Positions 1 to 64,000 of a stretch of 64,000 bases of DNA are shown here, in pieces (positions within the stretch are counted from its first letter, which is position 1; the number at the start of each line of letters is the position of its first letter). The notes under the pieces were generated by a model. The model had not been told where the DNA came from, made no database searches, and worked only from the letters and a program-made list of their open reading frames with translations. The stretch is from Cupriavidus taiwanensis. GTDB lineage: Bacteria; Pseudomonadota; Gammaproteobacteria; Burkholderiales; Burkholderiaceae. The DNA lies in assembly GCF_900250115.1 (NCBI RefSeq), contig NZ_LT984803.1, positions 434,001 to 498,000 of the forward strand. Reading direction: 5' to 3'. The position numbers were made by a program, and so were the translations under genes.

Positions 1-4
1 ACCC

Positions 5-508
5 ATGTCCTACAAGATCCCGGAATCCGTGCTGGTGGTGATTTACACGCCAGATCTTCAAGTCTTGCTGCTGGAACGCGCCGATCGCCCGGGGTTCTGG
101 CAGTCCGTCACCGGCAGCCTCGACACCCTGGACGAACCGCTGGGGCTGACCGCGGCGCGTGAAGTCGCCGAGGAAACCGGCATCGTCGCCGGCGAGCACC
201 AGCTGACCGACTGGGGCCATGCCATCCAGTACGACATCTACCCGCAGTGGCGCCACCGCTACGCCGAAGGGGTGACGCGCAATACCGAGCACTGGTTCGG
301 CCTGCGCGTGGCCGAGGCGCTGCCGGTGACGCTGGCGCCACGCGAACACCTGCAATACAAGTGGCTGCCCTGGCAACAGGCGGCGCAGCAATGCTTTTCC
401 AGCAGCAATGCCGACGCCATCCGCCAGCTGGCGTGGCGCGCGGCCGGTGCCGGCGCGTCGGGCGCGTCGGGCATGACGGCAGCAGCGGCAGTCGGAGGGC
501 AGCCATGA
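5..508 (+). CDS. nudB: Dihydroneopterin triphosphate pyrophosphatase (Nudix hydrolase)
   Basis: This 167-residue protein is a Nudix hydrolase. The Nudix box spans about residues 37-60 and shows the family pattern G-x5-E-x7-R-E-x2-E-E-x-G (core 'AAREVAEETG'). NudB enzymes remove pyrophosphate from dihydroneopterin triphosphate in folate synthesis, in the cytosol. The opening 'KIPESVLVVIYTPDLQVLLL' resembles NudB proteins, but substrate assignment inside the Nudix family is less certain than the fold. The Gly/Ala/Ser-rich tail after residue 145 looks disordered. The stop codon overlaps the next gene's start (ATGA, 505-508), so the two are probably translationally coupled. Confidence 0.85.
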   Translation: MSYKIPESVLVVIYTPDLQVLLLERADRPGFWQSVTGSLDTLDEPLGLTAAREVAEETGIVAGEHQLTDWGHAIQYDIYPQWRHRYAEGVTRNTEHWFGLRVAEALPVTLAPREHLQYKWLPWQQAAQQCFSSSNADAIRQLAWRAAGAGASGASGMTAAAAVGGQP

Positions 509-1287
509 AGTTGCGCGTGGTCACCTACAACATCCACAAGGGAGTGACCGGCATCGCGCGGCGCCCGCGCATCCAGAACGTGCGTGCCGGCCTGCACGCG
601 ATGGACGCGGACATCGTGTTCCTGCAGGAAGTGCAGGACCGCAACGACCGCCTGGTGGCCGCCGCGCTGTTCGACCCGGAACACACCCAGCTCAACTATC
701 TCGCCACCGACGCCTATCCGCATTCGGTCTATGGCCGCAATGCGGTCTACGACTACGGCCATCACGGCAACGCGATCCTGTCGCGCCATCCGATCCTGAT
801 GTCCGAGAACCTCGATATCTCCGACCACCGCTTCGAGCAGCGCGGGCTGCTGCATGCGGTGGCGGACGTGCACGGCGTCGAGACCCACCTGATCTGCGTG
901 CATTTCGGCCTGTTCGCGCGCAGCCGCGCGCGCCAGGCCGAGGCGCTGGTGGAGCGGGTGCAGAACGTGGTGCCGGCCGGCGTGCCGCTGGTGATCGCCG
1001 GCGACTTCAATGACTGGAACCACCGGCTCGACGCCCAGATCTGCAATACGCTGGGCGCGGTCGAGGCCTCGCACGCGCGCGGCGCGCGCCTGCATACCTT
1101 CCCCAGCCACATGCCGTGGTGGCAGCTCGACCGCATCTATGTGCGCGGCTACGAGATCGAGCGCGCCCACGCGCTGACCGGCCGCGACTGGGCGCAACGC
1201 TCCGACCACGTGCCGCTGGTGGCGGAACTGGGCCATCCGCTCGGCGGGATGGTGGAGCGGGACACGCCCGCGGACAAGGCCGCGTGA
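505..1287 (+). CDS. Endonuclease/exonuclease/phosphatase family protein (YbhP-like)
   Basis: The 260-residue protein has the full set of EEP-superfamily metal and catalytic motifs: N9 in 'VVTYNIHKG', E42 in 'FLQEVQ', D167 and N169 in 'IAGDFND', D209 in 'QLDRIYV' and the terminal 'SDH' at 233-235. These enzymes hydrolyse phosphodiester bonds in nucleic acids or lipids; the substrate here cannot be read from sequence. I start at the ATG at 505 because it overlaps the nudB stop and gives the usual family N-terminus. A cardiolipin synthase B gene lies just beyond mobB, and in enterobacteria the homologues ybhP and clsB are adjacent, which hints at a membrane-lipid role. Confidence 0.85.
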   Translation: MKLRVVTYNIHKGVTGIARRPRIQNVRAGLHAMDADIVFLQEVQDRNDRLVAAALFDPEHTQLNYLATDAYPHSVYGRNAVYDYGHHGNAILSRHPILMSENLDISDHRFEQRGLLHAVADVHGVETHLICVHFGLFARSRARQAEALVERVQNVVPAGVPLVIAGDFNDWNHRLDAQICNTLGAVEASHARGARLHTFPSHMPWWQLDRIYVRGYEIERAHALTGRDWAQRSDHVPLVAELGHPLGGMVERDTPADKAA

Positions 1288-1299
1288 GGCAGGCGGGGG

Positions 1300-1833
1300 T
1301 CAGCCCGCGCCGCCGTCGCGGCCGGGCAGGGGATAGTCGCGGATAAAGGCGAACACCGCCTGCGCATCGTTCAGGTCCAGCACCGGCAGCGTGGTCATGG
1401 CGGCGACGGCGGCGGGATCGTCGCTGGCGACCGCCACCACGCCCGGCACCTCGTCCCACAGCGGCGCGCGGCCCAGCGCGGGGCGGAACACCTCCAGCTT
1501 GGGAAAATCGCTGCGCTTGTATCCTTCCACCAGCACCAGGTCGGTGTCGGGCGGCAGCACCGCGAGCGCATCGTCGAGTTCGGGCGAAGGCGCGGCTTCG
1601 GGGTAATGCCGCATCAACGTCAGGTGGCGCGCGCCGACCAGCACGACGTTGGCGCAGCCGGCCGCGCGCATGCGCCACGAATCCTTGCCGGGCGTGTCGG
1701 GATCGAAGCCGTGGTGGGTGTGCTTGACGCCGGCCACGCGCAGGCCGGCGCCGACGAAGCAGGGGATGAGCTGGTCCAGCAGCGTGGTCTTGCCGCTGCC
1801 GGACGAACCGGTAATGCCGAATACCTTCACCAT
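1300..1833 (-). CDS. mobB: Molybdopterin-guanine dinucleotide biosynthesis protein B
   Basis: The 177-residue product opens with 'KVFGITGSSGSGKTTLL', a Walker A P-loop (residues 9-16) typical of MobB. It continues with 'GVKHTHHGFDPDTPGKDSWR' and 'LVLVEGYKRSDFPKLEVFR', both conserved in the family. MobB is a GTP-binding accessory factor that helps MobA attach GMP to molybdopterin. The frame stays open further upstream, but the ATG at 1833 places the P-loop at the usual distance from the N-terminus. The gene is convergent with the preceding gene (12 nt between stops) and divergent from clsB. It separates two genes that are neighbours in enterobacteria, so it may be a local insertion. Confidence 0.9.
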   Translation of the reverse strand: MVKVFGITGSSGSGKTTLLDQLIPCFVGAGLRVAGVKHTHHGFDPDTPGKDSWRMRAAGCANVVLVGARHLTLMRHYPEAAPSPELDDALAVLPPDTDLVLVEGYKRSDFPKLEVFRPALGRAPLWDEVPGVVAVASDDPAAVAAMTTLPVLDLNDAQAVFAFIRDYPLPGRDGGAG

Positions 1834-1970
1834 GGGTTCCGTAGGGCCATCGGGAGTCTGCCTGTACGCCGGAATCGGTGCGCAGCGCATCGGCATCGAC
1901 GATAGCAGAGTTCCGCGCCCCAATGTGCAGGCCGCGCCTTGCCCGCCGCAAACTGTCCGATAATCACGGC

Positions 1971-3269
1971 ATGTCACGGATCTCCCACTCCGCCCAGGCC
2001 GAGGACGCCCCGGTGCACGACACCGCCACCACCGGCGAGCCGACCTATCGCCACCACATGCTGCGCTGGGCCTGGCGCCGCGGCAAGCCTACCATCGGCA
2101 ACACCGTGCGGCTGCTGCACGGCGGCCAGGATTTCTTTCCGGCGCTGATCGCCGCGATCGACCAGGCCGCGTTCCAGGTCATGCTGGAAACCTACATCTA
2201 TGCCGACGACGAGGTCGGCCGCGCCGTCGCCGACGCGCTGATCCGTGCCGCCGCGCGCGGGGTCGCGGTGCGCGTGACCGTGGACGGCTTCGGCGCCGGC
2301 GACATGCCCGCCGAACTGGCCGAACGGCTGCGCGCGGGCGGCGTGCACCTGCGCGTCTACCGCGCCATGCGCGGTTTCCGCCTGGCGCGGCGCCACCTGC
2401 GCCGGCTGCACCGCAAGCTCGCCGTGATCGATCGCCATGTCGCCTTCGTCGGCGGCATCAACATCATCGACGACCACAACCACGGGCCCTTCGAAGGCGC
2501 CAACCTGGGGCCGCGCTACGACTTCGCGGTGCAGGTCAGCGGGCCGCTGGTGGACCGCATCGCGCTGTCGTCGGAACGGCTGTGGTGGCGGCTGTCGCTG
2601 CGCGAGGCGCGCGGGAGCGAGCGCGCCGCCGCGGTTGCCGACTACCCGCTGGTGACCGACTTGCCGCCGCGCCCGGAAGCGAGCGGCGGCATCCGTGCCG
2701 CGCTGCTGCTGCGCGACAACCTGCGCAACCGCCGCACCATCGAGCGCGAATACCTGCGCGCGCTGGGCGCCGCGCGCCACGACGTGATCCTCGCCAACGC
2801 CTACTTCCTGCCGGGGCACAAGATGCGGCGCGCCTTGCTGGCCTGCCGCGGGCGCGGCGTGCGCGTGCGGCTGCTGCTGCAGGGCATGGTCGAATACCGG
2901 CTGCAGCACTACGCCACCCATGCGCTCTATGCCTCGTTGCTCGAGGCCGGCGTCGAGATCTACGAGTATGCCGAGAGCTTCCTGCACGCCAAGGTCGGTG
3001 TGGTCGACGAGGCCTGGGCCACGGTCGGCTCCAGCAACATGGATCCGTTCAGCCTGCTGCTCGCGCGCGAAGCCAACGTTGCCGTTTATGATGCCGCCTT
3101 CGCCGCTGAACTGCGCGAAGCGCTGGAGCGGGCCATTGCGCACCGCAGCGTGCGGGTGCTGCCCGACGCGCATGCGCGGCGCTCGCCACTGCACCGCCTG
3201 GCCAACTGGGCGGCCTACATGCTGCTGCGCCTGGGCGTGATCATCGCCGGGGTCACGGGCCGCTACTGA
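1971..3269 (+). CDS. clsB: Cardiolipin synthase B
   Basis: The 432-residue protein belongs to the phospholipase D superfamily and carries both HKD catalytic motifs: 'HRKLAVID' (H147) followed by 'GGINI', and 'HAKVGVVD' (H339) followed by 'GSSNMDPFS'. ClsB-type enzymes form cardiolipin by phosphatidyl transfer at the inner membrane. There is no N-terminal membrane hairpin as in ClsA, which fits the ClsB class; a hydrophobic stretch occurs only at the extreme C-terminus ('YMLLRLGVIIAGV'). I chose the ATG at 1971; codons further upstream read into the intergenic region shared with mobB. No clear Shine-Dalgarno site is visible before it. Confidence 0.88.
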   Translation: MSRISHSAQAEDAPVHDTATTGEPTYRHHMLRWAWRRGKPTIGNTVRLLHGGQDFFPALIAAIDQAAFQVMLETYIYADDEVGRAVADALIRAAARGVAVRVTVDGFGAGDMPAELAERLRAGGVHLRVYRAMRGFRLARRHLRRLHRKLAVIDRHVAFVGGINIIDDHNHGPFEGANLGPRYDFAVQVSGPLVDRIALSSERLWWRLSLREARGSERAAAVADYPLVTDLPPRPEASGGIRAALLLRDNLRNRRTIEREYLRALGAARHDVILANAYFLPGHKMRRALLACRGRGVRVRLLLQGMVEYRLQHYATHALYASLLEAGVEIYEYAESFLHAKVGVVDEAWATVGSSNMDPFSLLLAREANVAVYDAAFAAELREALERAIAHRSVRVLPDAHARRSPLHRLANWAAYMLLRLGVIIAGVTGRY

Positions 3270-3396
3270 AGGGCTGCGCCGGGCATTGTGCGTTTGTTGC
3301 CATGCGGCACGGCCGCTGCAGCAAGCGCTGGCAGCGCGGGCGCTGGCGGACATGCTGCAATGCAGTCCGTTTAGAAACAGCGGTCTAATTAAAAGC

Positions 3397-3425
3397 TTGA
3401 TGGGCAGGTGCCGCGCCAGAATAAT
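3397..3425 (+). promoter_or_regulatory. Sigma-70-type promoter of the tetR-fad operon
   Basis: TTGATG (3397-3402) and AATAAT (3420-3425) are separated by 17 bases, which is the ideal spacing. The predicted start site, near 3432, lies inside the palindrome described in the next entry. The 297 bases between clsB and tetR hold no other gene. The leader from about 3432 to 3566 is otherwise unremarkable. Confidence 0.6.
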
Positions 3426-3427
3426 CT

Positions 3428-3439
3428 GAACGACCGTTC
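3428..3439. promoter_or_regulatory. Probable TetR-family operator (GAACG-AC-CGTTC)
   Basis: This perfect palindrome, GAACGACCGTTC, begins two bases after the -10 box and covers the predicted start site of the regulator gene that follows. PsrA/FadR-type TetR regulators of beta-oxidation in proteobacteria bind short palindromes of a similar shape, so autorepression of the operon, relieved by acyl-CoA, is a reasonable inference. I see no second copy before the acyl-CoA dehydrogenase gene at 4284. Confidence 0.6.
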
Positions 3440-3566
3440 TTTTTTGGCTTAGACTGCGTGCATTCGCGGTATGCACCGGCAAATCCGCCGGCCGCCCGCA
3501 AGCAATGAATGCAACGTCAGGGTCATACGCGGAGCCGCAGCAGGCCCCGCAGAACGGAGAAAAAAC

Positions 3567-4208
3567 ATGCGACACCAGTCAGCCCGTCTCGAATCCGCCG
3601 CCTCGTCGCCCTCGCCCATGCGCAAGGGCGAGATGACGCGCGTGGCGATTCTGGATGCCGCACTGGAATTGTCGTCCCGCGACGGGCTCGAAGGTCTGAC
3701 CATCGGCCTGCTCGCGGAACGCATGCAGATGAGCAAGAGCGGCGTGTTCGCGCATTTCGGTTCGCGCGAAGACCTGCAGGTCGAGGTGGTGCGGGAGTAT
3801 CACCGCCGGTTCGAGCAGGAGGTGTTCTATCCCTCGCTGCAGGAGCCGCGCGGACTGCCGCGGCTGTGGTCGATGGTGCGGCGCTGGATGGAGAAGCGCA
3901 TCCAGGAAGTGACGACGGGATGCATCTACATCAGCGGCGCGGTGGAGTACGACGACCGCGCCGGCAGCCTGGTGCGTGACGAGCTGGTCAAGAGCGTCAC
4001 CATCTGGCGGGCAGCGCTGAACCGCGCCATCAACCAGGCCAAGGAAGAGGGGCACCTGCGCGCGGACTGCGATCCGCGCCTGATGCTGTTCGAGATGTAC
4101 AGCCTTGAACTAGGCTTGCATCATGACGCCCGTTTCCTGCGCCTGCCCGACAGCGCCGAGCTTGCCATGGTCGCGCTCAACAAACTGATTCAGTCTTACC
4201 GTACCTGA
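3567..4208 (+). CDS. TetR/AcrR family regulator of the fatty-acid degradation operon
   Basis: The 213-residue protein has an N-terminal TetR DNA-binding domain (about residues 24-70). Its helix-turn-helix is 'TIGLLAERMQMSKSGVFAHF', a very typical TetR recognition segment. The rest is an all-helical ligand-binding domain, presumably for an acyl-CoA. The start at 3567 follows a GGAGAA ribosome site at 3556-3561. Upstream in-frame ATG codons lack one and would add a non-homologous leader. Only 75 bases separate it from the acyl-CoA dehydrogenase gene, with no new promoter seen, so it is most likely the first gene of the operon and represses itself through the 3428-3439 palindrome. Confidence 0.88.
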   Translation: MRHQSARLESAASSPSPMRKGEMTRVAILDAALELSSRDGLEGLTIGLLAERMQMSKSGVFAHFGSREDLQVEVVREYHRRFEQEVFYPSLQEPRGLPRLWSMVRRWMEKRIQEVTTGCIYISGAVEYDDRAGSLVRDELVKSVTIWRAALNRAINQAKEEGHLRADCDPRLMLFEMYSLELGLHHDARFLRLPDSAELAMVALNKLIQSYRT

Positions 4209-4283
4209 GGCCGTCGGGTCGGGCCGGTTCGCGCGAGCGAGGCGGGCGGCATGGCGGCATCGTATAACTCCAAGGAGTCTCTG

Positions 4284-6071
4284 ATGGGCCAGTACACCGC
4301 ACCGTTGCGCGACATGCAGTTCGTGCTCCATGAACTGCTCGGCGCCGCAGCCGAACTGAAGGCGATGCCGCCGCACGCGGACATCGACGCGGACACCATC
4401 AACCAGGTCATCGAGGAAGCCGGCAAGTTCTGCGCGGACGTGGTGTTCCCGCTCAACCAGGTGGGCGACCGCGAGGGCTGCACCTACGCCGGCGATGGCG
4501 TGGTCAAGGCCCCCACCGGCTTCAAGGAAGCCTACCAGCAGTATGTCGAGGCCGGCTGGCCGGCACTGGCATGCGACCCGGCCTTCGGCGGCCAGGGCCT
4601 GCCGATCGTGGTCAACAACGTGGTCTACGAGATGCTGAACTCGGCCAACCAGGCCTGGACCATGTATCCCGGCCTGTCGCACGGCGCCTATGAGGCCCTG
4701 CACGCACACGGCACCCCCGAGCTGCAGCAGACCTACCTGCCCAAGCTGGTGTCCGGCGTCTGGACCGGCACCATGTGCCTGACCGAGCCGCATTGCGGCA
4801 CCGACCTCGGCATCCTGCGCAGCAAGGCCGAGCCCCAGGCCGACGGCTCCTACCTGATCACCGGCACCAAGATCTTCATCTCCGCCGGCGAGCACGACCT
4901 GGCCGAGAACATCATCCACCTGGTGCTGGCGCGGCTGCCGGACGCGCCCGCCGGCACCAAGGGCATCTCGCTGTTCGTGGTGCCCAAGTTCATCCCCGAT
5001 GCCAGCGGCAACCCGGGCCAGCGCAACGGCATCCAGTGCGGCTCGATCGAGCACAAGATGGGCATCCACGGCAACGCCACCTGCGTGATGAACCTGGACG
5101 GCGCGCGCGGCTGGATGGTGGGCGAGCCCAACAAGGGCCTCAACGCCATGTTCGTGATGATGAACGCCGCGCGCCTGGGCGTGGGCGCGCAAGGCCTGGG
5201 CCTGACCGAGGTGGCGTACCAGAACTCGGTCGCCTACGCCAAGGACCGCCTGCAGATGCGCGCGCTGACCGGCCCCAAGGCCCCCGAGAAGGCCGCGGAT
5301 CCGATCATCGTGCACCCGGACGTGCGCCGCATGCTGCTGACCCAGCGCGCCTACGCGGAAGGCGGCCGCGCCTTCAGCTACTGGACCGCGCTGCAGATCG
5401 ACCGCGAGCTGTCGCACCCGGACGAGGCGGTGCGCAAGCAGGCCGGCGAACTGGTCGCGCTGCTGACGCCGGTGATCAAGGCGTTCCTGACCGACAACGC
5501 CTTCACCGCCACCAACGAGGGCATGCAGGTGTTCGGCGGCCACGGCTACATCTCCGAATGGGGCATGGAGCAATACGTGCGCGACGCCCGCATCAACATG
5601 ATCTACGAAGGCACCAACACGATCCAGGCACTGGACCTGCTGGGCCGCAAGATCCTCGGCGACATGGGCGCGAAGATGAAGGTCTTCGGCAAGATCGTGC
5701 AGGAATTCGTCGAGGCCGAAGGCACCAATGAAGCCATGCAGGAGTTCATCAACCCGCTGGCCGACCTGGGCGACAAGGTGCAGAAGCTGACCATGGAAAT
5801 CGGCATGAAGGCGATGGGCAACGCCGACGAAGTCGGCGCCGCCGCGGTGCCGTACCTGCGCGTGGTGGGCCACCTGGTGTTCTCTTACTTCTGGGCACGG
5901 ATGGCCAAGATCGCGCTGGAGAAGGAAGCCAGCGGCGACAAGTTCTACACCGCCAAGCTGGCCACCGCGCGCTTCTACTTCGCCAAGCTGCTGCCGGAAA
6001 CGGCCGGCGAGATCCGCAAGGCGCGCGCTGGTTCGGCGTCGCTGATGGCGCTGGACGCGGATTTGTTCTGA
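4284..6071 (+). CDS. Acyl-CoA dehydrogenase (large, FadE-like)
   Basis: This 595-residue flavoprotein catalyses the first beta-oxidation step, acyl-CoA to trans-2-enoyl-CoA. The N-terminal, middle and C-terminal acyl-CoA dehydrogenase domains are visible: 'MCLTEPHCGTDLG' in the FAD-contacting middle domain, 'VFGGHGYISEWGMEQYVRD' and 'MIYEGTNTIQALDLLGRKI' in the C-terminal domain. E442 in 'YEGTNTIQ' is the likely catalytic base. A further C-terminal extension is typical of the ~600-residue subfamily paired with thiolases in Burkholderiales. The ATG at 4284 is preceded by AAGGAG at 4272-4277; the ATG at 4251 lacks a good site. It is the second gene of the fad operon. Confidence 0.92.
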   Translation: MGQYTAPLRDMQFVLHELLGAAAELKAMPPHADIDADTINQVIEEAGKFCADVVFPLNQVGDREGCTYAGDGVVKAPTGFKEAYQQYVEAGWPALACDPAFGGQGLPIVVNNVVYEMLNSANQAWTMYPGLSHGAYEALHAHGTPELQQTYLPKLVSGVWTGTMCLTEPHCGTDLGILRSKAEPQADGSYLITGTKIFISAGEHDLAENIIHLVLARLPDAPAGTKGISLFVVPKFIPDASGNPGQRNGIQCGSIEHKMGIHGNATCVMNLDGARGWMVGEPNKGLNAMFVMMNAARLGVGAQGLGLTEVAYQNSVAYAKDRLQMRALTGPKAPEKAADPIIVHPDVRRMLLTQRAYAEGGRAFSYWTALQIDRELSHPDEAVRKQAGELVALLTPVIKAFLTDNAFTATNEGMQVFGGHGYISEWGMEQYVRDARINMIYEGTNTIQALDLLGRKILGDMGAKMKVFGKIVQEFVEAEGTNEAMQEFINPLADLGDKVQKLTMEIGMKAMGNADEVGAAAVPYLRVVGHLVFSYFWARMAKIALEKEASGDKFYTAKLATARFYFAKLLPETAGEIRKARAGSASLMALDADLF

Positions 6072-6128
6072 TTTTCCGCTGCGGCTGCAAAAACTCTCAC
6101 TTCAACGCTCACTAATCCAGGAGCGCGC

Positions 6129-8552
6129 ATGTCCAATTTCATCGTCAAGAAGGTCGCCGTGCTGGGTGCCGGCGTCATGGGCGCGCAGATCGCCGCCCAC
6201 CTGATCAACGCGCGCGTGCCGGTGGTGCTGTTCGACCTTCCAGCCAAGGAAGGCCCGAAGAACGGCATCGCGCTGCGCGCCATCGAGAACCTGAAGAAGC
6301 TGTCGCCCGCGCCGCTGGGCCTGAAGGAAGAGGCCGGCCTGATCCAGGCCGCCAACTACGAAGACGATATCGCCCTGCTCAAGGAATGCGACCTGGTGAT
6401 CGAGGCGATCGCCGAACGCATGGACTGGAAGCACGACCTGTACAAGAAGGTCGCGCCGCACCTGGCTTCGCACGCGATCTTCGCCACCAACACCTCGGGC
6501 CTGTCGATCACCGCGCTGTCCGACGGCTTCGATGCGGACCTGAAGTCGCGCTTCTGCGGCGTCCACTTCTTCAACCCGCCGCGCTACATGCACCTGGTCG
6601 AGCTGATCCCGACCGCGACCACGCAGCCGCAGATCCTCGACCAGCTCGAAGCCTTCCTGACCACCACGCTCGGCAAGGGCGTGGTGCGTGCCAAGGACAC
6701 GCCCAACTTCATCGCCAACCGTGTCGGCATCTTCTCGATCCTGGCGGTGTTCGCCGAGGCCCAGAAGTTCGGCATCCCGTTCGACGTGGTCGACGACCTG
6801 ACCGGGTCCAAGCTGGGGCGCGCCAAGTCCGCCACCTTCCGCACCGCGGACGTGGTCGGCCTGGATACCATGGCGCACGTGATCAAGACCATGCAGGACA
6901 ACCTGCACGACGACCCGTTCGCGCCGGTCTACCAGACCCCGGCCGTGCTCAAGGGCCTGGTCGACGCGGGCGCGCTGGGCCAGAAGACCGGCGCCGGCTT
7001 CTACAAGAAGGAAGGCAAGGCGATCAAGGTGCTCGACGCCAGCACCGGCCAGTACGTCGATGCCGGCAAGAAGGCCGACGAGATCGTGGTGCGCATGCTG
7101 AAGAAGGAACCGGCCGAGCGCATCCGGCTGCTGCGCGAGTCGGGCAACCCGCAGGCGCAGTTCCTGTGGGCGGTGTTCCGCGACGTGTTCCACTACATCG
7201 CGGTGTACCTGGAGCAGATCGCCGGCTCCGCCGCCGATATCGACCTGGCGATCCGCTGGGGCTTCGGCTGGAATTCGGGTCCGTTCGAGGACTGGCAGGC
7301 GGCCGGCTGGAAGCAGGTAGCCGAGTGGGTCAAGGAAGACGTCGAGGGCGGCAAGGCGCTGTCGGGCGCGCCGCTGCCGGCGTGGGTGTTCTCCGGCCCG
7401 GTGGCCGACAACCAGGGCGTGCACGCGCAGTCCGGCTCGTGGTCGCCCGCGACGCAGTCGTTCGTCGCGCGCAGCACGCTGCCGGTGTACCAGCGCCAGG
7501 CCTTCCGCGCCGCGATCCAGGGCACCGCCGCGGCCGATCCGCGCAAGGCCGGCCGCACCGTCGAGGAGAACGATGCGGTGCGCATCTGGGTGGGCGAGGG
7601 GCAGGACGACGTGCTGGTGGTCTCGTTCAAGAGCAAGATGAACACCATCGGTCCCGACGTGATCGACGGCCTGACCCGCGCCATCGACCTGGCCGAGGCC
7701 GGCTACAAGGGCCTGGTGGTGTGGCAGCCGACCTCGCTGCAGCTCGGCGCGCCGGGCGGCCCGTTCTCGGCGGGCGCCAACCTGGAAGCGGCCATGCCCG
7801 CCTTCATGATGGGCGGCGCCAAGGGCATCGAGCCGTTCGTGAAGAAATTCCAGGACGGGATGATGCGCGTGAAGTACGCCGCGGTGCCGGTGGTGTCGGC
7901 GGCGTCGGGCATCGCGCTGGGCGGCGGCTGCGAGTTGATGCTGCATTCGGCTGCACGCGTGGCTGCGCTCGAAACCTATATCGGCCTGGTGGAGGTAGGC
8001 GTGGGCCTGGTCCCGGCCGGCGGCGGCCTGAAGGAAGCCGCGCTGGCCGCTGCACGCGCCGCGCAGGCGGCAGGCAGCACCAACTACCTGCAGTTCCTGA
8101 CCAGCCGCTTCCAGAGCGCGGCCATGGCCAAGGTCTCCGGCTCGGCGCTCGAGGCGCGCCAGATGGGCTACCTGCAGCCGTCCGACCAGATCGTCTTCAA
8201 CGTGCATGAACTGCTGTACGTGGCGCAGAACGCCGTGCGCGCGCTGGCCGACGCCGGCTACCGCGCGCCGCTGCCGACGCTGATCCCGGTTGCCGGCCGT
8301 TCCGGCGTGGCCACCATCAAGGCCTCGCTGGTCAACATGCGCGACGGCGGCTTTATCTCCGCGCACGATTTCCTGATCGCCACGCGCATTGCCGAAGTGG
8401 TGTGCGGCGGCGACGTCGACACCGGCGTGCTGGTCAGCGAGGACTGGCTGCTGGCGCTGGAGCGCAAGGCCTTCGTCGACCTGCTGGGCACCGGCAAGAC
8501 ACAGGAGCGCATCATGGGCATGCTGCAAACCGGCAAGCCGGTGCGCAACTAA
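6129..8552 (+). CDS. 3-hydroxyacyl-CoA dehydrogenase / enoyl-CoA hydratase fusion (FadB-type)
   Basis: The 807-residue bifunctional enzyme carries out hydration of enoyl-CoA and NAD-dependent oxidation of 3-hydroxyacyl-CoA. Domain order is reversed compared with E. coli FadB. The dehydrogenase comes first: Rossmann motif 'GAGVMG' at residues 13-18, and 'HFFNPPRYMHLVELIP' with catalytic H146. A crotonase-type hydratase domain follows at about 490-690, with oxyanion-hole segments 'FSAGANLEAA' and 'SGIALGGGCE' and the acidic residue in 'GLVEVGVGLVPAGGG'. A Shine-Dalgarno-like CAGGAG lies at 6119-6124. It partners the thiolase encoded 24 bases downstream. Confidence 0.93.
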   Translation: MSNFIVKKVAVLGAGVMGAQIAAHLINARVPVVLFDLPAKEGPKNGIALRAIENLKKLSPAPLGLKEEAGLIQAANYEDDIALLKECDLVIEAIAERMDWKHDLYKKVAPHLASHAIFATNTSGLSITALSDGFDADLKSRFCGVHFFNPPRYMHLVELIPTATTQPQILDQLEAFLTTTLGKGVVRAKDTPNFIANRVGIFSILAVFAEAQKFGIPFDVVDDLTGSKLGRAKSATFRTADVVGLDTMAHVIKTMQDNLHDDPFAPVYQTPAVLKGLVDAGALGQKTGAGFYKKEGKAIKVLDASTGQYVDAGKKADEIVVRMLKKEPAERIRLLRESGNPQAQFLWAVFRDVFHYIAVYLEQIAGSAADIDLAIRWGFGWNSGPFEDWQAAGWKQVAEWVKEDVEGGKALSGAPLPAWVFSGPVADNQGVHAQSGSWSPATQSFVARSTLPVYQRQAFRAAIQGTAAADPRKAGRTVEENDAVRIWVGEGQDDVLVVSFKSKMNTIGPDVIDGLTRAIDLAEAGYKGLVVWQPTSLQLGAPGGPFSAGANLEAAMPAFMMGGAKGIEPFVKKFQDGMMRVKYAAVPVVSAASGIALGGGCELMLHSAARVAALETYIGLVEVGVGLVPAGGGLKEAALAAARAAQAAGSTNYLQFLTSRFQSAAMAKVSGSALEARQMGYLQPSDQIVFNVHELLYVAQNAVRALADAGYRAPLPTLIPVAGRSGVATIKASLVNMRDGGFISAHDFLIATRIAEVVCGGDVDTGVLVSEDWLLALERKAFVDLLGTGKTQERIMGMLQTGKPVRN

Positions 8553-8576
8553 TCAGGCTAGCGAGGAACCGAGATC

Positions 8577-9773
8577 ATGAAACAACTGCAAGACGCATAT
8601 ATCGTTGCGGCCACCCGCTCGCCGATCGGCAAGGCGCCCAAGGGCGCGTTCAGGCACACGCGCCCCGACGACCTGCTGGCCACCATCCTGAAGGCCGCGG
8701 TGGCACAGGTCCCTGACCTGGACCCGAAGCTGATCGAGGACGCCATCGTCGGCTGCGCCATCCCGGAGGCGCAGCAGGGCCTGAACGTGGCCCGCATCGG
8801 TGCGCTGCTGTCGGGGTTGCCGAACACGGTCGGCGGCATCACCGTCAACCGCTTCTGTGCCTCGGGCCTGAGCGCGGTGGCGATGGCGGCGGACCGCATC
8901 CGCGTGGGCGAGTCCGATGTGATGATCGCCGCCGGCGTGGAGTCGATGAGCATGGTGCCGATGATGGGCAACTCGCCGTCGATGTCGCCGGAGATCTTCA
9001 CCCGCGACGAGAACGTCGGCATTGCCTACGGCATGGGCCTGACCGCCGAGAAGGTCGCGCAGCAGTGGCAGGTCAGCCGCGAGGACCAGGACGCGTTCTC
9101 GCTCGCGTCGCACCAGAAGGCCATCGCGGCGCAGCAGGCCGGCGAGTTCAAGGACGAAATCACGCCGGTCGAGACCGTCGAGCGCTTCCCGGACCTCGCC
9201 AGCGGCCAGGTCAGCATGAAGACGCGCACCATCGCGCTGGATGAAGGTCCGCGCCCGGATACCTCGATCGAAGGCCTGGCCAAGCTGCGCCCGGTGTTTG
9301 CCAGCAAGGGCAGCGTCACCGCCGGCAACAGCTCGCAGACCTCCGACGGCGCCGGCGCTTTGATCCTGGTCTCGGAAAAGGTCCTCAGGCAGTTCAACCT
9401 GGTGCCGCTGGCGCGCTTCGTTTCGTTCGCGGTGCGTGGCGTGCCGCCGGAAATCATGGGCATCGGTCCCAAGGAAGCGATCCCGGCGGCGCTGAAGGCG
9501 GCCGGCCTGAGCCAGGACCAACTGGACTGGATCGAGCTGAACGAAGCCTTCGCCGCGCAATCGCTGGCGGTGATGCGCGACCTGCAGCTCGATCCCGCGC
9601 GGGTCAACCGCATGGGCGGCGCGATCGCGCTGGGCCACCCGCTCGGCGCCACCGGAGCGGTCCGCTCGGCCACGGTGGTGCACGCGCTGCGCCGTCACAA
9701 CCTGAAGTACGGCATGGTCACCATGTGCGTTGGCACGGGCATGGGTGCTGCAGGAATCTTCGAGCGCGTATAA
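8577..9773 (+). CDS. fadA: Acetyl-CoA acyltransferase (3-ketoacyl-CoA thiolase)
   Basis: The 398-residue thiolase cleaves 3-ketoacyl-CoA with CoA to give acetyl-CoA and a shortened acyl-CoA. All catalytic residues are present: acyl-accepting C94 in 'VNRFCASGLSA', H354 in 'GGAIALGHPLGATGA' and C384 in 'MCVGTGMGAAG'. It is co-transcribed with the FadB-type gene (24-base gap, GAGGAA ribosome site). Together they make the hydratase/dehydrogenase/thiolase module. The fadA symbol is by function and position; several paralogous thiolases are usual in Cupriavidus, including those for polyhydroxyalkanoate synthesis, so substrate range is uncertain. Confidence 0.9.
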   Translation: MKQLQDAYIVAATRSPIGKAPKGAFRHTRPDDLLATILKAAVAQVPDLDPKLIEDAIVGCAIPEAQQGLNVARIGALLSGLPNTVGGITVNRFCASGLSAVAMAADRIRVGESDVMIAAGVESMSMVPMMGNSPSMSPEIFTRDENVGIAYGMGLTAEKVAQQWQVSREDQDAFSLASHQKAIAAQQAGEFKDEITPVETVERFPDLASGQVSMKTRTIALDEGPRPDTSIEGLAKLRPVFASKGSVTAGNSSQTSDGAGALILVSEKVLRQFNLVPLARFVSFAVRGVPPEIMGIGPKEAIPAALKAAGLSQDQLDWIELNEAFAAQSLAVMRDLQLDPARVNRMGGAIALGHPLGATGAVRSATVVHALRRHNLKYGMVTMCVGTGMGAAGIFERV

Positions 9774-9781
9774 ACGCGCCT

Positions 9782-9812
9782 GCGGGACGGTTTCCCGTGG
9801 GGACCGTCCCGC
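9782..9812 (+). terminator. Intra-operon hairpin (possible attenuator or RNA-stability element)
   Basis: GCGGGACGGT (9782-9791) pairs perfectly with ACCGTCCCGC (9803-9812) across an 11-base loop, just after the thiolase stop. Only a weak pyrimidine run (CCTTCTGTC) follows, so complete termination is doubtful. It may reduce expression of the two distal genes or protect the upstream mRNA from 3' decay. Confidence 0.45.
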
Positions 9813-9890
9813 CCTTCTGTCAGGTGAAGAGAGCAGTACCGGGGGCTGCCGCCCGCGAGCGCGGGTCACCAGCAGGGAGGAGACAACAAT

Positions 9891-10847
9891 ATGCAGGAGA
9901 CAGCCATCCTGGCCGATGCCGCGTGCGACTTGCCGCGCGACATCATGGCCGCGCTGCAGGTCCACACCATTCCGTTCCGCATTCGCGCGGGCGAACGCTT
10001 TGTCGCCGACACGCGCGACGAAGACGCGCTGCCCACGCTCTACCGGCAATACCTGGTCGGGCGCCAGGATCACTACGCCGAATCCATTCCGCTGCTCGAA
10101 CGCGAGCTGGAAGAGCACCTGCTGCGCAATGTGGTCACGCAGTGCGACCGCGCCATCCTGCTCACCATCGCCAGCGCCCGCAGCAAGCTGTACGCGCATG
10201 CGAGCGGCGCCGTGATCGGCACCGTGGCCCGCAGCGTGCGGTTGCGCAAGCAGGCTGGCCGCTCAGGGTTGTTCGACCTGACCGTGATCGACACCGGTGC
10301 CATTGGTCCAGGCCAGGCGCTGATCGTGCGAGAGGCCGCGCGCATGGCCATGGGCGGCGCCAGCCCGCAGGCAGTACGCGATGCTGTTGAAACGCGCCTG
10401 CGCGATGCCGCCCAGATGTTCCTGGTGCCGGACGAACTGCTTTACATGTACACCCGCGCGCGCCAGAAGGGCGAGGGCAGCATCACGTGGGGCCGCTACA
10501 TGATGGGTAGTACATTCAATATCCGGCCGGTGGTGCGCATGCATCGCGGCCATACCGAAGCGATCGGCAGGGCGCGCGGCTCGGAAGAGGGCGCACGCCG
10601 CGTACTGGAGCATGCCGAGCAATGTATCCGCGCTGGCGACCTGCTGGTGCCGGCGATTTCGGTCTGCTACGCCGGGCCCCTCGATGACGTGCGCGCGCTG
10701 CCGGCCTACCAGTCGCTGGCGCATAGCGCGCGCCGCCACGGCGTCGAGCTGATGCTGGCGCCGATGAGCCTGACGGTGGCACTGAATGTCGGCGCGCGCG
10801 CGTTCGGGCTCAGCTATCTGGCCGAGTCGCCGCCGCCTTTCGAATAA
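9891..10847 (+). CDS. DegV family protein (fatty-acid-binding fold)
   Basis: The 318-residue protein matches the DegV family. The N-terminus 'TAILADAACDLPRDIM' corresponds to the family's first lipid-contacting loop, and 'GRYMMGSTFNIRPVVRMHRG' to its conserved core motif. DegV/FakB proteins bind a single fatty acid. In Firmicutes FakB presents it to the kinase FakA; no FakA is encoded here, so the role is open. Its place inside a beta-oxidation operon, between thiolase and enoyl-CoA hydratase, supports a fatty-acid-handling function. A strong GGGAGGAG ribosome site precedes the ATG. Family assignment is confident, function is not. Confidence 0.82.
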   Translation: MQETAILADAACDLPRDIMAALQVHTIPFRIRAGERFVADTRDEDALPTLYRQYLVGRQDHYAESIPLLERELEEHLLRNVVTQCDRAILLTIASARSKLYAHASGAVIGTVARSVRLRKQAGRSGLFDLTVIDTGAIGPGQALIVREAARMAMGGASPQAVRDAVETRLRDAAQMFLVPDELLYMYTRARQKGEGSITWGRYMMGSTFNIRPVVRMHRGHTEAIGRARGSEEGARRVLEHAEQCIRAGDLLVPAISVCYAGPLDDVRALPAYQSLAHSARRHGVELMLAPMSLTVALNVGARAFGLSYLAESPPPFE

Positions 10848-10867
10848 CTCCCACAGACGAGGACACC

Positions 10868-11644
10868 ATGAGCATTCGCACCAGCATCGAGCAGGGCATC
10901 CTGACGCTCGAATTCGACCGCATCGACAAGAAAAACGCCATCACCGCGGCGATGTACCAGTCGCTGGCCGACGCGCTGCGCGCGGCCGGGACCGATCCCG
11001 CCGTGCGCGCCATCCTGCTGCGCGGCAAGCCCGAAGTCTTCACCGCCGGCAATGACCTCGAGGATTTCATGCAGCGCCCTCCCGGCGCGGGCGAAGGCGC
11101 CGAAGCGGCTCCGGTGTTCCAGTTCCTGTACCAGATCAGCCATGCCAGCAAGCCGGTGGTGGCGGCGGTCAGCGGCGCGGCGGTTGGCGTGGGCACCACC
11201 ATGCTGTTGCATTGCGACCTGGTCTATGCGTCCGACACCGCCAGGCTGTCGCTGCCGTTCGTGCAGCTTGGGCTGTGCCCCGAGGCCGCCTCCAGCCTGC
11301 TGCTGCCACGGCTGGTCGGCTACCAGCGCGCGGCCGAGAAGCTGCTGCTGGGCGAGGCCTTCAACGCGCAGGAAGCACTCGAGATCGGGCTGGTGACGCG
11401 GGTGCTGCCGGTGGCCGAGCTGCATGACTTCGCCCTGGCGCAGGCGCGCAAGCTGGCGGCCTTGCCGGCGTCGTCGCTGCGCGAGACCAAGCGCCTGATG
11501 AAGGCCGGCGCGATGGCCGAAGTGGAGAAGCAGATGGCCGACGAGGGCGCGGTGTTCCGGCGCATGCTGGTGGCGCCGGAGGCGAAGGAGGCGTTCAGCG
11601 CGTTCTTTGAAAAGCGGAAGCCGGATTTCACGAAGTTTGAGTGA
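10868..11644 (+). CDS. Enoyl-CoA hydratase/isomerase (crotonase family)
   Basis: The 258-residue single-domain crotonase has the two oxyanion-hole segments: 'EVFTAGNDLEDF' and 'GAAVGVGTTMLLHCDLVYA'. The following 'FVQLGLCPEAASSLLLPRLV' carries the conserved acidic residue. It likely hydrates 2-enoyl-CoA, or isomerises unsaturated intermediates that the FadB-type fusion handles poorly. It is the last gene of the fad operon, 20 bases after the DegV gene. The inverted-repeat element at 11679-11800 follows. The exact substrate cannot be told from sequence. Confidence 0.88.
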   Translation: MSIRTSIEQGILTLEFDRIDKKNAITAAMYQSLADALRAAGTDPAVRAILLRGKPEVFTAGNDLEDFMQRPPGAGEGAEAAPVFQFLYQISHASKPVVAAVSGAAVGVGTTMLLHCDLVYASDTARLSLPFVQLGLCPEAASSLLLPRLVGYQRAAEKLLLGEAFNAQEALEIGLVTRVLPVAELHDFALAQARKLAALPASSLRETKRLMKAGAMAEVEKQMADEGAVFRRMLVAPEAKEAFSAFFEKRKPDFTKFE

Positions 11645-11678
11645 GAAACCGGAAAACTTCCTCTACCGCTTGATTGCT

Positions 11679-11800
11679 CCCCTCTCCCGCTTGCGGGAGA
11701 GGGGTTGGGGGAGAGGGCAGGCGCTCGGCAAGCACGCTCACGCCTCACTACGTAAAGACTCCCGCCCTCACCCCAACCCTCTCCCGCAAGCGGGAGAGGG
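11679..11800. repeat. Intergenic palindromic repeat element (REP/BIME-like)
   Basis: Two near-identical hairpins, CCCCTCTCCCGC-TT-GCGGGAGAGGGG (11679-11704) and CCCTCTCCCGC-AA-GCGGGAGAGGG (11777-11800), stand in inverted orientation about 72 bases apart. Their flanks are also complementary (GGGTTGGGG near 11702 against CCCCAACCC near 11771), so the whole unit can fold as one large stem. Related hairpins occur at 46036-46061 and 62690-62714. The element sits between the convergent fad operon and thioesterase gene and may end transcription from both sides. Confidence 0.75.
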
Positions 11801-11835
11801 AGCACACCGATCGATGAGCGATAGCCTCTGGGACC

Positions 11836-12240
11836 TCAAGCCGTCGGCAACACCCGCGGCTGCCGCGACTCATCCGTCGCCACGTACGTCAACGTCGCCT
11901 CGGTCACCTTGACGATCTCGTTGCTATGCCGCATCCGCTGCGCATAGACTTCCACCGCGACCGTGATCGAGGTACGCCCGGTCTTGACGATATCGGCGTA
12001 GAAGCTCACCAGGTCGCCGACAAATACCGGGTGCTTGAACAGGAAAGAATTGACCGCCACGGTCGCGACACGTCCCTGCGCGCGCTCGACCGCCGGGATC
12101 GACCCTGCAATATCCACTTGCGCCATGATCCAGCCGCCGAACACGTCGCCGTGCACGTTGGCGTCGGCGGGCATCGGCACCACGCGCAGCGCGGGATTCT
12201 TGCCGGCGGGCAGGGCGGGGACGGTATGGGGAGCGTTCAT
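11836..12240 (-). CDS. Acyl-CoA thioesterase, YciA-type hotdog protein
   Basis: The 134-residue protein is a single hotdog domain with 'NVHGDVFGGWIMAQVDIAGS', the signature of YciA/acyl-CoA thioester hydrolases, and 'TVAVNSFLFKHPVFVGDLVS' typical of the second strand region. It hydrolyses acyl-CoA to free acid and CoA in the cytosol. It lies tail-to-tail with the beta-oxidation operon across the palindromic element, and divergent from the Atm1-type transporter with 111 bases between. The start at 12240 gives a normal YciA-length N-terminus. Confidence 0.88.
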   Translation of the reverse strand: MNAPHTVPALPAGKNPALRVVPMPADANVHGDVFGGWIMAQVDIAGSIPAVERAQGRVATVAVNSFLFKHPVFVGDLVSFYADIVKTGRTSITVAVEVYAQRMRHSNEIVKVTEATLTYVATDESRQPRVLPTA

Positions 12241-12351
12241 GACGGTATGCGGCTGGACTTCCGATGGGGGCGCCGGCCGCGACGAAAAACCCTTCGCCAG
12301 CCGCGCAACGCGATCTCTGCGACAATCGCGCATTGGCCCGGATTCTAACGT

Positions 12352-14250
12352 ATGCGCCGCTATTCCACGACCGCCGAGCAGGCCCCCGACACTGCCTCGG
12401 TCAAGCTCTTTCCCGGCCAGCGCGCCCCCCGCAGCGACTGGCAGACCGTCCGCAACCTGTTGCCCTATGTCTGGCACTACAAGTGGCGCGTAATGCTGGC
12501 GCTGGCGTGCCTGGTGGCGGCCAAGGTGGCCAACCTGGGCGTGCCGGTGCTGATGAAGCGGCTGATCGACAGCATGAACATCACCGCCGGCGACCCGCGT
12601 GCGCTGCTGGCGGTGCCGGTCGGACTGATCGTCGCCTACGGCCTGCTGCGCCTGTCCGCGACGCTGTTCACCGAGTTGCGGGAAATCCTCTTTTCCAAGG
12701 TCACGCAGAGCGCCGTGCGCGAGATCGCGCTGCAGGTGTTCCGCCACCTGCATGCGCTGTCGCTGCGCTTCCACCTCGACCGCCAGACCGGCGGCATGAG
12801 CCGCGACATCGAGCGCGGCACGCGCGGCATCCAGTCGCTGATCTCGTATTCGCTGTACAGCATCCTGCCCACCCTGGTGGAAATGGCGCTGGTGATCGGC
12901 TTCTTCGTGCTGCACTACGACATCTGGTTCGCCGCCATCACCGGCTGCGCGCTGGTGGGCTATATCGTCTTCACCATCGTGGTGACGGAATGGCGCACGC
13001 ACTTCCGCCGCCGCATGAACGAGCTCGATTCGCGCGCCAACCAGAAGGCGATCGATTCGCTGCTGAACTTCGAGACCGTCAAGTACTTCGGCAATGAAGC
13101 CTACGAGGCGCAGCGCTACGACGAGAACCTGCGCAAGTACCGCACCGCGGCGATCCGCTCGCAGAACTCGCTGTCGTTCCTCAACTTCGGCCAGCAGGCC
13201 ATCATCGCCATCGGCCTGATCCTGATCCTGTGGCGCGCCACGGTGGGGGTGGTCGACGGCAAGCTCACGCTGGGCGACCTGGTGCTGGTCAACACGCTGA
13301 TGATCCAGCTCTATATCCCGCTGAACTTCCTCGGCGTGATCTACCGCGAGATCAAGCAGGCCACCACCGACATGGACCGCATGTTCGTGCTGCTGGGCAC
13401 GCACCAGGAGGTGGCCGACGCGCCGGGCGCGCCACCGCTGCGGGTCAGTGGCGCGCAGGTGCGCTTCCGCGACGTGCGCTTCAGCTACGAGGCCGACCGC
13501 CTGATCCTGGACGGCGTCGATTTCACCATTGCGGCGGGCAGCACCACCGCGGTGGTGGGGCACAGCGGCTCGGGCAAGTCGACGCTGGCGCGGCTGCTGT
13601 TCCGCTTCTACGACGTCGGCGGCGGCGCGATCGAGATCGACGGCCAGGACATCCGCGCCATCACCCAGGACAGCCTGCGCCGCGCCATCGGCATCGTGCC
13701 GCAGGACACCGTGCTGTTCAACGACAGCATCTACTACAACATCGCCTACGGCCGCCCGGACGCGACCCGCGACGAAGTCATCGCCGCGGCGCAGGCGGCG
13801 CAGATCGACGCCTTTATCCGCGAGCTGCCGCAGGGCTACGACACGCCCGTGGGCGAGCGCGGGCTCAAGCTGTCCGGCGGCGAGAAGCAGCGCGTGGCGA
13901 TCGCGCGCACGCTGCTGAAGAATCCGCCGGTGCTGGTGTTCGACGAGGCGACTTCCGCGCTGGATTCGCGCACCGAGCAGGCGATCCAGGCCGAGCTGAT
14001 GCGCCTGGCGCAGAACCGCACCACGCTGCTGATCGCGCACCGGCTCTCCACCGTGGTCCATGCCGACCAGATCCTGGTGATGGACCACGGCCGCATCGTC
14101 GAGCGCGGCACCCATGCGCAGCTGATGCGCGCGGGCGGGCGCTATGCCGAGATGTGGGACATCCAGGCGCGCGCCGCCGCCAGGGGCGGCGACGCGGTCG
14201 GCGCGGAGGCGCTGGCTCTCGACGTGGGCGACGCCACCCAGGACGCCTGA
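12352..14250 (+). CDS. Atm1/HMT1-type ABC exporter (fused permease and ATPase)
   Basis: The 632-residue half-transporter has an N-terminal six-helix membrane domain (about residues 45-340) and a C-terminal ATPase. Walker A 'GHSGSGKST' begins at residue 403, the signature 'LSGGEKQRVAIA' at 507, Walker B 'VLVFDEATSALD' follows, and the H-loop is in 'LLIAHRLSTV'. The segment 'FGNEAYEAQRYDENLRKY' before the ATPase is characteristic of Atm1/HMT1 transporters, which export glutathione-linked metal or persulfide species. It is probably transcribed alone; the 200 bases downstream carry the next promoter. Confidence 0.88.
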   Translation: MRRYSTTAEQAPDTASVKLFPGQRAPRSDWQTVRNLLPYVWHYKWRVMLALACLVAAKVANLGVPVLMKRLIDSMNITAGDPRALLAVPVGLIVAYGLLRLSATLFTELREILFSKVTQSAVREIALQVFRHLHALSLRFHLDRQTGGMSRDIERGTRGIQSLISYSLYSILPTLVEMALVIGFFVLHYDIWFAAITGCALVGYIVFTIVVTEWRTHFRRRMNELDSRANQKAIDSLLNFETVKYFGNEAYEAQRYDENLRKYRTAAIRSQNSLSFLNFGQQAIIAIGLILILWRATVGVVDGKLTLGDLVLVNTLMIQLYIPLNFLGVIYREIKQATTDMDRMFVLLGTHQEVADAPGAPPLRVSGAQVRFRDVRFSYEADRLILDGVDFTIAAGSTTAVVGHSGSGKSTLARLLFRFYDVGGGAIEIDGQDIRAITQDSLRRAIGIVPQDTVLFNDSIYYNIAYGRPDATRDEVIAAAQAAQIDAFIRELPQGYDTPVGERGLKLSGGEKQRVAIARTLLKNPPVLVFDEATSALDSRTEQAIQAELMRLAQNRTTLLIAHRLSTVVHADQILVMDHGRIVERGTHAQLMRAGGRYAEMWDIQARAAARGGDAVGAEALALDVGDATQDA

Positions 14251-14395
14251 GCCCTTATCGGCCGCGCCGGCTTGCACCAGGGCGCGGCGCGGATTGTCGG
14301 CAATCGCTGCCGACGATGCCGCTGCGGCAATCGCCGCGCCCATTTCTGGTTCGACAATCGCGCGCGGGCACGCCCTGAAACGGGGCCGGAAAGGC

Positions 14396-14410
14396 TGGCA
14401 CATCCCTTGC
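14396..14410 (+). promoter_or_regulatory. Sigma-54-like -24/-12 promoter before the ABC importer
   Basis: TGGCAC (14396-14401), a 5-base gap, and TTGC (14407-14410) match the sigma-54 consensus TGGCAC-N5-TTGC exactly in bases and spacing. The predicted start, about 12 bases beyond the GC pair (near 14422), leaves a 29-base leader to the ATG at 14451 with a GGAGAG ribosome site. This suggests RpoN and an enhancer-binding activator control the importer. I did not find the activator or a clear enhancer site. Confidence 0.55.
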
Positions 14411-14450
14411 GGACGGATCCCTCCGAAATCACTATCCACGGAGAGATGCC

Positions 14451-15620
14451 ATGCCCCAATCCCGCGCTGCGCAAGTGCCGCCCGGCGTTTTCACGGCTGC
14501 CGGCGAGAACGCCGCCAGCACCGCCAGCACCGCCAGCACCGCCAGCACCGCGGCACGTCCGGCCCCCGCTCCGGCGCGCCGCCGCCTGCTGAAGCTGGGC
14601 GCAATGCTCGGCACCGGGCTGGTGCTGTCGACACTATGCGCCGGCGTGGCCCACGCGCAGGCTGCGCCGACCAAGGTCAGGTTCCAGCTCGACTGGCGCT
14701 TCGAGGGGCCGGCGGCACTGTTCCTGCTCGGCGAGCAGAAGGGCTACTACATGGCCGAGAAGCTAGAAGTCTCGATCGATGCCGGCAATGGCTCGGGCAA
14801 CGTGGTCAACCGGGTGGCCTCGGGCACCTATGACATGGGCTTCGCCGACATGTCGTCGGTGATGGAGTTCTACGGCAACAACCCCGACGCGAAGAACAAG
14901 CCGGTGGCGGTGATGATGGTCTACAACAACACGCCCGCGGCCATCCTGGCGCTGAAGAAGTCGGGCATCCGCGCGCCGAAGGACCTGGCCGGCAAGCGCC
15001 TGGGCGCGCCGGTGTTCGACGCCGGCCGCCGCGCCTTCCCGATCTTCGCCCGGGCCAACGGCCTGCAGGCATCGTCGTTCAACTGGCAGGCGATGGACCC
15101 GACGCTGCGCGAAACCATGCTGGTGCGCGGCGACCTCGATGCCATCACCGGGTTTTCGTTCACGTCGATCCTGAACCTGAACGCGCGCGGTGTGAGGGAC
15201 GAGGACATCGTGGTGCTGCCGTACCCGCAGTTCGGCGTGAAGCTGTACGGCAACGCCGTGATCGCGTCGGAGGAATTCATCAAGAAGAACCCGGAGGCGG
15301 TGAAGGCGTTCCTGCGCGCCTTCATCAAGTCGGCGCGCGACGTGATCGCGCGTCCGGAGGAAGGCATCCGCGCGCTCAAGGCGCGCGACGGCATCATCGA
15401 CGAGAAGCTGGAAACGCGCCGGCTGAAGCTGGCGCTGGACAGCGTGGTCAGGTCGCCCGACGCGAAGGCCGAGGGCTTTGGCCGCGTCAGCAAGCCGCGC
15501 CTGTCGCTGATGGCTTCGCAGGTGGCCGATGCCTTCGGCACCAAGGGCCGTATCAACGCCGATGCGCTGTGGACCGACGCGTACCTGCCGGGCGCGGCCG
15601 AACTGGACGTGCTGCGATGA
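14451..15620 (+). CDS. ABC transporter substrate-binding protein, NMT1/SsuA-like
   Basis: The 389-residue exported protein has an unusually long N-region of about 45 residues, containing an Ala-Ser-Thr repeat. A twin-arginine-like motif 'RRRLLKLG' and a hydrophobic stretch ending 'AGVAHAQA' follow. The mature part begins 'KVRFQLDWRFEGPAALFLL' and matches the NMT1/THI5-like family, which binds pyrimidine precursors, sulfonates, nitrate or related ligands in the periplasm. The ligand here is not determinable. The stop overlaps the ATPase start (ATGA at 15617-15620). The sigma-54-like promoter upstream would suit a nitrogen- or sulfur-containing ligand. Confidence 0.82.
   Translation: MPQSRAAQVPPGVFTAAGENAASTASTASTASTAARPAPAPARRRLLKLGAMLGTGLVLSTLCAGVAHAQAAPTKVRFQLDWRFEGPAALFLLGEQKGYYMAEKLEVSIDAGNGSGNVVNRVASGTYDMGFADMSSVMEFYGNNPDAKNKPVAVMMVYNNTPAAILALKKSGIRAPKDLAGKRLGAPVFDAGRRAFPIFARANGLQASSFNWQAMDPTLRETMLVRGDLDAITGFSFTSILNLNARGVRDEDIVVLPYPQFGVKLYGNAVIASEEFIKKNPEAVKAFLRAFIKSARDVIARPEEGIRALKARDGIIDEKLETRRLKLALDSVVRSPDAKAEGFGRVSKPRLSLMASQVADAFGTKGRINADALWTDAYLPGAAELDVLR
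14514..14549 (+). repeat. Four perfect copies of a 9-bp tandem repeat in a coding region
   Basis: GCCAGCACC is repeated four times without error, coding for (Ala-Ser-Thr)4 in the N-region ahead of the signal sequence of the substrate-binding protein. Because the unit is a multiple of three, copy-number change keeps the frame. It would alter only the length of the pre-signal segment. Confidence 0.9.
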
Positions 15621-16486
15621 TGGCGCGCCTGGCTGAATCCATGCCGGCCGCCTCGACTAACGCGACTGCCGCGACTGCCGCGACCGCGCCGGTCGAGCCC
15701 TTTGTCGATTTCAACCGGGTCTGGCTGGCCTATGACGACACGCTCGCGCGCCAGGGCGAGTTCGCGGTGGAAGACCTGTCGCTGCAGGCCGCGCCGGGCG
15801 AGTTCATCGCCATCGTCGGCCCGTCCGGCTGCGGCAAGTCCACCTTCATGAAGCTGGCCACCGGCCTCAGGCCCGCCACGCGCGGCATGGTCAAGGTTGC
15901 CGGGCACAAGGTGAGCGGGCCGCTCAAGCAGGTCGGCATGGCGTTCCAGGCGCCGACGCTGCTGCCGTGGCGCACCACGCTCGACAACGTGATGCTGCCG
16001 CTGGAGATCGTCGAGCCCTACCGCTCGACCTTGCGGGCGCGCCGCGACGAGTACATTGATCGCGCCCGCCGGCTGCTGCATACCGTGGGCCTGGGCGGCT
16101 ACGAGGACAAATACCCGTGGCAGCTCTCCGGCGGCATGCAGCAGCGCGCGTCGATCTGCCGCGCGCTGATCCACCAGCCGCGCATGCTGCTGCTCGACGA
16201 GCCCTTCGGCGCGCTCGACGCCTTCACCCGCGAAGAACTCTGGTGCGTGCTGCGCGACCTGTGGCAGGCGCAGCGCTTCAACGTGATCCTGGTCACGCAC
16301 GACCTGCGCGAGGCCGTGTTCCTTGCCGACACGGTCTACGTGATGAGCCCGCGACCCGGCCGCATCGTGATGCGCAAGGAGATCGGCCTGCCGCGGCCGC
16401 GCGATCTGGAACTGACCTATACCGAGCCCTTCGCCGAGCTGGTGCACGCGCTGCGCGAGAAGATCGGCCATGTGCGCCAGCACTGA
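15617..16486 (+). CDS. ABC transporter ATP-binding protein, SsuB/TauB-like
   Basis: The 289-residue ATPase powers the importer encoded around it. It has Walker A 'GPSGCGKST', signature 'LSGGMQQRASICRALIHQPR', Walker B 'MLLLDEPFGALD' and the switch histidine in 'VTHDLREAVFLADTVYVMS', all typical of the nitrate/sulfonate/taurine importer branch. The first 35 residues are an Ala/Thr-rich extension without a recognised motif. The ATG at 15617 overlaps the previous stop. The permease gene follows after 30 bases. Confidence 0.88.
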   Translation: MMARLAESMPAASTNATAATAATAPVEPFVDFNRVWLAYDDTLARQGEFAVEDLSLQAAPGEFIAIVGPSGCGKSTFMKLATGLRPATRGMVKVAGHKVSGPLKQVGMAFQAPTLLPWRTTLDNVMLPLEIVEPYRSTLRARRDEYIDRARRLLHTVGLGGYEDKYPWQLSGGMQQRASICRALIHQPRMLLLDEPFGALDAFTREELWCVLRDLWQAQRFNVILVTHDLREAVFLADTVYVMSPRPGRIVMRKEIGLPRPRDLELTYTEPFAELVHALREKIGHVRQH

Positions 16487-16516
16487 GCCACCACTGAGGC
16501 CAACTGAGAAGACCCG

Positions 16517-17296
16517 ATGATGATGATGACTCTGACTTCGGCGCAGGAGCGCCGCGTGCAGCGCGTGGCGCCGTGGCTGCTGCTGGCCGCGGTGCTGCTG
16601 CTGTGGCAGGGCGCGTGCATGGCCTTCGACGTCTCCGACTTCATCCTGCCGACGCCGTCAGCCATCGTGGCCGCGCTGGCGGACTACGCGGACGTGATCG
16701 CCGGCCATGCCTGGCGCACCTTCTGGACCACCATGGTGGGTTTCGGCGTGGCCATCGGCGTGGGCGTGCTGCTCGGGCTGGCGATGGGCTCGTCGCGGCT
16801 GCTCTACGCCGCCAGCTACCCGCTGATGACCGCCTTCAACGCGCTGCCCAAGGCCGCCTTCGTGCCGATCCTGGTGGTGTGGTTCGGGCTCGGCGCCGGC
16901 CCGGCCATCCTGACCGCGTTCCTGATCTCGTTCTTCCCGATCATGGTCAATATCGCCACCGGGCTGGCCACGCTGGAGCCGGAACTGGAAGACGTGCTGC
17001 GCGTGCTCGGCGCCAAACGGCGCGACGTGCTGTTCAAGGTCGGCCTGCCGCGCGCGCTGCCGTACTTCTTTGCCTCGCTCAAGGTGGCGATCACGCTGGC
17101 CTTTGTCGGCACCACGGTGTCGGAGATGAATGCCGCCAACGAGGGCATCGGCTACCTGCTGGTGTCGGCCGGCTCCGCCATGAAGATGCCGCTGGCCTTC
17201 GCCGGGCTGGTGGTGATCGCGGTGATGGCGATGGCGATGTACGAGCTGTTCGCGGTGGTGGAGAAGCGCATGACCGGCTGGGCCCACCGGGGCTGA
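16517..17296 (+). CDS. ABC transporter permease, SsuC/TauC-like
   Basis: The 259-residue inner-membrane protein has about six hydrophobic segments. The cytoplasmic coupling motif is 'LEDVLRVLGAKRRDVLFKVG', an EAA loop typical of binding-protein-dependent permeases of the nitrate/sulfonate/taurine group. It completes a three-gene importer (binding protein, ATPase, permease). The start lies in a run ATGATGATGATG (16517-16528), so the exact initiation codon is ambiguous by up to three residues. The LysR regulator gene begins 47 bases downstream. Confidence 0.88.
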   Translation: MMMMTLTSAQERRVQRVAPWLLLAAVLLLWQGACMAFDVSDFILPTPSAIVAALADYADVIAGHAWRTFWTTMVGFGVAIGVGVLLGLAMGSSRLLYAASYPLMTAFNALPKAAFVPILVVWFGLGAGPAILTAFLISFFPIMVNIATGLATLEPELEDVLRVLGAKRRDVLFKVGLPRALPYFFASLKVAITLAFVGTTVSEMNAANEGIGYLLVSAGSAMKMPLAFAGLVVIAVMAMAMYELFAVVEKRMTGWAHRG

Positions 17297-17343
17297 GGCG
17301 GGGCAGGTGGCGAAGCGCCGTGCGCCGATGGATAATCCGCGTC

Positions 17344-18288
17344 ATGGAAATCAAATGGCTTGAAGACTTCGTCAGCCTGGCCGAGACGCACAGCTTCTCG
17401 CGCTCGGCCGAACTGCGCCACGTCACGCAGCCGGCGTTCTCGCGGCGGATCCAGTCGCTGGAGGCGTGGGTCGGCACCGAGCTGATCGACCGCTCGAGCT
17501 ATCCCACCAGCCTGACCCCGGCCGGCAAGGTGTTCTACGAGCAGGCCCTGGCGATGCTGGCGCAGGTCAGCGAGACCCGCGCGCTGATGCGCGGCCAGCG
17601 CTCGGCCAATGCGCAGGTGCTGGAATTCGCGGTGCCGCACACGCTGTCGCTGACCTTCTTCCCGGAATGGCTCAAGGCGCTGGAGCGCAAGCTCGGCACG
17701 CTGCCGTGCCGGCTGCGCGCGCTCAATGTCCATGACGCGGTGCTGATGCTGGTCGAGGGCGGCTGCGACCTGGTGATGGTGTACCACCACGCGCGCCAGG
17801 CCATCCAGCTCGATCCGGCGCGGTACGACATGCTGGTGCTCGGTACCGAACGGCTCTCGCCCTACAGCGTGCCGGACCCCGCCGGCAAGCCCCAGTTCCG
17901 GCTGCCGGGCACCGACAAGAAGCCGGTGCCGTTCCTCAGCTATACGCCCAACGCCTTCCTCGGCCGCATGGTCGACCTGCTGCTGGCCGATACCGCGGAG
18001 GCGCTCAAGCTCGACAAATGCTACGAGACCGACATGGCCGAGGCGCTCAAGGTGATGGCGCTGTCGGGCCACGGCATGGCCTTCCTGCCCGAAAGCGCGG
18101 TGCGCGAAGACGTCGCGGCGGGGCGCCTGGTGCGGGCCGAGTCGGCGCGCGGCCTGCCGCTGTCGATCGACATGGAGATCCGGCTGTATCGGGAAAAGCC
18201 GGGCGAGAACGGCGGAGAACGGCGCGCCGGGGCGCGCCGCAAGCGCCAGCTGGTGGACCAGGTTTGGGGGACGCTGACCTCCACGTAG
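17344..18288 (+). CDS. LysR family transcriptional regulator, HypT (YjiE)-like
   Basis: The 314-residue protein has an N-terminal LysR helix-turn-helix ('SFSRSAELRHVTQPAFSRRI', about residues 18-37) and a C-terminal effector domain. Segments such as 'VPHTLSLTFFPEWL' and 'LSYTPNAFLGRMVDLLL' resemble E. coli HypT/YjiE, the hypochlorite-responsive regulator, and differ from most LysR proteins. The target is unknown. It lies between the ABC importer and gdhA on the same strand. A perfect interrupted palindrome at 18306-18326, just after its stop, could be its site. The lysine- and arginine-rich tail is not conserved to my knowledge. Confidence 0.83.
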   Translation: MEIKWLEDFVSLAETHSFSRSAELRHVTQPAFSRRIQSLEAWVGTELIDRSSYPTSLTPAGKVFYEQALAMLAQVSETRALMRGQRSANAQVLEFAVPHTLSLTFFPEWLKALERKLGTLPCRLRALNVHDAVLMLVEGGCDLVMVYHHARQAIQLDPARYDMLVLGTERLSPYSVPDPAGKPQFRLPGTDKKPVPFLSYTPNAFLGRMVDLLLADTAEALKLDKCYETDMAEALKVMALSGHGMAFLPESAVREDVAAGRLVRAESARGLPLSIDMEIRLYREKPGENGGERRAGARRKRQLVDQVWGTLTST

Positions 18289-18305
18289 CGATGGCCTACG
18301 CAAAC

Positions 18306-18326
18306 GTTATGCGCGTCTTGCATAAC
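18306..18326. promoter_or_regulatory. LysR-type palindrome upstream of gdhA
   Basis: GTTATGC (18306-18312) and GCATAAC (18320-18326) form a perfect inverted repeat with a 7-base spacer and contain the T-N11-A pattern of LysR sites. It lies 80 bases before the gdhA start, in the only sizeable gap between the regulator gene and gdhA, and is a candidate site for regulating gdhA. Confidence 0.5.
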
Positions 18327-18406
18327 CCGATGAGCAAACGGCATTGGATTCCGAGCGGCCGCCAAGCCTAAGCTTGCGCCCATCTTCCACCCCGGAAACC
18401 ATCCCG

Positions 18407-19714
18407 ATGTCTTCTGCAGCACCGACCAACACTGCTGGCCAAAAGCACGCAATTCCGTCCTACCTCAACGCCGACAACCTCGGTCCCTGGGGCATCTACC
18501 TGCAGCAAGTCGACCGCGTCACGCCCTATCTGGGTTCGCTGGCGCGCTGGGTCGAGACCCTCAAGCGCCCCAAGCGCGCCCTCATCGTCGACGTGCCGAT
18601 CGAGCTCGACAACGGCACCATCGCCCATTTCGAGGGCTACCGGGTGCAGCACAACCTGTCGCGTGGCCCGGGCAAGGGCGGCGTGCGCTTCCACCAGGAC
18701 GTGACCCTGTCCGAAGTGATGGCGCTGTCGGCCTGGATGTCGGTGAAGAACGCGGCGGTCAACGTGCCGTACGGCGGTGCCAAGGGCGGCATCCGCGTCG
18801 ACCCGCGCACGCTGTCGCAGGCCGAGCTGGAACGCCTGACGCGCCGCTACACCAGCGAAATCAACATCATCATCGGGCCGAGCAAGGACATCCCGGCACC
18901 GGACGTCAACACCAACGCACAGGTGATGGCGTGGATGATGGACACCTATTCGATGAACTCGGGCAGCACCTCGACCGGCGTCGTGACCGGCAAGCCGATC
19001 TCGCTGGGCGGCTCGCTGGGCCGCCACGAGGCCACCGGCCGCGGCGTGTTCGTGGTCGGCTCCGAGGCCGCGCGCAATATCGGCCTCGAGGTCAAGGGCG
19101 CGCGCGTGGCGGTGCAGGGCTTCGGCAACGTCGGCGCGGTCGCCGCCAAGCTGTTCCATGAGGCCGGCGCCAAGGTGGTGGCGGTGCAGGACCACCGCAC
19201 CACGCTGTTCGACCCGGCCGGCCTGGACGTGCCGGCGATGATGGAATACGCCTCGCACAGCGGCACCATCGACGGCTTCCCCGGCGAAGTCCTGCGTACC
19301 GAGCAATTCTGGGAAGTCGATTGCGACATCCTGATCCCCGCCGCGCTGGAAGGCCAGATTACCGCGGAAAACGCGCCGAAGATCACGGCAAAGCTGGTGA
19401 TCGAGGGCGCCAACGGCCCGACCACGCCGCAGGCCGACGACATCCTGCGCGAGCGCAATATCCTGGTCTGCCCCGACGTGATCGCCAACGCCGGCGGCGT
19501 GACCGTGTCCTACTTCGAATGGGTGCAGGACTTCTCCAGCTTCTTCTGGACCGAGGAAGAGATCAACCAGCGCCTGGTACGGATCATGCAAGAAGCCTTC
19601 CGGGCAATCTGGCAAGTGGCACAGGAAAACAAGGTGACGCTGCGCACGGCGGCGTTCATCGTGGCCTGTACGCGGATCCTGCAGGCGCGCGAGATGCGCG
19701 GCCTGTACCCCTGA
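18407..19714 (+). CDS. gdhA: Glutamate dehydrogenase (Glu/Leu/Phe/Val dehydrogenase family)
   Basis: The 435-residue enzyme interconverts glutamate and 2-oxoglutarate plus ammonia. '[20 protein letters not shown]' and '[14 protein letters not shown]' form the substrate-binding and catalytic-lysine region, and '[13 protein letters not shown]' is the nucleotide-binding Gly-rich loop. Length and sequence fit the roughly 430-residue class found with NAD specificity in betaproteobacteria, but cofactor use is not proven. I start at the ATG at 18407 (MSSAAPTN). The in-frame ATG at 18344 would add a non-conserved leader overlapping the promoter area. A glutamate importer operon follows, suggesting a glutamate-catabolism block. 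Confidence 0.9.
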
Positions 19715-19796
19715 CCGGGGCAGGCAGGCCCGGGGCGAGGCACTGGCATGGTGCAGTGCAATAACCGTCCCGGATCCCGCGATCATGACCGTCAGA

Positions 19797-19826
19797 CGCG
19801 GTCTCCGGCAAGCGCCGGAGACCGCG
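19797..19826 (+). terminator. Hairpin terminator after gdhA
   Basis: CGCGGTCTCCGGC (19797-19809) pairs perfectly with GCCGGAGACCGCG (19814-19826) over a 4-base loop. The 13-bp GC-rich stem is strong, but only TTGTCGT follows, so it may act with Rho or as a stability element. Confidence 0.6.
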
Positions 19827-19891
19827 TTGTCGTATCCGGACGCGCTGCGCACGGATTGCCCCGAAGTGGGGTTCTAGGAGAAAACCCAGTT

Positions 19892-19941
19892 GTATTGCGG
19901 CGGATGCTGCGCAATACTGTTTCACCAGTGGGGGTTATATT
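19892..19941 (+). promoter_or_regulatory. Probable promoter and operator of the glt operon
   Basis: GTATTGCG (19892-19899) and CGCAATAC (19910-19917) form a perfect 8-bp inverted repeat with 10-base spacing. A -10-like TATATT lies at 19936-19941, so the right arm covers where the -35 element would be and no good -35 match is seen. This arrangement suits a repressor or an activator substituting for a weak -35. The bound regulator is unknown. Confidence 0.45.
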
Positions 19942-19980
19942 CTTTGAATCCCGCTTTCTCTTCATGGTCAAGGAGATGTT

Positions 19981-20880
19981 ATGAATTTCGCCAAGTTGGC
20001 TGCCCTGATGATTGCCGGGGGCGTAATGTGCGGGACGGCACAGGCAGCCGAACAACTGACGGGCACGCTGAAGAAGATCAAGGACACCGGCGTCATCACC
20101 CTGGGCGTGCGCGAGTCGTCGATTCCGTTCAACTACAACCTCGGCGGCGTGCGCCAGGTCGGCTATTCCTACGATATCAACATGAAGATCGTGGAAGCCA
20201 TCAAGGACCAGTTGAAGCTGCCGAACCTGCAGGTCAAGGAAATCCCGATCACCTCGCAGAACCGCATCACGCTGCTGCAGAACGGCACCATCGACATCGA
20301 ATGCGGCTCGACCACCAATAACCTGGAACGCCAGAAGCAGGTCGCCTTCACCAATTCCATCTTCATCATCGGCACGCGCATCATGGTGAAGAAGGATGCC
20401 GGCATCAAGGACTGGGCCGACCTGAAGGGCAAGAACGTCGTCACCACCGCCGGCACCACGTCGGAGCGCCTGCTGCGCAAGATGAACGACGACCAGAAGC
20501 TCGGCATGAACATCATCAGCACCAAGGACCACGGCCAGTCGTTCCTGACGCTTGAGTCGGGCCGCGCGGTGGCGTTCATGATGGACGACGCGCTGCTGTA
20601 CGGCGAGCGCGCCAAGGCCAAGAATCCGGCCGACTGGATCGTGGTGGGCAAGCCCCAGTCGCGCGAATCCTACGGCTGCATGATCCGCAAGGACGACCCG
20701 CAATTCAAGAAGCTGTCCGACACCGTGATCTCCGGCATGATGAAGGATGGCTCGGTCAATACCCTGTACACCAAGTGGTTCATGCAACCGGTTCCGCCCA
20801 AGGGCCTGAACCTGGACTTCCCGCTGTCCGAAGACATGAAGACGCTGATCAAGGCGCCTAACGACAAGGCGCTGGACTGA
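19981..20880 (+). CDS. gltI: Glutamate/aspartate ABC transporter substrate-binding protein
   Basis: The 299-residue periplasmic protein has a signal peptide of about 22 residues ('LMIAGGVMCGTAQA'). It carries the family-3 solute-binding pattern: 'GVITLGVRESSIPFNYNLGG', 'VGYSYDINMKIVEAI', 'ECGSTTNNLERQKQVAFTN' and 'FMMDDALLYGERA'. These match GltI-type binding proteins for glutamate and aspartate. It is the first gene of gltIJKL. A terminator-like hairpin after it probably gives it higher expression than the membrane genes, as is usual for binding proteins. Confidence 0.9.
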   Translation: MNFAKLAALMIAGGVMCGTAQAAEQLTGTLKKIKDTGVITLGVRESSIPFNYNLGGVRQVGYSYDINMKIVEAIKDQLKLPNLQVKEIPITSQNRITLLQNGTIDIECGSTTNNLERQKQVAFTNSIFIIGTRIMVKKDAGIKDWADLKGKNVVTTAGTTSERLLRKMNDDQKLGMNIISTKDHGQSFLTLESGRAVAFMMDDALLYGERAKAKNPADWIVVGKPQSRESYGCMIRKDDPQFKKLSDTVISGMMKDGSVNTLYTKWFMQPVPPKGLNLDFPLSEDMKTLIKAPNDKALD

Positions 20881-20900
20881 CCTGCCGTTGACAGCACTGC

Positions 20901-20932
20901 GAAACGGAAGGCTCGTCCTTCCGTTTCTTTTT
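20901..20932 (+). terminator. Attenuating terminator between gltI and gltJ
   Basis: GAAACGGAAGG (20901-20911) pairs with CCTTCCGTTTC (20917-20927) over a 5-base loop and runs into TTTTT (20928-20932). The stem and T-run fit an intrinsic terminator located inside the operon, 11 bases before the gltJ start. Partial readthrough would set the binding-protein to permease ratio. Confidence 0.75.
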
Positions 20933-20943
20933 GAGGACGCAAC

Positions 20944-21672
20944 ATGAACTACAACTGGCATTGGGGAGTTTTCCTCGAACAGGCCGCCCAGAACGAGACC
21001 TACCTGGACTGGATGATCTCCGGCCTGAAGGTCACGCTCGCGCTGGGGCTTTCGTCCTGGGTCATTGCGCTGGCCATCGGCTCGGTGCTCGGCGTGCTGC
21101 GCACGGTGCCGAACAAATGGCTGGCCGGCATTGCCGCCACCTATGTCGAGATTTTCCGCAACATCCCGCTGCTGGTGCAGCTGTTCATCTGGTATTTCGT
21201 CGCCCCCGAGCTGCTGCCCGGCGGCGAGGCGATCAAGCAGATGAACCCGTTCGCGCAGCAGTTCCTGGCCGCCATGCTGTGCCTGGGAACGTTTACCGCC
21301 GCGCGGGTCTGCGAGCAGGTGCGCTCGGGCATCAACTCGCTGGCGCGCGGGCAGAAGAACGCGGGCCTGGCAATGGGCTTCACGCTGCCGCAGACCTACC
21401 GCCACGTGCTGCTGCCGATGGCGTTCCGCGTGATCGTGCCGCCGCTGACTTCCGAATTCCTGAACATCTTCAAGAACTCGGCGGTGGCGTCGACAATCGG
21501 CCTGCTGGAACTGGCCGCGCAGGGGCGCCAGCTGGTGGACTACACCGCGCGTCCGTATGAATCGTTCATCGCGGTCACGCTGATGTACGCGCTGATCAAC
21601 GTCACGGTGATGCTGCTGATGCGCTGGGTCGAGGCCCGCACGCGCGTGCCCGGCTTCATCGGCGGCAAGTAA
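20944..21672 (+). CDS. gltJ: Glutamate/aspartate ABC transporter permease GltJ
   Basis: The 242-residue inner-membrane permease has the amino-acid importer signature 'YVEIFRNIPLLVQLFIWYFV' and the coupling region 'LARGQKNAGLAMGFTLPQTY', followed by 'FKNSAVASTIGLLEL'. It should form a heterodimeric channel with GltK. A ribosome site, GAGGA, lies just before the ATG, immediately after the attenuator hairpin. gltK follows after 9 bases. Confidence 0.9.
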   Translation: MNYNWHWGVFLEQAAQNETYLDWMISGLKVTLALGLSSWVIALAIGSVLGVLRTVPNKWLAGIAATYVEIFRNIPLLVQLFIWYFVAPELLPGGEAIKQMNPFAQQFLAAMLCLGTFTAARVCEQVRSGINSLARGQKNAGLAMGFTLPQTYRHVLLPMAFRVIVPPLTSEFLNIFKNSAVASTIGLLELAAQGRQLVDYTARPYESFIAVTLMYALINVTVMLLMRWVEARTRVPGFIGGK

Positions 21673-21681
21673 GGGGGCGCC

Positions 21682-22365
21682 ATGGCTTATTCCTTCGATT
21701 TCACCTCGATCAACCCGAGCACGCTGCACGTGCTGGGCGAGGGCATGATGGTCTCGCTCAAGATCACCGTCACCGCGGTGGTGGTCGGCATCGTCTGGGG
21801 CACCATCCTGGCGATGATGCGGCTGTCGTCGTTCAGGCTGCTGAACTGGTTCGCGCAGGGGTACGTGACCATCTTCCGCTCGATCCCGCTGGTGATGGTG
21901 CTGTTGTGGTTCTTCCTGATCATCCCGCAGGTGCTGCAGGGCATCTTCAACCTGTCGCCCGCGACCGACCTGCGCATGACCTCGGCGCTGGTGGCGTTCG
22001 CGCTGTTCGAGGCCGCGTACTACTCCGAGATCATCCGCGCGGGCATCCAGAGCGTGTCGCGCGGGCAGATGTTCGCGGCGCAGGCGCTGGGCATGACCTA
22101 CGGGCAGTCGATGCGGCTGGTGATCCTGCCGCAGGCGTTCCGCAACATGGTGCCGCTGCTGCTGACGCAGGGCATCATCCTGTTCCAGGATACGTCGCTG
22201 GTATACGTGAGCGCGCTGGCCGACTTCTTCGGCCAGGCCTACGGCATCGGCGAGCGTGATGGCCGGATCGTCGAGATGCTGCTGTTCGCCGGCCTGGTGT
22301 ACTTCATCATTTGTTTCTCCGCTTCGCTGCTGGTCAAGCGTTATCAGAAAAAGGTGGCTGTATGA
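21682..22365 (+). CDS. gltK: Glutamate/aspartate ABC transporter permease GltK
   Basis: The 227-residue permease shows '[20 protein letters not shown]', the coupling loop '[20 protein letters not shown]' and '[20 protein letters not shown]', all close to GltK. It pairs with GltJ in the membrane. Its TGA overlaps the gltL ATG (ATGA, 22362-22365), which indicates translational coupling to the ATPase. Confidence 0.9.
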
Positions 22366-23096
22366 TCGAAATTAATAACGTTTCCAAGTGGTACGGCTCG
22401 TTCCAGGTGCTGACCGACTGCACCACCAAGGTTGCCAAGGGTGAAGTGGTGGTGGTGTGCGGCCCGTCGGGTTCGGGCAAGTCCACGCTGATCAAGACCG
22501 TCAATGCGCTCGAGCCGTTCCAGAAGGGCGACATCCTGGTCGACGGCACCTCGGTGGGCAACCCCAAGACCAACCTGCCCAAGCTGCGTTCGCGCGTCGG
22601 CATGGTGTTCCAGAACTTCGAGCTGTTCCCGCACCTGTCGATCACCGAGAACCTGACCATTGCGCAGATGAAGGTGCTGGGCCGCTCCAAGGACGAGGCC
22701 ATGGCCAAGGGCCTGAAGTACCTGGAGCGCGTGGGCCTGAAGAGCCAGGCCGAGAAGTACCCCGGCCAGCTGTCGGGCGGCCAGCAGCAGCGCGTGGCGA
22801 TCGCACGCGCGCTGTCGATGGATCCGATCTGCATGCTGTTCGATGAGCCCACTTCCGCGCTGGACCCGGAAATGGTCAATGAAGTGCTGGACGTGATGGT
22901 GCAGCTGGCGCAGGAAGGCATGACCATGATGTGCGTGACCCACGAAATGGGCTTCGCGCGCAAGGTGGCCAACCGGGTGATCTTCATGGACCAGGGCAAG
23001 ATCGTCGAGGACGCCGACAAGGAAGAGTTCTTCGGCAATATCGACGCCCGCTCGGAGCGCGCGCGGCAGTTCCTGTCGAAGATCCTGCATCACTGA
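22362..23096 (+). CDS. gltL: Glutamate/aspartate ABC transporter ATP-binding protein
   Basis: The 244-residue ATPase has Walker A 'GPSGSGKST', signature '[19 protein letters not shown]', Walker B '[20 protein letters not shown]' and the H-loop in '[20 protein letters not shown]'. These are the standard motifs of polar amino-acid importer ATPases. The start is the ATG at 22362, which overlaps the gltK stop. A bidirectional terminator follows 21 bases after the stop and ends the operon. Confidence 0.92.
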
Positions 23097-23116
23097 GCGG
23101 ACTGCCGACCGCCAAG

Positions 23117-23147
23117 TAAAAAAGGGACGCCTGGGCGTCCCTTTTTT
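23117..23147. terminator. Bidirectional intrinsic terminator
   Basis: GGGACGCC (23124-23131) pairs with GGCGTCCC (23134-23141). The stem is flanked by seven A on the left (from 23117) and six T on the right, so it can end both gltL from the left and the glutamine amidotransferase gene from the right. Confidence 0.9.
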
Positions 23148-23165
23148 ACTCGTGGCGGGAAGGGC

Positions 23166-23996
23166 TCAGGTACAGGCGGTATTGGCCGCGTTCTTGGCCT
23201 GGACCTCGGGCGGGATCGGCACGCTCAGCGTCATGGTCGGGCGCCCATGCTCGAACATGATCAGCTCGCCCGGGGCGAACTGGGTCCAGGTCTCGTTGTC
23301 GGTAAGCGGCGCGGTGGCGATCACGGCGACGCGGTCGTCCGGCGTGGTGACCTGCGCGAAGTCGATCGACAGGTCCGCATCGATCAGGTGCGCCGTCGAG
23401 AACGGCCACTCCCGCACGATGTAATAGAGGCGGGTAGAGCAGTGGGCAAACAGGGCCTGCCCGTTGCTCAGCAGGAAATTGAACACGCCGTGCAGCGTGA
23501 TATCGCGGGTGATGTCGGCCAGCGCGTGGCCGAGTTCGTTCAACGGCGGCTGCGAGCCCGGGAAGCGCTTGCGCAGGCCCTGCATCAGCGTGCAGAAGGC
23601 CAGTTCGCTATCGGTATCGCCCACCGGCTGGTAGACGCCGGACAGGAACGGGGTGAAGCCGTGCAGGTCGCCGTTGTGGGCGAAGATCCAGTGCCGGCCC
23701 CACAGCTCGCGCATGAAGGGATGGCAGTTCTCCAGCAGCACGGTGCCCTGCGTGGCCTTGCGGATATGCGAGATGACGTTCTTGGACTTGATCGGATAGC
23801 GCTTGATCAGGTCCGCCACCGGCGAGGTGCCGGCGGACTGGTTGTCGATGAACAGGCGGCAGGCCTTGTCTTCGAAGAAGGCGACACCGAAGCCGTCGGC
23901 GTGGTGGTCGGTCACGCCGCCGCGCGCGGCAAAGCCGGTGAAGGAGAACGTCACGTCGGTCGGCGTGGCGCAGTTCATGCCTAGCAGCTGGCACAT
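23166..23996 (-). CDS. Class II glutamine amidotransferase (YafJ-like)
   Basis: The 276-residue protein begins 'MCQLLGMNCATPTDV'. After removal of Met, Cys2 becomes the N-terminal nucleophile of class II (Ntn) glutamine amidotransferases. 'SHIRKATQGTVLLENCHPF' and 'WIFAHNGDLHGFTPF' are the glutamine-binding and oxyanion segments. No synthase domain is attached, as in E. coli YafJ and yeast DUG3, which are linked to gamma-glutamyl or glutathione metabolism. It is convergent with the glt operon and divergent from the tartrate dehydrogenase gene. The acceptor of the released ammonia or glutamyl group is unknown. Confidence 0.87.
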   Translation of the reverse strand: MCQLLGMNCATPTDVTFSFTGFAARGGVTDHHADGFGVAFFEDKACRLFIDNQSAGTSPVADLIKRYPIKSKNVISHIRKATQGTVLLENCHPFMRELWGRHWIFAHNGDLHGFTPFLSGVYQPVGDTDSELAFCTLMQGLRKRFPGSQPPLNELGHALADITRDITLHGVFNFLLSNGQALFAHCSTRLYYIVREWPFSTAHLIDADLSIDFAQVTTPDDRVAVIATAPLTDNETWTQFAPGELIMFEHGRPTMTLSVPIPPEVQAKNAANTACT

Positions 23997-24151
23997 GTCG
24001 GGGCACCGGTCGGCAGGGGGCTGCCGCTTTGCAATAGAATGCAGGCATTATCCCGCGCGCCCGTGCCGCTGCCAAGCAACCGCGGACGCTCCCCCTGGTG
24101 CCAATGACGCCAGCCATGGCGCCACCATACCTGCTAGCAATCCCGAGAACG

Positions 24152-25225
24152 ATGAGCCAATACAAGATTGCCGTGATTCCCGGAGACGGAATCGGCACGG
24201 AAGTCATGCCCGAGGGCATCCGCGTGATGGACGCCGCGGCGCGCCGCTTCGGCATCGACTTCCAGTGGGATCACTTCGATTTTTCCAGCTGCGACTACTA
24301 CGCCCGCCACGGCAAGATGCTGCCGGACGACTGGTTCGACACGCTGGTGAAGTACGACGCCATCTACTTCGGCGCGGTCGGCTGGCCGGATACGGTGCCC
24401 GACCATGTCTCGCTGTGGGGTTCGCTGCTGCAGTTCCGCCGTTCGTTCGACCAGTACGTCAACCTGCGCCCGGTGCGGCTGATGCCCGGCATCCGCAGCC
24501 CTCTGGCCGGCCGCCAGCCCGGCGACATCGATTTCTACGTGGTGCGCGAGAACACCGAGGGCGAATACTCCAGCATCGGCGGGCGCATGTTTCCCGGCAC
24601 CGAGCGCGAGATCGTGGTGCAGGAAACCGTGATGAGCCGAACCGGTGTCGACCGCATCCTGAAGTTCGCCTTTGAACTGGCCCGGAAGCGTCCGAAAAAG
24701 CACCTGTCCTCGGCGACCAAGTCCAACGGCATCTCGATCACGATGCCGTACTGGGACGAGCGGGTCGAGGCCATGGCCGCCAACTACCCCGGGATCAAGG
24801 TCGACAAGTACCACATCGACATCCTGACCGCGCATTTCGTACAGCATCCGGACTGGTTCGACGTGGTGGTGGCGAGCAACCTGTTCGGCGACATCCTGTC
24901 CGACCTGGGCCCGGCCTGCACCGGCACCATCGGCATCGCGCCGTCGGGCAATATCAATCCGGAGCGCACCTTCCCCAGCCTGTTCGAGCCGGTGCACGGC
25001 TCGGCCCCGGACATTGCCGGGCGCGGCGTGGCCAACCCGATCGGGCAGATCTGGTGCGGCGCCATGATGCTGGAGCATCTCGGCCATGACGAGGCCGGTG
25101 CCGCCGTGCTGCGAGCGATCGAGCAGGTGCTGGCCGCCGGGCCGGAGCACGCGCCACTGACGCGCGACATCGGCGGCAAGGCCGGGACCGCCGACCTGGG
25201 CCGCGCCATCGCGGAGGCGCTGTGA
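24152..25225 (+). CDS. Tartrate dehydrogenase/decarboxylase or D-malate dehydrogenase
   Basis: The 357-residue enzyme is in the isocitrate/isopropylmalate dehydrogenase family: 'IAVIPGDGIGTEV', 'VVRENTEGEYSSIGGRM', the metal-binding 'VASNLFGDILSDLGPA' and 'FEPVHGSAPDIAGRGVANP'. The details match the TtuC/DmlA branch, which oxidises and decarboxylates tartrate or D-malate with NAD. I start at the ATG at 24152 (MSQYKIAV). Its stop overlaps a GTG start of the glycerate kinase gene. Since TtuC-type enzymes can give D-glycerate from tartrate, the pairing suggests tartrate use. Confidence 0.85.
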   Translation: MSQYKIAVIPGDGIGTEVMPEGIRVMDAAARRFGIDFQWDHFDFSSCDYYARHGKMLPDDWFDTLVKYDAIYFGAVGWPDTVPDHVSLWGSLLQFRRSFDQYVNLRPVRLMPGIRSPLAGRQPGDIDFYVVRENTEGEYSSIGGRMFPGTEREIVVQETVMSRTGVDRILKFAFELARKRPKKHLSSATKSNGISITMPYWDERVEAMAANYPGIKVDKYHIDILTAHFVQHPDWFDVVVASNLFGDILSDLGPACTGTIGIAPSGNINPERTFPSLFEPVHGSAPDIAGRGVANPIGQIWCGAMMLEHLGHDEAGAAVLRAIEQVLAAGPEHAPLTRDIGGKAGTADLGRAIAEAL

Positions 25226-26529
25226 GCGCCGGGTTCGCGGGGGACGCCCGCGCACTGCTGCTCGAGACCTTCCACGCCGCGGTGGCGGCGGCCGACCCGC
25301 TGCAGATCGTCGCGCAGCACCTGCCGCCGCCGCACGCCGGCGGCCGCACGCTGGTGGTGGGCGCGGGCAAGGCCGCCGCGTCGATGGCCGCGGCGGTCGA
25401 GCGCGCCTACGCCGGCAAGGCCACGCTGGAAGGGCTGGTGGTCACGCGCTACGCGCACGGCATGCCGACCGACCATATCCGCGTGATCGAGGCCGGCCAT
25501 CCGGTGCCCGACGAATCGGGCGAGCAGGCCGCGGCCGAGATCCTGGCCGCAGTGCAGTCACTGACGCCGCAGGACCGGCTGCTGGTGCTGGTCTCGGGAG
25601 GCGGTTCGAGCCTGCTGTCGCTGCCGGCCGAGGGCATTCCGATGGCCGACCTGAAGGCGACCACCAGGGAATTGCTGCGCTGTGGCGCGCCGATCACCGA
25701 CATGAACATCGTGCGCAAGCACATCTCGCGCATCCAGGGCGGCCGGCTGGCGCAGGCAAGCCAGGCGCCGGTGACCACGCTGATCGTCTCGGACGTGGCC
25801 GGCGACGATCCCAGCGCGATCGCCTCGGGACCGACCGTGGCCGATCCCAGCACTTTCGCTGACGCGCTGCAGATCCTGCGCCGCTACGGCGCCCAGGTGC
25901 CGGCCAGCGTGCAGTCGCACCTGGAACGCGGCGCGCTTGGCGAGGTGGCGGAGACGCCCAAGCCGGGCGATCCGTTGTTCGATCGCGTCGACAACATCAT
26001 GATCGCGACCGCCCATGGCAGCCTGGAAGCGGCCGCGGCGCTGTTCCGCGCCCGCGGCATCACGCCGGTGCTGCTGGGCGATACCGTGACCGGTGAGGCG
26101 CGTGAAGTGGCGCGCGTCTATGCGGCGCTGGTGCGTGAGATTCGCGCGTACAATGCGCCGTTCGCCGCGCCCGTGGCGCTGATCTCCGGGGGTGAGTGCA
26201 CGGTCACTTTGCCGGCCGGCGGTGGCGCCAGCAAGGCGCGCGGCGGGCGCTGCTCGGAGTTCCTCCTGTCGCTGGCGGTCGAACTGGCAGGCATGCCCGG
26301 CGTGCACGCGATCGCGGCCGACACCGACGGCATCGATGGCTCGGAAGACAACGCCGGCGCGCTCGCCGACCCGACCACGCTGGCGCGCGCCGAGGCCGCC
26401 GGCTGGGCGGGCCAGCACCAGCTGGACGCGCACGATGCGTGGGGCCTGTTCGATGCCATCGGCGACCTCGTGGTTACCGGTCCGACGCGCACCAACGTCA
26501 ACGACTATCGCGCCATCCTGATTCTCTGA
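25222..26529 (+). CDS. Glycerate 2-kinase (MOFRL family, TtuD-like)
   Basis: The 435-residue protein matches the family formerly called hydroxypyruvate reductase TtuD and now known as glycerate 2-kinase. Motifs include '[20 protein letters not shown]', '[18 protein letters not shown]', '[20 protein letters not shown]' and a C-terminal 'ISGGECTV' / '[12 protein letters not shown]' MOFRL region. It phosphorylates D-glycerate to 2-phosphoglycerate. Initiation is at GTG 25222, overlapping the upstream TGA (GTGA). Together with the dehydrogenase it would feed tartrate carbon into glycolysis. Confidence 0.87.
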
Positions 26530-26572
26530 TTTCGACGAACGCCAGCCGCCAGCGGCCGGCCCCAAGCTAGCC

Positions 26573-27607
26573 ATGACCCAGAAGCTCACCATCACCCGCC
26601 CGGACGACTGGCACCTGCACCTGCGCGACGGCGCGGCGCTGGCCGCCGTGCTGCCCGACACCGCCCGCCAGTTCGCCCGTGCCATCATCATGCCCAACCT
26701 GAAGCCGCCGGTGACCACGGTGGCGCAGGCCCAGGCCTATCGCGCCCGCATCCTGGCCGCGCTGCCGGCCGGCATGCAGTTCGAGCCGCTGATGACGCTG
26801 TACCTGACCGACAACACCAGCGCCGAGGAAATCGTCGCGGCCAAGGCCAGCGGCTTTGTGCACGGCGTCAAGCTGTACCCGGCGGGAGCCACCACCAACA
26901 GCGATGCCGGCGTGACCGACATCCGCCGTTGCTACCCGGCGCTGGAAGCGATGCAGCGCGAAGGCCTGCCGCTGCTGGTGCACGGCGAGGTCACCGACCC
27001 GGCCATCGATATCTTCGACCGCGAGGCCGTGTTCATCGAGAAGGTGATGACGCCGCTGCGCCGCGACATGCCCGAGCTGAAGGTGGTGTTCGAGCACATC
27101 ACCACCAAGGACGCAGCGCAGTACGTGCGCGACGCGAGCGGCCCGGTCGGCGCCACCATCACCGCGCACCACCTGCTCTACAACCGCAACGCCATCTTCA
27201 CCGGTGGCATCCGCCCGCACTACTACTGCCTGCCAGTGCTCAAGCGCGAAACCCACCGCGAGGCGCTGGTGGCGGCCGCCACCTCGGGCAGCGAGCGCTT
27301 CTTCCTGGGTACCGACAGCGCGCCGCACGCGCGCGGCCTGAAGGAGCACGCCTGCGGCTGCGCCGGCTGCTATACCGCGCTGCATGCGATGGAGCTGTAT
27401 GCCGAAGCCTTCGACGCCGCGGGCGCGCTGGACAAGCTGGAAGCCTTCGCCAGCTTCAACGGCCCGGCCTTCTATGGCCTGCCACGCAACACTGGCACGC
27501 TTACGCTGGAGCGCGAAGACTGGCAACTGCCGGCCGAACTGCCGTATGGCGACACCACGCTGGTGCCGCTGCGCGGCGGCGAAACGCTGCGCTGGAAGGC
27601 GCGCTGA
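26573..27607 (+). CDS. pyrC: Dihydroorotase
   Basis: The 344-residue class II dihydroorotase closes carbamoyl-aspartate to dihydroorotate in pyrimidine synthesis. Zinc ligands are visible: H14 and H16 in 'WHLHLRDG', the carbamylated lysine in '[13 protein letters not shown]', histidines in 'LLVHGEV' and 'FEHITT', and the catalytic aspartate in '[13 protein letters not shown]'. It sits 43 bases after the glycerate kinase gene, with a DUF3025 gene just downstream. Confidence 0.93.
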
Positions 27608-27618
27608 CCACTGCGGCG

Positions 27619-28464
27619 TTGCAAGCCGGAGCAATTGCGGCGGGCGAATCCTTCACCGCCGTGCTGGCCGGGATCGACTGGTCCCGGCCATGGTTCCAAC
27701 CCTTTGCCGCACGCGGCGCAGCGCTGGCCGCGGCAGTGCAGCGCGGTGCGGACCTGCGCGCATTGCTCGATGCCGAGTCTGGCGCGCTGGGCCTGCGCAA
27801 CGCGCGCGGCTTGCCGCTGCATTTTGTCGCGCAGCAGGCCTTGCCCGAGGGCAAGGCCTATGAAGCGCATATCCATGCCACGGGCGAAGTCCCGACACGC
27901 GACAACCTCCACGATTTCTTCAACGCACTGGTCTGGCTGCATTTCCCGCAGGCCAAGCGCTTACTCAACCAGATCCAGGCCACGGTGATCGCGCGCGAAG
28001 GCGTGCAGACCACCCGCGGCGGCGTACGCGACGCGGCCACGCTGTTCGACGAGAACGCGGTGCTGTTCCTGAGCGAGGGCGACGAACATGCCGAAGCGCT
28101 GCGCGGGTTTGCCTGGCAGCGGCTTTTTGTCGCGCAGCGGCATGCGTGGGACACGGCGTGCAGAGTCGTGCCGTTCGGCCATGCACTGCTGGAAAAGCTG
28201 GTGCGGCCGTACAAGGCCGTGACCGCGCATGCCTGGACGCTGCCGCTGATGCCGGGTGGCGCGCATACGCTGGATAAGGCGGTGGCGCTGTCGCTGCAAG
28301 AGGCGGCTGCAGCCGGCACGCTGCGCGGCGGCCGTTGCTTTGCGCCGCTGCCGGTAATGGGCATACCGGCATGGTGTGACGATAATGCCTCGCCCGATTT
28401 CTATACCGACACCACGGTATTCCGGCCCGGGCGCATGCGCGATCTACCCCGGCAACCCGATTGA
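27619..28464 (+). CDS. DUF3025 domain protein, non-ATG start
   Basis: This protein of about 281 residues matches the DUF3025 family, which has no assigned function. Recognisable segments are 'IDWSRPWFQPFAARG', 'PTRDNLHDFFNALVWLHFP' and 'DENAVLFLSEGDEHAEALRG'. No ATG precedes the conserved region in frame. The choices are CTG 27604 (overlapping the pyrC stop), TTG 27619 and GTG 27661. I use TTG 27619, but initiation is uncertain by up to 19 residues. Closeness to pyrC implies co-transcription. The rnpB promoter lies around its last codons. Confidence 0.75.
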   Translation: MQAGAIAAGESFTAVLAGIDWSRPWFQPFAARGAALAAAVQRGADLRALLDAESGALGLRNARGLPLHFVAQQALPEGKAYEAHIHATGEVPTRDNLHDFFNALVWLHFPQAKRLLNQIQATVIAREGVQTTRGGVRDAATLFDENAVLFLSEGDEHAEALRGFAWQRLFVAQRHAWDTACRVVPFGHALLEKLVRPYKAVTAHAWTLPLMPGGAHTLDKAVALSLQEAAAAGTLRGGRCFAPLPVMGIPAWCDDNASPDFYTDTTVFRPGRMRDLPRQPD

Positions 28465-28478
28465 ATCGGTGTTAGACT
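28450..28478 (+). promoter_or_regulatory. Probable rnpB promoter
   Basis: A -10-like TTAGAC/TAGACT at 28472-28478 ends about 10 bases before the predicted rnpB 5' end. The -35 position (28450-28455, CGGCAA) is poor. It overlaps the end of the DUF3025 gene. Confidence 0.35.
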
Positions 28479-28487
28479 GCGGGCCGC

Positions 28488-28826
28488 AAAGCAGGCCAGG
28501 CAACCGCTGCCTGCACCGCAAGGTGCAGGGGGAGGAAAGTCCGGACTCCACAGGGCAGGGTGTTGGCTAACAGCCATCCACGGCAACGTGCGGAATAGGG
28601 CCACAGAGACGAGTCTTGCCGCCGGGTTCGCCCGGCGGGAAGGGTGAAACGCGGTAACCTCCACCTGGAGCAATCCCAAATAGGCAGGCGATGAAGCGGC
28701 CCGCTGAGTCTGCGGGTAGGGAGCTGGAGCCGGCTGGTAACAGCCGGCCTAGAGGAATGGTTGTCACGCGCCGCGCGCCGCAAGGCGGGCGGGGCGCACA
28801 GAATCCGGCTTATCGGCCTGCTTTGC
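28488..28826 (+). ncRNA. rnpB: RNase P RNA (bacterial type A)
   Basis: The catalytic RNA of RNase P, which trims tRNA 5' leaders. Universally conserved cores are present: 'GGAGGAAAGTCCGGACTCC' then 'CAGGGCAG' near 28530-28560, 'GGTAACCTCCACC' and 'GAGCAATCCCAAATAGGC' near 28654-28685, 'TGGTAACAGCCGGCCTAGAG' near 28734, and the terminal 'CAGAATCCGGCTTATCGG'. The ends pair (AAAGCAGGCC at 28488-28497 with GGCCTGCTTT at 28815-28824), forming helix P1 and fixing the boundaries. The length of about 339 nt is slightly shorter than in E. coli. Confidence 0.96.
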
Positions 28827-28883
28827 TTCAGTCATCGGCACGACCCGGCGCCCGCGCGGCACACCGGGCGGGCTAAACTTCCA

Positions 28884-29306
28884 TCAGCCTTCGACGATTT
28901 CCAGCGTGTGCGTGATCTCGGCCGTCTTGGCCAGCATGATCGACGCCGAGCAGTACTTCTCGTGCGACAGCTTGATCGCGCGCTCGACCGTGGCGGGGTT
29001 GAGATTCTTGCCGGTGACCACAAAATGGAAGTTGATGCGGGTGAACACCTTGGGGTCTTCGCCGGCGCGCTCGGCCTGCAGCTGCACGCTGCAGCCGGTG
29101 ACGTCCTGGCGGCCGCGCTTGAGGATCAGCACCACGTCATAGGCGGTGCAGCCGCCCGTGCCGAGCAGCACCATTTCCATCGGCCGCGGGGCCAGGTTGT
29201 GGCCGCCGCCTTCGGGGGCGCCGTCCATGGCAACGATATGACCGCTGCCGGTCTGGGCGACGAAGCTCATGCCGTCGGCGCCCATCCATGTTACTTTGCA
29301 TTCCAT
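28884..29306 (-). CDS. OsmC family protein (YhfA-like)
   Basis: The 140-residue protein closely resembles E. coli YhfA of the OsmC/Ohr fold: 'MECKVTWMGADGMSFVAQT', 'SPMEMV'-type segment 'APRPMEMVLLGTGGCTAYDV' and 'AIKLSHEKYCSASIMLAKTA'. The two cysteines, in 'GTGGCTAYD' and 'HEKYCSAS', correspond to the peroxidatic pair of OsmC proteins. A thiol-dependent peroxide role is therefore likely but unproven for the YhfA branch. I chose the ATG at 29306, which gives the YhfA N-terminus; codons upstream encode unrelated sequence. rnpB is convergent with it. Confidence 0.88.
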   Translation of the reverse strand: MECKVTWMGADGMSFVAQTGSGHIVAMDGAPEGGGHNLAPRPMEMVLLGTGGCTAYDVVLILKRGRQDVTGCSVQLQAERAGEDPKVFTRINFHFVVTGKNLNPATVERAIKLSHEKYCSASIMLAKTAEITHTLEIVEG

Positions 29307-29531
29307 TTTGTTCGTTCCTATGCTTTGTGTTGTCGGTTTTCGATCACAAGCGCGTGATTTCGAATCTTGCATTTCCCAGTATATGGCAACGTCTAGTTTG
29401 GGGCATCGCTGCCGATAACCTTAGAAAACCTGAGGGTTTCCTCTAGTGTGTGGGCGGGGTGACACCGACGCTGGTTTGATAAGTTATTGATTTTTAAGGC
29501 GTAAATTTGATGCCGGAAGAGCCCGGTAGCG

Positions 29532-29566
29532 TTTCGTAATACGAAATCCCATTTCGCACTACAAAT
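29532..29566. promoter_or_regulatory. Two palindromes upstream of the candidate small RNA
   Basis: TTTCGTA-A-TACGAAA (29532-29546) is a perfect 15-base interrupted palindrome. A degenerate copy, TTTCGCA-C-TACAAAT (29552-29566), lies 20 bases further, ending 5 bases before the -35 box at 29572. The form resembles IclR-family operators. The position would suit an activator, or a repressor overlapping the promoter's edge. The family assignment is inference. Confidence 0.5.
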
Positions 29567-29571
29567 TTCCC

Positions 29572-29599
29572 TTGCATCCGGGCAAACCCTAGGTATAAT
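29572..29599 (+). promoter_or_regulatory. Strong sigma-70-type promoter of the candidate small RNA
   Basis: TTGCAT (29572-29577), a 16-base spacer and a perfect TATAAT (29594-29599) form one of the best promoters in the window. The predicted start is near 29606. No protein gene follows before the terminator at 29734-29764. Confidence 0.7.
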
Positions 29600-29605
29600 T
29601 CGAAT

Positions 29606-29764
29606 CATTGAACGACGGCGCAGACAGCGCGCCAGAGTGCGAAAGCGAAGCCTCCAGCCAAGCCCCCGCACCGCCCGCCGGTCCCGCCGTCGATCTCCAA
29701 GTGTCTCCTCCACCCTCCTCCTTTGGTGGATTCAAACCCAAGCTCAACCGCTTGGGTTTTTTTT
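29606..29764 (+). ncRNA. Candidate structured small RNA with anti-Shine-Dalgarno loop
   Basis: About 159 nt lie between a strong promoter and a strong intrinsic terminator. CGACGGCG (29613-29620) pairs perfectly with CGCCGTCG (29685-29692), closing a 5' domain. CCACC (29710-29714) pairs with GGTGG (29725-29729), presenting a loop CTCCTCCTTT that is complementary to Shine-Dalgarno sequences. AAACCCAAGC (29734-29743) pairs with GCTTGGGTTT (29750-29759) and runs into eight T. A reading frame begins at a TTG at 29608 but crosses the terminator into the rplM leader, so I do not regard it as coding. I do not recognise a named RNA family. Together with the rplM leader it accounts for the 717-base gap between osmC and rplM. 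Confidence 0.6.
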
Positions 29765-29856
29765 CGCCTGAACCATTCGCGTCGGCCCCCAAGTGCGTCG
29801 GGCGGCCCATAACCGCGGCGATCGGCCTCGATCTTGACGAAAACTCAAGCCTTTGC

Positions 29857-29886
29857 TTGTGCGCTCACCACTACCGCCAGTATAAT
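29857..29886 (+). promoter_or_regulatory. Promoter of the rplM-rpsI operon
   Basis: TTGTGC (29857-29862), an 18-base spacer and a perfect TATAAT (29881-29886) lie 138 bases before rplM. The leader from about 29893 to 30023 contains a small hairpin (CTCCCGCACGGGAG near 29935-29950). L13 operons are often autoregulated through their leaders, but I cannot show that here. Confidence 0.65.
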
Positions 29887-30023
29887 CGAGGGCTTTTCCG
29901 TCATGCCCGCGGAAGAAGAACAGCAGCACCAGGCCTCCCGCACGGGAGCCACAAGACTTGCAGGGGCGAGCACAAGCCTTCGCGAGTCGGATTACGGGCA
30001 CGAACCAATAGTCAGGAAAAATC

Positions 30024-30452
30024 ATGAAGACCTTTTCCGCCAAGCCTCATGAGGTAAAGCGCGACTGGTACGTGATTGACGCGACGGACAAAGTCCTCGG
30101 CCGTGTCGCCAGCGAAGTGGCACGCCGTCTGCGCGGCAAGCACAAGCCGGAATTCACTCCGCACGTCGACACGGGTGATTACATCATCATCGTCAATGCA
30201 GCCAAGCTGCGTGTCACGGGTACCAAGGAAACGGACAAGAAGTACTATCGCCATTCGGGCTACCCGGGCGGTATCTACGAAACGACGTTCGGCAAGATGC
30301 AGCAGCGTTTCCCGGGCCGTGCCCTGGAAAAGGCTGTCAAGGGCATGCTGCCGAAGGGTCCGCTGGGCTACGCGATGATCAAGAAGCTGAAGGTTTACGC
30401 CGAAGCCGAGCATCCGCACGAAGCGCAGCAGCCCAAGGCGCTGGAAATCTAA
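30024..30452 (+). CDS. rplM: 50S ribosomal protein L13
   Basis: The 142-residue protein is ribosomal protein L13, an early assembly protein of the large subunit. Typical segments are '[20 protein letters not shown]', '[20 protein letters not shown]', '[11 protein letters not shown]' and '[12 protein letters not shown]'. The length is normal for the family. A weak AGGAAA ribosome site precedes the start. It is followed after 12 bases by rpsI, the conserved L13-S9 pair. Confidence 0.98.
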
Positions 30453-30464
30453 GGAGGCCAATCC

Positions 30465-30857
30465 ATGATCGGTAACTGGAATTACGGTACTGGCCGCCGC
30501 AAGAGCGCTGTGGCTCGTGTCTTCATCAAGTCGGGCAAGGGCGACATCGTCGTCAACGGCAAGCCCATCAAAGAGTATTTCGCTCGCGAAACCTCGCTGA
30601 TGATCGTGCGCCAGCCCCTGGAACTGACCGCCCACGGCGAAACGTTCGACATCAAGGTCAACGTGACCGGTGGTGGCGAAACGGGCCAGGCCGGCGCAGT
30701 GCGCCACGGCATCACCCGCGCCCTGATCGACTACGATGCGACCCTGAAGGCGGCCCTGTCGAAGGCTGGCTACGTCACGCGCGACGCACGTGAAGTCGAG
30801 CGTAAGAAGGTCGGCTTCCACAAGGCGCGTCGTCGCAAGCAGTTCTCGAAGCGCTGA
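30465..30857 (+). CDS. rpsI: 30S ribosomal protein S9
   Basis: The 130-residue protein is ribosomal protein S9. '[20 protein letters not shown]' at the start and the C-terminal '[17 protein letters not shown]' tail, whose last residues reach toward the P-site tRNA, are diagnostic. An AAGGAGG ribosome site precedes the ATG. It ends the rplM-rpsI operon ahead of a strong terminator. Confidence 0.98.
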
Positions 30858-30869
30858 TGCGTTTTCGCG

Positions 30870-30932
30870 GATCCGGCCCCGCCGGATCTTGCGAGACCAG
30901 AAAAACCGCACGCTGGCCGTGCGGTTTTTTTT
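30870..30932 (+). terminator. Terminator of rplM-rpsI
   Basis: Two hairpins follow rpsI: GATCCGGC (30870-30877) with GCCGGATC (30881-30888), then CCGCACG (30906-30912) with CGTGCGG (30918-30924), preceded by five A and running into eight T. The second is a standard intrinsic terminator. Confidence 0.92.
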
Positions 30933-31114
30933 GCCCGCGGGCTACGGAACCGCCGTGAGGCTGCCCTCATCGCGGCAGGCCGCCATACTTTTGTGGGGTA
31001 TCCGGCCCGCACGCGGCTACAATCACGCCCTGTCGCCGACGGCAACTCCGGCTTGCCGGCGCGGTTGCGCCATGGGCAGGCCAGCCTGGCACGAACGAGA
31101 GAGGAGTGAGAGTC

Positions 31115-31612
31115 ATGCTGTTTTCCAAGAAGAAAGGCCTTTCGATCGACACGCTGATTGGCGCAGACACCGCCATCGACGGCGACCTGGTGTTTGCCGG
31201 CGGCCTGCGCCTGGATGGACGGGTGCGCGGCAATGTGACCGCGACGCCGGGCAAGCCCAGCATGCTGGTGGTCAGCGAGAAGGGCATGGTCGAGGGCGAG
31301 ATCAGCGTCGGCCACCTGGTGCTGAACGGCACCGTCAAGGGCCCGGTGCACGCCGGCGACCTGCTGGAACTGCAGCCGCAGGCGCGGGTGCTGGGCGACG
31401 TACGCTATGCCGCGCTGGAGATGCATCAGGGCGCGCTGGTCGAGGGCCGCTTGATACCGCTGGTGCAGGGCGAGGTCAAGGCGCTGCCGAATCTGGTCGA
31501 GGCGGCGCCGGTGACTGAAGTGACCGAAGCGGCAGAAGCGACCGATAGCGACCCGGCCAGCGCAGGCGAAACTCCCGGCGCCGCCGCCAGTCCCACCGAA
31601 AAGGCCGCGTAG
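31115..31612 (+). CDS. Bactofilin family cytoskeletal protein
   Basis: The 165-residue protein is a bactofilin (polymer-forming, right-handed beta-helix). The core at about residues 12-115 shows the repeating short-strand pattern: 'DTLIGADTAIDGDLVFAGGL', 'LDGRVRGNVTATPG', 'MVEGEISVGHLVLNGTVKGP' and 'LLELQPQARVLGDVRYAALE'. The N-terminus 'MLFSKKKG' could bind the membrane. The C-terminal 40 residues are Ala/Thr/Glu-rich and look disordered. Bactofilins scaffold cell-wall enzymes, stalks or polar complexes; an M23 peptidase gene lies 3.5 kb away on the other strand, not adjacent. A GAGAGGAG site sets the start at ATG 31115. Confidence 0.88.
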   Translation: MLFSKKKGLSIDTLIGADTAIDGDLVFAGGLRLDGRVRGNVTATPGKPSMLVVSEKGMVEGEISVGHLVLNGTVKGPVHAGDLLELQPQARVLGDVRYAALEMHQGALVEGRLIPLVQGEVKALPNLVEAAPVTEVTEAAEATDSDPASAGETPGAAASPTEKAA

Positions 31613-31712
31613 CGGCGACTTCGTTGCACGGAATCCCTTGAAAACACCAGGGTTCGGCACGATTTCCCAGTAGCGCTTAGAATACAGGCGTATCTAAACA
31701 GGAGAACACCCC

Positions 31713-32081
31713 ATGAACGCAGTCGCAGAGGCACCCGTTACCGAGGACGTGCCGGCACCGTTCGTCTTTACCGACAGCGCCGCCGACAAGGTCAAGCAGT
31801 TGATCGAGGAAGAGGGCAATGCCGAGCTGAAACTGCGCGTGTTCGTGCAGGGCGGCGGCTGCTCCGGCTTCCAGTACGGCTTCACCTTCGACGAGGAAGT
31901 CAACGAAGACGACACCACCATGGTCAAGAACGGCGTCACCCTGCTGATCGACTCGATGAGCTACCAGTACCTGGTCGGCGCCGAGATCGACTACAAGGAG
32001 GACATCAACGGCGCGCAGTTCGTGATCAAGAACCCGAATGCCTCGACCACCTGCGGTTGCGGCTCGTCGTTCTCGGTCTGA
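31713..32081 (+). CDS. erpA: Iron-sulfur cluster insertion protein ErpA
   Basis: The 122-residue A-type carrier delivers Fe-S clusters to apo-proteins. The three conserved cysteines are present: one in '[13 protein letters not shown]' and two in the C-terminal 'TTCGCGSSF'. '[18 protein letters not shown]' is the usual N-terminal helix. The extra N-terminal '[16 protein letters not shown]' is short and acidic. An AGGAGAA ribosome site precedes it. It is monocistronic, closed by the hairpin at 32105-32126. Confidence 0.95.
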
Positions 32082-32104
32082 GCGATCCCGGTCTTAACAA
32101 GAAG

Positions 32105-32126
32105 CGCACCCTCGGGTGCGTTTTTT
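32105..32126 (+). terminator. Intrinsic terminator after erpA
   Basis: CGCACCC (32105-32111) pairs with GGGTGCG (32114-32120), then six T. It also marks the border with the convergent dioxygenase-like gene, whose stop lies 16 bases away. Confidence 0.88.
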
Positions 32127-32141
32127 GTTGCCCGCGCCGGC

Positions 32142-32939
32142 TTACGGCGCGGCGCGCCAGACCACCGGAAACCAGTCTTCGCGCAGGCGCTCGCCGGTCT
32201 GCTGGCCGATCCCGGGAAACGGCGGTGAAGTGCGGCCGGGCCGCTGCATGAAGCGCACGTCGTCACCGAGGAAACGGGCCGAGAACGCCCGCCGCCGCCC
32301 GCTGCCGGTGTTGCCGGCGGCACCGTGCACGGTGCGGAAGTCGAACACCACCGCATCGCCCGGCTCCAGTTCCGGGGCCAGCAAGGTGTGACTGCCGTCT
32401 TCCACCTCGGGCATCTCCATGAAGGCGTCGTCGCCGCCATAGAAGTTCTCGTTGCTGGCCCAGCGCTTGGGCCGCACCAGCCGCGGCCAGCGGTGCGAGC
32501 CGGCCACCACGCGCAGCGTGTTGGCCTGCGTGACCGGGTCCAGCGGTATCCAGTAGCTCGCGGTCTGGGTGCCGTCGACGCAGTAGTAGGGCAGGTCCTG
32601 GTGCCACGGCGTCGGCTTGGCGGTGCCGGGCTCCTTGACCAGGATGTGCTCGTGGAATACCTGCACCGCCTGCGACTGCATGATCCGTCCGGCGATGCCG
32701 GCCGCGGCCGACTCGCGGATAAAGGCCGCGAACGGGGCAATGCGCTGCCAGTTGCAATAGTCCTCGAAGAAGCGCCCGCCCTCGCCGGCGCGCACGTTCT
32801 CGATGGCAAAGGGGCCGGGCTCGGCCAGGTTCTGCGCGAAGCCTTCGCGCAAGCGCTCGACCCAGTCGGTAAAGGCGCCGCGCAAGACCAGCACGCCGTC
32901 GCGCTGGTAGGTGTCGATCTGTTCCCGGGTGATGTCCAT
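32142..32939 (-). CDS. Phytanoyl-CoA dioxygenase (PhyH) family protein
   Basis: The 265-residue protein fits the PhyH family of Fe(II)/2-oxoglutarate-dependent oxygenases. The iron-binding H-x-D is in 'TPWHQDLPYYCVDG', the distal histidine in 'DFRTVHGAAGNTGSGRRRAF', and the arginines beyond it would hold 2-oxoglutarate. 'YQRDGVLVLRGAF' is the typical N-terminus. The substrate is unknown; members hydroxylate branched acyl-CoA, ectoine and secondary metabolites. It is divergent from a LysR gene with only 89 bases between, a classic regulator-target pair. The ATG at 32939 (MDITREQ) is chosen; the frame extends upstream into the operator. Confidence 0.82.
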   Translation of the reverse strand: MDITREQIDTYQRDGVLVLRGAFTDWVERLREGFAQNLAEPGPFAIENVRAGEGGRFFEDYCNWQRIAPFAAFIRESAAAGIAGRIMQSQAVQVFHEHILVKEPGTAKPTPWHQDLPYYCVDGTQTASYWIPLDPVTQANTLRVVAGSHRWPRLVRPKRWASNENFYGGDDAFMEMPEVEDGSHTLLAPELEPGDAVVFDFRTVHGAAGNTGSGRRRAFSARFLGDDVRFMQRPGRTSPPFPGIGQQTGERLREDWFPVVWRAAP

Positions 32940-32986
32940 GGCGGTAGGTGTGGGGGCGATGGACCCAGTATCGCCATGCGCCAGGG

Positions 32987-33026
32987 ATAGGAAAAGCATA
33001 TATTTCCTATGTTGCGATATAGGAAA
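32987..33026. promoter_or_regulatory. Triple half-site operator between LysR and PhyH genes
   Basis: ATAGGAAA (32987-32994), TTTCCTAT (33003-33010) and ATAGGAAA (33019-33026) are three alternating half-sites at exactly 16-base intervals. The right pair extends to ATTTCCTAT-N8-ATAGGAAAT. The last half-site ends two bases before the LysR start codon at 33029, so its AGGAAA could also serve as the ribosome site. LysR binding here would couple autoregulation with control of the divergent gene. Confidence 0.65.
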
Positions 33027-33028
33027 TC

Positions 33029-33943
33029 ATGATCCCTTTCTCTTTTCGCCAGCTCGAGTACTTCGTCGCCGCCGCTGAACACGGCAGCATCAGCGCCGCG
33101 GCCCGGGCCCGGCATGTGTCGCAGCCGTCGGTATCGACCGCGATCGCCCAGCTTGAGGGCACGCTCGGCGAGCCGCTGTTCAGGCGGCAGGTCAGCCGCG
33201 GGCTGTCGCTGACGCCGGCCGGGCAGCGCCTGCTGGGCAAGGCCCGCGACGTGCTGGCCCTGGCCGCAGGGCTTGCCGGCGACGATGGCGCCGGTCGCGG
33301 CCTGAGCGGCCAGCTTTCGCTGACCTGCTTCCAGGACCTGGGCCCGTACTTCGTGCCGCGCCTGCTGGCGGGACTGCGCCAGCGCCATCCCGGCATCTCG
33401 GTGACGCTGTTCGAGGCCGACCTCGCCACCGTCCATCGCACCTTGCAGGCAGGCAAGGCGGAACTGGCGCTGACCTATGAACTGGGACTCGACGCTCGCA
33501 CCGAGCGCCGCACGCTGGCGGAGCTGGCGCCCTATGCGCTGTTGCCGGCCACCCATCCGCTGGCCAGCGGCGCCGAGGTCAGCCTGGCCGACCTGGCCGC
33601 CGAGCGGCTGATCCTGGAAGACATCCCCCAGACCCGCGAGTACTTCCTGTCATTGTTCTGGGCCCACGGCTTGCGCCCGTCGCTGCACCAGTACACGCAG
33701 ACCTTCGAGATGCAGCGCGGGCTGGTGGCGCACGGCTATGGTGTTGCGCTGTCATGCACGCGGCCCGCGGGCGATCACAGCTACGACGGCGTGCCGATCG
33801 CCTGCCGGCCGCTGCGCGAGCCGGTGACGCCGCAGCGCGTGGTGCTCGCGCACTCGCCGGCCATGCGGGCATCGCCGCTGGCGCAGGCGTTCATGGACTG
33901 GGTCGATGCCGGAGGGGGTGGCGCCGGAGTTCAGCGCGGGTAG
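33029..33943 (+). CDS. LysR family transcriptional regulator
   Basis: The 304-residue protein has an N-terminal LysR domain ('[20 protein letters not shown]', then '[20 protein letters not shown]') and a C-terminal effector-binding domain from about residue 90. The segment '[27 protein letters not shown]' style resembles regulators of aromatic or organic-acid pathways, but the inducer cannot be assigned. It is divergent from the PhyH-like gene and probably controls it through the site at 32987-33026. Its 3' end overlaps the anmK 3' end by 13 bases, tail to tail. Confidence 0.87.
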
Positions 33944-35058
33944 ATCGCGCCCAGCACGCGCGGACCGGCGGCGCCGGTCACGGTGGGGACGTTGCCGGGC
34001 AGGCGCAGCACGCATTGGCGCGCCAGCCAGGCGAAGGCGATGGCTTCGACCTGCGACACCGGTACGCCGTAGTCGTCGGAGGTTTCGATGGCGACGCCGG
34101 GCAGGGACTGCGCCAGACGCGTCATCACGAAGGCATTGCGGGCGCCGCCGCCGCAGACGATCAGCCGCCGCGCCGCGGGCGCGCTGGTGCGCACGTCGCG
34201 CGCGATGGCCTCGGCGGTCAGCGCGGCCAGGGTGGCCTGCACGTCGGCCGGCGCGAGCTGCGGGAACGCCGCCAGCCGCGCTTCCAGCCAGCCGGGATGG
34301 AACAGGTCGCGCCCGGTGCTCTTGGGCGGCGCCGCGCTGAAGTAGGGTTCGGCCAGGCACTGCGCCAGCAGCGCGGCGTCGACGCGCCCGCTCGCGGCCC
34401 AGTCGCCGTTGCTGTCGAAGGCCAGGCCGCGGTGGCGGCCGATCCAGTAGTCGAGCAGCGCATTGCCCGGCCCGCAGTCGAAGCCACTGACGGGCCCGCC
34501 CGCTGCCGGCAGGATGCTGATGTTGGAGATGCCGCCGATATTGCACGCCACGCGAGTCTCGGCGTCGCTGCCGAACAGCGCGTGGTGCAGCGCCGGCACC
34601 AGCGGCGCGCCCTGTCCGCCGGCGGCGAGGTCGCGGCTGCGGAAGTCCGCCACCACATCGATGCCGGCCAGCTCCGCCAGCCGCGCCGGATGCTGGCTCT
34701 GGCGGGTATAGCCGATGCCGTCGTAGAGGCCGGGCCGGTGGCGGATGGTCTGGCCGTGGGCGCCGATGGCGGCCACCGCGGCGGCATCGATGCGCGCCCC
34801 GCGCAGCAGCGCGGCGACGCAGTCGGCGTACACCTGCGCCAGCGCGTTGGCGGCCAGGGCCTCGCGGTGGATCTCGTCCTCGCCGGGCTGCTGCAGGGCG
34901 CCGAAGGCCGTGCGCAGGGTGTCGGGGAAGGGCTGGGTGGCGGCCGCCAGCACCGCCGGGCGCGCGCCGCTGAAATCGACCAGTACCGCGTCGGCACCGT
35001 CCATGCTGGTGCCGGACATGATGCCGATATAGCGTTCGCTGCCGGGCACGGGGATCAC
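33931..35058 (-). CDS. anmK: Anhydro-N-acetylmuramic acid kinase
   Basis: The 375-residue sugar kinase opens and phosphorylates 1,6-anhydro-MurNAc to MurNAc-6-phosphate during peptidoglycan recycling. '[20 protein letters not shown]' is the diagnostic N-terminal ATP-binding motif. '[12 protein letters not shown]', '[20 protein letters not shown]', '[12 protein letters not shown]' and '[20 protein letters not shown]' complete the family pattern. It lies 11 bases downstream of an M23 peptidase gene, probably co-transcribed. It complements amgK and murU elsewhere in the window. Confidence 0.94.
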
Positions 35059-35069
35059 GGTGGACGCGG

Positions 35070-36464
35070 TCAGTTGGCGGCGGTCAGCACGTTGTAGGTG
35101 CGCAGCGCATTGATGCGGCTGAGCAGCCCGCTGGTGTAGGTCAGGAATTCCTGGCGCGACTTGCCGGTCAGCGCCGGCGATTCCATCAGCGTGATGGTCA
35201 GCGGGTTCTGCGGCACGTCGTTGAAGCGGAACTCGTAGTGCAGGTGCGGGCCGGTAGCCCAGCCAGTCGCGCCGACATAGCCGATCAGCTGGCCCTGGCG
35301 CACCGTCTGCCCCTGGCGCATGCCGGCAAAGCCGGACAGGTGCGCGTAGTAGGTGGAGTAGCCGTTGGGATGCGACAGGATGACGATGTTGCCGTAGCCG
35401 TTCTGCTGGCCCACGAACTCGACCACGCCATCGCCGGTGGCCAGCACCTTGGTGCCGGTAGGAGCGGCGAAGTCGACGCCCTTGTGCTGGGCCCAGTCAT
35501 GATGCAGCGGATGCTCGCGGCCGCCGAAGCCCGAGGACACGCGCGAGAACTCCACCGGCGAGCGCAGGAACGGCCGCTTCATGCTGCGCCCGTCGAAGGT
35601 GTAATAGGCGCCGCCGTCCTTGCTGCCCTCGGGCGCGAACCACAGCGCCTGGTGCAGCTGGTTGCGGTTGATCAGCTCGAGCGCGACCACGCGGCCGTTG
35701 CGCACGAAGGTGCCATCGCGGAAACCCGCTTCATAGATGATGCGGAAGCGGTCGCCGGTGGCGATGTCGTGGTGGAAGTCGATCACGCCGGAGAAGATCG
35801 ACAGCATCTGCTGCACCACTTCGTCGGGCACGTTGGCCGCGTCCATGGCCTTGAAGAAGCCGCCGGCGGAAATCGCGCCCGAGGCCATCTCGTAGTGCAC
35901 GTCGTTGTCGACGCGTTGCACCTTGGCCTTGTAGGCGGCGGCGGCGTCGCCGCTGGCGGCGCGCACGCGCTCGATCACCAGCTCGCGCGAGGCCGCGGCG
36001 TCGCCGCCGAGGTTGGCCTGCAGCGACACCAGCGTGTTGCTCTCGTCGATTTCAGCCTGCACCGCCTGGCCCGGATCCAGGTTGAACAGGCCGCGCGCGG
36101 TGGGGTTCTTGACGATGAACGCCTGCGCGTCGGCATCGTCCACGCCCAGCCGCTTGAGCAGGCTGGCGATGGTGTCGCCGCGCTGCATGCGCTCTTCGCG
36201 CACGTACACGGCCTGGCTGTCGGTGAGCTGTTCGAGCTGCTCGCGCACGTCGGGCATGCGCAGCGCCTGCTGGGTGCGGGGCGCGCGCGGATCGTCGTAG
36301 GCGCTGCGCGGCGCGACACCCATGGCCGCGGCCATGCCGAGCGTGAAGATCGCACCGACCGAAGCCGTCAGTTGTTTGCGCCGCCGCGCATGCTGGGGGT
36401 TGGTCGGATCGACCAGCACCACCAGCTCACGCGCGAAAACTTCGCGGAGTCTGGACCACATCAC
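35070..36464 (-). CDS. M23 family metallopeptidase with LysM-like/OapA-like N-region
   Basis: The 464-residue protein has a cytoplasmic N-tail ('[14 protein letters not shown]') and one transmembrane segment at about residues 35-52 ('[17 protein letters not shown]'). A LysM/OapA-like region ('[20 protein letters not shown]', about residues 98-117) and a C-terminal M23 peptidase domain follow. Zinc ligands are in '[12 protein letters not shown]' (H-x3-D) and '[13 protein letters not shown]' (HLH). It should cleave peptidoglycan cross-link peptides in the periplasm, like MepM. Both metal motifs are intact, so it is a likely active hydrolase. It is divergent from tyrS, with anmK behind it, pairing wall turnover with sugar recycling. 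Confidence 0.9.
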
Positions 36465-36711
36465 GTAAAATTCAACCTTGGTCTGAGCCCGCTGCCGGGG
36501 ACGATGTGTCTCGTCTGCCTTCCTCCCCCGAGGTGCGGCGCGTGCTGTTCAGTATTCAGTAATTTTGGCCGCCTGCCTTGCTGTGCAAAGTGACGGATGG
36601 CGCACCGGAAAGGCTTCCACAGGCCCCGGGAAACGCGGATTATACCAAAATCCGGCCCTCGCGGCTGTCGGCAGATTTCCTAAAATTTCAAGTATTTCAA
36701 AGACTTACGTG

Positions 36712-37953
36712 ATGACTGAAGTTGCCTCGGCCGCACCGGCCAAATACCCCCTGACGCCCTCGGTGATGCAGGCCCTGGAAATCTCCAAGCGCGGCTGCGA
36801 CGAGCTGCTGATCGAAGCGGAGTGGGCGCAGAAGCTGGCGCGCAGCGAGGCCACCGGCGTGCCGCTGCGCATCAAGCTGGGCCTGGACCCGACCGCGCCC
36901 GACATCCACATCGGCCATACCGTGGTGCTGAACAAGCTGCGCCAGCTGCAGGACCTCGGCCACCAGGTGATCTTCCTGATCGGCGACTTCACCTCGACCA
37001 TCGGCGACCCGTCGGGCCGCAACAGCACGCGCCCGCCGCTCACGCGCGAGCAGATCGAGGCCAATGCCCAGACCTACTACCGCCAGGCCAGCCTGGTGCT
37101 CGACCCGGAACGCACCGAGATCCGCTACAACAGCGAATGGTGCGACCCGCTCGGCGCGCGCGGCATGATCCAGCTGGCGGCCAAGTACACCGTGGCGCGG
37201 ATGATGGAGCGCGATGACTTCACCAAGCGCTTCCGTTCCGGGATTCCGATTTCCGTGCACGAGTTCCTCTACCCGCTGATGCAGGGCTACGACTCGGTGG
37301 CACTCAAGTCCGACCTCGAGCTGGGCGGCACCGACCAGAAGTTCAACCTGCTGGTGGGGCGCGAGCTGCAGAAGGAATACGGCCAGGAGCCGCAGTGCAT
37401 CCTGACCATGCCGCTGCTGGTGGGCCTGGACGGGGTCGAGAAGATGTCGAAGTCCAAGGGCAACTACGTCGGCGTGACCGAGGCGCCCAGCGAGATGTTC
37501 GGCAAGCTGATGAGCATCTCGGACGACCTGATGTGGCAGTACTTCACGCTGCTGTCGTTCCGCCCGATGAGCGAGATCGACCTGATGAAGCAGGAGATCG
37601 CCGCCGGCCGCAACCCGCGCGACTGCAAGGTGCTGCTGGCGCAGGAGATCGTGGCGCGCTTCCACAGCCAGGCCGATGCCGAGAAGGCGCTGGAAGACTT
37701 CAACCACCGCGCCCGCGGCGGCGTGCCGGACGATATCCCGGCAGTGAGCCTGGCAGGTGCGCCGCTGGGGATCGCGCAGCTGCTCAAGCAGGCCAACCTG
37801 GTGCCGTCGACCTCGGAAGCCAACCGCAATATCGAGCAGGGCGGTGTCAAGATCGATGGCGCCACCGTGACCGACAAGGCCACCAAGGTGGCGGCGGGCA
37901 CCTACGTCGTGCAGGTCGGCAAGCGCCGCTTCGCGCGCGTGACGCTGGCCTGA
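36712..37953 (+). CDS. tyrS: Tyrosyl-tRNA synthetase
   Basis: The 413-residue class I synthetase charges tRNA-Tyr. The 'HIGH' motif appears in '[12 protein letters not shown]' and 'KMSKS' in '[14 protein letters not shown]'. A C-terminal S4-like RNA-binding domain is seen in '[20 protein letters not shown]' and '[12 protein letters not shown]'. The chosen ATG at 36712 starts '[17 protein letters not shown]'; the open frame upstream lacks conserved residues. No clear Shine-Dalgarno site precedes it. The 247 bases before it, shared with the divergent M23 gene, contain no T-box leader, as expected for proteobacteria. dtd follows after 7 bases. Confidence 0.95.
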
Positions 37954-37960
37954 GGCGGCG

Positions 37961-38422
37961 ATGATCGCGCTGATCCAGCGGGTGGCCCAGGCCCGCGTCA
38001 CGGTCGCAGGCCGCACCACCGGCGAGATCGGCGCCGGCCTGCTGGCGCTGGTCTGCGCCGAGCGCGGCGACACCGAGGCGCAGGCCGAGCGGCTGCTGGC
38101 CAAGATGCTGTCGTACCGCGTGTTTTCGGATGCGGCCGGCAAGATGAACCTGCCGGTGCAGAACATGGACGGCAACGGCAATCCGGGCGGGCTGCTGGTA
38201 GTGTCGCAGTTCACGCTGGCGGCGGATACCAACAGCGGCACGCGCCCGAGCTTCACCCCCGCGGCCTCGCCCGAGGACGGCCGGCGCCTGTACGAGCACT
38301 TCGTCGCGCGTGCGCGCGCGGCGCATCCGCAGGTGCAGACCGGCGAGTTCGGCGCGATGATGCAGGTCAGCCTGGTCAACGACGGTCCGGTCACGTTCTG
38401 GCTGCGCGTGGCGCCCGCCTGA
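37961..38422 (+). CDS. dtd: D-aminoacyl-tRNA deacylase
   Basis: The 153-residue enzyme hydrolyses D-aminoacyl-tRNA (and Gly-tRNA-Ala), protecting translation from D-amino acids. Conserved motifs are '[15 protein letters not shown]', the active-site '[19 protein letters not shown]' and the Gly-cisPro-type segment '[20 protein letters not shown]'. The position directly after tyrS is functionally sensible, since D-Tyr is a classic misactivated substrate. Confidence 0.95.
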
Positions 38423-38435
38423 ACCGATTCCAAGC

Positions 38436-38456
38436 TGCCGCGCCACCGGCGCGGCA
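38436..38456 (+). terminator. Hairpin after dtd
   Basis: TGCCGCGCC (38436-38444) pairs with GGCGCGGCA (38448-38456) over a 3-base loop. No T-run follows, so it may be a Rho-type or partial terminator between tyrS-dtd and the next gene. Confidence 0.4.
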
Positions 38457-38474
38457 TCAAGACAGGAGAGACAA

Positions 38475-39134
38475 ATGAAACTCTGGAGCAAGTCCTTCAA
38501 CGACAACGCGCCGATCCCCGGCGAGTTCGCCTTCTGCGTGCCTGACGCCGCCGCCCACGTGGCCCTGTCGAACAACCGCAATCCCGACCTGCACTGGGAA
38601 GACGCGCCGGCCGAGACGCGCTCGTTCGTGCTGATCTGCCATGACCGCGACGTCCCCAGCAAGGGTGACGACGTCAACCAGGAAGGCCGCGAAGTGCCGG
38701 CCGCGCTGCCGCGGGTGGACTTCTTCCATTGGGTGCTGGTCGACATCCCGCCCGGCCTGACCTCGATTGCCGCGGGCTCGCACAGCGACGGCGTGATTGC
38801 GCGCGGCAAGCCGGGGCCGGAAGCCACCGGCGGCACCGCCACCGCGGGCGGCCTGCGCCACGGCATCAACGACTACACCGGCTGGTTTGCCGGCGATGCC
38901 GACATGAAGGGCGACTACTACGGCTATGACGGCCCGTGCCCGCCGTGGAACGACACGCTGCTGCACCACTACGTGTTCACGCTGTACGCGCTGGACATCG
39001 ACCGGCTGCCGCTGGAAGGCACATTTACCGGCACCCAGGTGCGCGAGGCGATCCAGGGCCACGTGCTGGCGCAGGCCAGCCTGACCGGCACCTATACGCT
39101 GAACCCGAAGCTGGCAAAGTCACCGGCGGCCTGA
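38475..39134 (+). CDS. YbhB/YbcL family Raf kinase inhibitor-like protein
   Basis: The 219-residue protein belongs to the bacterial PEBP (phosphatidylethanolamine-binding) fold. Motifs include 'NPDLHWEDAPAETRSFVLIC', 'DVPSKG' and 'DFFHWVLVDIPPGLTSI', then 'NDYTGWF' and 'YDGPCPPWNDTLLHHYVFTL' around the ligand pocket. At 219 residues it is longer than many members. There is no signal peptide, so it is likely cytosolic. The bacterial function is unknown. It has a normal GGAGAG ribosome site. Confidence 0.87.
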   Translation: MKLWSKSFNDNAPIPGEFAFCVPDAAAHVALSNNRNPDLHWEDAPAETRSFVLICHDRDVPSKGDDVNQEGREVPAALPRVDFFHWVLVDIPPGLTSIAAGSHSDGVIARGKPGPEATGGTATAGGLRHGINDYTGWFAGDADMKGDYYGYDGPCPPWNDTLLHHYVFTLYALDIDRLPLEGTFTGTQVREAIQGHVLAQASLTGTYTLNPKLAKSPAA

Positions 39135-39218
39135 GGCCGGGCCGGTGCCGCGTCCTGCGCGGTGCCGGGCCCGCACGGCCCCAAGCAAGCCCCCCGCAGC
39201 AACCCCGAAGGAAACGGC

Positions 39219-39893
39219 ATGTCGCAAAGCCCCGGGCCGCATTCGCTGGCCTTTACCCACCTGATCGTGATCCGCCACGGCGAAACGGCCTGGAACCGGG
39301 AGCGCCGGCTGCAAGGCCAGCTCGATATTCCGCTGAACCAGACCGGCCATGCGCAGGCACGCGCGCTGGCAAATGCGCTGGCGGGCGAGCCGATCGATGC
39401 GGTGTATTCCAGCGACCTGTCACGCGCGATGGCCACGGCGGCGCCGCTGGCCGAGGCGCTGGGGCTGCAGGTGCGTGCCGATGCGCGGCTGCGCGAGCGC
39501 AGTTACGGCGCGTTGCAGGGCAAGACCTACGCCGAGGTGGCAGAGCACCTGCCGGAAGACTTTGCGCGCTGGCAGGCGCGCGTGCCCGATTACGCGCCGC
39601 CCGAGGGCGAGTCGCTGCTGGGCTTCCACGAACGCGCGGTCGACGCGGTGCTGGCGCTGTCGCGCCGGCACCCGGGCGAGCGCATCGCGCTGGTCGCGCA
39701 CGGCGGCGTGCTCGACTGCCTCTACCGCGAGGCCACCGGCATGACGCTGGAAGCGCCACGCCAGCACGAGCTGCTCAATGCCAGCGTCAACCGGCTGCGC
39801 AGCGACAGTACCCACCTGACGCTGGCCCAGTGGGGCGACGTCAGCCACCTGCAGAACCTGGCGCTGGACGAGGTGGACCGGCGCGTGCCGTAG
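39219..39893 (+). CDS. Histidine phosphatase family protein (phosphoglycerate mutase-like)
   Basis: The 224-residue protein has the catalytic 'IVIRHGETAWNRERRLQGQL' with the phospho-accepting histidine in RHGE, and the second catalytic histidine in 'IALVAHGGVLDCLYR'. 'YSSDLSRAMATAAPLAEALG' is also conserved. It is the GpmB/CobC-like class of broad phosphatases; true mutase activity is unlikely given the missing insert of dPGM, but the substrate is not determinable. The ATG at 39219 follows GAAGGAAA. It is convergent with the queuosine-precursor transporter gene (8 bases between ends). Confidence 0.87.
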   Translation: MSQSPGPHSLAFTHLIVIRHGETAWNRERRLQGQLDIPLNQTGHAQARALANALAGEPIDAVYSSDLSRAMATAAPLAEALGLQVRADARLRERSYGALQGKTYAEVAEHLPEDFARWQARVPDYAPPEGESLLGFHERAVDAVLALSRRHPGERIALVAHGGVLDCLYREATGMTLEAPRQHELLNASVNRLRSDSTHLTLAQWGDVSHLQNLALDEVDRRVP

Positions 39894-39901
39894 CCGCGGT
39901 G

Positions 39902-40627
39902 CTAGACCCGCACCCGGAACGGCGTGAAGTCGGTATGCCGGTCGAAGTAATCTTCGTTCTCGGCCCGCTTCAGGAAGCCCACCACCTTGTACGTCACCGG
40001 CGTCATCACCACTTCCCAGCCGGTCTTGAGCACGTACTGCGCCACCGCCACCTGGACCACCTGCTCGAGCGGCCAGATGCCGTAGAAGGCGATCACGTAG
40101 AACAGTGACGAGTCGACCAGCTCGCCGGCCAGCGTCGAGCCGATGGTGCGCGTCCACAGCCAGCGGCCGCCGGTCCACAGCTTCATCTTGGCCAGCACAT
40201 AGCTGTTGGTAAAGCTGCCGCAGCAGAATGCCACCAGCGAGCCGAGCGCGATGCGCCAGGTATTGCCGAACACGTCCTGCAGGCTCTTCTGGTAGTCGGC
40301 CATGAACGGCGCGACCGGCATGTTCAACACCACCACGCTCATGAAGGTAGCGAAGGCCAGCGCGGCAAAACCTGCCCAGACTACGCGCCGGTCGCGCCCG
40401 TAGCCGTAGACCTCGGTCAGCACGTCGCCGAAGATGTATGAGATCGGGAAGAACAGCACGCCGGCGCCGAAGGTGACCGTGCCGATCAGCGGCAGCGTCA
40501 TCTGCGCCGCCTTGGCCGCGCCGATCAGGTTCGAGCACAGCAGCACGGTGACGAACGCCACCATGACAAAGTCGTAGTAGCGGTAGACGCGGCCGGCCTG
40601 GGGCGGGCTGGCGGTGATGGCAGACAT
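39902..40627 (-). CDS. Queuosine precursor transporter (VUT family, YhhQ-like)
   Basis: The 241-residue inner-membrane protein has about six transmembrane segments and the VUT/YhhQ family signature 'LFFPISYIFGDVLTEVYGYG'. 'FCCGSFTNSYVLAKMKLWTG' and 'WTRTIGSTLAGELVDSSLFY' are also family features. YhhQ imports 7-cyano-7-deazaguanine (preQ0/preQ1) for tRNA queuosine modification. The ATG at 40627 (MSAITASPPQ) is used. Substrate assignment comes from the family. Confidence 0.9.
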   Translation of the reverse strand: MSAITASPPQAGRVYRYYDFVMVAFVTVLLCSNLIGAAKAAQMTLPLIGTVTFGAGVLFFPISYIFGDVLTEVYGYGRDRRVVWAGFAALAFATFMSVVVLNMPVAPFMADYQKSLQDVFGNTWRIALGSLVAFCCGSFTNSYVLAKMKLWTGGRWLWTRTIGSTLAGELVDSSLFYVIAFYGIWPLEQVVQVAVAQYVLKTGWEVVMTPVTYKVVGFLKRAENEDYFDRHTDFTPFRVRV

Positions 40628-40740
40628 GGGGGCTCCCGGTCGCGTGCGCGCTGGCGCAGTGAGTTGGGCGCGATTATGCCAGCAGGCGGCGCGTTCGCGC
40701 ACGCCGGCGGGAGCAGCGTGCTGCGGACACATGGTCTCCA

Positions 40741-40769
40741 GAAACAAAATTCCCGGCCTGGGCCGGGAA
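40741..40769 (-). terminator. Intrinsic terminator of the SYLF gene (minus strand)
   Basis: TTCCCGGCC (40750-40758) pairs with GGCCGGGAA (40761-40769). Read on the minus strand the stem runs into ATTTTGTTTC. It ends transcription of the gene whose stop is at 40816. Confidence 0.75.
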
Positions 40770-40815
40770 CCGTGTCAGAGAGGACGGCCGCTGCCGGGGC
40801 GGCAGCGCCGTGGGC

Positions 40816-41400
40816 TCAGATATCCAGCTTGCTGATCTTGGCCCCGTTCACCGAGACGTCGAACATCAGGCCGGCGTTGGTCTGCACAAAGGCGATCACC
40901 GGCTGCTGGCTGGTCAGCGTGTCGAGCCTGCCGTCCGCGCCGATCTTCGCGACCGCCACGTTGGCATCCGCACCCGCTGTCCAGCCCTTGCTGGACACGA
41001 ACTTGTTGTAAGCCTCGGGCGTCATGAACATGATGATGACGGCCTTGGATTGTCCGCCTGCGGTCAGCCCGACCGAGGCCTGCGTCGTGCTATAGTAGCC
41101 GACCGTCGAGCCCTTCGAGCGCAGCGCGCCTTCGCCGTATTCGGCGCCGACGATAAAGCCGCCGGCCAGTACGCGCGGGAACACCAGGATGCCCTGCGCG
41201 CGCTGGGCCAGCTCGCGCGAGCCGTTGGCCGAGGAGAACAGCCGGTTCAGCGCGCCGTCGACGCCGGCATCGATCTCTTGCTTCTTGGCGACCGGGTCTT
41301 TCGACGCGCCGGTGCCGGTGGTGGTGCAGCCCGCGGCCATCGCGGTCGCAACGAGCAGGCCCGACCCGGCAACCCGGGTAACAAAGTGGCGACGATTCAT
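40816..41400 (-). CDS. SYLF (YSC84) domain lipid-binding protein, exported
   Basis: The 194-residue protein begins 'MNRRHFVTRVAGSGLL', a twin-arginine-like signal, with a lipobox-like 'AMAAGC' near residue 25, so it may be a Tat-exported lipoprotein. The rest is a SYLF/YSC84 domain ('AQGILVFPRVLAGGFIVGAE', 'STVGYYSTTQASVGLTAGGQ', 'IIMFMTPEAYNKFVSSKGW'). SYLF domains bind phosphoinositide lipids in eukaryotes; in bacteria they are cell-envelope proteins of unknown role. The next gene upstream on the same strand is also exported (44-base gap), so the two may form one unit. Confidence 0.85.
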   Translation of the reverse strand: MNRRHFVTRVAGSGLLVATAMAAGCTTTGTGASKDPVAKKQEIDAGVDGALNRLFSSANGSRELAQRAQGILVFPRVLAGGFIVGAEYGEGALRSKGSTVGYYSTTQASVGLTAGGQSKAVIIMFMTPEAYNKFVSSKGWTAGADANVAVAKIGADGRLDTLTSQQPVIAFVQTNAGLMFDVSVNGAKISKLDI

Positions 41401-41444
41401 AGGTAACCTCCTGATGGGAAAAGTACCGCGCCTGATTCAGTGGC

Positions 41445-42038
41445 TCAGTGTGCTGCGGCTGCCGCTGGCGCCCTGACCGTAATGGCCACGACTTCACGGT
41501 AGACGATCTTGGCCATCTGGCCCTGCTTGATGCCGTTCAGGTCGATGGCGGGGTCCTGGACCTTGACCGTGCGCAGCGTCTCGCGCGGGCCGCGGAAGGT
41601 GAGCTGGCGCTTGGCGGGGTCGATCTTGGTGATCTGTGCCGTCACCGTGGTGGTGATCTCGCGCATGATGCCGGGCTTGCCGCCCTCGGCCGCGCGCGTG
41701 GTGCGGTCGACCGTTTCGGCCAGTGCCGTGGTCTTGCTGTCGACCGGCTCGAGCGCCGCGACCAGCGCGGCGCCTCGCGCCACGGTCAGGATGTCGCCCT
41801 TGCGGATCTGGCCGAAGTTGCGGGCCTCGTCGCCGCCCACCAGCTCGACCACATTGCCGCGCGGGCCCTGCACCAGCACCGCCTTGGTTTCGGGATCGAT
41901 ATCGACGATCTTGCCGCTGATGACGGCTTCTTCCGCCACGCCCACCGGCCCCGGCGGGCGCTGGGCGTTGGCGCTGCCGGCACTGAACGCGGCCAGGGCG
42001 AGAAGTGCGGCGAGCAGGCTGGAACACTGGCGGATCAT
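41445..42038 (-). CDS. Exported hypothetical protein
   Basis: The 197-residue protein has a clear signal peptide (about 26 residues, 'LLAALLALAAFSAGSANA'). Two related beta-rich halves seem to follow: 'GKIVDIDPETKAVLVQGPRG' and 'AQITKIDPAKRQLTFRGPRE' share the pattern I-x-K/D-IDP-x-(T/A)K-x-x-L-x-x-x-GPRG/E. This suggests an internal duplication of an OB-like or small beta-barrel unit. I do not recognise the family and give no function. It is adjacent to the SYLF gene and about 210 bases downstream of ruvB on the same strand. Confidence 0.7.
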   Translation of the reverse strand: MIRQCSSLLAALLALAAFSAGSANAQRPPGPVGVAEEAVISGKIVDIDPETKAVLVQGPRGNVVELVGGDEARNFGQIRKGDILTVARGAALVAALEPVDSKTTALAETVDRTTRAAEGGKPGIMREITTTVTAQITKIDPAKRQLTFRGPRETLRTVKVQDPAIDLNGIKQGQMAKIVYREVVAITVRAPAAAAAH

Positions 42039-42173
42039 GGCTTTCCTTGACAGGTTTGCAACGGAGCCGTGCCCCGGCGGACACAGCCGTCATGGCGGGG
42101 GGGCGCCGATGAAAGCCATTGTGGACAATCGGCCACCGGCCAGCAATCCACTTCGAAAAAATTTGGGGTGCGA

Positions 42174-42190
42174 ATTTAAAACGTTTAAAT
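42174..42190. promoter_or_regulatory. AT-rich palindrome upstream of the exported hypothetical gene
   Basis: ATTTAAA-ACG-TTTAAAT is a perfect 7-bp inverted repeat in an otherwise GC-rich region, between ruvB (ends 42249) and the gene starting at 42038. It may be an operator or part of a promoter. No regulator is assigned. Confidence 0.35.
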
Positions 42191-42210
42191 GAGCGTGACG
42201 CGTGCACCAT

Positions 42211-42250
42211 GGCGCACGTCGGGCCGGCGCACGTCGGGCCGGCGCAGGTC
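42211..42250. repeat. Short tandem repeat, 15-bp unit
   Basis: GGCGCACGTCGGGCC occurs twice in tandem (42211-42225, 42226-42240), with a partial third copy (GGCGCAGGTC). It straddles the end of ruvB and its downstream spacer. Confidence 0.8.
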
Positions 42251-43313
42251 AGGCGTCGCCAAACAGTTCGCCGGCGTCGCCGGCCATCCCCTGCGGGCTG
42301 GCCAGGCCGAAATGCCGGTAGGCCGCCGCGGTGGCCACGCGCCCGCGCGGGGTGCGCTGAAGGTAGCCCTGCTGGATCAGGTAGGGCTCGAGCACGTCCT
42401 CGATGGTGTCGCGTTCTTCGCCGATGGCGGCGGCAAGGTTGTCGACCCCGACCGGGCCGCCGCCGAACTTGTGCAGCACCGCCTCGAGCAGCTTGCGGTC
42501 CATCAGGTCGAAGCCGACGCGGTCCACGTCGAGCATGGCCAGTGCCGCATCCGCGATCTGGCGCGTGATGGTGCCGTCGCCCTTGACCTCGGCATAGTCG
42601 CGCACCCGCCGCAGCAGCCGGTTGGCGATACGGGGCGTGCCGCGCGCGCGCCGGGCGATTTCCAGCGCGCCTTGCGGATCGATGCGGGCCTGCAGCAGCT
42701 GCGCCGAGCGGCTGACGATGCGGGCCAGTTCCTCGGCGGTGTAGAACTCCAGCCGCGCGACGATGCCGAAGCGGTCGCGCAGCGGGTTGGTCAGCATGCC
42801 GGCGCGCGTGGTCGCGCCCACCAGCGTGAACGGCTGCAGGTCCAGCTTGACCGAGCGCGCCGCCGGGCCCTCGCCGATCATGATGTCGATCTGGTAGTCC
42901 TCCAGCGCCGGGTACAGGATTTCCTCGACCACCGGCGAGAGCCGGTGGATCTCGTCGATGAAGAGGACGTCGTTGGCTTCGAGGTTGGTCAGCAGCGCGG
43001 CGAGGTCGCCGGGACGCTCGAGCACCGGGCCCGAGGTCTGGCGCAGGTTGACCCCCATCTCGCGCGCGATGATGTGGGCCAGCGTGGTCTTGCCCAGCCC
43101 GGGCGGGCCGAACAGCAGCACGTGGTCGAGCGCCTCGCGGCGCTTGCGCGCCGCGTGCATGAAGATGTCCAGCTGGCCGCGCACCTTTTCCTGGCCGACA
43201 TACTCGTCCAGCAGCTTGGGCCGCAGTGCGCGCTCGAACGCCTCCTCCTGCGACGAGGCTGGGGTGGCGGCGATCACGCGGGAAGGGGCGGCAAGCTTGT
43301 CTGTTTCGATCAT
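42249..43313 (-). CDS. ruvB: Holliday junction branch migration helicase RuvB
   Basis: The 354-residue AAA+ motor drives branch migration with RuvA. It has Walker A '[19 protein letters not shown]', Walker B '[20 protein letters not shown]', sensor 1 in '[10 protein letters not shown]' and the arginine-finger region '[16 protein letters not shown]'. The C-terminal winged helix ends '[16 protein letters not shown]'. The ATG at 43313 (MIETDKL) gives the standard N-terminus. It lies 72 bases downstream of ruvA on the same strand. Confidence 0.97.
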
Positions 43314-43385
43314 GGTGGTCAGGGGCCCGGACAGCGGCAACAATGCGCCATTCTACGCGCGATTGCCGGGCTCGACCCCGGCGGC

Positions 43386-43967
43386 TCAGCCCTTGGAGAG
43401 CGCCTTCAGCGCCAGCTTGATGCCCTCGGACACCCCGGTGCCGGCCGGCACCTGCTTGATCGCGGCGGCGGCTTCCTTCTCGGAATAGCCCAGCGCCAGC
43501 AGCGCGTTGAGCACGTCGACGGCACTGTCGGGCACCGCCGGCGCGCCGGGCGCATGGCCCAGTTCCGCGCCCAGCTTGCCCTTGAGCTCCAGCAGCAGGC
43601 GCTCGGCGGTCTTCTTGCCGATGCCGGGGATGCGCGTCAGGCGCCCGGCTTCCTGCAGCGTGATCGCCTGCGCCAGTTCGGGCACCGACATGCCCGACAG
43701 CACCGCCAGCGCCATGCGCGCGCCGATGCCGGTGATCTTGATCAATTCGCGAAAGGTGTTGCGCTCGGCCGCGCTGCCGAAGCCATACAGCAGGTGCGCA
43801 TCCTCGCGCACGATCAGCTGCGTCAGCAGGGTCACCGGCTGGCCCACCGCGGGCAGGTTGTAGAAGGTGCTCATCGGCACGTCGACCTCGTAGCCGACGC
43901 CGTGGCAGTCGACCAGCAGGTGCGGGGGATTCTTCTCGATAAGGGTGCCGGCGATGCGTCCGATCAT
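43386..43967 (-). CDS. ruvA: Holliday junction DNA helicase subunit RuvA
   Basis: The 193-residue protein binds the four-way junction and positions RuvB. The N-terminal OB fold begins '[20 protein letters not shown]'. Two helix-hairpin-helix motifs follow ('[20 protein letters not shown]', '[19 protein letters not shown]'), and a C-terminal RuvB-binding three-helix domain includes '[20 protein letters not shown]'. The length is normal. In this genome a phosphodiesterase gene separates it from ruvC. Confidence 0.97.
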
Positions 43968-44035
43968 GGTGCGGGAAAAAACAGGAGGTCAGGAGAGAGG
44001 CGGCCGCCAGTGTAGCGCGGCGGCCGCCCGCCGGC

Positions 44036-45280
44036 TCAGCGCGCCGGCGTGTCGACGGCGCGCCGGCCCAGTGCCGGGTCGTCGGTGAAGAAGCCGTCGA
44101 TGCCGGCCGCGACAAAGGCCTGCACCTCGCGCTCCATGCCGGCCGGGCTGCGCGTGGCCTCGTCGCCGCCAGTCTGCAGCGCCTTGGGCAGGAAGCTGTT
44201 CTCCGGGCGGAAGGTGTAAGGATGGACAAAGAGGCCGGCAGCGTGGGCCTGGTGTACCACAGCGGTCGGCGCGCCCAGGGCGCCCTGCGCATCGCGGGGC
44301 ACCACGCTGCTCTTCTCCGGGCCGATGCCATCGGCGTAGGCCGCCACTTCGCGCAGGCCGGTGGTGCTCAGCATGTCGCCGAAGGTGCGGGCGTCGCCGG
44401 CCAGTTTCCAGTCGGCCGGGCTCTTGCGCGGGTTGCCGATCAGCTGGACCAGCCTGACGTTGGGCAAGCCGTTGCCCAGCGTGCGCCGCAGCGCGCGCAG
44501 GCTGCCGCCCTCGAAACACTGGATGAACACCGGCGCATTGCGCAGGTACGGCTGCGCCCGCACCGCCGCGGCAAGCTTGTCCTCGAGCGGCAGGCCGATG
44601 CCGCGGAAGTAGCTGGGATGCTTCAGTTCGGCATAGATGCCGATGGGTTTGCCGGTGCGCAGCGCGGCCTGCTCGGCCAGGCGCACGATCTCGTCGAACG
44701 ACGGCACCTCGAACTGGTCGTTCAGGCGCGCATTGGCCGGGCGCAGGCGCGGAATGCGCTCGCGCGCGCGCAGCGTCTTCAACTCGGCCAGCGTGAAGTC
44801 TTCGGTGAACCAGCCGGTCAGGCGCTCGCCGTCGATCACCTTGGTGCGCTTGCGCTCGGCGAACTGCGGCAGTTCGGCCACGTTGGTGGTGCCGGTGATG
44901 TCGTTCTCGTGGCGTGCCACCAGCACGCCGTCGCGCGTCATGACAAGGTCGGGCTCGATCGCATCGGCGCCGTCCTCGATCGCCTTGGCATAGGCGGCCA
45001 GCGTATGTTCCGGACGCAGCGCGCTGGCACCGCGATGGGCGATCACCAGCGGCCTGGGCTGCGGCGCCGCCGCCGCGGGCGGAGCGCTGGCGGCGGGCGC
45101 CGGCGCCGGCGCAGCCGGCGGTGCCGCGCGCTTGGGGCGCGGCGCGGTGGCGCAGCCGGCGGCCAGCACCGCGCACGCCGCGGCGGCAATAGTCGGCACC
45201 AGCCAGCGGCGGCAGGCGGCAACAATACGGGCGAGGCTGACGCGCGGGCGCGGCGCGCGCAGTCGGGACTGGCTAGGCAT
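44036..45280 (-). CDS. Glycerophosphodiester phosphodiesterase, lipoprotein-like
   Basis: The 414-residue protein is a GDPD-family TIM barrel. 'PLVIAHRGASALRPEHTLAAY' holds the catalytic histidine, glycine and arginine, 'DAIEPDLVMTRDGVLVARHE' the metal-binding E-x-D and second histidine. 'IYAELKHP' and 'DGFFTDDPALGRRAV' complete the barrel. These enzymes release glycerol-3-phosphate. The N-terminus has a basic stretch, a hydrophobic segment ending 'VLAAGCAT' (lipobox) and then a Pro/Ala-rich linker, so it is probably a periplasmic lipoprotein of the GlpQ type. It interrupts the usual ruvC-ruvAB order. ATG 45280 follows AGGAACG. Confidence 0.9.
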   Translation of the reverse strand: MPSQSRLRAPRPRVSLARIVAACRRWLVPTIAAAACAVLAAGCATAPRPKRAAPPAAPAPAPAASAPPAAAAPQPRPLVIAHRGASALRPEHTLAAYAKAIEDGADAIEPDLVMTRDGVLVARHENDITGTTNVAELPQFAERKRTKVIDGERLTGWFTEDFTLAELKTLRARERIPRLRPANARLNDQFEVPSFDEIVRLAEQAALRTGKPIGIYAELKHPSYFRGIGLPLEDKLAAAVRAQPYLRNAPVFIQCFEGGSLRALRRTLGNGLPNVRLVQLIGNPRKSPADWKLAGDARTFGDMLSTTGLREVAAYADGIGPEKSSVVPRDAQGALGAPTAVVHQAHAAGLFVHPYTFRPENSFLPKALQTGGDEATRSPAGMEREVQAFVAAGIDGFFTDDPALGRRAVDTPAR

Positions 45281-45372
45281 GCAGCGTTCCTGTGATGGGA
45301 CCAAGCCCCGATTGTAAAAGACGCGCCAACGCGGGCATGACGGCGCGCAGCGCGGCGCGGCTTTCGCCGCGC

Positions 45373-45918
45373 TCAGCCGACCAGGCGGCCGCGCCGCACG
45401 CGCATGCCCTTGCGCACCAGCTCAGGGGCAAGTCCGGCCAGCGTGCCGAGGGTATCGCCGCCGTTGGCATGGCAGATCGCCACGCCCAGCGCATCGGCCG
45501 CATCGCTGCCGGGCTGGCCGGGCAGCATCAGCAGGCGCGTCACCATTTCCTGCACCTGCGCCTTGTTGGCGCGGCCATAGCCGACCACCGCCACCTTGAG
45601 CTGGAGCGCGGTGTATTCGAACACCGGCAGGCCATAGCCGACCAGCCCGCAGATCGCCGCGCCGCGGGCCTGGCCCAGCAGCAGCGTCGATTGCGGATTG
45701 ACGTTGACGAAGACCTTCTCGATCGCCGCGCAGTCGGGCGCATAGGTCCGCGACACTTCGCTGATGCCGTCGTACAACGTCTTCAGCCGCTCCGGCAGGG
45801 TCGAATTGCCATCGCTCTTGATCGTGCCCGAGGCCACGTAGGCAAGCTTGTTACCGTGCTTCTCGATCACGCCGAAGCCGGTGGTGCGCAGGCCGGGGTC
45901 GATGCCTAGGATTCGCAT
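45373..45918 (-). CDS. ruvC: Crossover junction endodeoxyribonuclease RuvC
   Basis: The 181-residue resolvase cleaves Holliday junctions. The acidic catalytic set appears in '[20 protein letters not shown]' (D7), '[20 protein letters not shown]' (Glu) and '[16 protein letters not shown]' (two Asp). The ATG at 45918 gives the canonical start. It is followed by the GDPD gene, then ruvA and ruvB, all on the minus strand. purH is upstream, separated by a palindromic element. Confidence 0.97.
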
Positions 45919-46035
45919 GGGGATGGGGTAGGGAGGACGCCGACTAGTGTATTGCTTTTTGCGCGCAGGGTTGCGGCGGCGTAGCCCTTGAGGCGGGGCC
46001 AAATCTGATCGGGCCTCGAACGACCTGTTGCGGGC

Positions 46036-46061
46036 CCCCTCTCCCGCTTGCGGGAGAGGGG
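46036..46061. repeat. Palindromic hairpin, same family as 11679-11800
   Basis: CCCCTCTCCCGC-TT-GCGGGAGAGGGG repeats the first hairpin of the 11.7-kb element base for base. It lies between purH and ruvC, where it may limit readthrough from purH into ruvC. Confidence 0.85.
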
Positions 46062-46087
46062 AGCAGACCGGCGGAATGCCGGCCTGC

Positions 46088-47662
46088 TTAATGGCGGAAA
46101 TGCCGCGTGCCCGTCAGCACCATCGCGATGCCGCGCTCGTCGGCGGCGGCGATCACTTCGTCATCGCGCACCGAGCCGCCCGGCTGGATCACGCAGGTCG
46201 CGCCGGCGTCGACCACCACGTCGAGGCCGTCGCGGAACGGGAAGAACGCGTCCGATGCCACCGCCGAGCCGGCCAGCGTCAGGCCGGCGTTCTGCGCCTT
46301 GATGCTGGCGATGCGCGCGGAATCGACGCGGCTCATCTGGCCGGCGCCCACGCCCAGCGTCATGCCGCCGCCGCAGAACACGATGGCGTTGGACTTGACG
46401 AACTTGGCCACGCGCCAGGCGAACATCAGGTCGTCCATTTCCTTGGGCGTCGGGTGGCGGCGCGTCACCACGCGCAGCTCGGACGGCTGCACGTTCTTGG
46501 CGTCCGGGCTCTGCACCAGCAGGCCGCCGCCGACGCGCTTGAAGTCATACTGGTTGATGCCCTTGCCCAGCGGGATCTCGAGCAGGCGCACGTTCTGCTT
46601 GGCCGCGAACACGGCACGCGCGGCGGCGCTGAAAGACGGCGCGATCAGCACCTCAACAAACTGCCTGGCCACCGCCTGCGCGGCGGCTTCGTCCAGCTCC
46701 ACGTTGAAAGCGATGATGCCGCCGAAGGCCGAGGTGGAATCGGTCTTGAACGCCTTCTCATAGGCTTCCAGCGCGTTGGCACCCAGTGCCACGCCGCACG
46801 GGTTGGCGTGCTTGATGATGACGCAGGCCGCGCCATTGGCCGCATCGAACGACTTCACGCATTCCCACGCGGCATCGGCGTCGGCGATGTTGTTGTACGA
46901 CAGCTCCTTGCCCTGCAGCTGCACGTAGTTGGCGAGCGCGCCGTCGACCGCCTTCAGGTCGCGGTAGAACGCCGCCGACTGGTGCGGGTTCTCGCCGTAG
47001 CGCATTTCCTGCACCTTGTCGAAGGCCAGGTTCAGCGTCTGCGGGTAGGCGCTGCGAGCCTGGTGCGACTTGTCGGCACCGAGGCTGGTCAGGTAGTTGG
47101 TGATGGCGCCGTCGTACTGCGCGGTGTGCGCGAACACCTTGGTGGCCAGGCGGAAGTTGGTGTCGTAGCCGACGCTGTTGCCGTTGGCACGCATTTCACC
47201 GAGCACCACGGCGTAATCGGCCGGGTCGACGATCACGGTCACGTCGCGGTGGTTCTTGGCCGCCGAGCGCAGCATGGTCGGGCCGCCGATGTCGATGTTC
47301 TCGATCGCGTCCGGCAGCGTGCAGTCATCCCTGGCCACGGTCTGCTGGAACGGGTACAGGTTCACCACCAGCAGGTCGATCGTGGGGATATTGTGCTCGG
47401 CCAGCGCGGCCATGTGCTCGGGCAGGTCGCGGCGCGCCAGGATGCCGCCGTGGACCTTGGGGTGCAGCGTCTTGACGCGGCCGTCGAGCATTTCCGGGAA
47501 GCCGGTGTAGTCGGCCACCTCCGTCACGGGCAGGCCGCTGTCGGCCAGCAGCTTGGCGGTGCCGCCGGTGGAAAGCAGCGTCACGCCGAGCGCGTTCAGT
47601 TCGCGCGCGAATTCGACGATGCCGGTCTTGTCGGAAACGGAGAGTAGGGCTTGCTTGATCAT
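46088..47662 (-). CDS. purH: Bifunctional AICAR transformylase / IMP cyclohydrolase
   Basis: The 524-residue enzyme performs the last two steps of IMP synthesis. The N-terminal IMP cyclohydrolase (about 1-200) starts '[20 protein letters not shown]' and includes '[20 protein letters not shown]'. The C-terminal transformylase carries the catalytic K-H in '[15 protein letters not shown]', '[12 protein letters not shown]' and ends '[14 protein letters not shown]'. It is 22 bases downstream of fis, so dusB-fis-purH form one operon, an arrangement also found in other betaproteobacteria. Confidence 0.97.
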
Positions 47663-47684
47663 GGCAGTGGGAAACGCTTCAAAT

Positions 47685-47918
47685 TCAAAGTAAACCGTGC
47701 TGCTGCAGCTTCTTGCGCAGCGTATTGCGATTGATGCCGAGGTAGGCGGCCGCCAGCGACTGGTTGCGCTCGGCGCGCACCATCACGGCTTCCAGCAGCG
47801 GCCGTTCGACCGCCTCGAGCACCATGTTGTACATGTTCGACGGCTCTTCGCCGTCCAGGTCGCGAAAGTACGTATCCAGGCTTTCCCGGATGCACTGGTC
47901 GATAGCGTTGCGGCTCAT
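47685..47918 (-). CDS. fis: Fis family nucleoid-associated regulator
   Basis: The 77-residue protein matches the C-terminal Fis DNA-binding domain. '[20 protein letters not shown]' is the dimerisation helix and '[20 protein letters not shown]' the helix-turn-helix. It is shorter than E. coli Fis (98 residues) and lacks the N-terminal beta-hairpin arm, as is common in betaproteobacteria. Fis bends DNA and affects rRNA transcription and site-specific recombination. Its ATG overlaps the dusB stop (ATGA, 47915-47918), the same dusB-fis coupling seen in enterobacteria. Confidence 0.93.
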
Positions 47919-48976
47919 GCGGCAAGCAACTCCCCGTTTTTGTTGTTGTTCGCTTCGTCTTGCTCCTGCGCGGCGTCGTCGACATACACCAGCCGGTCAG
48001 AGATCTGCGCCTGCTCGTCGAAGAACGCGTTGACCGCCGCCAGCTGCTCGGCGGTGCTTTCCAGCGTGTTCATGCGGTGGCGGAACAGGTTGGCGCCGCG
48101 CAGCCCGCGCGTGTACCAGGCAATGTGCTTGCGCGCGGTGCGCACGCCGGTGAACTCGCCGTAGAAGGCGTAGTGGTCTTCCAGGTGCGCATTCATGATG
48201 GCACGGATCTCGGCCACTTCGGGCGACGGCAGCATCTCGCCGGTCTTCAGGAAGTGCTCGATCTCGCGGAACAGCCAGGGCCGGCCCTGCGCCGCGCGCC
48301 CGATCATGAGCGCGTCGGCGCCGGTCAGCGCCAGCACCTGCCTGGCCTTCTGCGGCGTGGTGATGTCGCCGTTGGCAACCACCGGGATCGAGAGCTCTGC
48401 CTTGACCGCGGCAATGGTCTCGTACTCGGCGTCGCCGTGGTACAGGTCGGCACGGGTGCGGCCGTGGATGGTCAGCATGCTGATGCCGGCGTCCTCGACC
48501 ATGCGCGCGATGCGCAGCGCATTGCGGTTTTCGCGGTTCCAGCCGGTGCGGATCTTCAGCGTCACCGGCACGCGCTCGCCGACGGCGGCGACCACCGCCT
48601 CGACGATGCGCACCACCAGCGGCTCGTTCTGCAGCAGGGCCGAGCCGGCGGCGACGTTGCACACCTTCTTGGCCGGGCAGCCCATGTTGATGTCGATGAT
48701 CTGCGCGCCGCGGTCTACGTTGTAGCGCGCCGCCTCGGCCATCATCGACGGCTCGGCTCCGGCGATCTGCACCGCGATCGGTTCGACCTCGCCGGCGTGG
48801 TTGGCGCGGCGCATGGTCTTCTCGCTCTTCCACAGCTGGGCGTTGGAGGCGACCATTTCCGACACCGCGTAGCCCGCGCCGAGCTGCTTGCACAGCTGGC
48901 GGAAGGGCCGGTCCGTCACGCCCGCCATCGGGGCGACAAACAGGTTGTTGCGGAGTTGGTGAGGTCCGATCTGCAC
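47915..48976 (-). CDS. dusB: tRNA-dihydrouridine synthase B
   Basis: The 353-residue flavoenzyme reduces uridine to dihydrouridine in tRNA. 'VAPMAGVTDRPFRQLCKQLG' binds FMN, 'IDINMGCPAKKVCNVAAGSA' carries the catalytic cysteine, and 'VVANGDITTPQKARQVL' and 'ALMIGRAAQGRPW' complete the barrel. I start at GTG 48976 (V/MQIGPHQLRNNLF), which matches the DusB N-terminus, but no ribosome site precedes it. The frame stays open for 100 more codons, including an ATG at 49120, so a longer N-terminus is possible. It is the first gene of the dusB-fis-purH operon. Confidence 0.9.
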   Translation of the reverse strand: MQIGPHQLRNNLFVAPMAGVTDRPFRQLCKQLGAGYAVSEMVASNAQLWKSEKTMRRANHAGEVEPIAVQIAGAEPSMMAEAARYNVDRGAQIIDINMGCPAKKVCNVAAGSALLQNEPLVVRIVEAVVAAVGERVPVTLKIRTGWNRENRNALRIARMVEDAGISMLTIHGRTRADLYHGDAEYETIAAVKAELSIPVVANGDITTPQKARQVLALTGADALMIGRAAQGRPWLFREIEHFLKTGEMLPSPEVAEIRAIMNAHLEDHYAFYGEFTGVRTARKHIAWYTRGLRGANLFRHRMNTLESTAEQLAAVNAFFDEQAQISDRLVYVDDAAQEQDEANNNKNGELLAA

Positions 48977-49297
48977 GGCGGTGGTGGCGGTTGTGGCGGT
49001 GAAGCGGCGGTTCTGGTAACCCGTCCCGGCGACCTGGTTGCGCTGCACGCCATGCGCCGCGACGGACCGGGACAGCCTGCCCTGAGGCCGGCGGAAAGCA
49101 GAGACGAAACGGAAAAACATGCCCCTGCCGATACTGCTGCCGGCGGTGGATCGGGACATGTGCGAGGGCAGGATTCTACCGCCAATCGGTCGCCATTGCC
49201 CAAGATTTGAGCATCCATGGCGCAGGGCGCCGATGGCTGTGGCGCGATGCCGCGGCGCCAGTGGCGCAAGCGCCACTGGCAGTGGTGAAGCGGCGGT

Positions 49298-50527
49298 TCA
49301 GCGGCGCATGCCGAACATCATGTGGCGCGCCAGCGCGTGCCGCAGCGGTGGCAGGCATGCCAGCGCCGCCAGCGACGCGCCGCGGGCATGGGCCGCGAGC
49401 GGGTAGGCCACGCCGAACACGCGCGGCAGCAGGTCGGTCACGCCGATGGTGACGGCGCGGTCGAGTCGATGGCGGCCGGCAAAGGCCTGCAGCGCTTGCG
49501 GGCTGCAGGCGCCGCGCAGCGAGTCGGCCAGCGCAAAGGCATCGCGCAGGCCCAGGTTCAGCCCTTGTCCGGCCACCGGATGCAGCGTCTGAGCGGCATT
49601 GCCGACCGCCACCACGCGCCCGTTGACCGTGACCGGCGCGGCATTCAGGCCGAGCGGGAAGGCATGGCGCTTGCCCGCGAGCGTGAACTGGCCCATCCGC
49701 TCGCTGAAGGCGCGGCCCAGCTCCGCGGCAAACTGCGCTTCCGGCAGCGCGATGCGGCGCGCGGCCTGTTCCGGCGGGCAGCACCACACCAGCGCGTAGC
49801 CGGGCGTGCCGTGTTCCTCGTGCGGCAGCAGCGCCAGCGGGCCCTCCTCGGTAAATCGCTCCCAGGCCCAGCCGGGTTGCGGCCGCGAGCAGGTGACATG
49901 GGCGATCACCGCGGTCTGGCGATAGTCGCGCGTGCGCGCGCCGCGGCCCTGGTGCGCGGCCTGTTCATGGAACAGCCCACCCTCGGCCTGCACCGCCAGG
50001 CGCGCGGCGAACCGTGCCGCCTGGCCGTCGTGGCCCGTTCCCTCCAGATGCACCATGCCGGTATCCGCCACGTCCGCGCCACGCGGCACCGGATCCTGCT
50101 CGATCCGCTCGATGCGGGTTTCGAACACGCGCCGCAGCCGCCGGTCGCCGGCCGCCTGCGCCAGCGCCCGCTCGAGCACGGTGCACAGCTCGCCGTAGCG
50201 CACCACGTAGCCGAGCGCGGGCACGCCGTAGTCGTCATGGTGCAGGCGGACATGGCCGAAGCGGCCGCGCTGCGACACATGGATATGCTCGATCGGGCTG
50301 CCCGGCACCGGCCAGGCGCCGATCTGCTCCAGCAGCTGGCGGCTGCCGTGCGACAGCGCGATCGCGCGCGGGTCGCGCGCCGCGCGCGCCGGCGTGGCGG
50401 CGTCGACCAGCACGATGCGCCAGCCGGTGGTGCGCAACAGCTGGCAGGCCAGCGCCAGGCCGACCGGACCGCCGCCGACGATGGCGATATCGGCGGGGCC
50501 CGCGAAATCAGGCTGCGGGGCCGGCAT
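49298..50527 (-). CDS. UbiH/UbiF/VisC-family FAD-dependent hydroxylase
   Basis: The 409-residue flavoprotein has an N-terminal Rossmann motif 'IAIVGGGPVGLALACQLL' and the distal FAD motif 'AVGNAAQTLHPVAGQGLNLG', the hallmark of ubiquinone-pathway hydroxylases. 'ALSHGSRQLLEQIGAW' is the usual segment after the ribose-binding acid. It probably hydroxylates the aromatic ring during ubiquinone synthesis; which position (UbiH, UbiI or UbiF type) cannot be decided. The ATG at 50527 has AGGAGG 8 bases upstream. Its first 20 bases overlap the preceding small gene's end. Confidence 0.87.
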   Translation of the reverse strand: MPAPQPDFAGPADIAIVGGGPVGLALACQLLRTTGWRIVLVDAATPARAARDPRAIALSHGSRQLLEQIGAWPVPGSPIEHIHVSQRGRFGHVRLHHDDYGVPALGYVVRYGELCTVLERALAQAAGDRRLRRVFETRIERIEQDPVPRGADVADTGMVHLEGTGHDGQAARFAARLAVQAEGGLFHEQAAHQGRGARTRDYRQTAVIAHVTCSRPQPGWAWERFTEEGPLALLPHEEHGTPGYALVWCCPPEQAARRIALPEAQFAAELGRAFSERMGQFTLAGKRHAFPLGLNAAPVTVNGRVVAVGNAAQTLHPVAGQGLNLGLRDAFALADSLRGACSPQALQAFAGRHRLDRAVTIGVTDLLPRVFGVAYPLAAHARGASLAALACLPPLRHALARHMMFGMRR

Positions 50528-50969
50528 CGTCACTGCCTCCTGCCTGCTCTGCATCGGTGCCGGACTGGGCCTGCGCACCGCGCTTCCAGCAGATCGCATC
50601 CGAGCGCGCCTTGCCGGCCGCGGCGTCGCGCAGCGCATTGTCGAGCTTTTGCTGGTTGAAGCCCGGCAGCGCGCGCAGTTGCGCCAGCAGCGCGGCATGG
50701 TTGGCGGCATCGAACGGCACCACGCAGCCCTGGCCCGAGTCCGGCGCGCCGATCAGGATCAGCCAGGCCCTGCCGGCCCACGGCGCGCGATCGGACACCC
50801 GCACCACCACGCGTTCGAGCACGCTCCAGGAGAGCTCCTCGCGCTGGCCGTCGGGGCGGTGCACCACCAGGCGGTCGTCGTACAGGTTGACGATGAACGG
50901 TTCGGACGGATCGGGCAGACGGTTGCTGCCGGCCTGGCCCGGCAGGATCCTGCGCAGCCAGCTGATCAT
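50508..50969 (-). CDS. Small hypothetical protein between pepP and the UbiH-like gene
   Basis: The 153-residue protein starts 'MISWLRRILPGQAGSNRLPD' and has a compact middle ('IVNLYDDRLVVHRPDGQREE', 'AWLILIGAPDSGQGCVVPFD', 'HAALLAQLRALPGFNQQKLD'). The tail is Gly/Ala/Asp-rich. I see no signal peptide or membrane helix. It is translationally coupled on both sides: its ATG overlaps the pepP stop (ATGA, 50966-50969) and its end overlaps the UbiH-like start. This implies a conserved operon role. I do not recognise the family and assign no function. Confidence 0.75.
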   Translation of the reverse strand: MISWLRRILPGQAGSNRLPDPSEPFIVNLYDDRLVVHRPDGQREELSWSVLERVVVRVSDRAPWAGRAWLILIGAPDSGQGCVVPFDAANHAALLAQLRALPGFNQQKLDNALRDAAAGKARSDAICWKRGAQAQSGTDAEQAGGSDDAGPAA

Positions 50970-52378
50970 CGCTGGCCTCCCGCGGTGGCGTGGTCGCGCA
51001 TCAGCGCTTCGATTTCGTCGGCCAGCACCGGCACGCCGCGCGTGATCAGCTCGCAGTCGCCCTCGGTGACCACGGCGTCGTCCTCGATGCGGATGCCGAT
51101 ATGCCAGTAGCGCTCGGGCACGTCCTCGGCCGGGCGCACGTAGATGCCGGGCTCGATGGTCAGCACCATGCCGGGCTGCAGCGGCCGCCACGGTCGCTCG
51201 CCTGCGCCGCTGTGGCTGGCCACGCGGTATTCGCCCACGTCATGGACATCCATGCCGAGCCAGTGGCCGGTGCGGTGCATGTAGAAGCGGCGGTAGTTGC
51301 CGCTGGCCAGCACGTCGTCGAGCGTGCCTTCGCGGTTGCGGTCGAGCAGGCCGGTGTCGAGCATGCCCTGGGCCAGCACGCGCACGGCGGCGTCATGCGG
51401 CACGTTGTAAGGCACGCCGGCGCGGGTCTCGGCGATGGCGGCTTCTTGCGCGGCCACCACCAGGTCATACAGTTCGCGCTGCGCCGGCGAAAAGCGGCCC
51501 GAGACCGGGAAGGTGCGGGTGATGTCCGAGGCGTAGCCGTCCAGCTCACAGCCGGCGTCGATCAGGCACAGGTCACCGTCCTTGAGTTCGGCCGGGCCGG
51601 CGCGGTAGTGCAGCACGCAGGCATTCGGGCCGGCGGCGACGATCGAGTTGTAGGCCACGCTCTGCGCGCCGTGGCGGCGGAATTCATAGAGCAGCTCGGC
51701 CTCGAGGTGGTATTCGCGCAGGCCGGCGCGGGTGGCCTGCATCGCGCGCACATGGGCGCCCGCCGAAATCGCCGCGGCGCGGCGCATGGTGGCCAGTTCG
51801 CCGGCATCCTTGAACAGGCGCATTTCATCGAGCAGCGTGCGGATGTCGAGGGCGACCGACGGCGCGGCGACGCCGGCGCGGCCCTGCATGCGCACCGCGT
51901 CGAGCCAGCGCCGCATCTGCATGTCGGTGCGGATCGAATCGGCCAGCGGGTAGGCCAGCTGCGCGCGGTTGGCCAGCAGCGGCGGCAGCGTGGCGTCGAT
52001 TTCTTCGACCGAATGCGCTTCGTCGAAGCCGAACGCGGCGCGCGCGCCTTCAGGGCCGAAGCGGAAGCCGTCCCAGATCTCGCGCTCTTCATGCTTGGGG
52101 CGGCAGAACAGTATGCTGCGGTCGGCCTCGGCCGGCTCGCCGGGCGCGCCGGCCACCAGCACCAGCACCGCTTCGGGCTCGGTGAAGCCGCTCAGGTAAT
52201 AGAAATAGCTGTCGTGCCGGTACGGGTAGTCGCTGTCGCGATTGCGCATGGCTTCCGGCGCCGTGGGCAGGATCGCCACGCCGCCGCCGCCGGCGCGCAG
52301 GTGCTGCAGCACCCGGGCGCGGCGTTCGCGAAAGGCGGGGAGGGGGGCGGCGAGGGGGGCAAGATCAGGTGCGGACAT
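50966..52378 (-). CDS. pepP: Xaa-Pro aminopeptidase
   Basis: The 470-residue M24 metallopeptidase removes N-terminal residues before proline. The N-terminal creatinase-like domain starts 'FRERRARVLQHL'. The catalytic domain has the five metal ligands in order: two Asp in 'LIDAGCELDGYASDITRTFP', His in 'HRTGHWLGMDVHDVGEY', Glu in 'MVLTIEPGIYV' and Glu in 'HIGIRIEDDAVV'. The pepP-hypothetical-ubiH order resembles the pepP-ubiH cluster of many proteobacteria. Confidence 0.95.
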   Translation of the reverse strand: MSAPDLAPLAAPLPAFRERRARVLQHLRAGGGGVAILPTAPEAMRNRDSDYPYRHDSYFYYLSGFTEPEAVLVLVAGAPGEPAEADRSILFCRPKHEEREIWDGFRFGPEGARAAFGFDEAHSVEEIDATLPPLLANRAQLAYPLADSIRTDMQMRRWLDAVRMQGRAGVAAPSVALDIRTLLDEMRLFKDAGELATMRRAAAISAGAHVRAMQATRAGLREYHLEAELLYEFRRHGAQSVAYNSIVAAGPNACVLHYRAGPAELKDGDLCLIDAGCELDGYASDITRTFPVSGRFSPAQRELYDLVVAAQEAAIAETRAGVPYNVPHDAAVRVLAQGMLDTGLLDRNREGTLDDVLASGNYRRFYMHRTGHWLGMDVHDVGEYRVASHSGAGERPWRPLQPGMVLTIEPGIYVRPAEDVPERYWHIGIRIEDDAVVTEGDCELITRGVPVLADEIEALMRDHATAGGQR

Positions 52379-52461
52379 GGTCAGGCCTGGATAAGAGGGA
52401 TCAGGCCGATTCTACCGCCGCCGGCGGCGGCGCTGCGCCAGTGGCGCCAAAGTCGCGCGCC

Positions 52462-53187
52462 CTAGCGCCCCGGTGCGGCCGCCAGCATGCTGTCCAGCTC
52501 GGCCAGCTGCGCCGGCGTGCCCACGTTCTCCCAGCGCCCGTCGAAGCGCTCGCCGGTGGCGGTGCCGGCGGCGATGCCGGCATGGTAGATCGGCGTCATC
52601 GCCAGCCGCGTGCCCGGCACGATATCGGTAAACAGCCGGGTGTCGTACAGCCCGATATTGCCGAAGGTAAGGCGCGTGCCGCTGGCCGGCTCGGCATCGA
52701 GCGAGAGCCGGCCGTGCGCGTCGAGCGCGAAATCCCCGCGCGCATGGAACGGCGGGTTCGGCACCATCACCAGGTGCATGTGCGGCGCGGCCGCGCCCGC
52801 CAGCGTTTGCGCGCGCGGCAGCAGCGCGCGGAAATCGTAGTCGCAGAAGATGTCGCCGGACACGGCCAGGAAGATCTCGCCGCGGACCGGGTCGTGCGAC
52901 AGCAGCGGCAGCGCCTTGGCGATGCCGCCGGCGGTTTCCAGCGCCTCGCCCTCGGCCGAGTAGGCGATGCGCACGCCGAAGCGGCTGCCGTCGCCCAGCG
53001 CCGCCTCGATCTGCGCGCCCAGCCAGGCGTGGTTGATGACGATGTCGCGCAGTCCGGCGCGCGCCAGCGCCTCGATCTTCCAGACGATCAGCGGCTTGCC
53101 GCCCACCGCCAGCAGCGGCTTGGGGCAGGTATCGGTCAGCGGACGCATGCGGTCGCCGCGGCCGGCGGCAAAGATCATCACCTTCAT
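52462..53187 (-). CDS. murU: N-acetylmuramate alpha-1-phosphate uridylyltransferase (MurU-like)
   Basis: The 241-residue nucleotidyltransferase starts 'MKVMIFAAGRGDRMRPLTD' followed by 'CPKPLLAVGGKPLI', the nucleotide-binding loop of the family. 'DIVINHAWLGAQIEAALGDG' and 'YSAEGEALETAGGIAKALPL' closely resemble pseudomonad MurU. MurU converts MurNAc-1-phosphate and UTP to UDP-MurNAc, bypassing fosfomycin-sensitive MurA. The kinase that makes its substrate (AmgK) is encoded just upstream on the same strand, separated only by azlCD. Its ATG overlaps the azlD stop (ATGA, 53184-53187). Confidence 0.85.
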   Translation of the reverse strand: MKVMIFAAGRGDRMRPLTDTCPKPLLAVGGKPLIVWKIEALARAGLRDIVINHAWLGAQIEAALGDGSRFGVRIAYSAEGEALETAGGIAKALPLLSHDPVRGEIFLAVSGDIFCDYDFRALLPRAQTLAGAAAPHMHLVMVPNPPFHARGDFALDAHGRLSLDAEPASGTRLTFGNIGLYDTRLFTDIVPGTRLAMTPIYHAGIAAGTATGERFDGRWENVGTPAQLAELDSMLAAAPGR

Positions 53188-53510
53188 CGGAACAGGGCCT
53201 CCAGGGCAAGCAGCGTGGCCATGCCGCCGGCAATGGTCCAGCCCACGCTGCGGGTACGTGCGGCAATCAGGATGGCGACCACGCCGGCCAGCAGCCTGGC
53301 GTTGGTCGGGGTCAGGGCGAGCTCGCCCTGTTGCATCAGCAGGTCGGGCGCGATCAGCGCCGACAGCATCGCGGCCGGCACGAACTGCAGCGCGGTGCGA
53401 AACCACGACGGCAGCCGCACCCGGCCTTCGACGGCGATGAACGACAGGCGGATCAGGAAGGTGGCCAGGCCCGCGGCCAGGAACACCCACAGCAGCGTCA
53501 GCGCACTCAT
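53184..53510 (-). CDS. azlD: AzlD-type branched-chain amino acid exporter small subunit
   Basis: The 108-residue membrane protein has about four hydrophobic segments ('LTLLWVFLAAGLATFLIRLS', 'FVPAAMLSALIAPDLL', 'LLAGVVAILIAARTRSV', 'IAGGMATLLALEALF') and matches AzlD/YgaH. It works with AzlC to export branched-chain amino acids. Start and stop codons overlap those of azlC and murU, so the order amgK-azlC-azlD-murU is a single translationally coupled chain apart from the 4-base gap after amgK. Confidence 0.88.
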   Translation of the reverse strand: MSALTLLWVFLAAGLATFLIRLSFIAVEGRVRLPSWFRTALQFVPAAMLSALIAPDLLMQQGELALTPTNARLLAGVVAILIAARTRSVGWTIAGGMATLLALEALFR

Positions 53511-54304
53511 GCGGCCTCCTTGCCGGCGTCGCAGCTGGCGGCATCGGCGCGGCTGGCGGCGCGGGGCCCGGGGCGGTTGCCGCGTCCCAGCACCAGCATG
53601 CCCACGGCGATGCCGCCGAGCGCCGCCACCATCAGGCCGAGCTTGTGCGGCAGGCTGTAGCAGGCCACCGCCAGCACACTGGCCGCCAGCGCGGCGGCGA
53701 CGTGCGAGCGGTGCCTGAGGCCCGGCACGATGATGCCGATAAAGGTCAGCGGCAGGAAAAAGTCCAGCGGCCAGTCGCGCGGCACCTGGGCGCCGACCAG
53801 CACGCCGGCCAGCGTCGACAGCTGCCAGCTGGCCCACAGCGCGAAGCCGCCGCCGAAGTAATACCAGTGGCGGTAGCGGGCGCGCGGGCCGGTGTCGCCG
53901 AGCCGGTGGGTCATCGCGGCAAAGGCCTCGTCGGTCAGCAGGTAGGCGATCAGCGCCTTCCAGCGCCGCGGCAGGTGCGCCAGCGTCGGCGCGATGGTGG
54001 CCGAGTACAGCGCGTGGCGCAGGTTGACCATGGCCACCGTCAGCGTGATCACTACCGCCGGGGTGCCGGCGCTCCACAACTGGGTCAGGATCATCTGCGA
54101 GGCGCCGCCGAACACGATCGCGCTCATGGCGCAGGCCAGCCACGCAGGCATGCCGGCGCCGACCGCGAGCACGCCGTAGATCAGCCCGAACGGCACCACG
54201 CCCAGCAGCATCGGCGCGAGCGCGCGCGCCCCCGCCAGCCATTCGCCGGCGGCGGTGATGGCGGGCGCGGCGCTGTCGTGCGGACCGGAGGCGTCGGCGC
54301 GCAT
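53507..54304 (-). CDS. azlC: AzlC-type branched-chain amino acid exporter large subunit
   Basis: The 265-residue inner-membrane protein matches AzlC/YgaZ: 'MLLGVVPFGLIYGVLAVGAG', 'SAIVFGGASQMILTQLWSAG', 'NLRHALYSATIAPTLAHLP' and 'AYLLTDEAFAAMTHRLGD'. With AzlD it forms an amino-acid exporter, valine and leucine in characterised systems. Its end overlaps the azlD start by 4 bases. Its presence between the two MurNAc-salvage genes is unexpected from function. Confidence 0.9.
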   Translation of the reverse strand: MRADASGPHDSAAPAITAAGEWLAGARALAPMLLGVVPFGLIYGVLAVGAGMPAWLACAMSAIVFGGASQMILTQLWSAGTPAVVITLTVAMVNLRHALYSATIAPTLAHLPRRWKALIAYLLTDEAFAAMTHRLGDTGPRARYRHWYYFGGGFALWASWQLSTLAGVLVGAQVPRDWPLDFFLPLTFIGIIVPGLRHRSHVAAALAASVLAVACYSLPHKLGLMVAALGGIAVGMLVLGRGNRPGPRAASRADAASCDAGKEAA

Positions 54305-54308
54305 GGCG

Positions 54309-55343
54309 TCAGAACGTATAGCCGGCCGGGCTGGACACGCCTTCGAGCGCGTCCAGCAGGCGGATCAGCTTGCGCAGTTCGGTATAGCGCCCGGCCACCT
54401 GGCGCGTGTACTTCATCACCAGCGGCAGGTTGGCCAGGTAGCCGTCCTTGCCATCGCGGTGGTACAGGCGGGCGAAGATGCCCAGCACCTTGAGGTGGCG
54501 CTGCAGCCCCATCCACTCGAAGTCGCGGTAGAACTCGCCGAAGTCGGGGTTGACCGGCAGCGCGGCCTTGCGCGCGCGTTCCCAGTAGCGGATCAGCCAG
54601 TCGAGCTGCTGCTCTTCATCCCATTCGATATAGGCATCGCGCCACAGCGACACCGCGTCGTAGGTGATCGGGCCGGTCACCGCGTCCTGGAAGTCGAGCA
54701 CGCCCGGATTGGCGGCGCCTTCCCGCACCATCAGGTTGCGCGAGTGGAAGTCGCGGTGCACGTAGACCTGGGGCTGGGCGAGGTTGTTGGCGAGCAGCGC
54801 CTCCGTCACTTCGTGCCAGTCGGCCTGCTGGGCCTCGGACAGGGTCGCGCCCAGATGCCGGGCCACGTACCACTGCGGGAACAGGTCGAGCTCGCGCTGC
54901 AGCAGCGCGCGGTCGTAGGCGGGCAGTTCGCCGGGGCGCGTGGCGGCCTGGATGCGGACCAGCGCGGCGGCGGCGTCGGCGTACAGGCCGGGCGCCGAGG
55001 AATCGTCCAGCTTCGACAAATAGGTCTGGCTGCCAAGGTCGGCCAGCAGCAGGAAGCCCTGGTCCAGGTCCTGCGCCAGCACCGTCGGCACGGTCACGCC
55101 GGCGGCGCCGAACAGCCCGCAGACATGGATGAACGGGTGGCAGTCCTCGTGCGCGGGCGGGGCGTCCATCACGATCGCGGTGGCATGGTCGGGATGCCGG
55201 GTGCGGACGCGGAAATAGCGCCGGAAGCTGGCATCGGCCGAAGCCGGGACGCAGGAATCGGGATCGGCGGACCATGCCGGTCCGAGTCCGGCCACCCAGG
55301 CCTTGAGCTGGTCCAGGCGCGGGTCGTGGGGAAGAGCTGCCAT
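54309..55343 (-). CDS. amgK: N-acetylmuramate/N-acetylglucosamine kinase (AmgK-like)
   Basis: The 344-residue protein belongs to the aminoglycoside phosphotransferase fold. The phosphate-binding start is 'ADASFRRYFRV', the catalytic loop 'YVHRDFHSRNLMVREG' (Asp in HRDFHxxN) and the metal-binding 'VLDFQDAVTGPITYDAVSLW'. This matches AmgK, which phosphorylates MurNAc and GlcNAc at C1, rather than antibiotic-modifying enzymes. In Pseudomonas, amgK and murU lie beside lptD-surA-pdxA, as here. ATG 55343 (MAALPHDP) is chosen. It is divergent from lptD. Confidence 0.85.
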   Translation of the reverse strand: MAALPHDPRLDQLKAWVAGLGPAWSADPDSCVPASADASFRRYFRVRTRHPDHATAIVMDAPPAHEDCHPFIHVCGLFGAAGVTVPTVLAQDLDQGFLLLADLGSQTYLSKLDDSSAPGLYADAAAALVRIQAATRPGELPAYDRALLQRELDLFPQWYVARHLGATLSEAQQADWHEVTEALLANNLAQPQVYVHRDFHSRNLMVREGAANPGVLDFQDAVTGPITYDAVSLWRDAYIEWDEEQQLDWLIRYWERARKAALPVNPDFGEFYRDFEWMGLQRHLKVLGIFARLYHRDGKDGYLANLPLVMKYTRQVAGRYTELRKLIRLLDALEGVSSPAGYTF

Positions 55344-55462
55344 ACAGGTACTTGTCGGAGGTACGCGTGAGGATGGGGCGCAGGGCCAGAACGAAAGTGA
55401 AAGCCCTCGATGACCGGAAATGAAACCGGAAGTAAGCGGCAAGAGCGCCTCGGGTTGCCCCG

Positions 55463-55468
55463 TATAAT
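55463..55468 (+). promoter_or_regulatory. Possible -10 element in the amgK-lptD intergenic region
   Basis: A perfect TATAAT lies in the 249-base gap between the divergent amgK and lptD genes, 125 bases before lptD. No convincing -35 hexamer stands 16-18 bases upstream. I see no other regulatory feature in the gap. Confidence 0.3.
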
Positions 55469-55592
55469 ACCCGACCAGACCGGGGCGCCGGTGGCCTCCG
55501 GGAGGGGCCGCGTTGCCCCGCAGCCTGCCCCGGCGGGGGCTGGCGGCCTGCAGGCGAGCCGCTGCCCGTGCCGAGACTGACCACCCGTGCGA

Positions 55593-58034
55593 ATGACCGA
55601 ATCACAACGATCACCGAACAACAGGGCCTTGCCTTCGCCTGCTTTCTCCCGCGCCGCGGCCCGCGCCAGGCGCGGCGGCGGCCTGCACGCGGGCGCGCTG
55701 CGCCCGCTGGTGCTGGCCATGGCCGGCCTGTCGGCCGGCGCCCACGCACAGATGACCGGCTCGGCGATCCCCGACCTCGACCAGGTCGAGCCGGTGTTCG
55801 AAGCCGCGCCGCCGGCGCCGCCACTGCCGGTGGAGTCCGGCGAACTGGTGCCGCGCCTGGCCGAGCCGGCCGCAAAGGGCGAGTCCAATCCCGACGCCCC
55901 CACCTTTATCGAAGCCGACCGCATGACCGGCTACAGCGAGCGCGGCGTCGAACTGGAAGGCCATGCCGAACTGCGCCGGGACGGCGGCGTGGTCAAGGGT
56001 GACAAGCTGAGCTACGACCAGGACACCGACGAAGCCTTCGCCCAGGGCAACGTGCGCATGTCGCGCGGCGGCACGCTGGCGGTGGGCCCGGAAGCGCGGC
56101 TCAGGGTCGAGGCCAACGAAGGCTACATGCTGTCACCGGACTACTATTTCCAGCAGACCGGCGGCACCGGCAAGGCCGAGCGCATCGACTTCCTCGACCA
56201 GAACCGCAGCTCGGCCCGGCAGGCGTCGTACACCACCTGCTCGCCCGACAACGCCGACTGGTATTTCAGCGCCAACCGGATCGACCTCGACAGCGACCGC
56301 CAGGTGGGCGTGGCCTACGGCGGCGTGCTGAATTTCTTCGGCGTGCCGGTCGCGGCGGCACCGGCGTTCAGCTTCCCGCTGAACGACGACCGCCGCAGCG
56401 GCTTCCTGCCGCCGCTGATGGGCTACAGCTCGAAATCGGGTTTCGACCTGACCGCGCCGTACTACGTCAATATCGCGCCCAACCGCGACCTGACCATCTA
56501 CCCGCGCCTGATGACCGAGCGCGGCCTGCAGCTCGGCGGCGAATACCGCTACCTGAGCGAAACGTACTCCGGGCGCGTGCGTGCCGAGTTCCTGCCGGAC
56601 GACAAGAAGACCAACTCGAACCGCTGGGCCTATTCGCTGCAGCACACGCAGCGGCTGGCGCCGGGGCTGGCCGCGTACCTGAACCTGAACCGGGTATCTG
56701 ATGACCGCTACCCGGACGACTTCAACCGCAGCGTGTCGCAATCCACGCTGCGCCAGTACACGCAGGAAGGCGGCGTCACCTACAACTGGCAGGACTTTAC
56801 CCTGCTGGCGCGGGTGCAGAAGTTCCAGACGCTGCGCCCCAGCGAGCCATCGTACGAGCGCGTGCCGCAGCTCAACGGCAAGTACATCCGCTATGACCTG
56901 GGCGGTTTCGACGTGCAGATGGAAGCCGACTACACCCGCTTCCGCATTCCGCTGACGTCGACCGGCTTCCAGCAGCCGCAGGGCGAGCGCATGTATTTCC
57001 AGCCGAGCATCAGCTACCCCATCGTGCGCGCCGGCTGGTACGTGACGCCCAAGGTGTCGTTCAATGCCGCGCAGTATCAGATGGAAGCGGCCACCAACAC
57101 GCCGACCGCGCAGAACAACCTGTCGCGCGCGATCCCGACCGTCAGCCTGGATTCGGGCATGACCTTCGAGCGCGACGCGCCGTCGATCAGCCGCCTGTTC
57201 GGCGTCAACTACGTGCAGACGCTGGAGCCGCGCCTGTTCTACGTGTACACGCCGTTCCGCGACCAGAGCCAGTTCCCGCTGTTCGACACGGTGCAGTCCG
57301 ACTTCGGCTACGGGCAGATCTTCAGCGAGAACCCGTTCACCGGCTACGACCGCATCGCCGACAACAACAAGCTGACCGGTGGCGTGACCACGCGCCTGAT
57401 CGAGTCCGATACCGGCATCGAGCGTTTCCGCGGCACCATTGCCCAGCGCTATGACTTCACCGGGCAGCGCGTACAGCTCAACGGCACGCTGGCCGACCCC
57501 AAGGCCGGCTCGTCGGACCTGCTCGCTGCCACCACCATCCAGCTGTTCCGCGGCTACTACCTGGATGCGGGCGTGCAGTACAACCCCGATTCGGACCGCA
57601 TCAGCTACGGCAACGTGGCGTTTACCTACCGCCCCGAGTCGCGCAAGGTGTTCAACGCCGGCTACCGCTACCGCCGGCCCACCTCGGTGACCGACAATAC
57701 CGCGATCGACCAGTTCGAGCTGTCGAGCCAGTGGCCGATCACGCGCCGTGCCTACGGCATCGCGCGCTTCGCCTTCGACCTGACCGCCAGCCAGATGGTC
57801 GATGCGCTGGCCGGCGTCGAGTACGCGGCGGACTGCTGGGTCGGCCGCGTGGTCTACCAGCGTTTCCGCAACACCACCCAGGGCTACACCGGGCGGGTCT
57901 TCCTGCAGGTGGAGTTCCGTGGCCTTTCCAAGATCGGGTCCAACCCGTTGAACATCCTGCGGCTGAACGTGCCGGGCTACGAGCCGGTCTCGGCCAAGCC
58001 GGTGCCGACGACCCAGTTCGATCACTATGAATGA
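55593..58034 (+). CDS. lptD: LPS-assembly outer-membrane protein LptD
   Basis: The 813-residue protein inserts lipopolysaccharide into the outer leaflet together with LptE. After a signal-like segment ('LVLAMAGLSAGAHAQM') comes an OstA/LptA-type jelly-roll domain (about residues 105-215, 'FIEADRMTGYSERGVELEGH') and then the OstA-C beta-barrel. Only two cysteines occur, C216 and C748, against four in E. coli, which fits a single inter-domain disulfide. A GTG two codons earlier (55587) is an alternative start; no strong ribosome site helps to decide. surA follows after 9 bases. Confidence 0.93.
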   Translation: MTESQRSPNNRALPSPAFSRAAARARRGGGLHAGALRPLVLAMAGLSAGAHAQMTGSAIPDLDQVEPVFEAAPPAPPLPVESGELVPRLAEPAAKGESNPDAPTFIEADRMTGYSERGVELEGHAELRRDGGVVKGDKLSYDQDTDEAFAQGNVRMSRGGTLAVGPEARLRVEANEGYMLSPDYYFQQTGGTGKAERIDFLDQNRSSARQASYTTCSPDNADWYFSANRIDLDSDRQVGVAYGGVLNFFGVPVAAAPAFSFPLNDDRRSGFLPPLMGYSSKSGFDLTAPYYVNIAPNRDLTIYPRLMTERGLQLGGEYRYLSETYSGRVRAEFLPDDKKTNSNRWAYSLQHTQRLAPGLAAYLNLNRVSDDRYPDDFNRSVSQSTLRQYTQEGGVTYNWQDFTLLARVQKFQTLRPSEPSYERVPQLNGKYIRYDLGGFDVQMEADYTRFRIPLTSTGFQQPQGERMYFQPSISYPIVRAGWYVTPKVSFNAAQYQMEAATNTPTAQNNLSRAIPTVSLDSGMTFERDAPSISRLFGVNYVQTLEPRLFYVYTPFRDQSQFPLFDTVQSDFGYGQIFSENPFTGYDRIADNNKLTGGVTTRLIESDTGIERFRGTIAQRYDFTGQRVQLNGTLADPKAGSSDLLAATTIQLFRGYYLDAGVQYNPDSDRISYGNVAFTYRPESRKVFNAGYRYRRPTSVTDNTAIDQFELSSQWPITRRAYGIARFAFDLTASQMVDALAGVEYAADCWVGRVVYQRFRNTTQGYTGRVFLQVEFRGLSKIGSNPLNILRLNVPGYEPVSAKPVPTTQFDHYE

Positions 58035-58043
58035 CGGATTACG

Positions 58044-59516
58044 ATGAAACGTCAAGAATTCGCCGTGTTTTCCTTTTTGCTGACGTCCTGGCACCGCCTG
58101 CTGCTGCCGGCCGTGCTGGCCGCGATGGCGGTGCCCGCCGCCGCGCAACTGAAGGCGCCCGGGACGCCGCGCGCCGGCGGCATCTTCGTGCCGCAGGCGT
58201 CGGACGTCACCGCGCCGTCCAGCCAGCCCAAGCTGGGCGTGCCGCCGGCGGGCGGGCAGAAGCGCTCGCAGCTGATCGACGAAGTCGTGGCGGTGGTCAA
58301 CAACAGCGTGATCACGCGGCGCGAACTGCTTGACCGCGCCGACGAGATCGAGAGCCAGCTGCGTGCCGGCGGCCGTCCGGTGCCCGCGCGCGCCGACCTG
58401 CTGGGCGAGGTGCTCGAGCGCCTGGTGATGGAGCGCGTGCAGACCCAGGCCGCGCAGGACGCCGGCATCCGCGTCACCGACCAGGAAGTCGACCGCGCCA
58501 TCGAATCGGTGGCGCAGCAGAACCAGATGAACGCGGCCGAGCTGCGTCGCCGGGTCGAGGGCAGCGGCATGACCTGGACCAAGTACCGCGACGAGCTGCG
58601 CAAGCAGGTGCAGGTGATCCGCCTGCGCGAGCGCGAAGTCGACTCCAAGGTGCAGGTCTACGACGGCGAGATCGACAACTACCTGGCGGCGCGCGGCGGC
58701 CAGGGCGCCGCCGGCGGCCCGACCGAATACAACATGGCGCAGATCCTCGTGCGCGTGCCCGAGAATGCCTCGGAGGCGCAGAAGCAGGCGCTGCGCGCCA
58801 AGGCCGAGGAACTCCTCAAACAGGCCCAGGGCGGCGCCGACTTCGCGCAGCTGGCGCAGGCCAGCTCCGAAGGCCCGGAAGCGGCCCAGGGCGGTGCCAT
58901 GGGCTTCCGCGAAATCGGCCGCCTGCCGGCGCTGTTCGCCAATGCCGTGGTCGACCTGCAGCCGGGCGCGGTGGCGCCGCAGGTGGTCGAGAGCGCCGCC
59001 GGCTTCCATGTGATCAAGCTGGTGGCCAAGCGCGCGGCGCCGGCCTCGGGCCCGGCCGCGGCCGGCAAGATCACCCAGACCCAGGTGCGCCACATCCTGA
59101 TCCGCACCGGCCCCAACATGCCCGAGGCCGAGGCGCGCCGCCAGCTCGGCACGCTGCGCGACCGCATCACCCATGGCGGCGACTTTGCCGATGCGGCCAG
59201 GCGCTTCTCGCAGGACGGCTCGGCGCAGAACGGCGGCGATCTCGGCTGGGTGTCGCCGGGCGAGTTGGTGCCCGAGTTCGAGCAGGCCATGAGCCGGCTG
59301 CGCCCGAACGAGATTTCCGAGCCGGTGGTCACGCAGTTCGGCGTGCACTTGATCCAGGTGCTGAACCGCCGCGAGACCGAGCTGTCGCCGGAGAAGCAGC
59401 GCGACTTCGCCCGTGCCGAAGTGCGCGAACAGAAGCTGCGCGCCGCCTATGATGACTGGGTGCGCCAGCTGCGCTCGCAGGCGTACGTGGAGTACCGGGT
59501 CAACCGGCAGCGCTGA
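58044..59516 (+). CDS. surA: Periplasmic chaperone / peptidyl-prolyl isomerase SurA
   Basis: The 490-residue periplasmic chaperone escorts outer-membrane proteins such as LptD. A signal segment ('[17 protein letters not shown]') precedes the SurA N-domain ('[20 protein letters not shown]'). Two parvulin (PpiC) domains follow: the first around '[20 protein letters not shown]', the second starting '[20 protein letters not shown]' with '[19 protein letters not shown]'. A C-terminal helix ends the protein. It is co-transcribed with lptD and pdxA, the order common in gamma- and betaproteobacteria. Confidence 0.95.
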
Positions 59517-59562
59517 CGCGCCGGTGCCCTTCAGCCCTTCACCCCTTCAGCGCCAAGCCGAC

Positions 59563-60648
59563 ATGCCCGACCCGCTAGCCCTGGCCATTTCCACCGGAGA
59601 ACCCGCCGGCATCGGCCCCGATATCACCATCGGGGCGCTGCTGCAGCTGGCGGGCGCCAACCATGGCGCCGAGGGGGTCTACCGCTTCCATGTGCTGGGC
59701 GATGCCCGCCTGCTGGCCGAACGGGCCGAGGCGCTCGGCGTCACCCACGCCTGGGAGCGGCGCCTTGCCGACGGCGACGTGGTGATCGAGGACATCCCGC
59801 TGGCGGTGGCGTGCGAGGCCGGCCGGCTCGACGCGCGCAACGGCCGCTATGTGCTGAAGCTGCTCGATGCCGCCATCGACGGCTGCCGCGCGCAGGGCGG
59901 CGCCGCGCCCCGCTATGCCGCGATGGTGACGGCGCCGGTGCAGAAAAGCACCATCAACGATGCCGGCGTGCCTTTCACCGGCCATACCGAATATCTTGCC
60001 GCCAGCGCCGGCGTGCCGCGCGTGGTGATGATGCTGGCCGGCCCCCAGCCGGCGCACGACGACGCCATGCTGCGCGTGGCGCTGGCCACCACCCACCTGC
60101 CGCTGCGCGCGGTGCCCGAGGCGCTGTCGGTGCCGCTGCTGCTGCAGACGCTGGCCATCATCGATGCCGACCTGCGCCGCTGCTTCGGCATCGCGCGGCC
60201 GCGCATCCTGGTCACGGGCCTGAACCCGCACGCCGGCGAAAGCGGCCACATGGGCCGCGAAGAGATCGACATCATCGCGCCCGCGCTGGCGCAGGCCAAG
60301 GATGCCGGCATCGACGCGCGCGGGCCATTCCCGGCCGACACGCTGTTCCAGCCGCGCCACCTGCGCGATGCCGACTGCGTGCTGGCGATGTACCATGACC
60401 AGGGGCTGGCGCCGCTCAAGTACGGCACCTTCGGCCACGGCGTGAACATCACGCTGGGACTGCCCTTCATCCGCACGTCGGTGGACCATGGCACCGCGCT
60501 CGAGCTCGCCGGCACCGGCCAGGCCGAGCACGGCAGCATGATCGAGGCCATCCGCACCGCGGTTATCATGTCTGGCCACGCCAACGGCCGCCGACCCGGC
60601 GCCGCCGCCACGGGCCATACCCCTTCCGGCACGCAGCCGCCATGCTGA
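59563..60648 (+). CDS. pdxA: 4-hydroxythreonine-4-phosphate dehydrogenase
   Basis: The 361-residue enzyme oxidises 4-phosphohydroxy-L-threonine in pyridoxal phosphate synthesis. '[17 protein letters not shown]' is the N-terminal substrate loop and '[20 protein letters not shown]' holds a metal-binding histidine. '[20 protein letters not shown]' and '[20 protein letters not shown]' provide the others. The C-terminal 20 residues (Arg/Pro/Ala-rich) extend beyond the fold. ATG 59563 is chosen at the conserved start. Its end overlaps a possible earlier rsmA start at 60642. Confidence 0.95.
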
Positions 60649-60665
60649 CGCCGGACTCATACATC

Positions 60666-61499
60666 ATGCGTTCTAACGTGCACCAGGGCCATGTGGCCCG
60701 CAAACGATTCGGGCAGAACTTCCTGGTCGACGACACCATCATCCACGGCATCGTCAATGCCATCAGCCCGCAGGCTGGCGACGTGCTGGTGGAGATCGGC
60801 CCCGGGCTGGGCGCGCTGACCGACCCGCTGCTCGAGCGGATCCCGCAGATGCAGGTGGTCGAACTGGACCGCGACCTGGTCGAGCGGCTGCGCCGCCGCT
60901 ATGGCGACCGCCTGCAGGTCCACGCCGGCGACGCGCTCGACTTCGACTTCGGCAAGCTGGCCGTGCCGGGCCGCGCGCTGCGCATCGTCGGCAACCTGCC
61001 TTACAACATTTCGAGCCCGCTGCTGTTCCACCTGATGGAGTTCGCCGACCACGTCCACGACCAGCACTTCATGCTGCAGAAGGAGGTGGTCGAGCGCATG
61101 GTGGCCGAGCCCGGCAGCAAGGCCTTCGGCCGGTTGTCGATCATGCTGCAGGTGCGCTATTACATGGAGCACGTGCTGGACGTGCCGCCGGGCGCCTTCA
61201 ATCCGCCGCCCAAGGTGGACTCGGCCGTGGTGCGCATGATTCCCTGGCCGCGCCACGGCGATGGCAGGCTGCGTTCGCCGCATGCCGATTGCGACATCAC
61301 CGTGCTCGGCGACGTGGTCACGGCGGCGTTCTCGCAGCGGCGCAAGGTGCTGCGCAACACCCTGTCGTTCCTGCGCGACCAGGTCGATTTCGATGCCATG
61401 GGCTTCGACCTGGGCCGGCGCGCCGAGGAAGTGCCGGTCGGCGAGTATGTCGAGCTGGCCCGGCGCCTGGGTGACAAGGCCCCGGGCCAGGCCGCCTGA
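60666..61499 (+). CDS. rsmA: 16S rRNA (adenine-1518/1519) dimethyltransferase
   Basis: The 277-residue methyltransferase (KsgA) dimethylates two adjacent adenines near the 3' end of 16S rRNA. '[18 protein letters not shown]' is the family N-terminus, '[18 protein letters not shown]' the SAM-binding motif I, and '[18 protein letters not shown]' the catalytic NLPY motif. I use ATG 60666 (MRSNVHQGH); the ATG at 60642 would overlap pdxA by 7 bases and add eight residues, so it remains possible. Confidence 0.95.
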
Positions 61500-61579
61500 G
61501 ACCACTTGAACGCAAGCCGAATTCCCGCCTACCCAAGCATCCCGATTCTCCCGCGACCATTTCCGTGCAAGACCGTCCC

Positions 61580-62617
61580 ATGACAGCCCAAACCAGCCAA
61601 ACCACCCGGCGTCCCGTGATCCTGACCGGCGATCGTCCCACCGGCCCGCTGCACCTCGGCCACTTCGTCGGCTCGCTCAAGAGCCGCGTCGCGCTGCAGG
61701 ATTCGCACGAGCAGTACCTGCTGCTGGCCGATACCCAGGCCATGACCGACAACGCGCACGATCCCGACAAGGTGCGCCGCAACGTGCTGGAGGTGGCGCT
61801 GGACTACCTGGCGGTCGGCATCGACCCGGCCAAGACCACCATCACGGTGCAGTCGCACCTGCCCGCGCTGGCCGAGCTGACGCTGATGTATCTGAACTTC
61901 GTCACGGTGGCGCGGCTGGAGCGCAACCCGACCATCAAGGAAGAGATCCAGGCGCGCGGCTTCGGCCGTGACATCCCGGCCGGCTTCCTGTGCTACCCGG
62001 CCTCGCAGGCCGCCGACATCACCGGCTTCAAGGCCGAGGTGGTGCCGGTGGGCGAGGACCAGGCGCCGCTGATCGAGCAGACCAACGAGATCGTGCGCCG
62101 CATCAACCACCAGGTCGGCCGCGACGTGCTGCCCGAGTGCAAGGCGATGATTCCGCAGTTCGGCCGCCTGCCCGGCGTCGACGGCAAGGCCAAGATGAGC
62201 AAGTCGATGGGCAATGCGATCGCGCTGGGGGCCGCGCCCGAGCAGATCAAGGCCGCGGTGCACAGCATGTACACCGATCCCAACCACCTGCGCGTGTCGG
62301 ATCCCGGCCAGGTCGAGGGCAACGTGGTGTTCACTTACCTGGATGCGTTCGATCCGAACACAGAGGAAGTCCAGGCGCTCAAGGAACATTACCAGCGCGG
62401 CGGGCTTGGCGACATGGTGCTCAAGCGCCGCATCGAAGGCGTGCTGCAGGACATGCTGGCGCCGATCCGCGAGCGCCGCGAAGCGCTGGCCAAGGATCCG
62501 GACTATGTCTTCGACATCCTGCGCCAGGGCACCGCGAAGGCGCGCGCGCTGACCCAGCAGACGCTGGAAGAAGTGCGCGACGCGCTCGGCATGTTCTCGT
62601 TCGAGTCACGCCGGTAA
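61580..62617 (+). CDS. trpS: Tryptophanyl-tRNA synthetase
   Basis: The 345-residue class I synthetase charges tRNA-Trp. The HIGH-equivalent motif is in 'GDRPTGPLHLGHFVGSLKSR' and KMSKS in 'GKAKMSKSMGNAIALGAAP'. 'VPVGEDQAPLIEQTNEIVRR' is the ATP/tryptophan-pocket region. The sequence style ('LKSRVALQDSHEQYLLLADT') belongs to the shorter TrpRS branch. ATG 61580 is used; a GTG at 61565 could add five residues. It ends the plus-strand run from lptD. Confidence 0.95.
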   Translation: MTAQTSQTTRRPVILTGDRPTGPLHLGHFVGSLKSRVALQDSHEQYLLLADTQAMTDNAHDPDKVRRNVLEVALDYLAVGIDPAKTTITVQSHLPALAELTLMYLNFVTVARLERNPTIKEEIQARGFGRDIPAGFLCYPASQAADITGFKAEVVPVGEDQAPLIEQTNEIVRRINHQVGRDVLPECKAMIPQFGRLPGVDGKAKMSKSMGNAIALGAAPEQIKAAVHSMYTDPNHLRVSDPGQVEGNVVFTYLDAFDPNTEEVQALKEHYQRGGLGDMVLKRRIEGVLQDMLAPIRERREALAKDPDYVFDILRQGTAKARALTQQTLEEVRDALGMFSFESRR

Positions 62618-62689
62618 ATTCGGGACGCCGGCCAGGCGGCACTGGTTCGGGTGCTCCCAAGCCGCCCGAACTCGCCTGATCAAGGTGTT

Positions 62690-62714
62690 CCCCTCTCCCC
62701 TCAGGGGGAGAGGG
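62690..62714. repeat. Palindromic hairpin, diverged relative of the 11.7-kb element
   Basis: CCCTCTCCCC (62691-62700) pairs with GGGGAGAGGG (62705-62714), followed by GTGAGGGGTGGGC, which resembles the flank of the 11.7-kb element. It lies between the convergent trpS and EamA genes. Confidence 0.7.
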
Positions 62715-62788
62715 CCGGGTGAGGGGTGGGCTGGCAAGGCACCACACAAAGCAAGGCCAGCGGGTTTTAACGCAACCCGGTCAGCCCC

Positions 62789-63694
62789 TCACGCCCTGCG
62801 ATTCACCAGCACGATCCCCGCCAGCACCAGCACGGCGGCCACCGCAAAGCGCGGGCCCACGGCGTCGTGCATCAGCACCACGCCGAAGGCGACCCCGAAC
62901 AGCGGCGTCAGGAAGGAAAACACCGACAGCCGCGACGCCAGGTAGCGCTGCAGCAGCCAGAACCAGGTCAGGTAGCTGGCAAAGGCGATCAGCACTGACT
63001 GATAGAACAGGCTGGCCAGCACCACGCCGTCGAGCTGCACGGTTGCGGTCTGGCCGCCGGCCAGCGCCATGCCGAGCAGCATCACCGCGGACACGGCCAG
63101 CTGGTACAGCAGGGTCTTGCTGGCCGGCGCGCCGGCCAGCGGGCTGGCGCGCACCACCACGGTGGTGGCCGCCCACAGCGCGCCGGCGAGGATGCCGAGC
63201 GCATCGCCCAGCAGCGTGCTGCCATGCGCCGACGGCGCGGCGATGCCATCGGCAAACGCCAGCGCCATGCCGGCGAACGCCAGTACCACGCCCAGCCATT
63301 GCCCGGGTCGCAGCCGTTCGCCCGGTACCACCGCATGCAGCCCCAGCGCGGTGAAGATCGGCGCGGTGTACAGGAACACCGCCATGCGCGAGGCCGTGGT
63401 GTGCCCCAGGCCGACGAAGATGCAGAAGAACTCCGCCCCGAACAGCAGCCCGGCCAGCAGGCCGGCGTTGAGCGTGCCGTCGCGCCGCCACAGCGGGGTG
63501 CCGCGCCACGCCGCGAAGCCGAACACCAGCAGCGCCGCCACCGCCGAGCGCACCCCGGCCTGCAGCACCGCGCCCATCAGCGGCGCGGTCACCTTGATCA
63601 CCACCTGCTGCAGTCCCCAGGCGGCGCACAGCACCACCATCAGGCCGATGGCGGTGCCGTCGAGCGGCTGGCGCGCGAGGCCTTGCGTGCTCAC
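62789..63694 (-). CDS. EamA/DMT family transporter
   Basis: The 301-residue inner-membrane protein has about ten hydrophobic segments arranged as two EamA repeats, the first beginning 'LMVVLCAAWGLQQVVIKVTA', the second 'LGILAGALWAATTVVVRASP'. 'VFSFLTPLFGVAFGVVLMHD' is the typical end of the second repeat. Members export amino acids, nucleosides and other metabolites; the substrate is unknown. It lies 11 bases after gloA on the same strand and may be co-transcribed. Confidence 0.88.
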   Translation of the reverse strand: MSTQGLARQPLDGTAIGLMVVLCAAWGLQQVVIKVTAPLMGAVLQAGVRSAVAALLVFGFAAWRGTPLWRRDGTLNAGLLAGLLFGAEFFCIFVGLGHTTASRMAVFLYTAPIFTALGLHAVVPGERLRPGQWLGVVLAFAGMALAFADGIAAPSAHGSTLLGDALGILAGALWAATTVVVRASPLAGAPASKTLLYQLAVSAVMLLGMALAGGQTATVQLDGVVLASLFYQSVLIAFASYLTWFWLLQRYLASRLSVFSFLTPLFGVAFGVVLMHDAVGPRFAVAAVLVLAGIVLVNRRA

Positions 63695-63705
63695 GGCGCC
63701 GGCCT

Positions 63706-64000
63706 TCAGGGACGGCTGGCGTCGCGGGTGGAATGGCGCTCGATCAGTTCGATCTTGTAGCCGTCAGGGTCTTCGACGAAGGCGATCACGGTGGTGCCGC
63801 CCTTGACCGGGCCGGCTTCGCGCGTGACCTTGCCGCCGGCGGCGCGGATGCGCTCGCAGGCGGCCGCGGCATCGTCGGTTTCCAGCGCGATGTGGCCGTA
63901 GGCGGTGCCGAGGTCGTAGCTGTCGACGCCGTAGTTGTAGGTCAGCTCCAGCACCGCGGTTTCGCTCTCGGGGCCATAGCCGACGAAGGCGAGGCGGTAC
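63706..64000 (-). CDS. gloA: Lactoylglutathione lyase (glyoxalase I), cut by the window end
   Basis: Only the C-terminal 97 residues are inside the window. They read '[19 protein letters not shown]', then '[13 protein letters not shown]', '[20 protein letters not shown]' and '[13 protein letters not shown]', which match glyoxalase I closely. The metal-binding His in 'YGHIAL' and Glu in 'KIELIE' are present. The enzyme converts the methylglyoxal-glutathione adduct to lactoylglutathione. The gene continues beyond 64000, so its start cannot be given. Confidence 0.93.

Follow-up and report, generated by a model that had tools for sequence, protein, structure and literature searches.

A Cupriavidus ortholog of the small RNA NcS27 between osmC and rplM, and motif-based hints of a link between RF02278 small RNAs and PHB storage

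What fills the gap between an osmC-like gene and rplM in Cupriavidus taiwanensis, what might it do, and how might it be controlled? The whole stretch of DNA analysed here, hereafter the window, comprises 64,000 nt, and a preliminary description made from its letters had read the gap as a compact, separately terminated non-coding small-RNA unit. This reading stands: the gap (29532-29764) holds a promoter, a transcript unit of ~158 nt and an intrinsic terminator (Table 1), the leader frame is not kept in relatives, and the RNA matches a known family. The hairpin with the loop CTCCTCCTTT (29715-29724) and the terminator with its eight T were found exactly as described. Neither the predicted transcript nor its 3' core was equalled in stability by any of 200 shuffles (0/200 each; z = -6.0 for the core). 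Past osmC, at 28488-28828 of the window, lies an RNase P RNA gene (RF00010, 246.7 bits).

Table 1. Features of the osmC-rplM interval, in window positions; gene names are those of the preliminary description.
Feature	Position	Strand	Remarks
osmC-like gene	28884..29306	-	conserved upstream neighbour
palindrome 1, TTTCGTAATACGAAA	29532..29546	.	left half of putative tandem operator; centre 20 bp from that of palindrome 2
palindrome 2, TTTCGCACTACAAAT (genus consensus ATTTCGCAGTGCAAAT)	29552..29566	.	immediately upstream of -35
-35, TTGCAT	29572..29577	+	predicted promoter; TTGC invariant in 30 orthologs
-10, TATAAT	29594..29599	+	invariant in 30 orthologs
predicted primary transcript, ~158 nt	29607..29764	+	start predicted 7-8 nt past -10; folding z = -5.1
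leader stem, 5' arm	29613..29620	+	partner 29685-29692; paired in 86.6% of cells, no two-sided change
leader stem, 3' arm	29685..29692	+	partner 29613-29620; same alignment basis
core sRNA RF02278, probable processed form	29701..29764	+	cmscan match 29702-29765; processing predicted from S17 and NcS27
unpaired 5' tail GUGUCUCC, putative first anti-Shine-Dalgarno seed	29701..29708	+	cf. Site 1 of S17; function by analogy
seed hairpin	29709..29730	+	stem 29709-29714/29725-29730; loop 29715-29724 CUCCUCCUUU; cf. Site 2 of S17
intrinsic terminator	29734..29764	+	10-bp stem and eight T (29757-29764, exact); two pairs with two-sided changes in the ortholog alignment
rplM	30024..30452	+	conserved downstream neighbour

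The preliminary description had recognised no named family. The Rfam check, run with cmscan, assigned the core to RF02278 (Betaproteobacteria_toxic_sRNA), a family with characterised relatives, at 70.5 bits (cut-off 50; E 3.3e-12) over model positions 1-64, that is, above the gathering cut-off and at full length. The anatomy of the family is present as well: a 5' UCUCC tail, a hairpin with a UCCUCC loop, and a terminator hairpin with a U-run. The word 'toxic' reportedly refers to growth inhibition on expression in E. coli, a criterion attributed to Kimelman in 2012, and may not be true of every member.

RF02278 is widespread around the window genome, which itself has five matches, two of them above the cut-off. 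At E<=0.001, the family was detected in 40/40 genomes of the genus sample (39 above the cut-off) and in 73/110 genomes of the order sample (45 above the cut-off), with 0/14 controls in both cases; in the family sample, 30 of the 41 genomes had it. Two further observations were made in passing. A third RF02278-like element of 45 bits (L003:1501-1566; G000:C2:2463168-2463233) lies, by eye, closely after the stop codon of a putative permease, and contigs 7, 9 and 10 of genome G029 carry five equal-scoring RF02278-like matches (39.3 bits), perhaps repeated copies.

The closest described counterpart is NcS27 of B. cenocepacia, annotated between BCAL3348a and BCAL3349 (PMC4603805, Table 3); PMC5688073 lists BCAL3348 as a gene for a ribosomal protein. 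The position of the window RNA, between an osmC-like gene and rplM, is of the NcS27 type. Because position and family agree, we identify the window RNA, by sequence, position and family, as the Cupriavidus ortholog of Burkholderia NcS27 and as a relative of Bordetella S17. The window RNA shares with NcS27 and the other B. cenocepacia double-hairpin 'toxic small RNAs' the Rfam family, two hairpins and CU-rich seeds, and with NcS27 itself also the place next to the rplM region and the short form to which NcS27 is processed; the two differ in that NcS27 measures 92 nt in all, whereas the leader of the window RNA alone comprises ~95 nt. S17 of B. pertussis is alike in its TTGCAT -35, long precursor and terminator, although it lies at another locus, glycosyltransferase/coq7 (PMC11722255), and is compared with the window RNA by its anatomy. 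S17S positions 2-28 are reported as identical across Betaproteobacteria, including Ralstonia (PMC11722255). NmsRb of Neisseria (RF02877), likewise a metabolic sRNA family, gave a weak covariance match of 27.5 bits, under the cut-off of that family (52).

The 30 best-scoring loci, from 39 genomes above the cut-off, were aligned as genus orthologs; osmC lies upstream in 30/30 and rplM downstream in 28/30. The core sRNA is invariant across these best-scoring 30, including all six pairs and the loop of the seed hairpin, an invariance of loop and structure in relatives that the preliminary description had proposed to look for. Searching named genomes for an exact 31-mer gave 93 stretches, 80 of which were examined as loci, and osmC and/or rplM adjoins all 80 of them (both genes in 66). 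Selecting loci by best score or exact match in itself favours an invariant core, and since the hairpin stem never varies, covariation is silent on the core hairpin.

The promoter, TTGCAT-N16-TATAAT, had been called strong. Its elements are present, and none of the 30 aligned orthologs departs from TTGC or TATAAT, but 'strong' is generous: TTGCAT agrees with TTGACA at 3/6 and is a poor -35, which is why a generic promoter scan lists no promoter here. The 5'-RACE-mapped promoter of B. pertussis S17 likewise has TTGCAT (PMC11722255).

The leader behaves differently from the core. The 8-bp long-range helix of the preliminary description is perfect and complete in the window alone. Its pair at alignment columns 13/109 forms in 1/25 distinct orthologs with letters there, and the remaining orthologs hold about six pairs, mostly invariant. 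In an alignment of 29 distinct rows, with the cells affected by MAFFT arm gaps in four rows set aside, 8 pairs were tested for compensatory change and 0 had two-sided changes, so that the helix was rejected as a covarying element and is better described as a variable leader stem. Leaders nevertheless folded somewhat better with their own arms than with swapped arms (mean -16.3 vs -14.2 kcal/mol, 33 distinct leaders), the advantage being clear only for L034, L018 and L102 among seven divergent cases. Ralstonia leaders measure 48 nt and have different pairings.

A coding or dual-function transcript, with a small protein read in a frame from TTG 29608 or GTG 29637, is very improbable. The TTG frame has no stop in 26/30 orthologs, and a putative ORF of 32 residues is present in S17L of B. 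pertussis (PMC11722255), but few stops are expected at the given GC content, and the peak of identity falls in the RNA stem-loop. Among the genus orthologs, the leader is 61 to 118 nt long, with all three remainders modulo 3 represented; the reading frame is therefore not kept, and on this ground a coding leader was rejected. A 5' leader or attenuator of rplM is extremely improbable. The element does lie on the same strand and upstream of rplM wherever rplM was found; however, its eight-T terminator ends 259 nt before rplM, core start and rplM are anywhere from 97 to 1085 nt apart among the 31-mer loci, paralogs with the same core lie away from both osmC and rplM, and Rfam gave no ribosomal-leader match. 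This candidate was rejected. We observe the family match, the invariant core, the kept osmC/rplM position, the terminator and the unkept leader frame directly, and consider it highly probable that the interval is the Cupriavidus NcS27 ortholog, an RF02278 member whose processed RNA would block the ribosome sites of uptake genes.

Studied relatives indicate how such an RNA might work. NcS27 is processed, and by prediction its CU-rich region covers ribosome sites; its overexpression attenuates growth, while silencing has the opposite effect (PMC5688073). S17 has a sigma-A promoter, its level is raised by Hfq, and S17L of 190 nt gives rise to S17S of 67 nt in a manner consistent with RNase E (PMC11722255). 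It represses BP2158 directly via Site 1 at its 5' end, as compensatory mutations show; of four further candidates tested, two escaped repression (PMC11722255). The window RNA resembles an S17-type precursor in its anatomy (AAGUGUCUCC). By analogy with these relatives, a housekeeping-sigma promoter would produce a ~158-nt precursor with a self-folded 5' leader, and cleavage just before GUCUCC would release a double-hairpin RNA of ~64 nt. The UCUCC tail and the UCCUCC loop could then base-pair at purine-rich ribosome-binding sites and keep uptake and catabolic genes from being translated, so that carbon uptake would be lowered once growth stops. For the window RNA, transcription, processing, use of Hfq, targets and repression are all transferred from the relatives. 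Two earlier proposals are modified accordingly in part: the ~160-nt RNA agrees with the unit anatomy but is probably the precursor of the short form, as in S17 and NcS27, and masking of ribosome sites by the loop is possible, but the loop is not the sole seed, the 5' end having been decisive in the S17 assays.

In the window's own genome, GGAGGAGACA-N0-9-ATG occurs at 15 sites, vs 1 for the permuted flank GGAGGAGAGC, a count that is weak evidence because this group may simply favour GGAGGAGACA as a ribosome site. Pfam was run on 14 of the 15 frames that follow a site, leaving out L273 (14 codons), and placed 10/14 proteins in transporter or catabolic-enzyme families: four MFS transporters (L263, L267, L271, L272), a TctC receptor, a branched-chain amino-acid permease, a Peripla_BP_6 protein, an acetyl-CoA-synthetase-type enzyme, an acyl-CoA dehydrogenase and a FAD_binding_3 protein. 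The remaining four were DegV, a YCF48-like protein, Gcw_chp and one protein without a family. Leaders with GGAGGAGAC precede L263, L265, L267 and L271. The predicted gene classes fit the published target classes. RNA-seq of C. metallidurans, according to its authors, did not detect the sRNAs already described in B. cenocepacia and B. pertussis, and the accessible part of that paper gives no coordinates for the window RNA (PMC7563307).

Control of the gene is the second question. The window RNA is a real small-RNA gene of an already catalogued kind, and what is new is a hint on its regulation, which we infer from upstream motifs. Both palindromes of the preliminary description lie where it had put them, the first perfect about its central base, the second imperfect as it stands in the window, its genus consensus being a better dyad. 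Across the genus, palindrome 1 is conserved more strongly than the flank upstream of it, and a dyad similar to palindrome 2 is found in Ralstonia loci. The pattern TTTCGYANTRCGAAA has a single occurrence in the 7.0-Mb genome; with <=3 mismatches, the palindrome pattern gave 23 sites vs 9 for the reversed control, and from these own-genome sites (exact, one; <=3 mismatches, 23) no regulon of a palindrome-binding regulator was recognised. The pair is a conserved genus-level putative operator.

Outside Cupriavidus and Ralstonia, orthologs frequently carry a different, TTGCAnYGCACAA-like dyad at the -35. It can be set beside the deduced PhaR motif of R. eutropha, YTKNTGCRNYGCANMAR (PMC12849132), and the PhbF motif of H. 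seropedicae, TG[N]TGC[N]3GCAA (PMC3206438). The 80 named loci were grouped by sequence, which placed L043 (titled Ralstonia sp.) with Cupriavidus, and L061 and L102 (titled Burkholderiaceae) with Ralstonia. The core TGCRNYGCA stands <=150 nt upstream in 32/38 named orthologs outside these two genera, vs 3.4% of dinucleotide shuffles and 31/1720 other windows of the same loci; overall, background windows contain it in 2-4% of cases. Among the Ralstonia loci, 9/11 have TGCGGTGCA, but there it falls in transcribed sequence, within the leader and 30 nt upstream of the core.

In the order sample (70 loci, 65 above the cut-off), TGCRNYGCA was found in 23/35 loci at osmC/rplM and 9/35 elsewhere (32/70). 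The PhaR DNA-binding domain PF07879 is present in 35/47 genomes tested, and with relatedness controlled in part, the PhaR-type core occurs in 32/52 loci of phaR+ genomes vs 0/18 of phaR- genomes (Fisher p 2.4e-6), background windows giving 27/903 and 6/300, respectively. Counted per taxonomic family, the contrast is 16/19 vs 0/8, with two families on both sides, and at osmC/rplM loci alone it is 23/30 vs 0/5 (p 0.0024). It weakens with one core mismatch allowed (44/52 vs 6/18) and with the 17-mer at two mismatches (31/52 vs 1/18). The family sample, which overlaps somewhat with the order sample, comprised 63 loci (4 below the cut-off) and had the core in 39/63, namely 11/20 at osmC/rplM and 28/43 elsewhere, vs 41/1109 windows. 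Many paralogs of other genera have it ~30 nt before the sRNA core, with an internal TTGC at the -35 place. Judged by motif, promoters of other RF02278 loci often carry PhaR-type sites, and many members of the family across the order may be under the control of the PHB-sensing PhaR.

The window copy itself has no TGCRNYGCA near 29500-29610. It stands at the -35, beside the palindromes, in congeners L018, L019, L020 and L034 (4/30 orthologs) and farther upstream in L028, in total 5/30 Cupriavidus orthologs vs 19/767 background windows; among named Cupriavidus loci, it stands <=150 nt upstream in 3/31, with L069 and L113 at matching distances. Because both operators coexist in some congeners, the simplest reading is that the window lineage lost the PhaR site. 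It is unlikely, in our estimate, that the two palindromes are instead a diverged PhaR operator that still places the window copy under PHB control. A relaxed core, YGCRNYGCR, derived from the S. meliloti PhaR motif (PMC12542648), does occur <=90 nt upstream of the -10 in 20/30 Cupriavidus orthologs (background 97/767), two palindromes flank the -35 of S. meliloti phaP1 (PMC12542648), and the plain core accompanies the palindromes in the four congeners above. Against this, the plain core is absent from the window promoter (the window has ten sites, the nearest at 28512), the relaxed core is at background in Ralstonia (2/11 vs 108/881 windows), and the conserved letters are ATTTCG/CGAAAT, not TTGTGC.

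In Cupriavidus, a second RF02278 paralog class (L002:1450-1560; G000:C1:3307480-3307574) has a perfect PhaR 17-mer just upstream of the -10 in 20/21 genus loci examined. The window's own genome contains 10 perfect 17-mers vs 2 for the reversed control: two precede a phasin gene, one belongs to the L002-class paralog and one lies within a second phasin gene. The first phasin is a PF09361 protein (100.8 bits; domain at G000:C1:1307165-1307461) whose gene we take to be phaP1, an identity supported by the two PhaR sites upstream. A weaker paralog of 38 bits, below the cut-off (L004:1501-1574, - strand; G000:C1:1306690-1306763), belongs to a class that lies ~135 nt past the first phasin gene's stop codon in 6/7 loci, L253 being the exception. 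A scan of L004 between phasin gene and sRNA found no promoter, and no terminator except the sRNA's own; the element, which supplies the phasin gene's next intrinsic terminator, is a candidate 3'UTR-derived sRNA.

Taken jointly, these motifs incline us, if only slightly, to view RF02278 sRNAs as the RNA arm of a PHB sensor, in which PhaR would repress, granules would titrate PhaR, and the sRNAs would shut down carbon uptake and catabolism. The output in Cupriavidus would then be split among one paralog with a perfect PhaR site, one 3'UTR sRNA behind a PhaR-controlled phasin gene, and the window copy on a two-palindrome operator, its PhaR site lost. This PHB link is the new part of the analysis and a testable one. 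A precedent in regulation is MmgR of Sinorhizobium meliloti, an sRNA tied to PHB whose promoter is bound by PhaR in EMSA (PMC12542648); it is alphaproteobacterial and likely represses phasins. A literature search found no link of PhaR to RF02278 sRNAs; the accessible parts of PMC5688073 and PMC11722255 do not mention PhaR, PHB or phasin, and in that of PMC7011215 they appear in a reference title alone. For three double-hairpin RNAs, Fig. S3 of PMC5688073 presents a 'common upstream motif', which may be the same dyad, in which case the motif, not its reading, is already in print. The B. cenocepacia authors describe the regulation of sRNA accumulation as unknown (PMC5688073), the S17 authors postulate an unidentified repressor (PMC11722255), and a 2021 review calls the role of riboregulation in C. 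necator PHB synthesis undeciphered (PMC8401924). The PhaR-type operator, missing in the sampled phaR-less genomes, is a concrete candidate for the control of RF02278; if it holds, the storage of bioplastic would be linked with an RNA regulator of nutrient uptake.

Finally, nine loci of phaR-less genomes (L182, L197, L201, L206, L209-L212, L215) share, by eye, TTGCA followed by ATATTAGATAATnCTnAT, a pattern that suggests a different promoter or regulator there.
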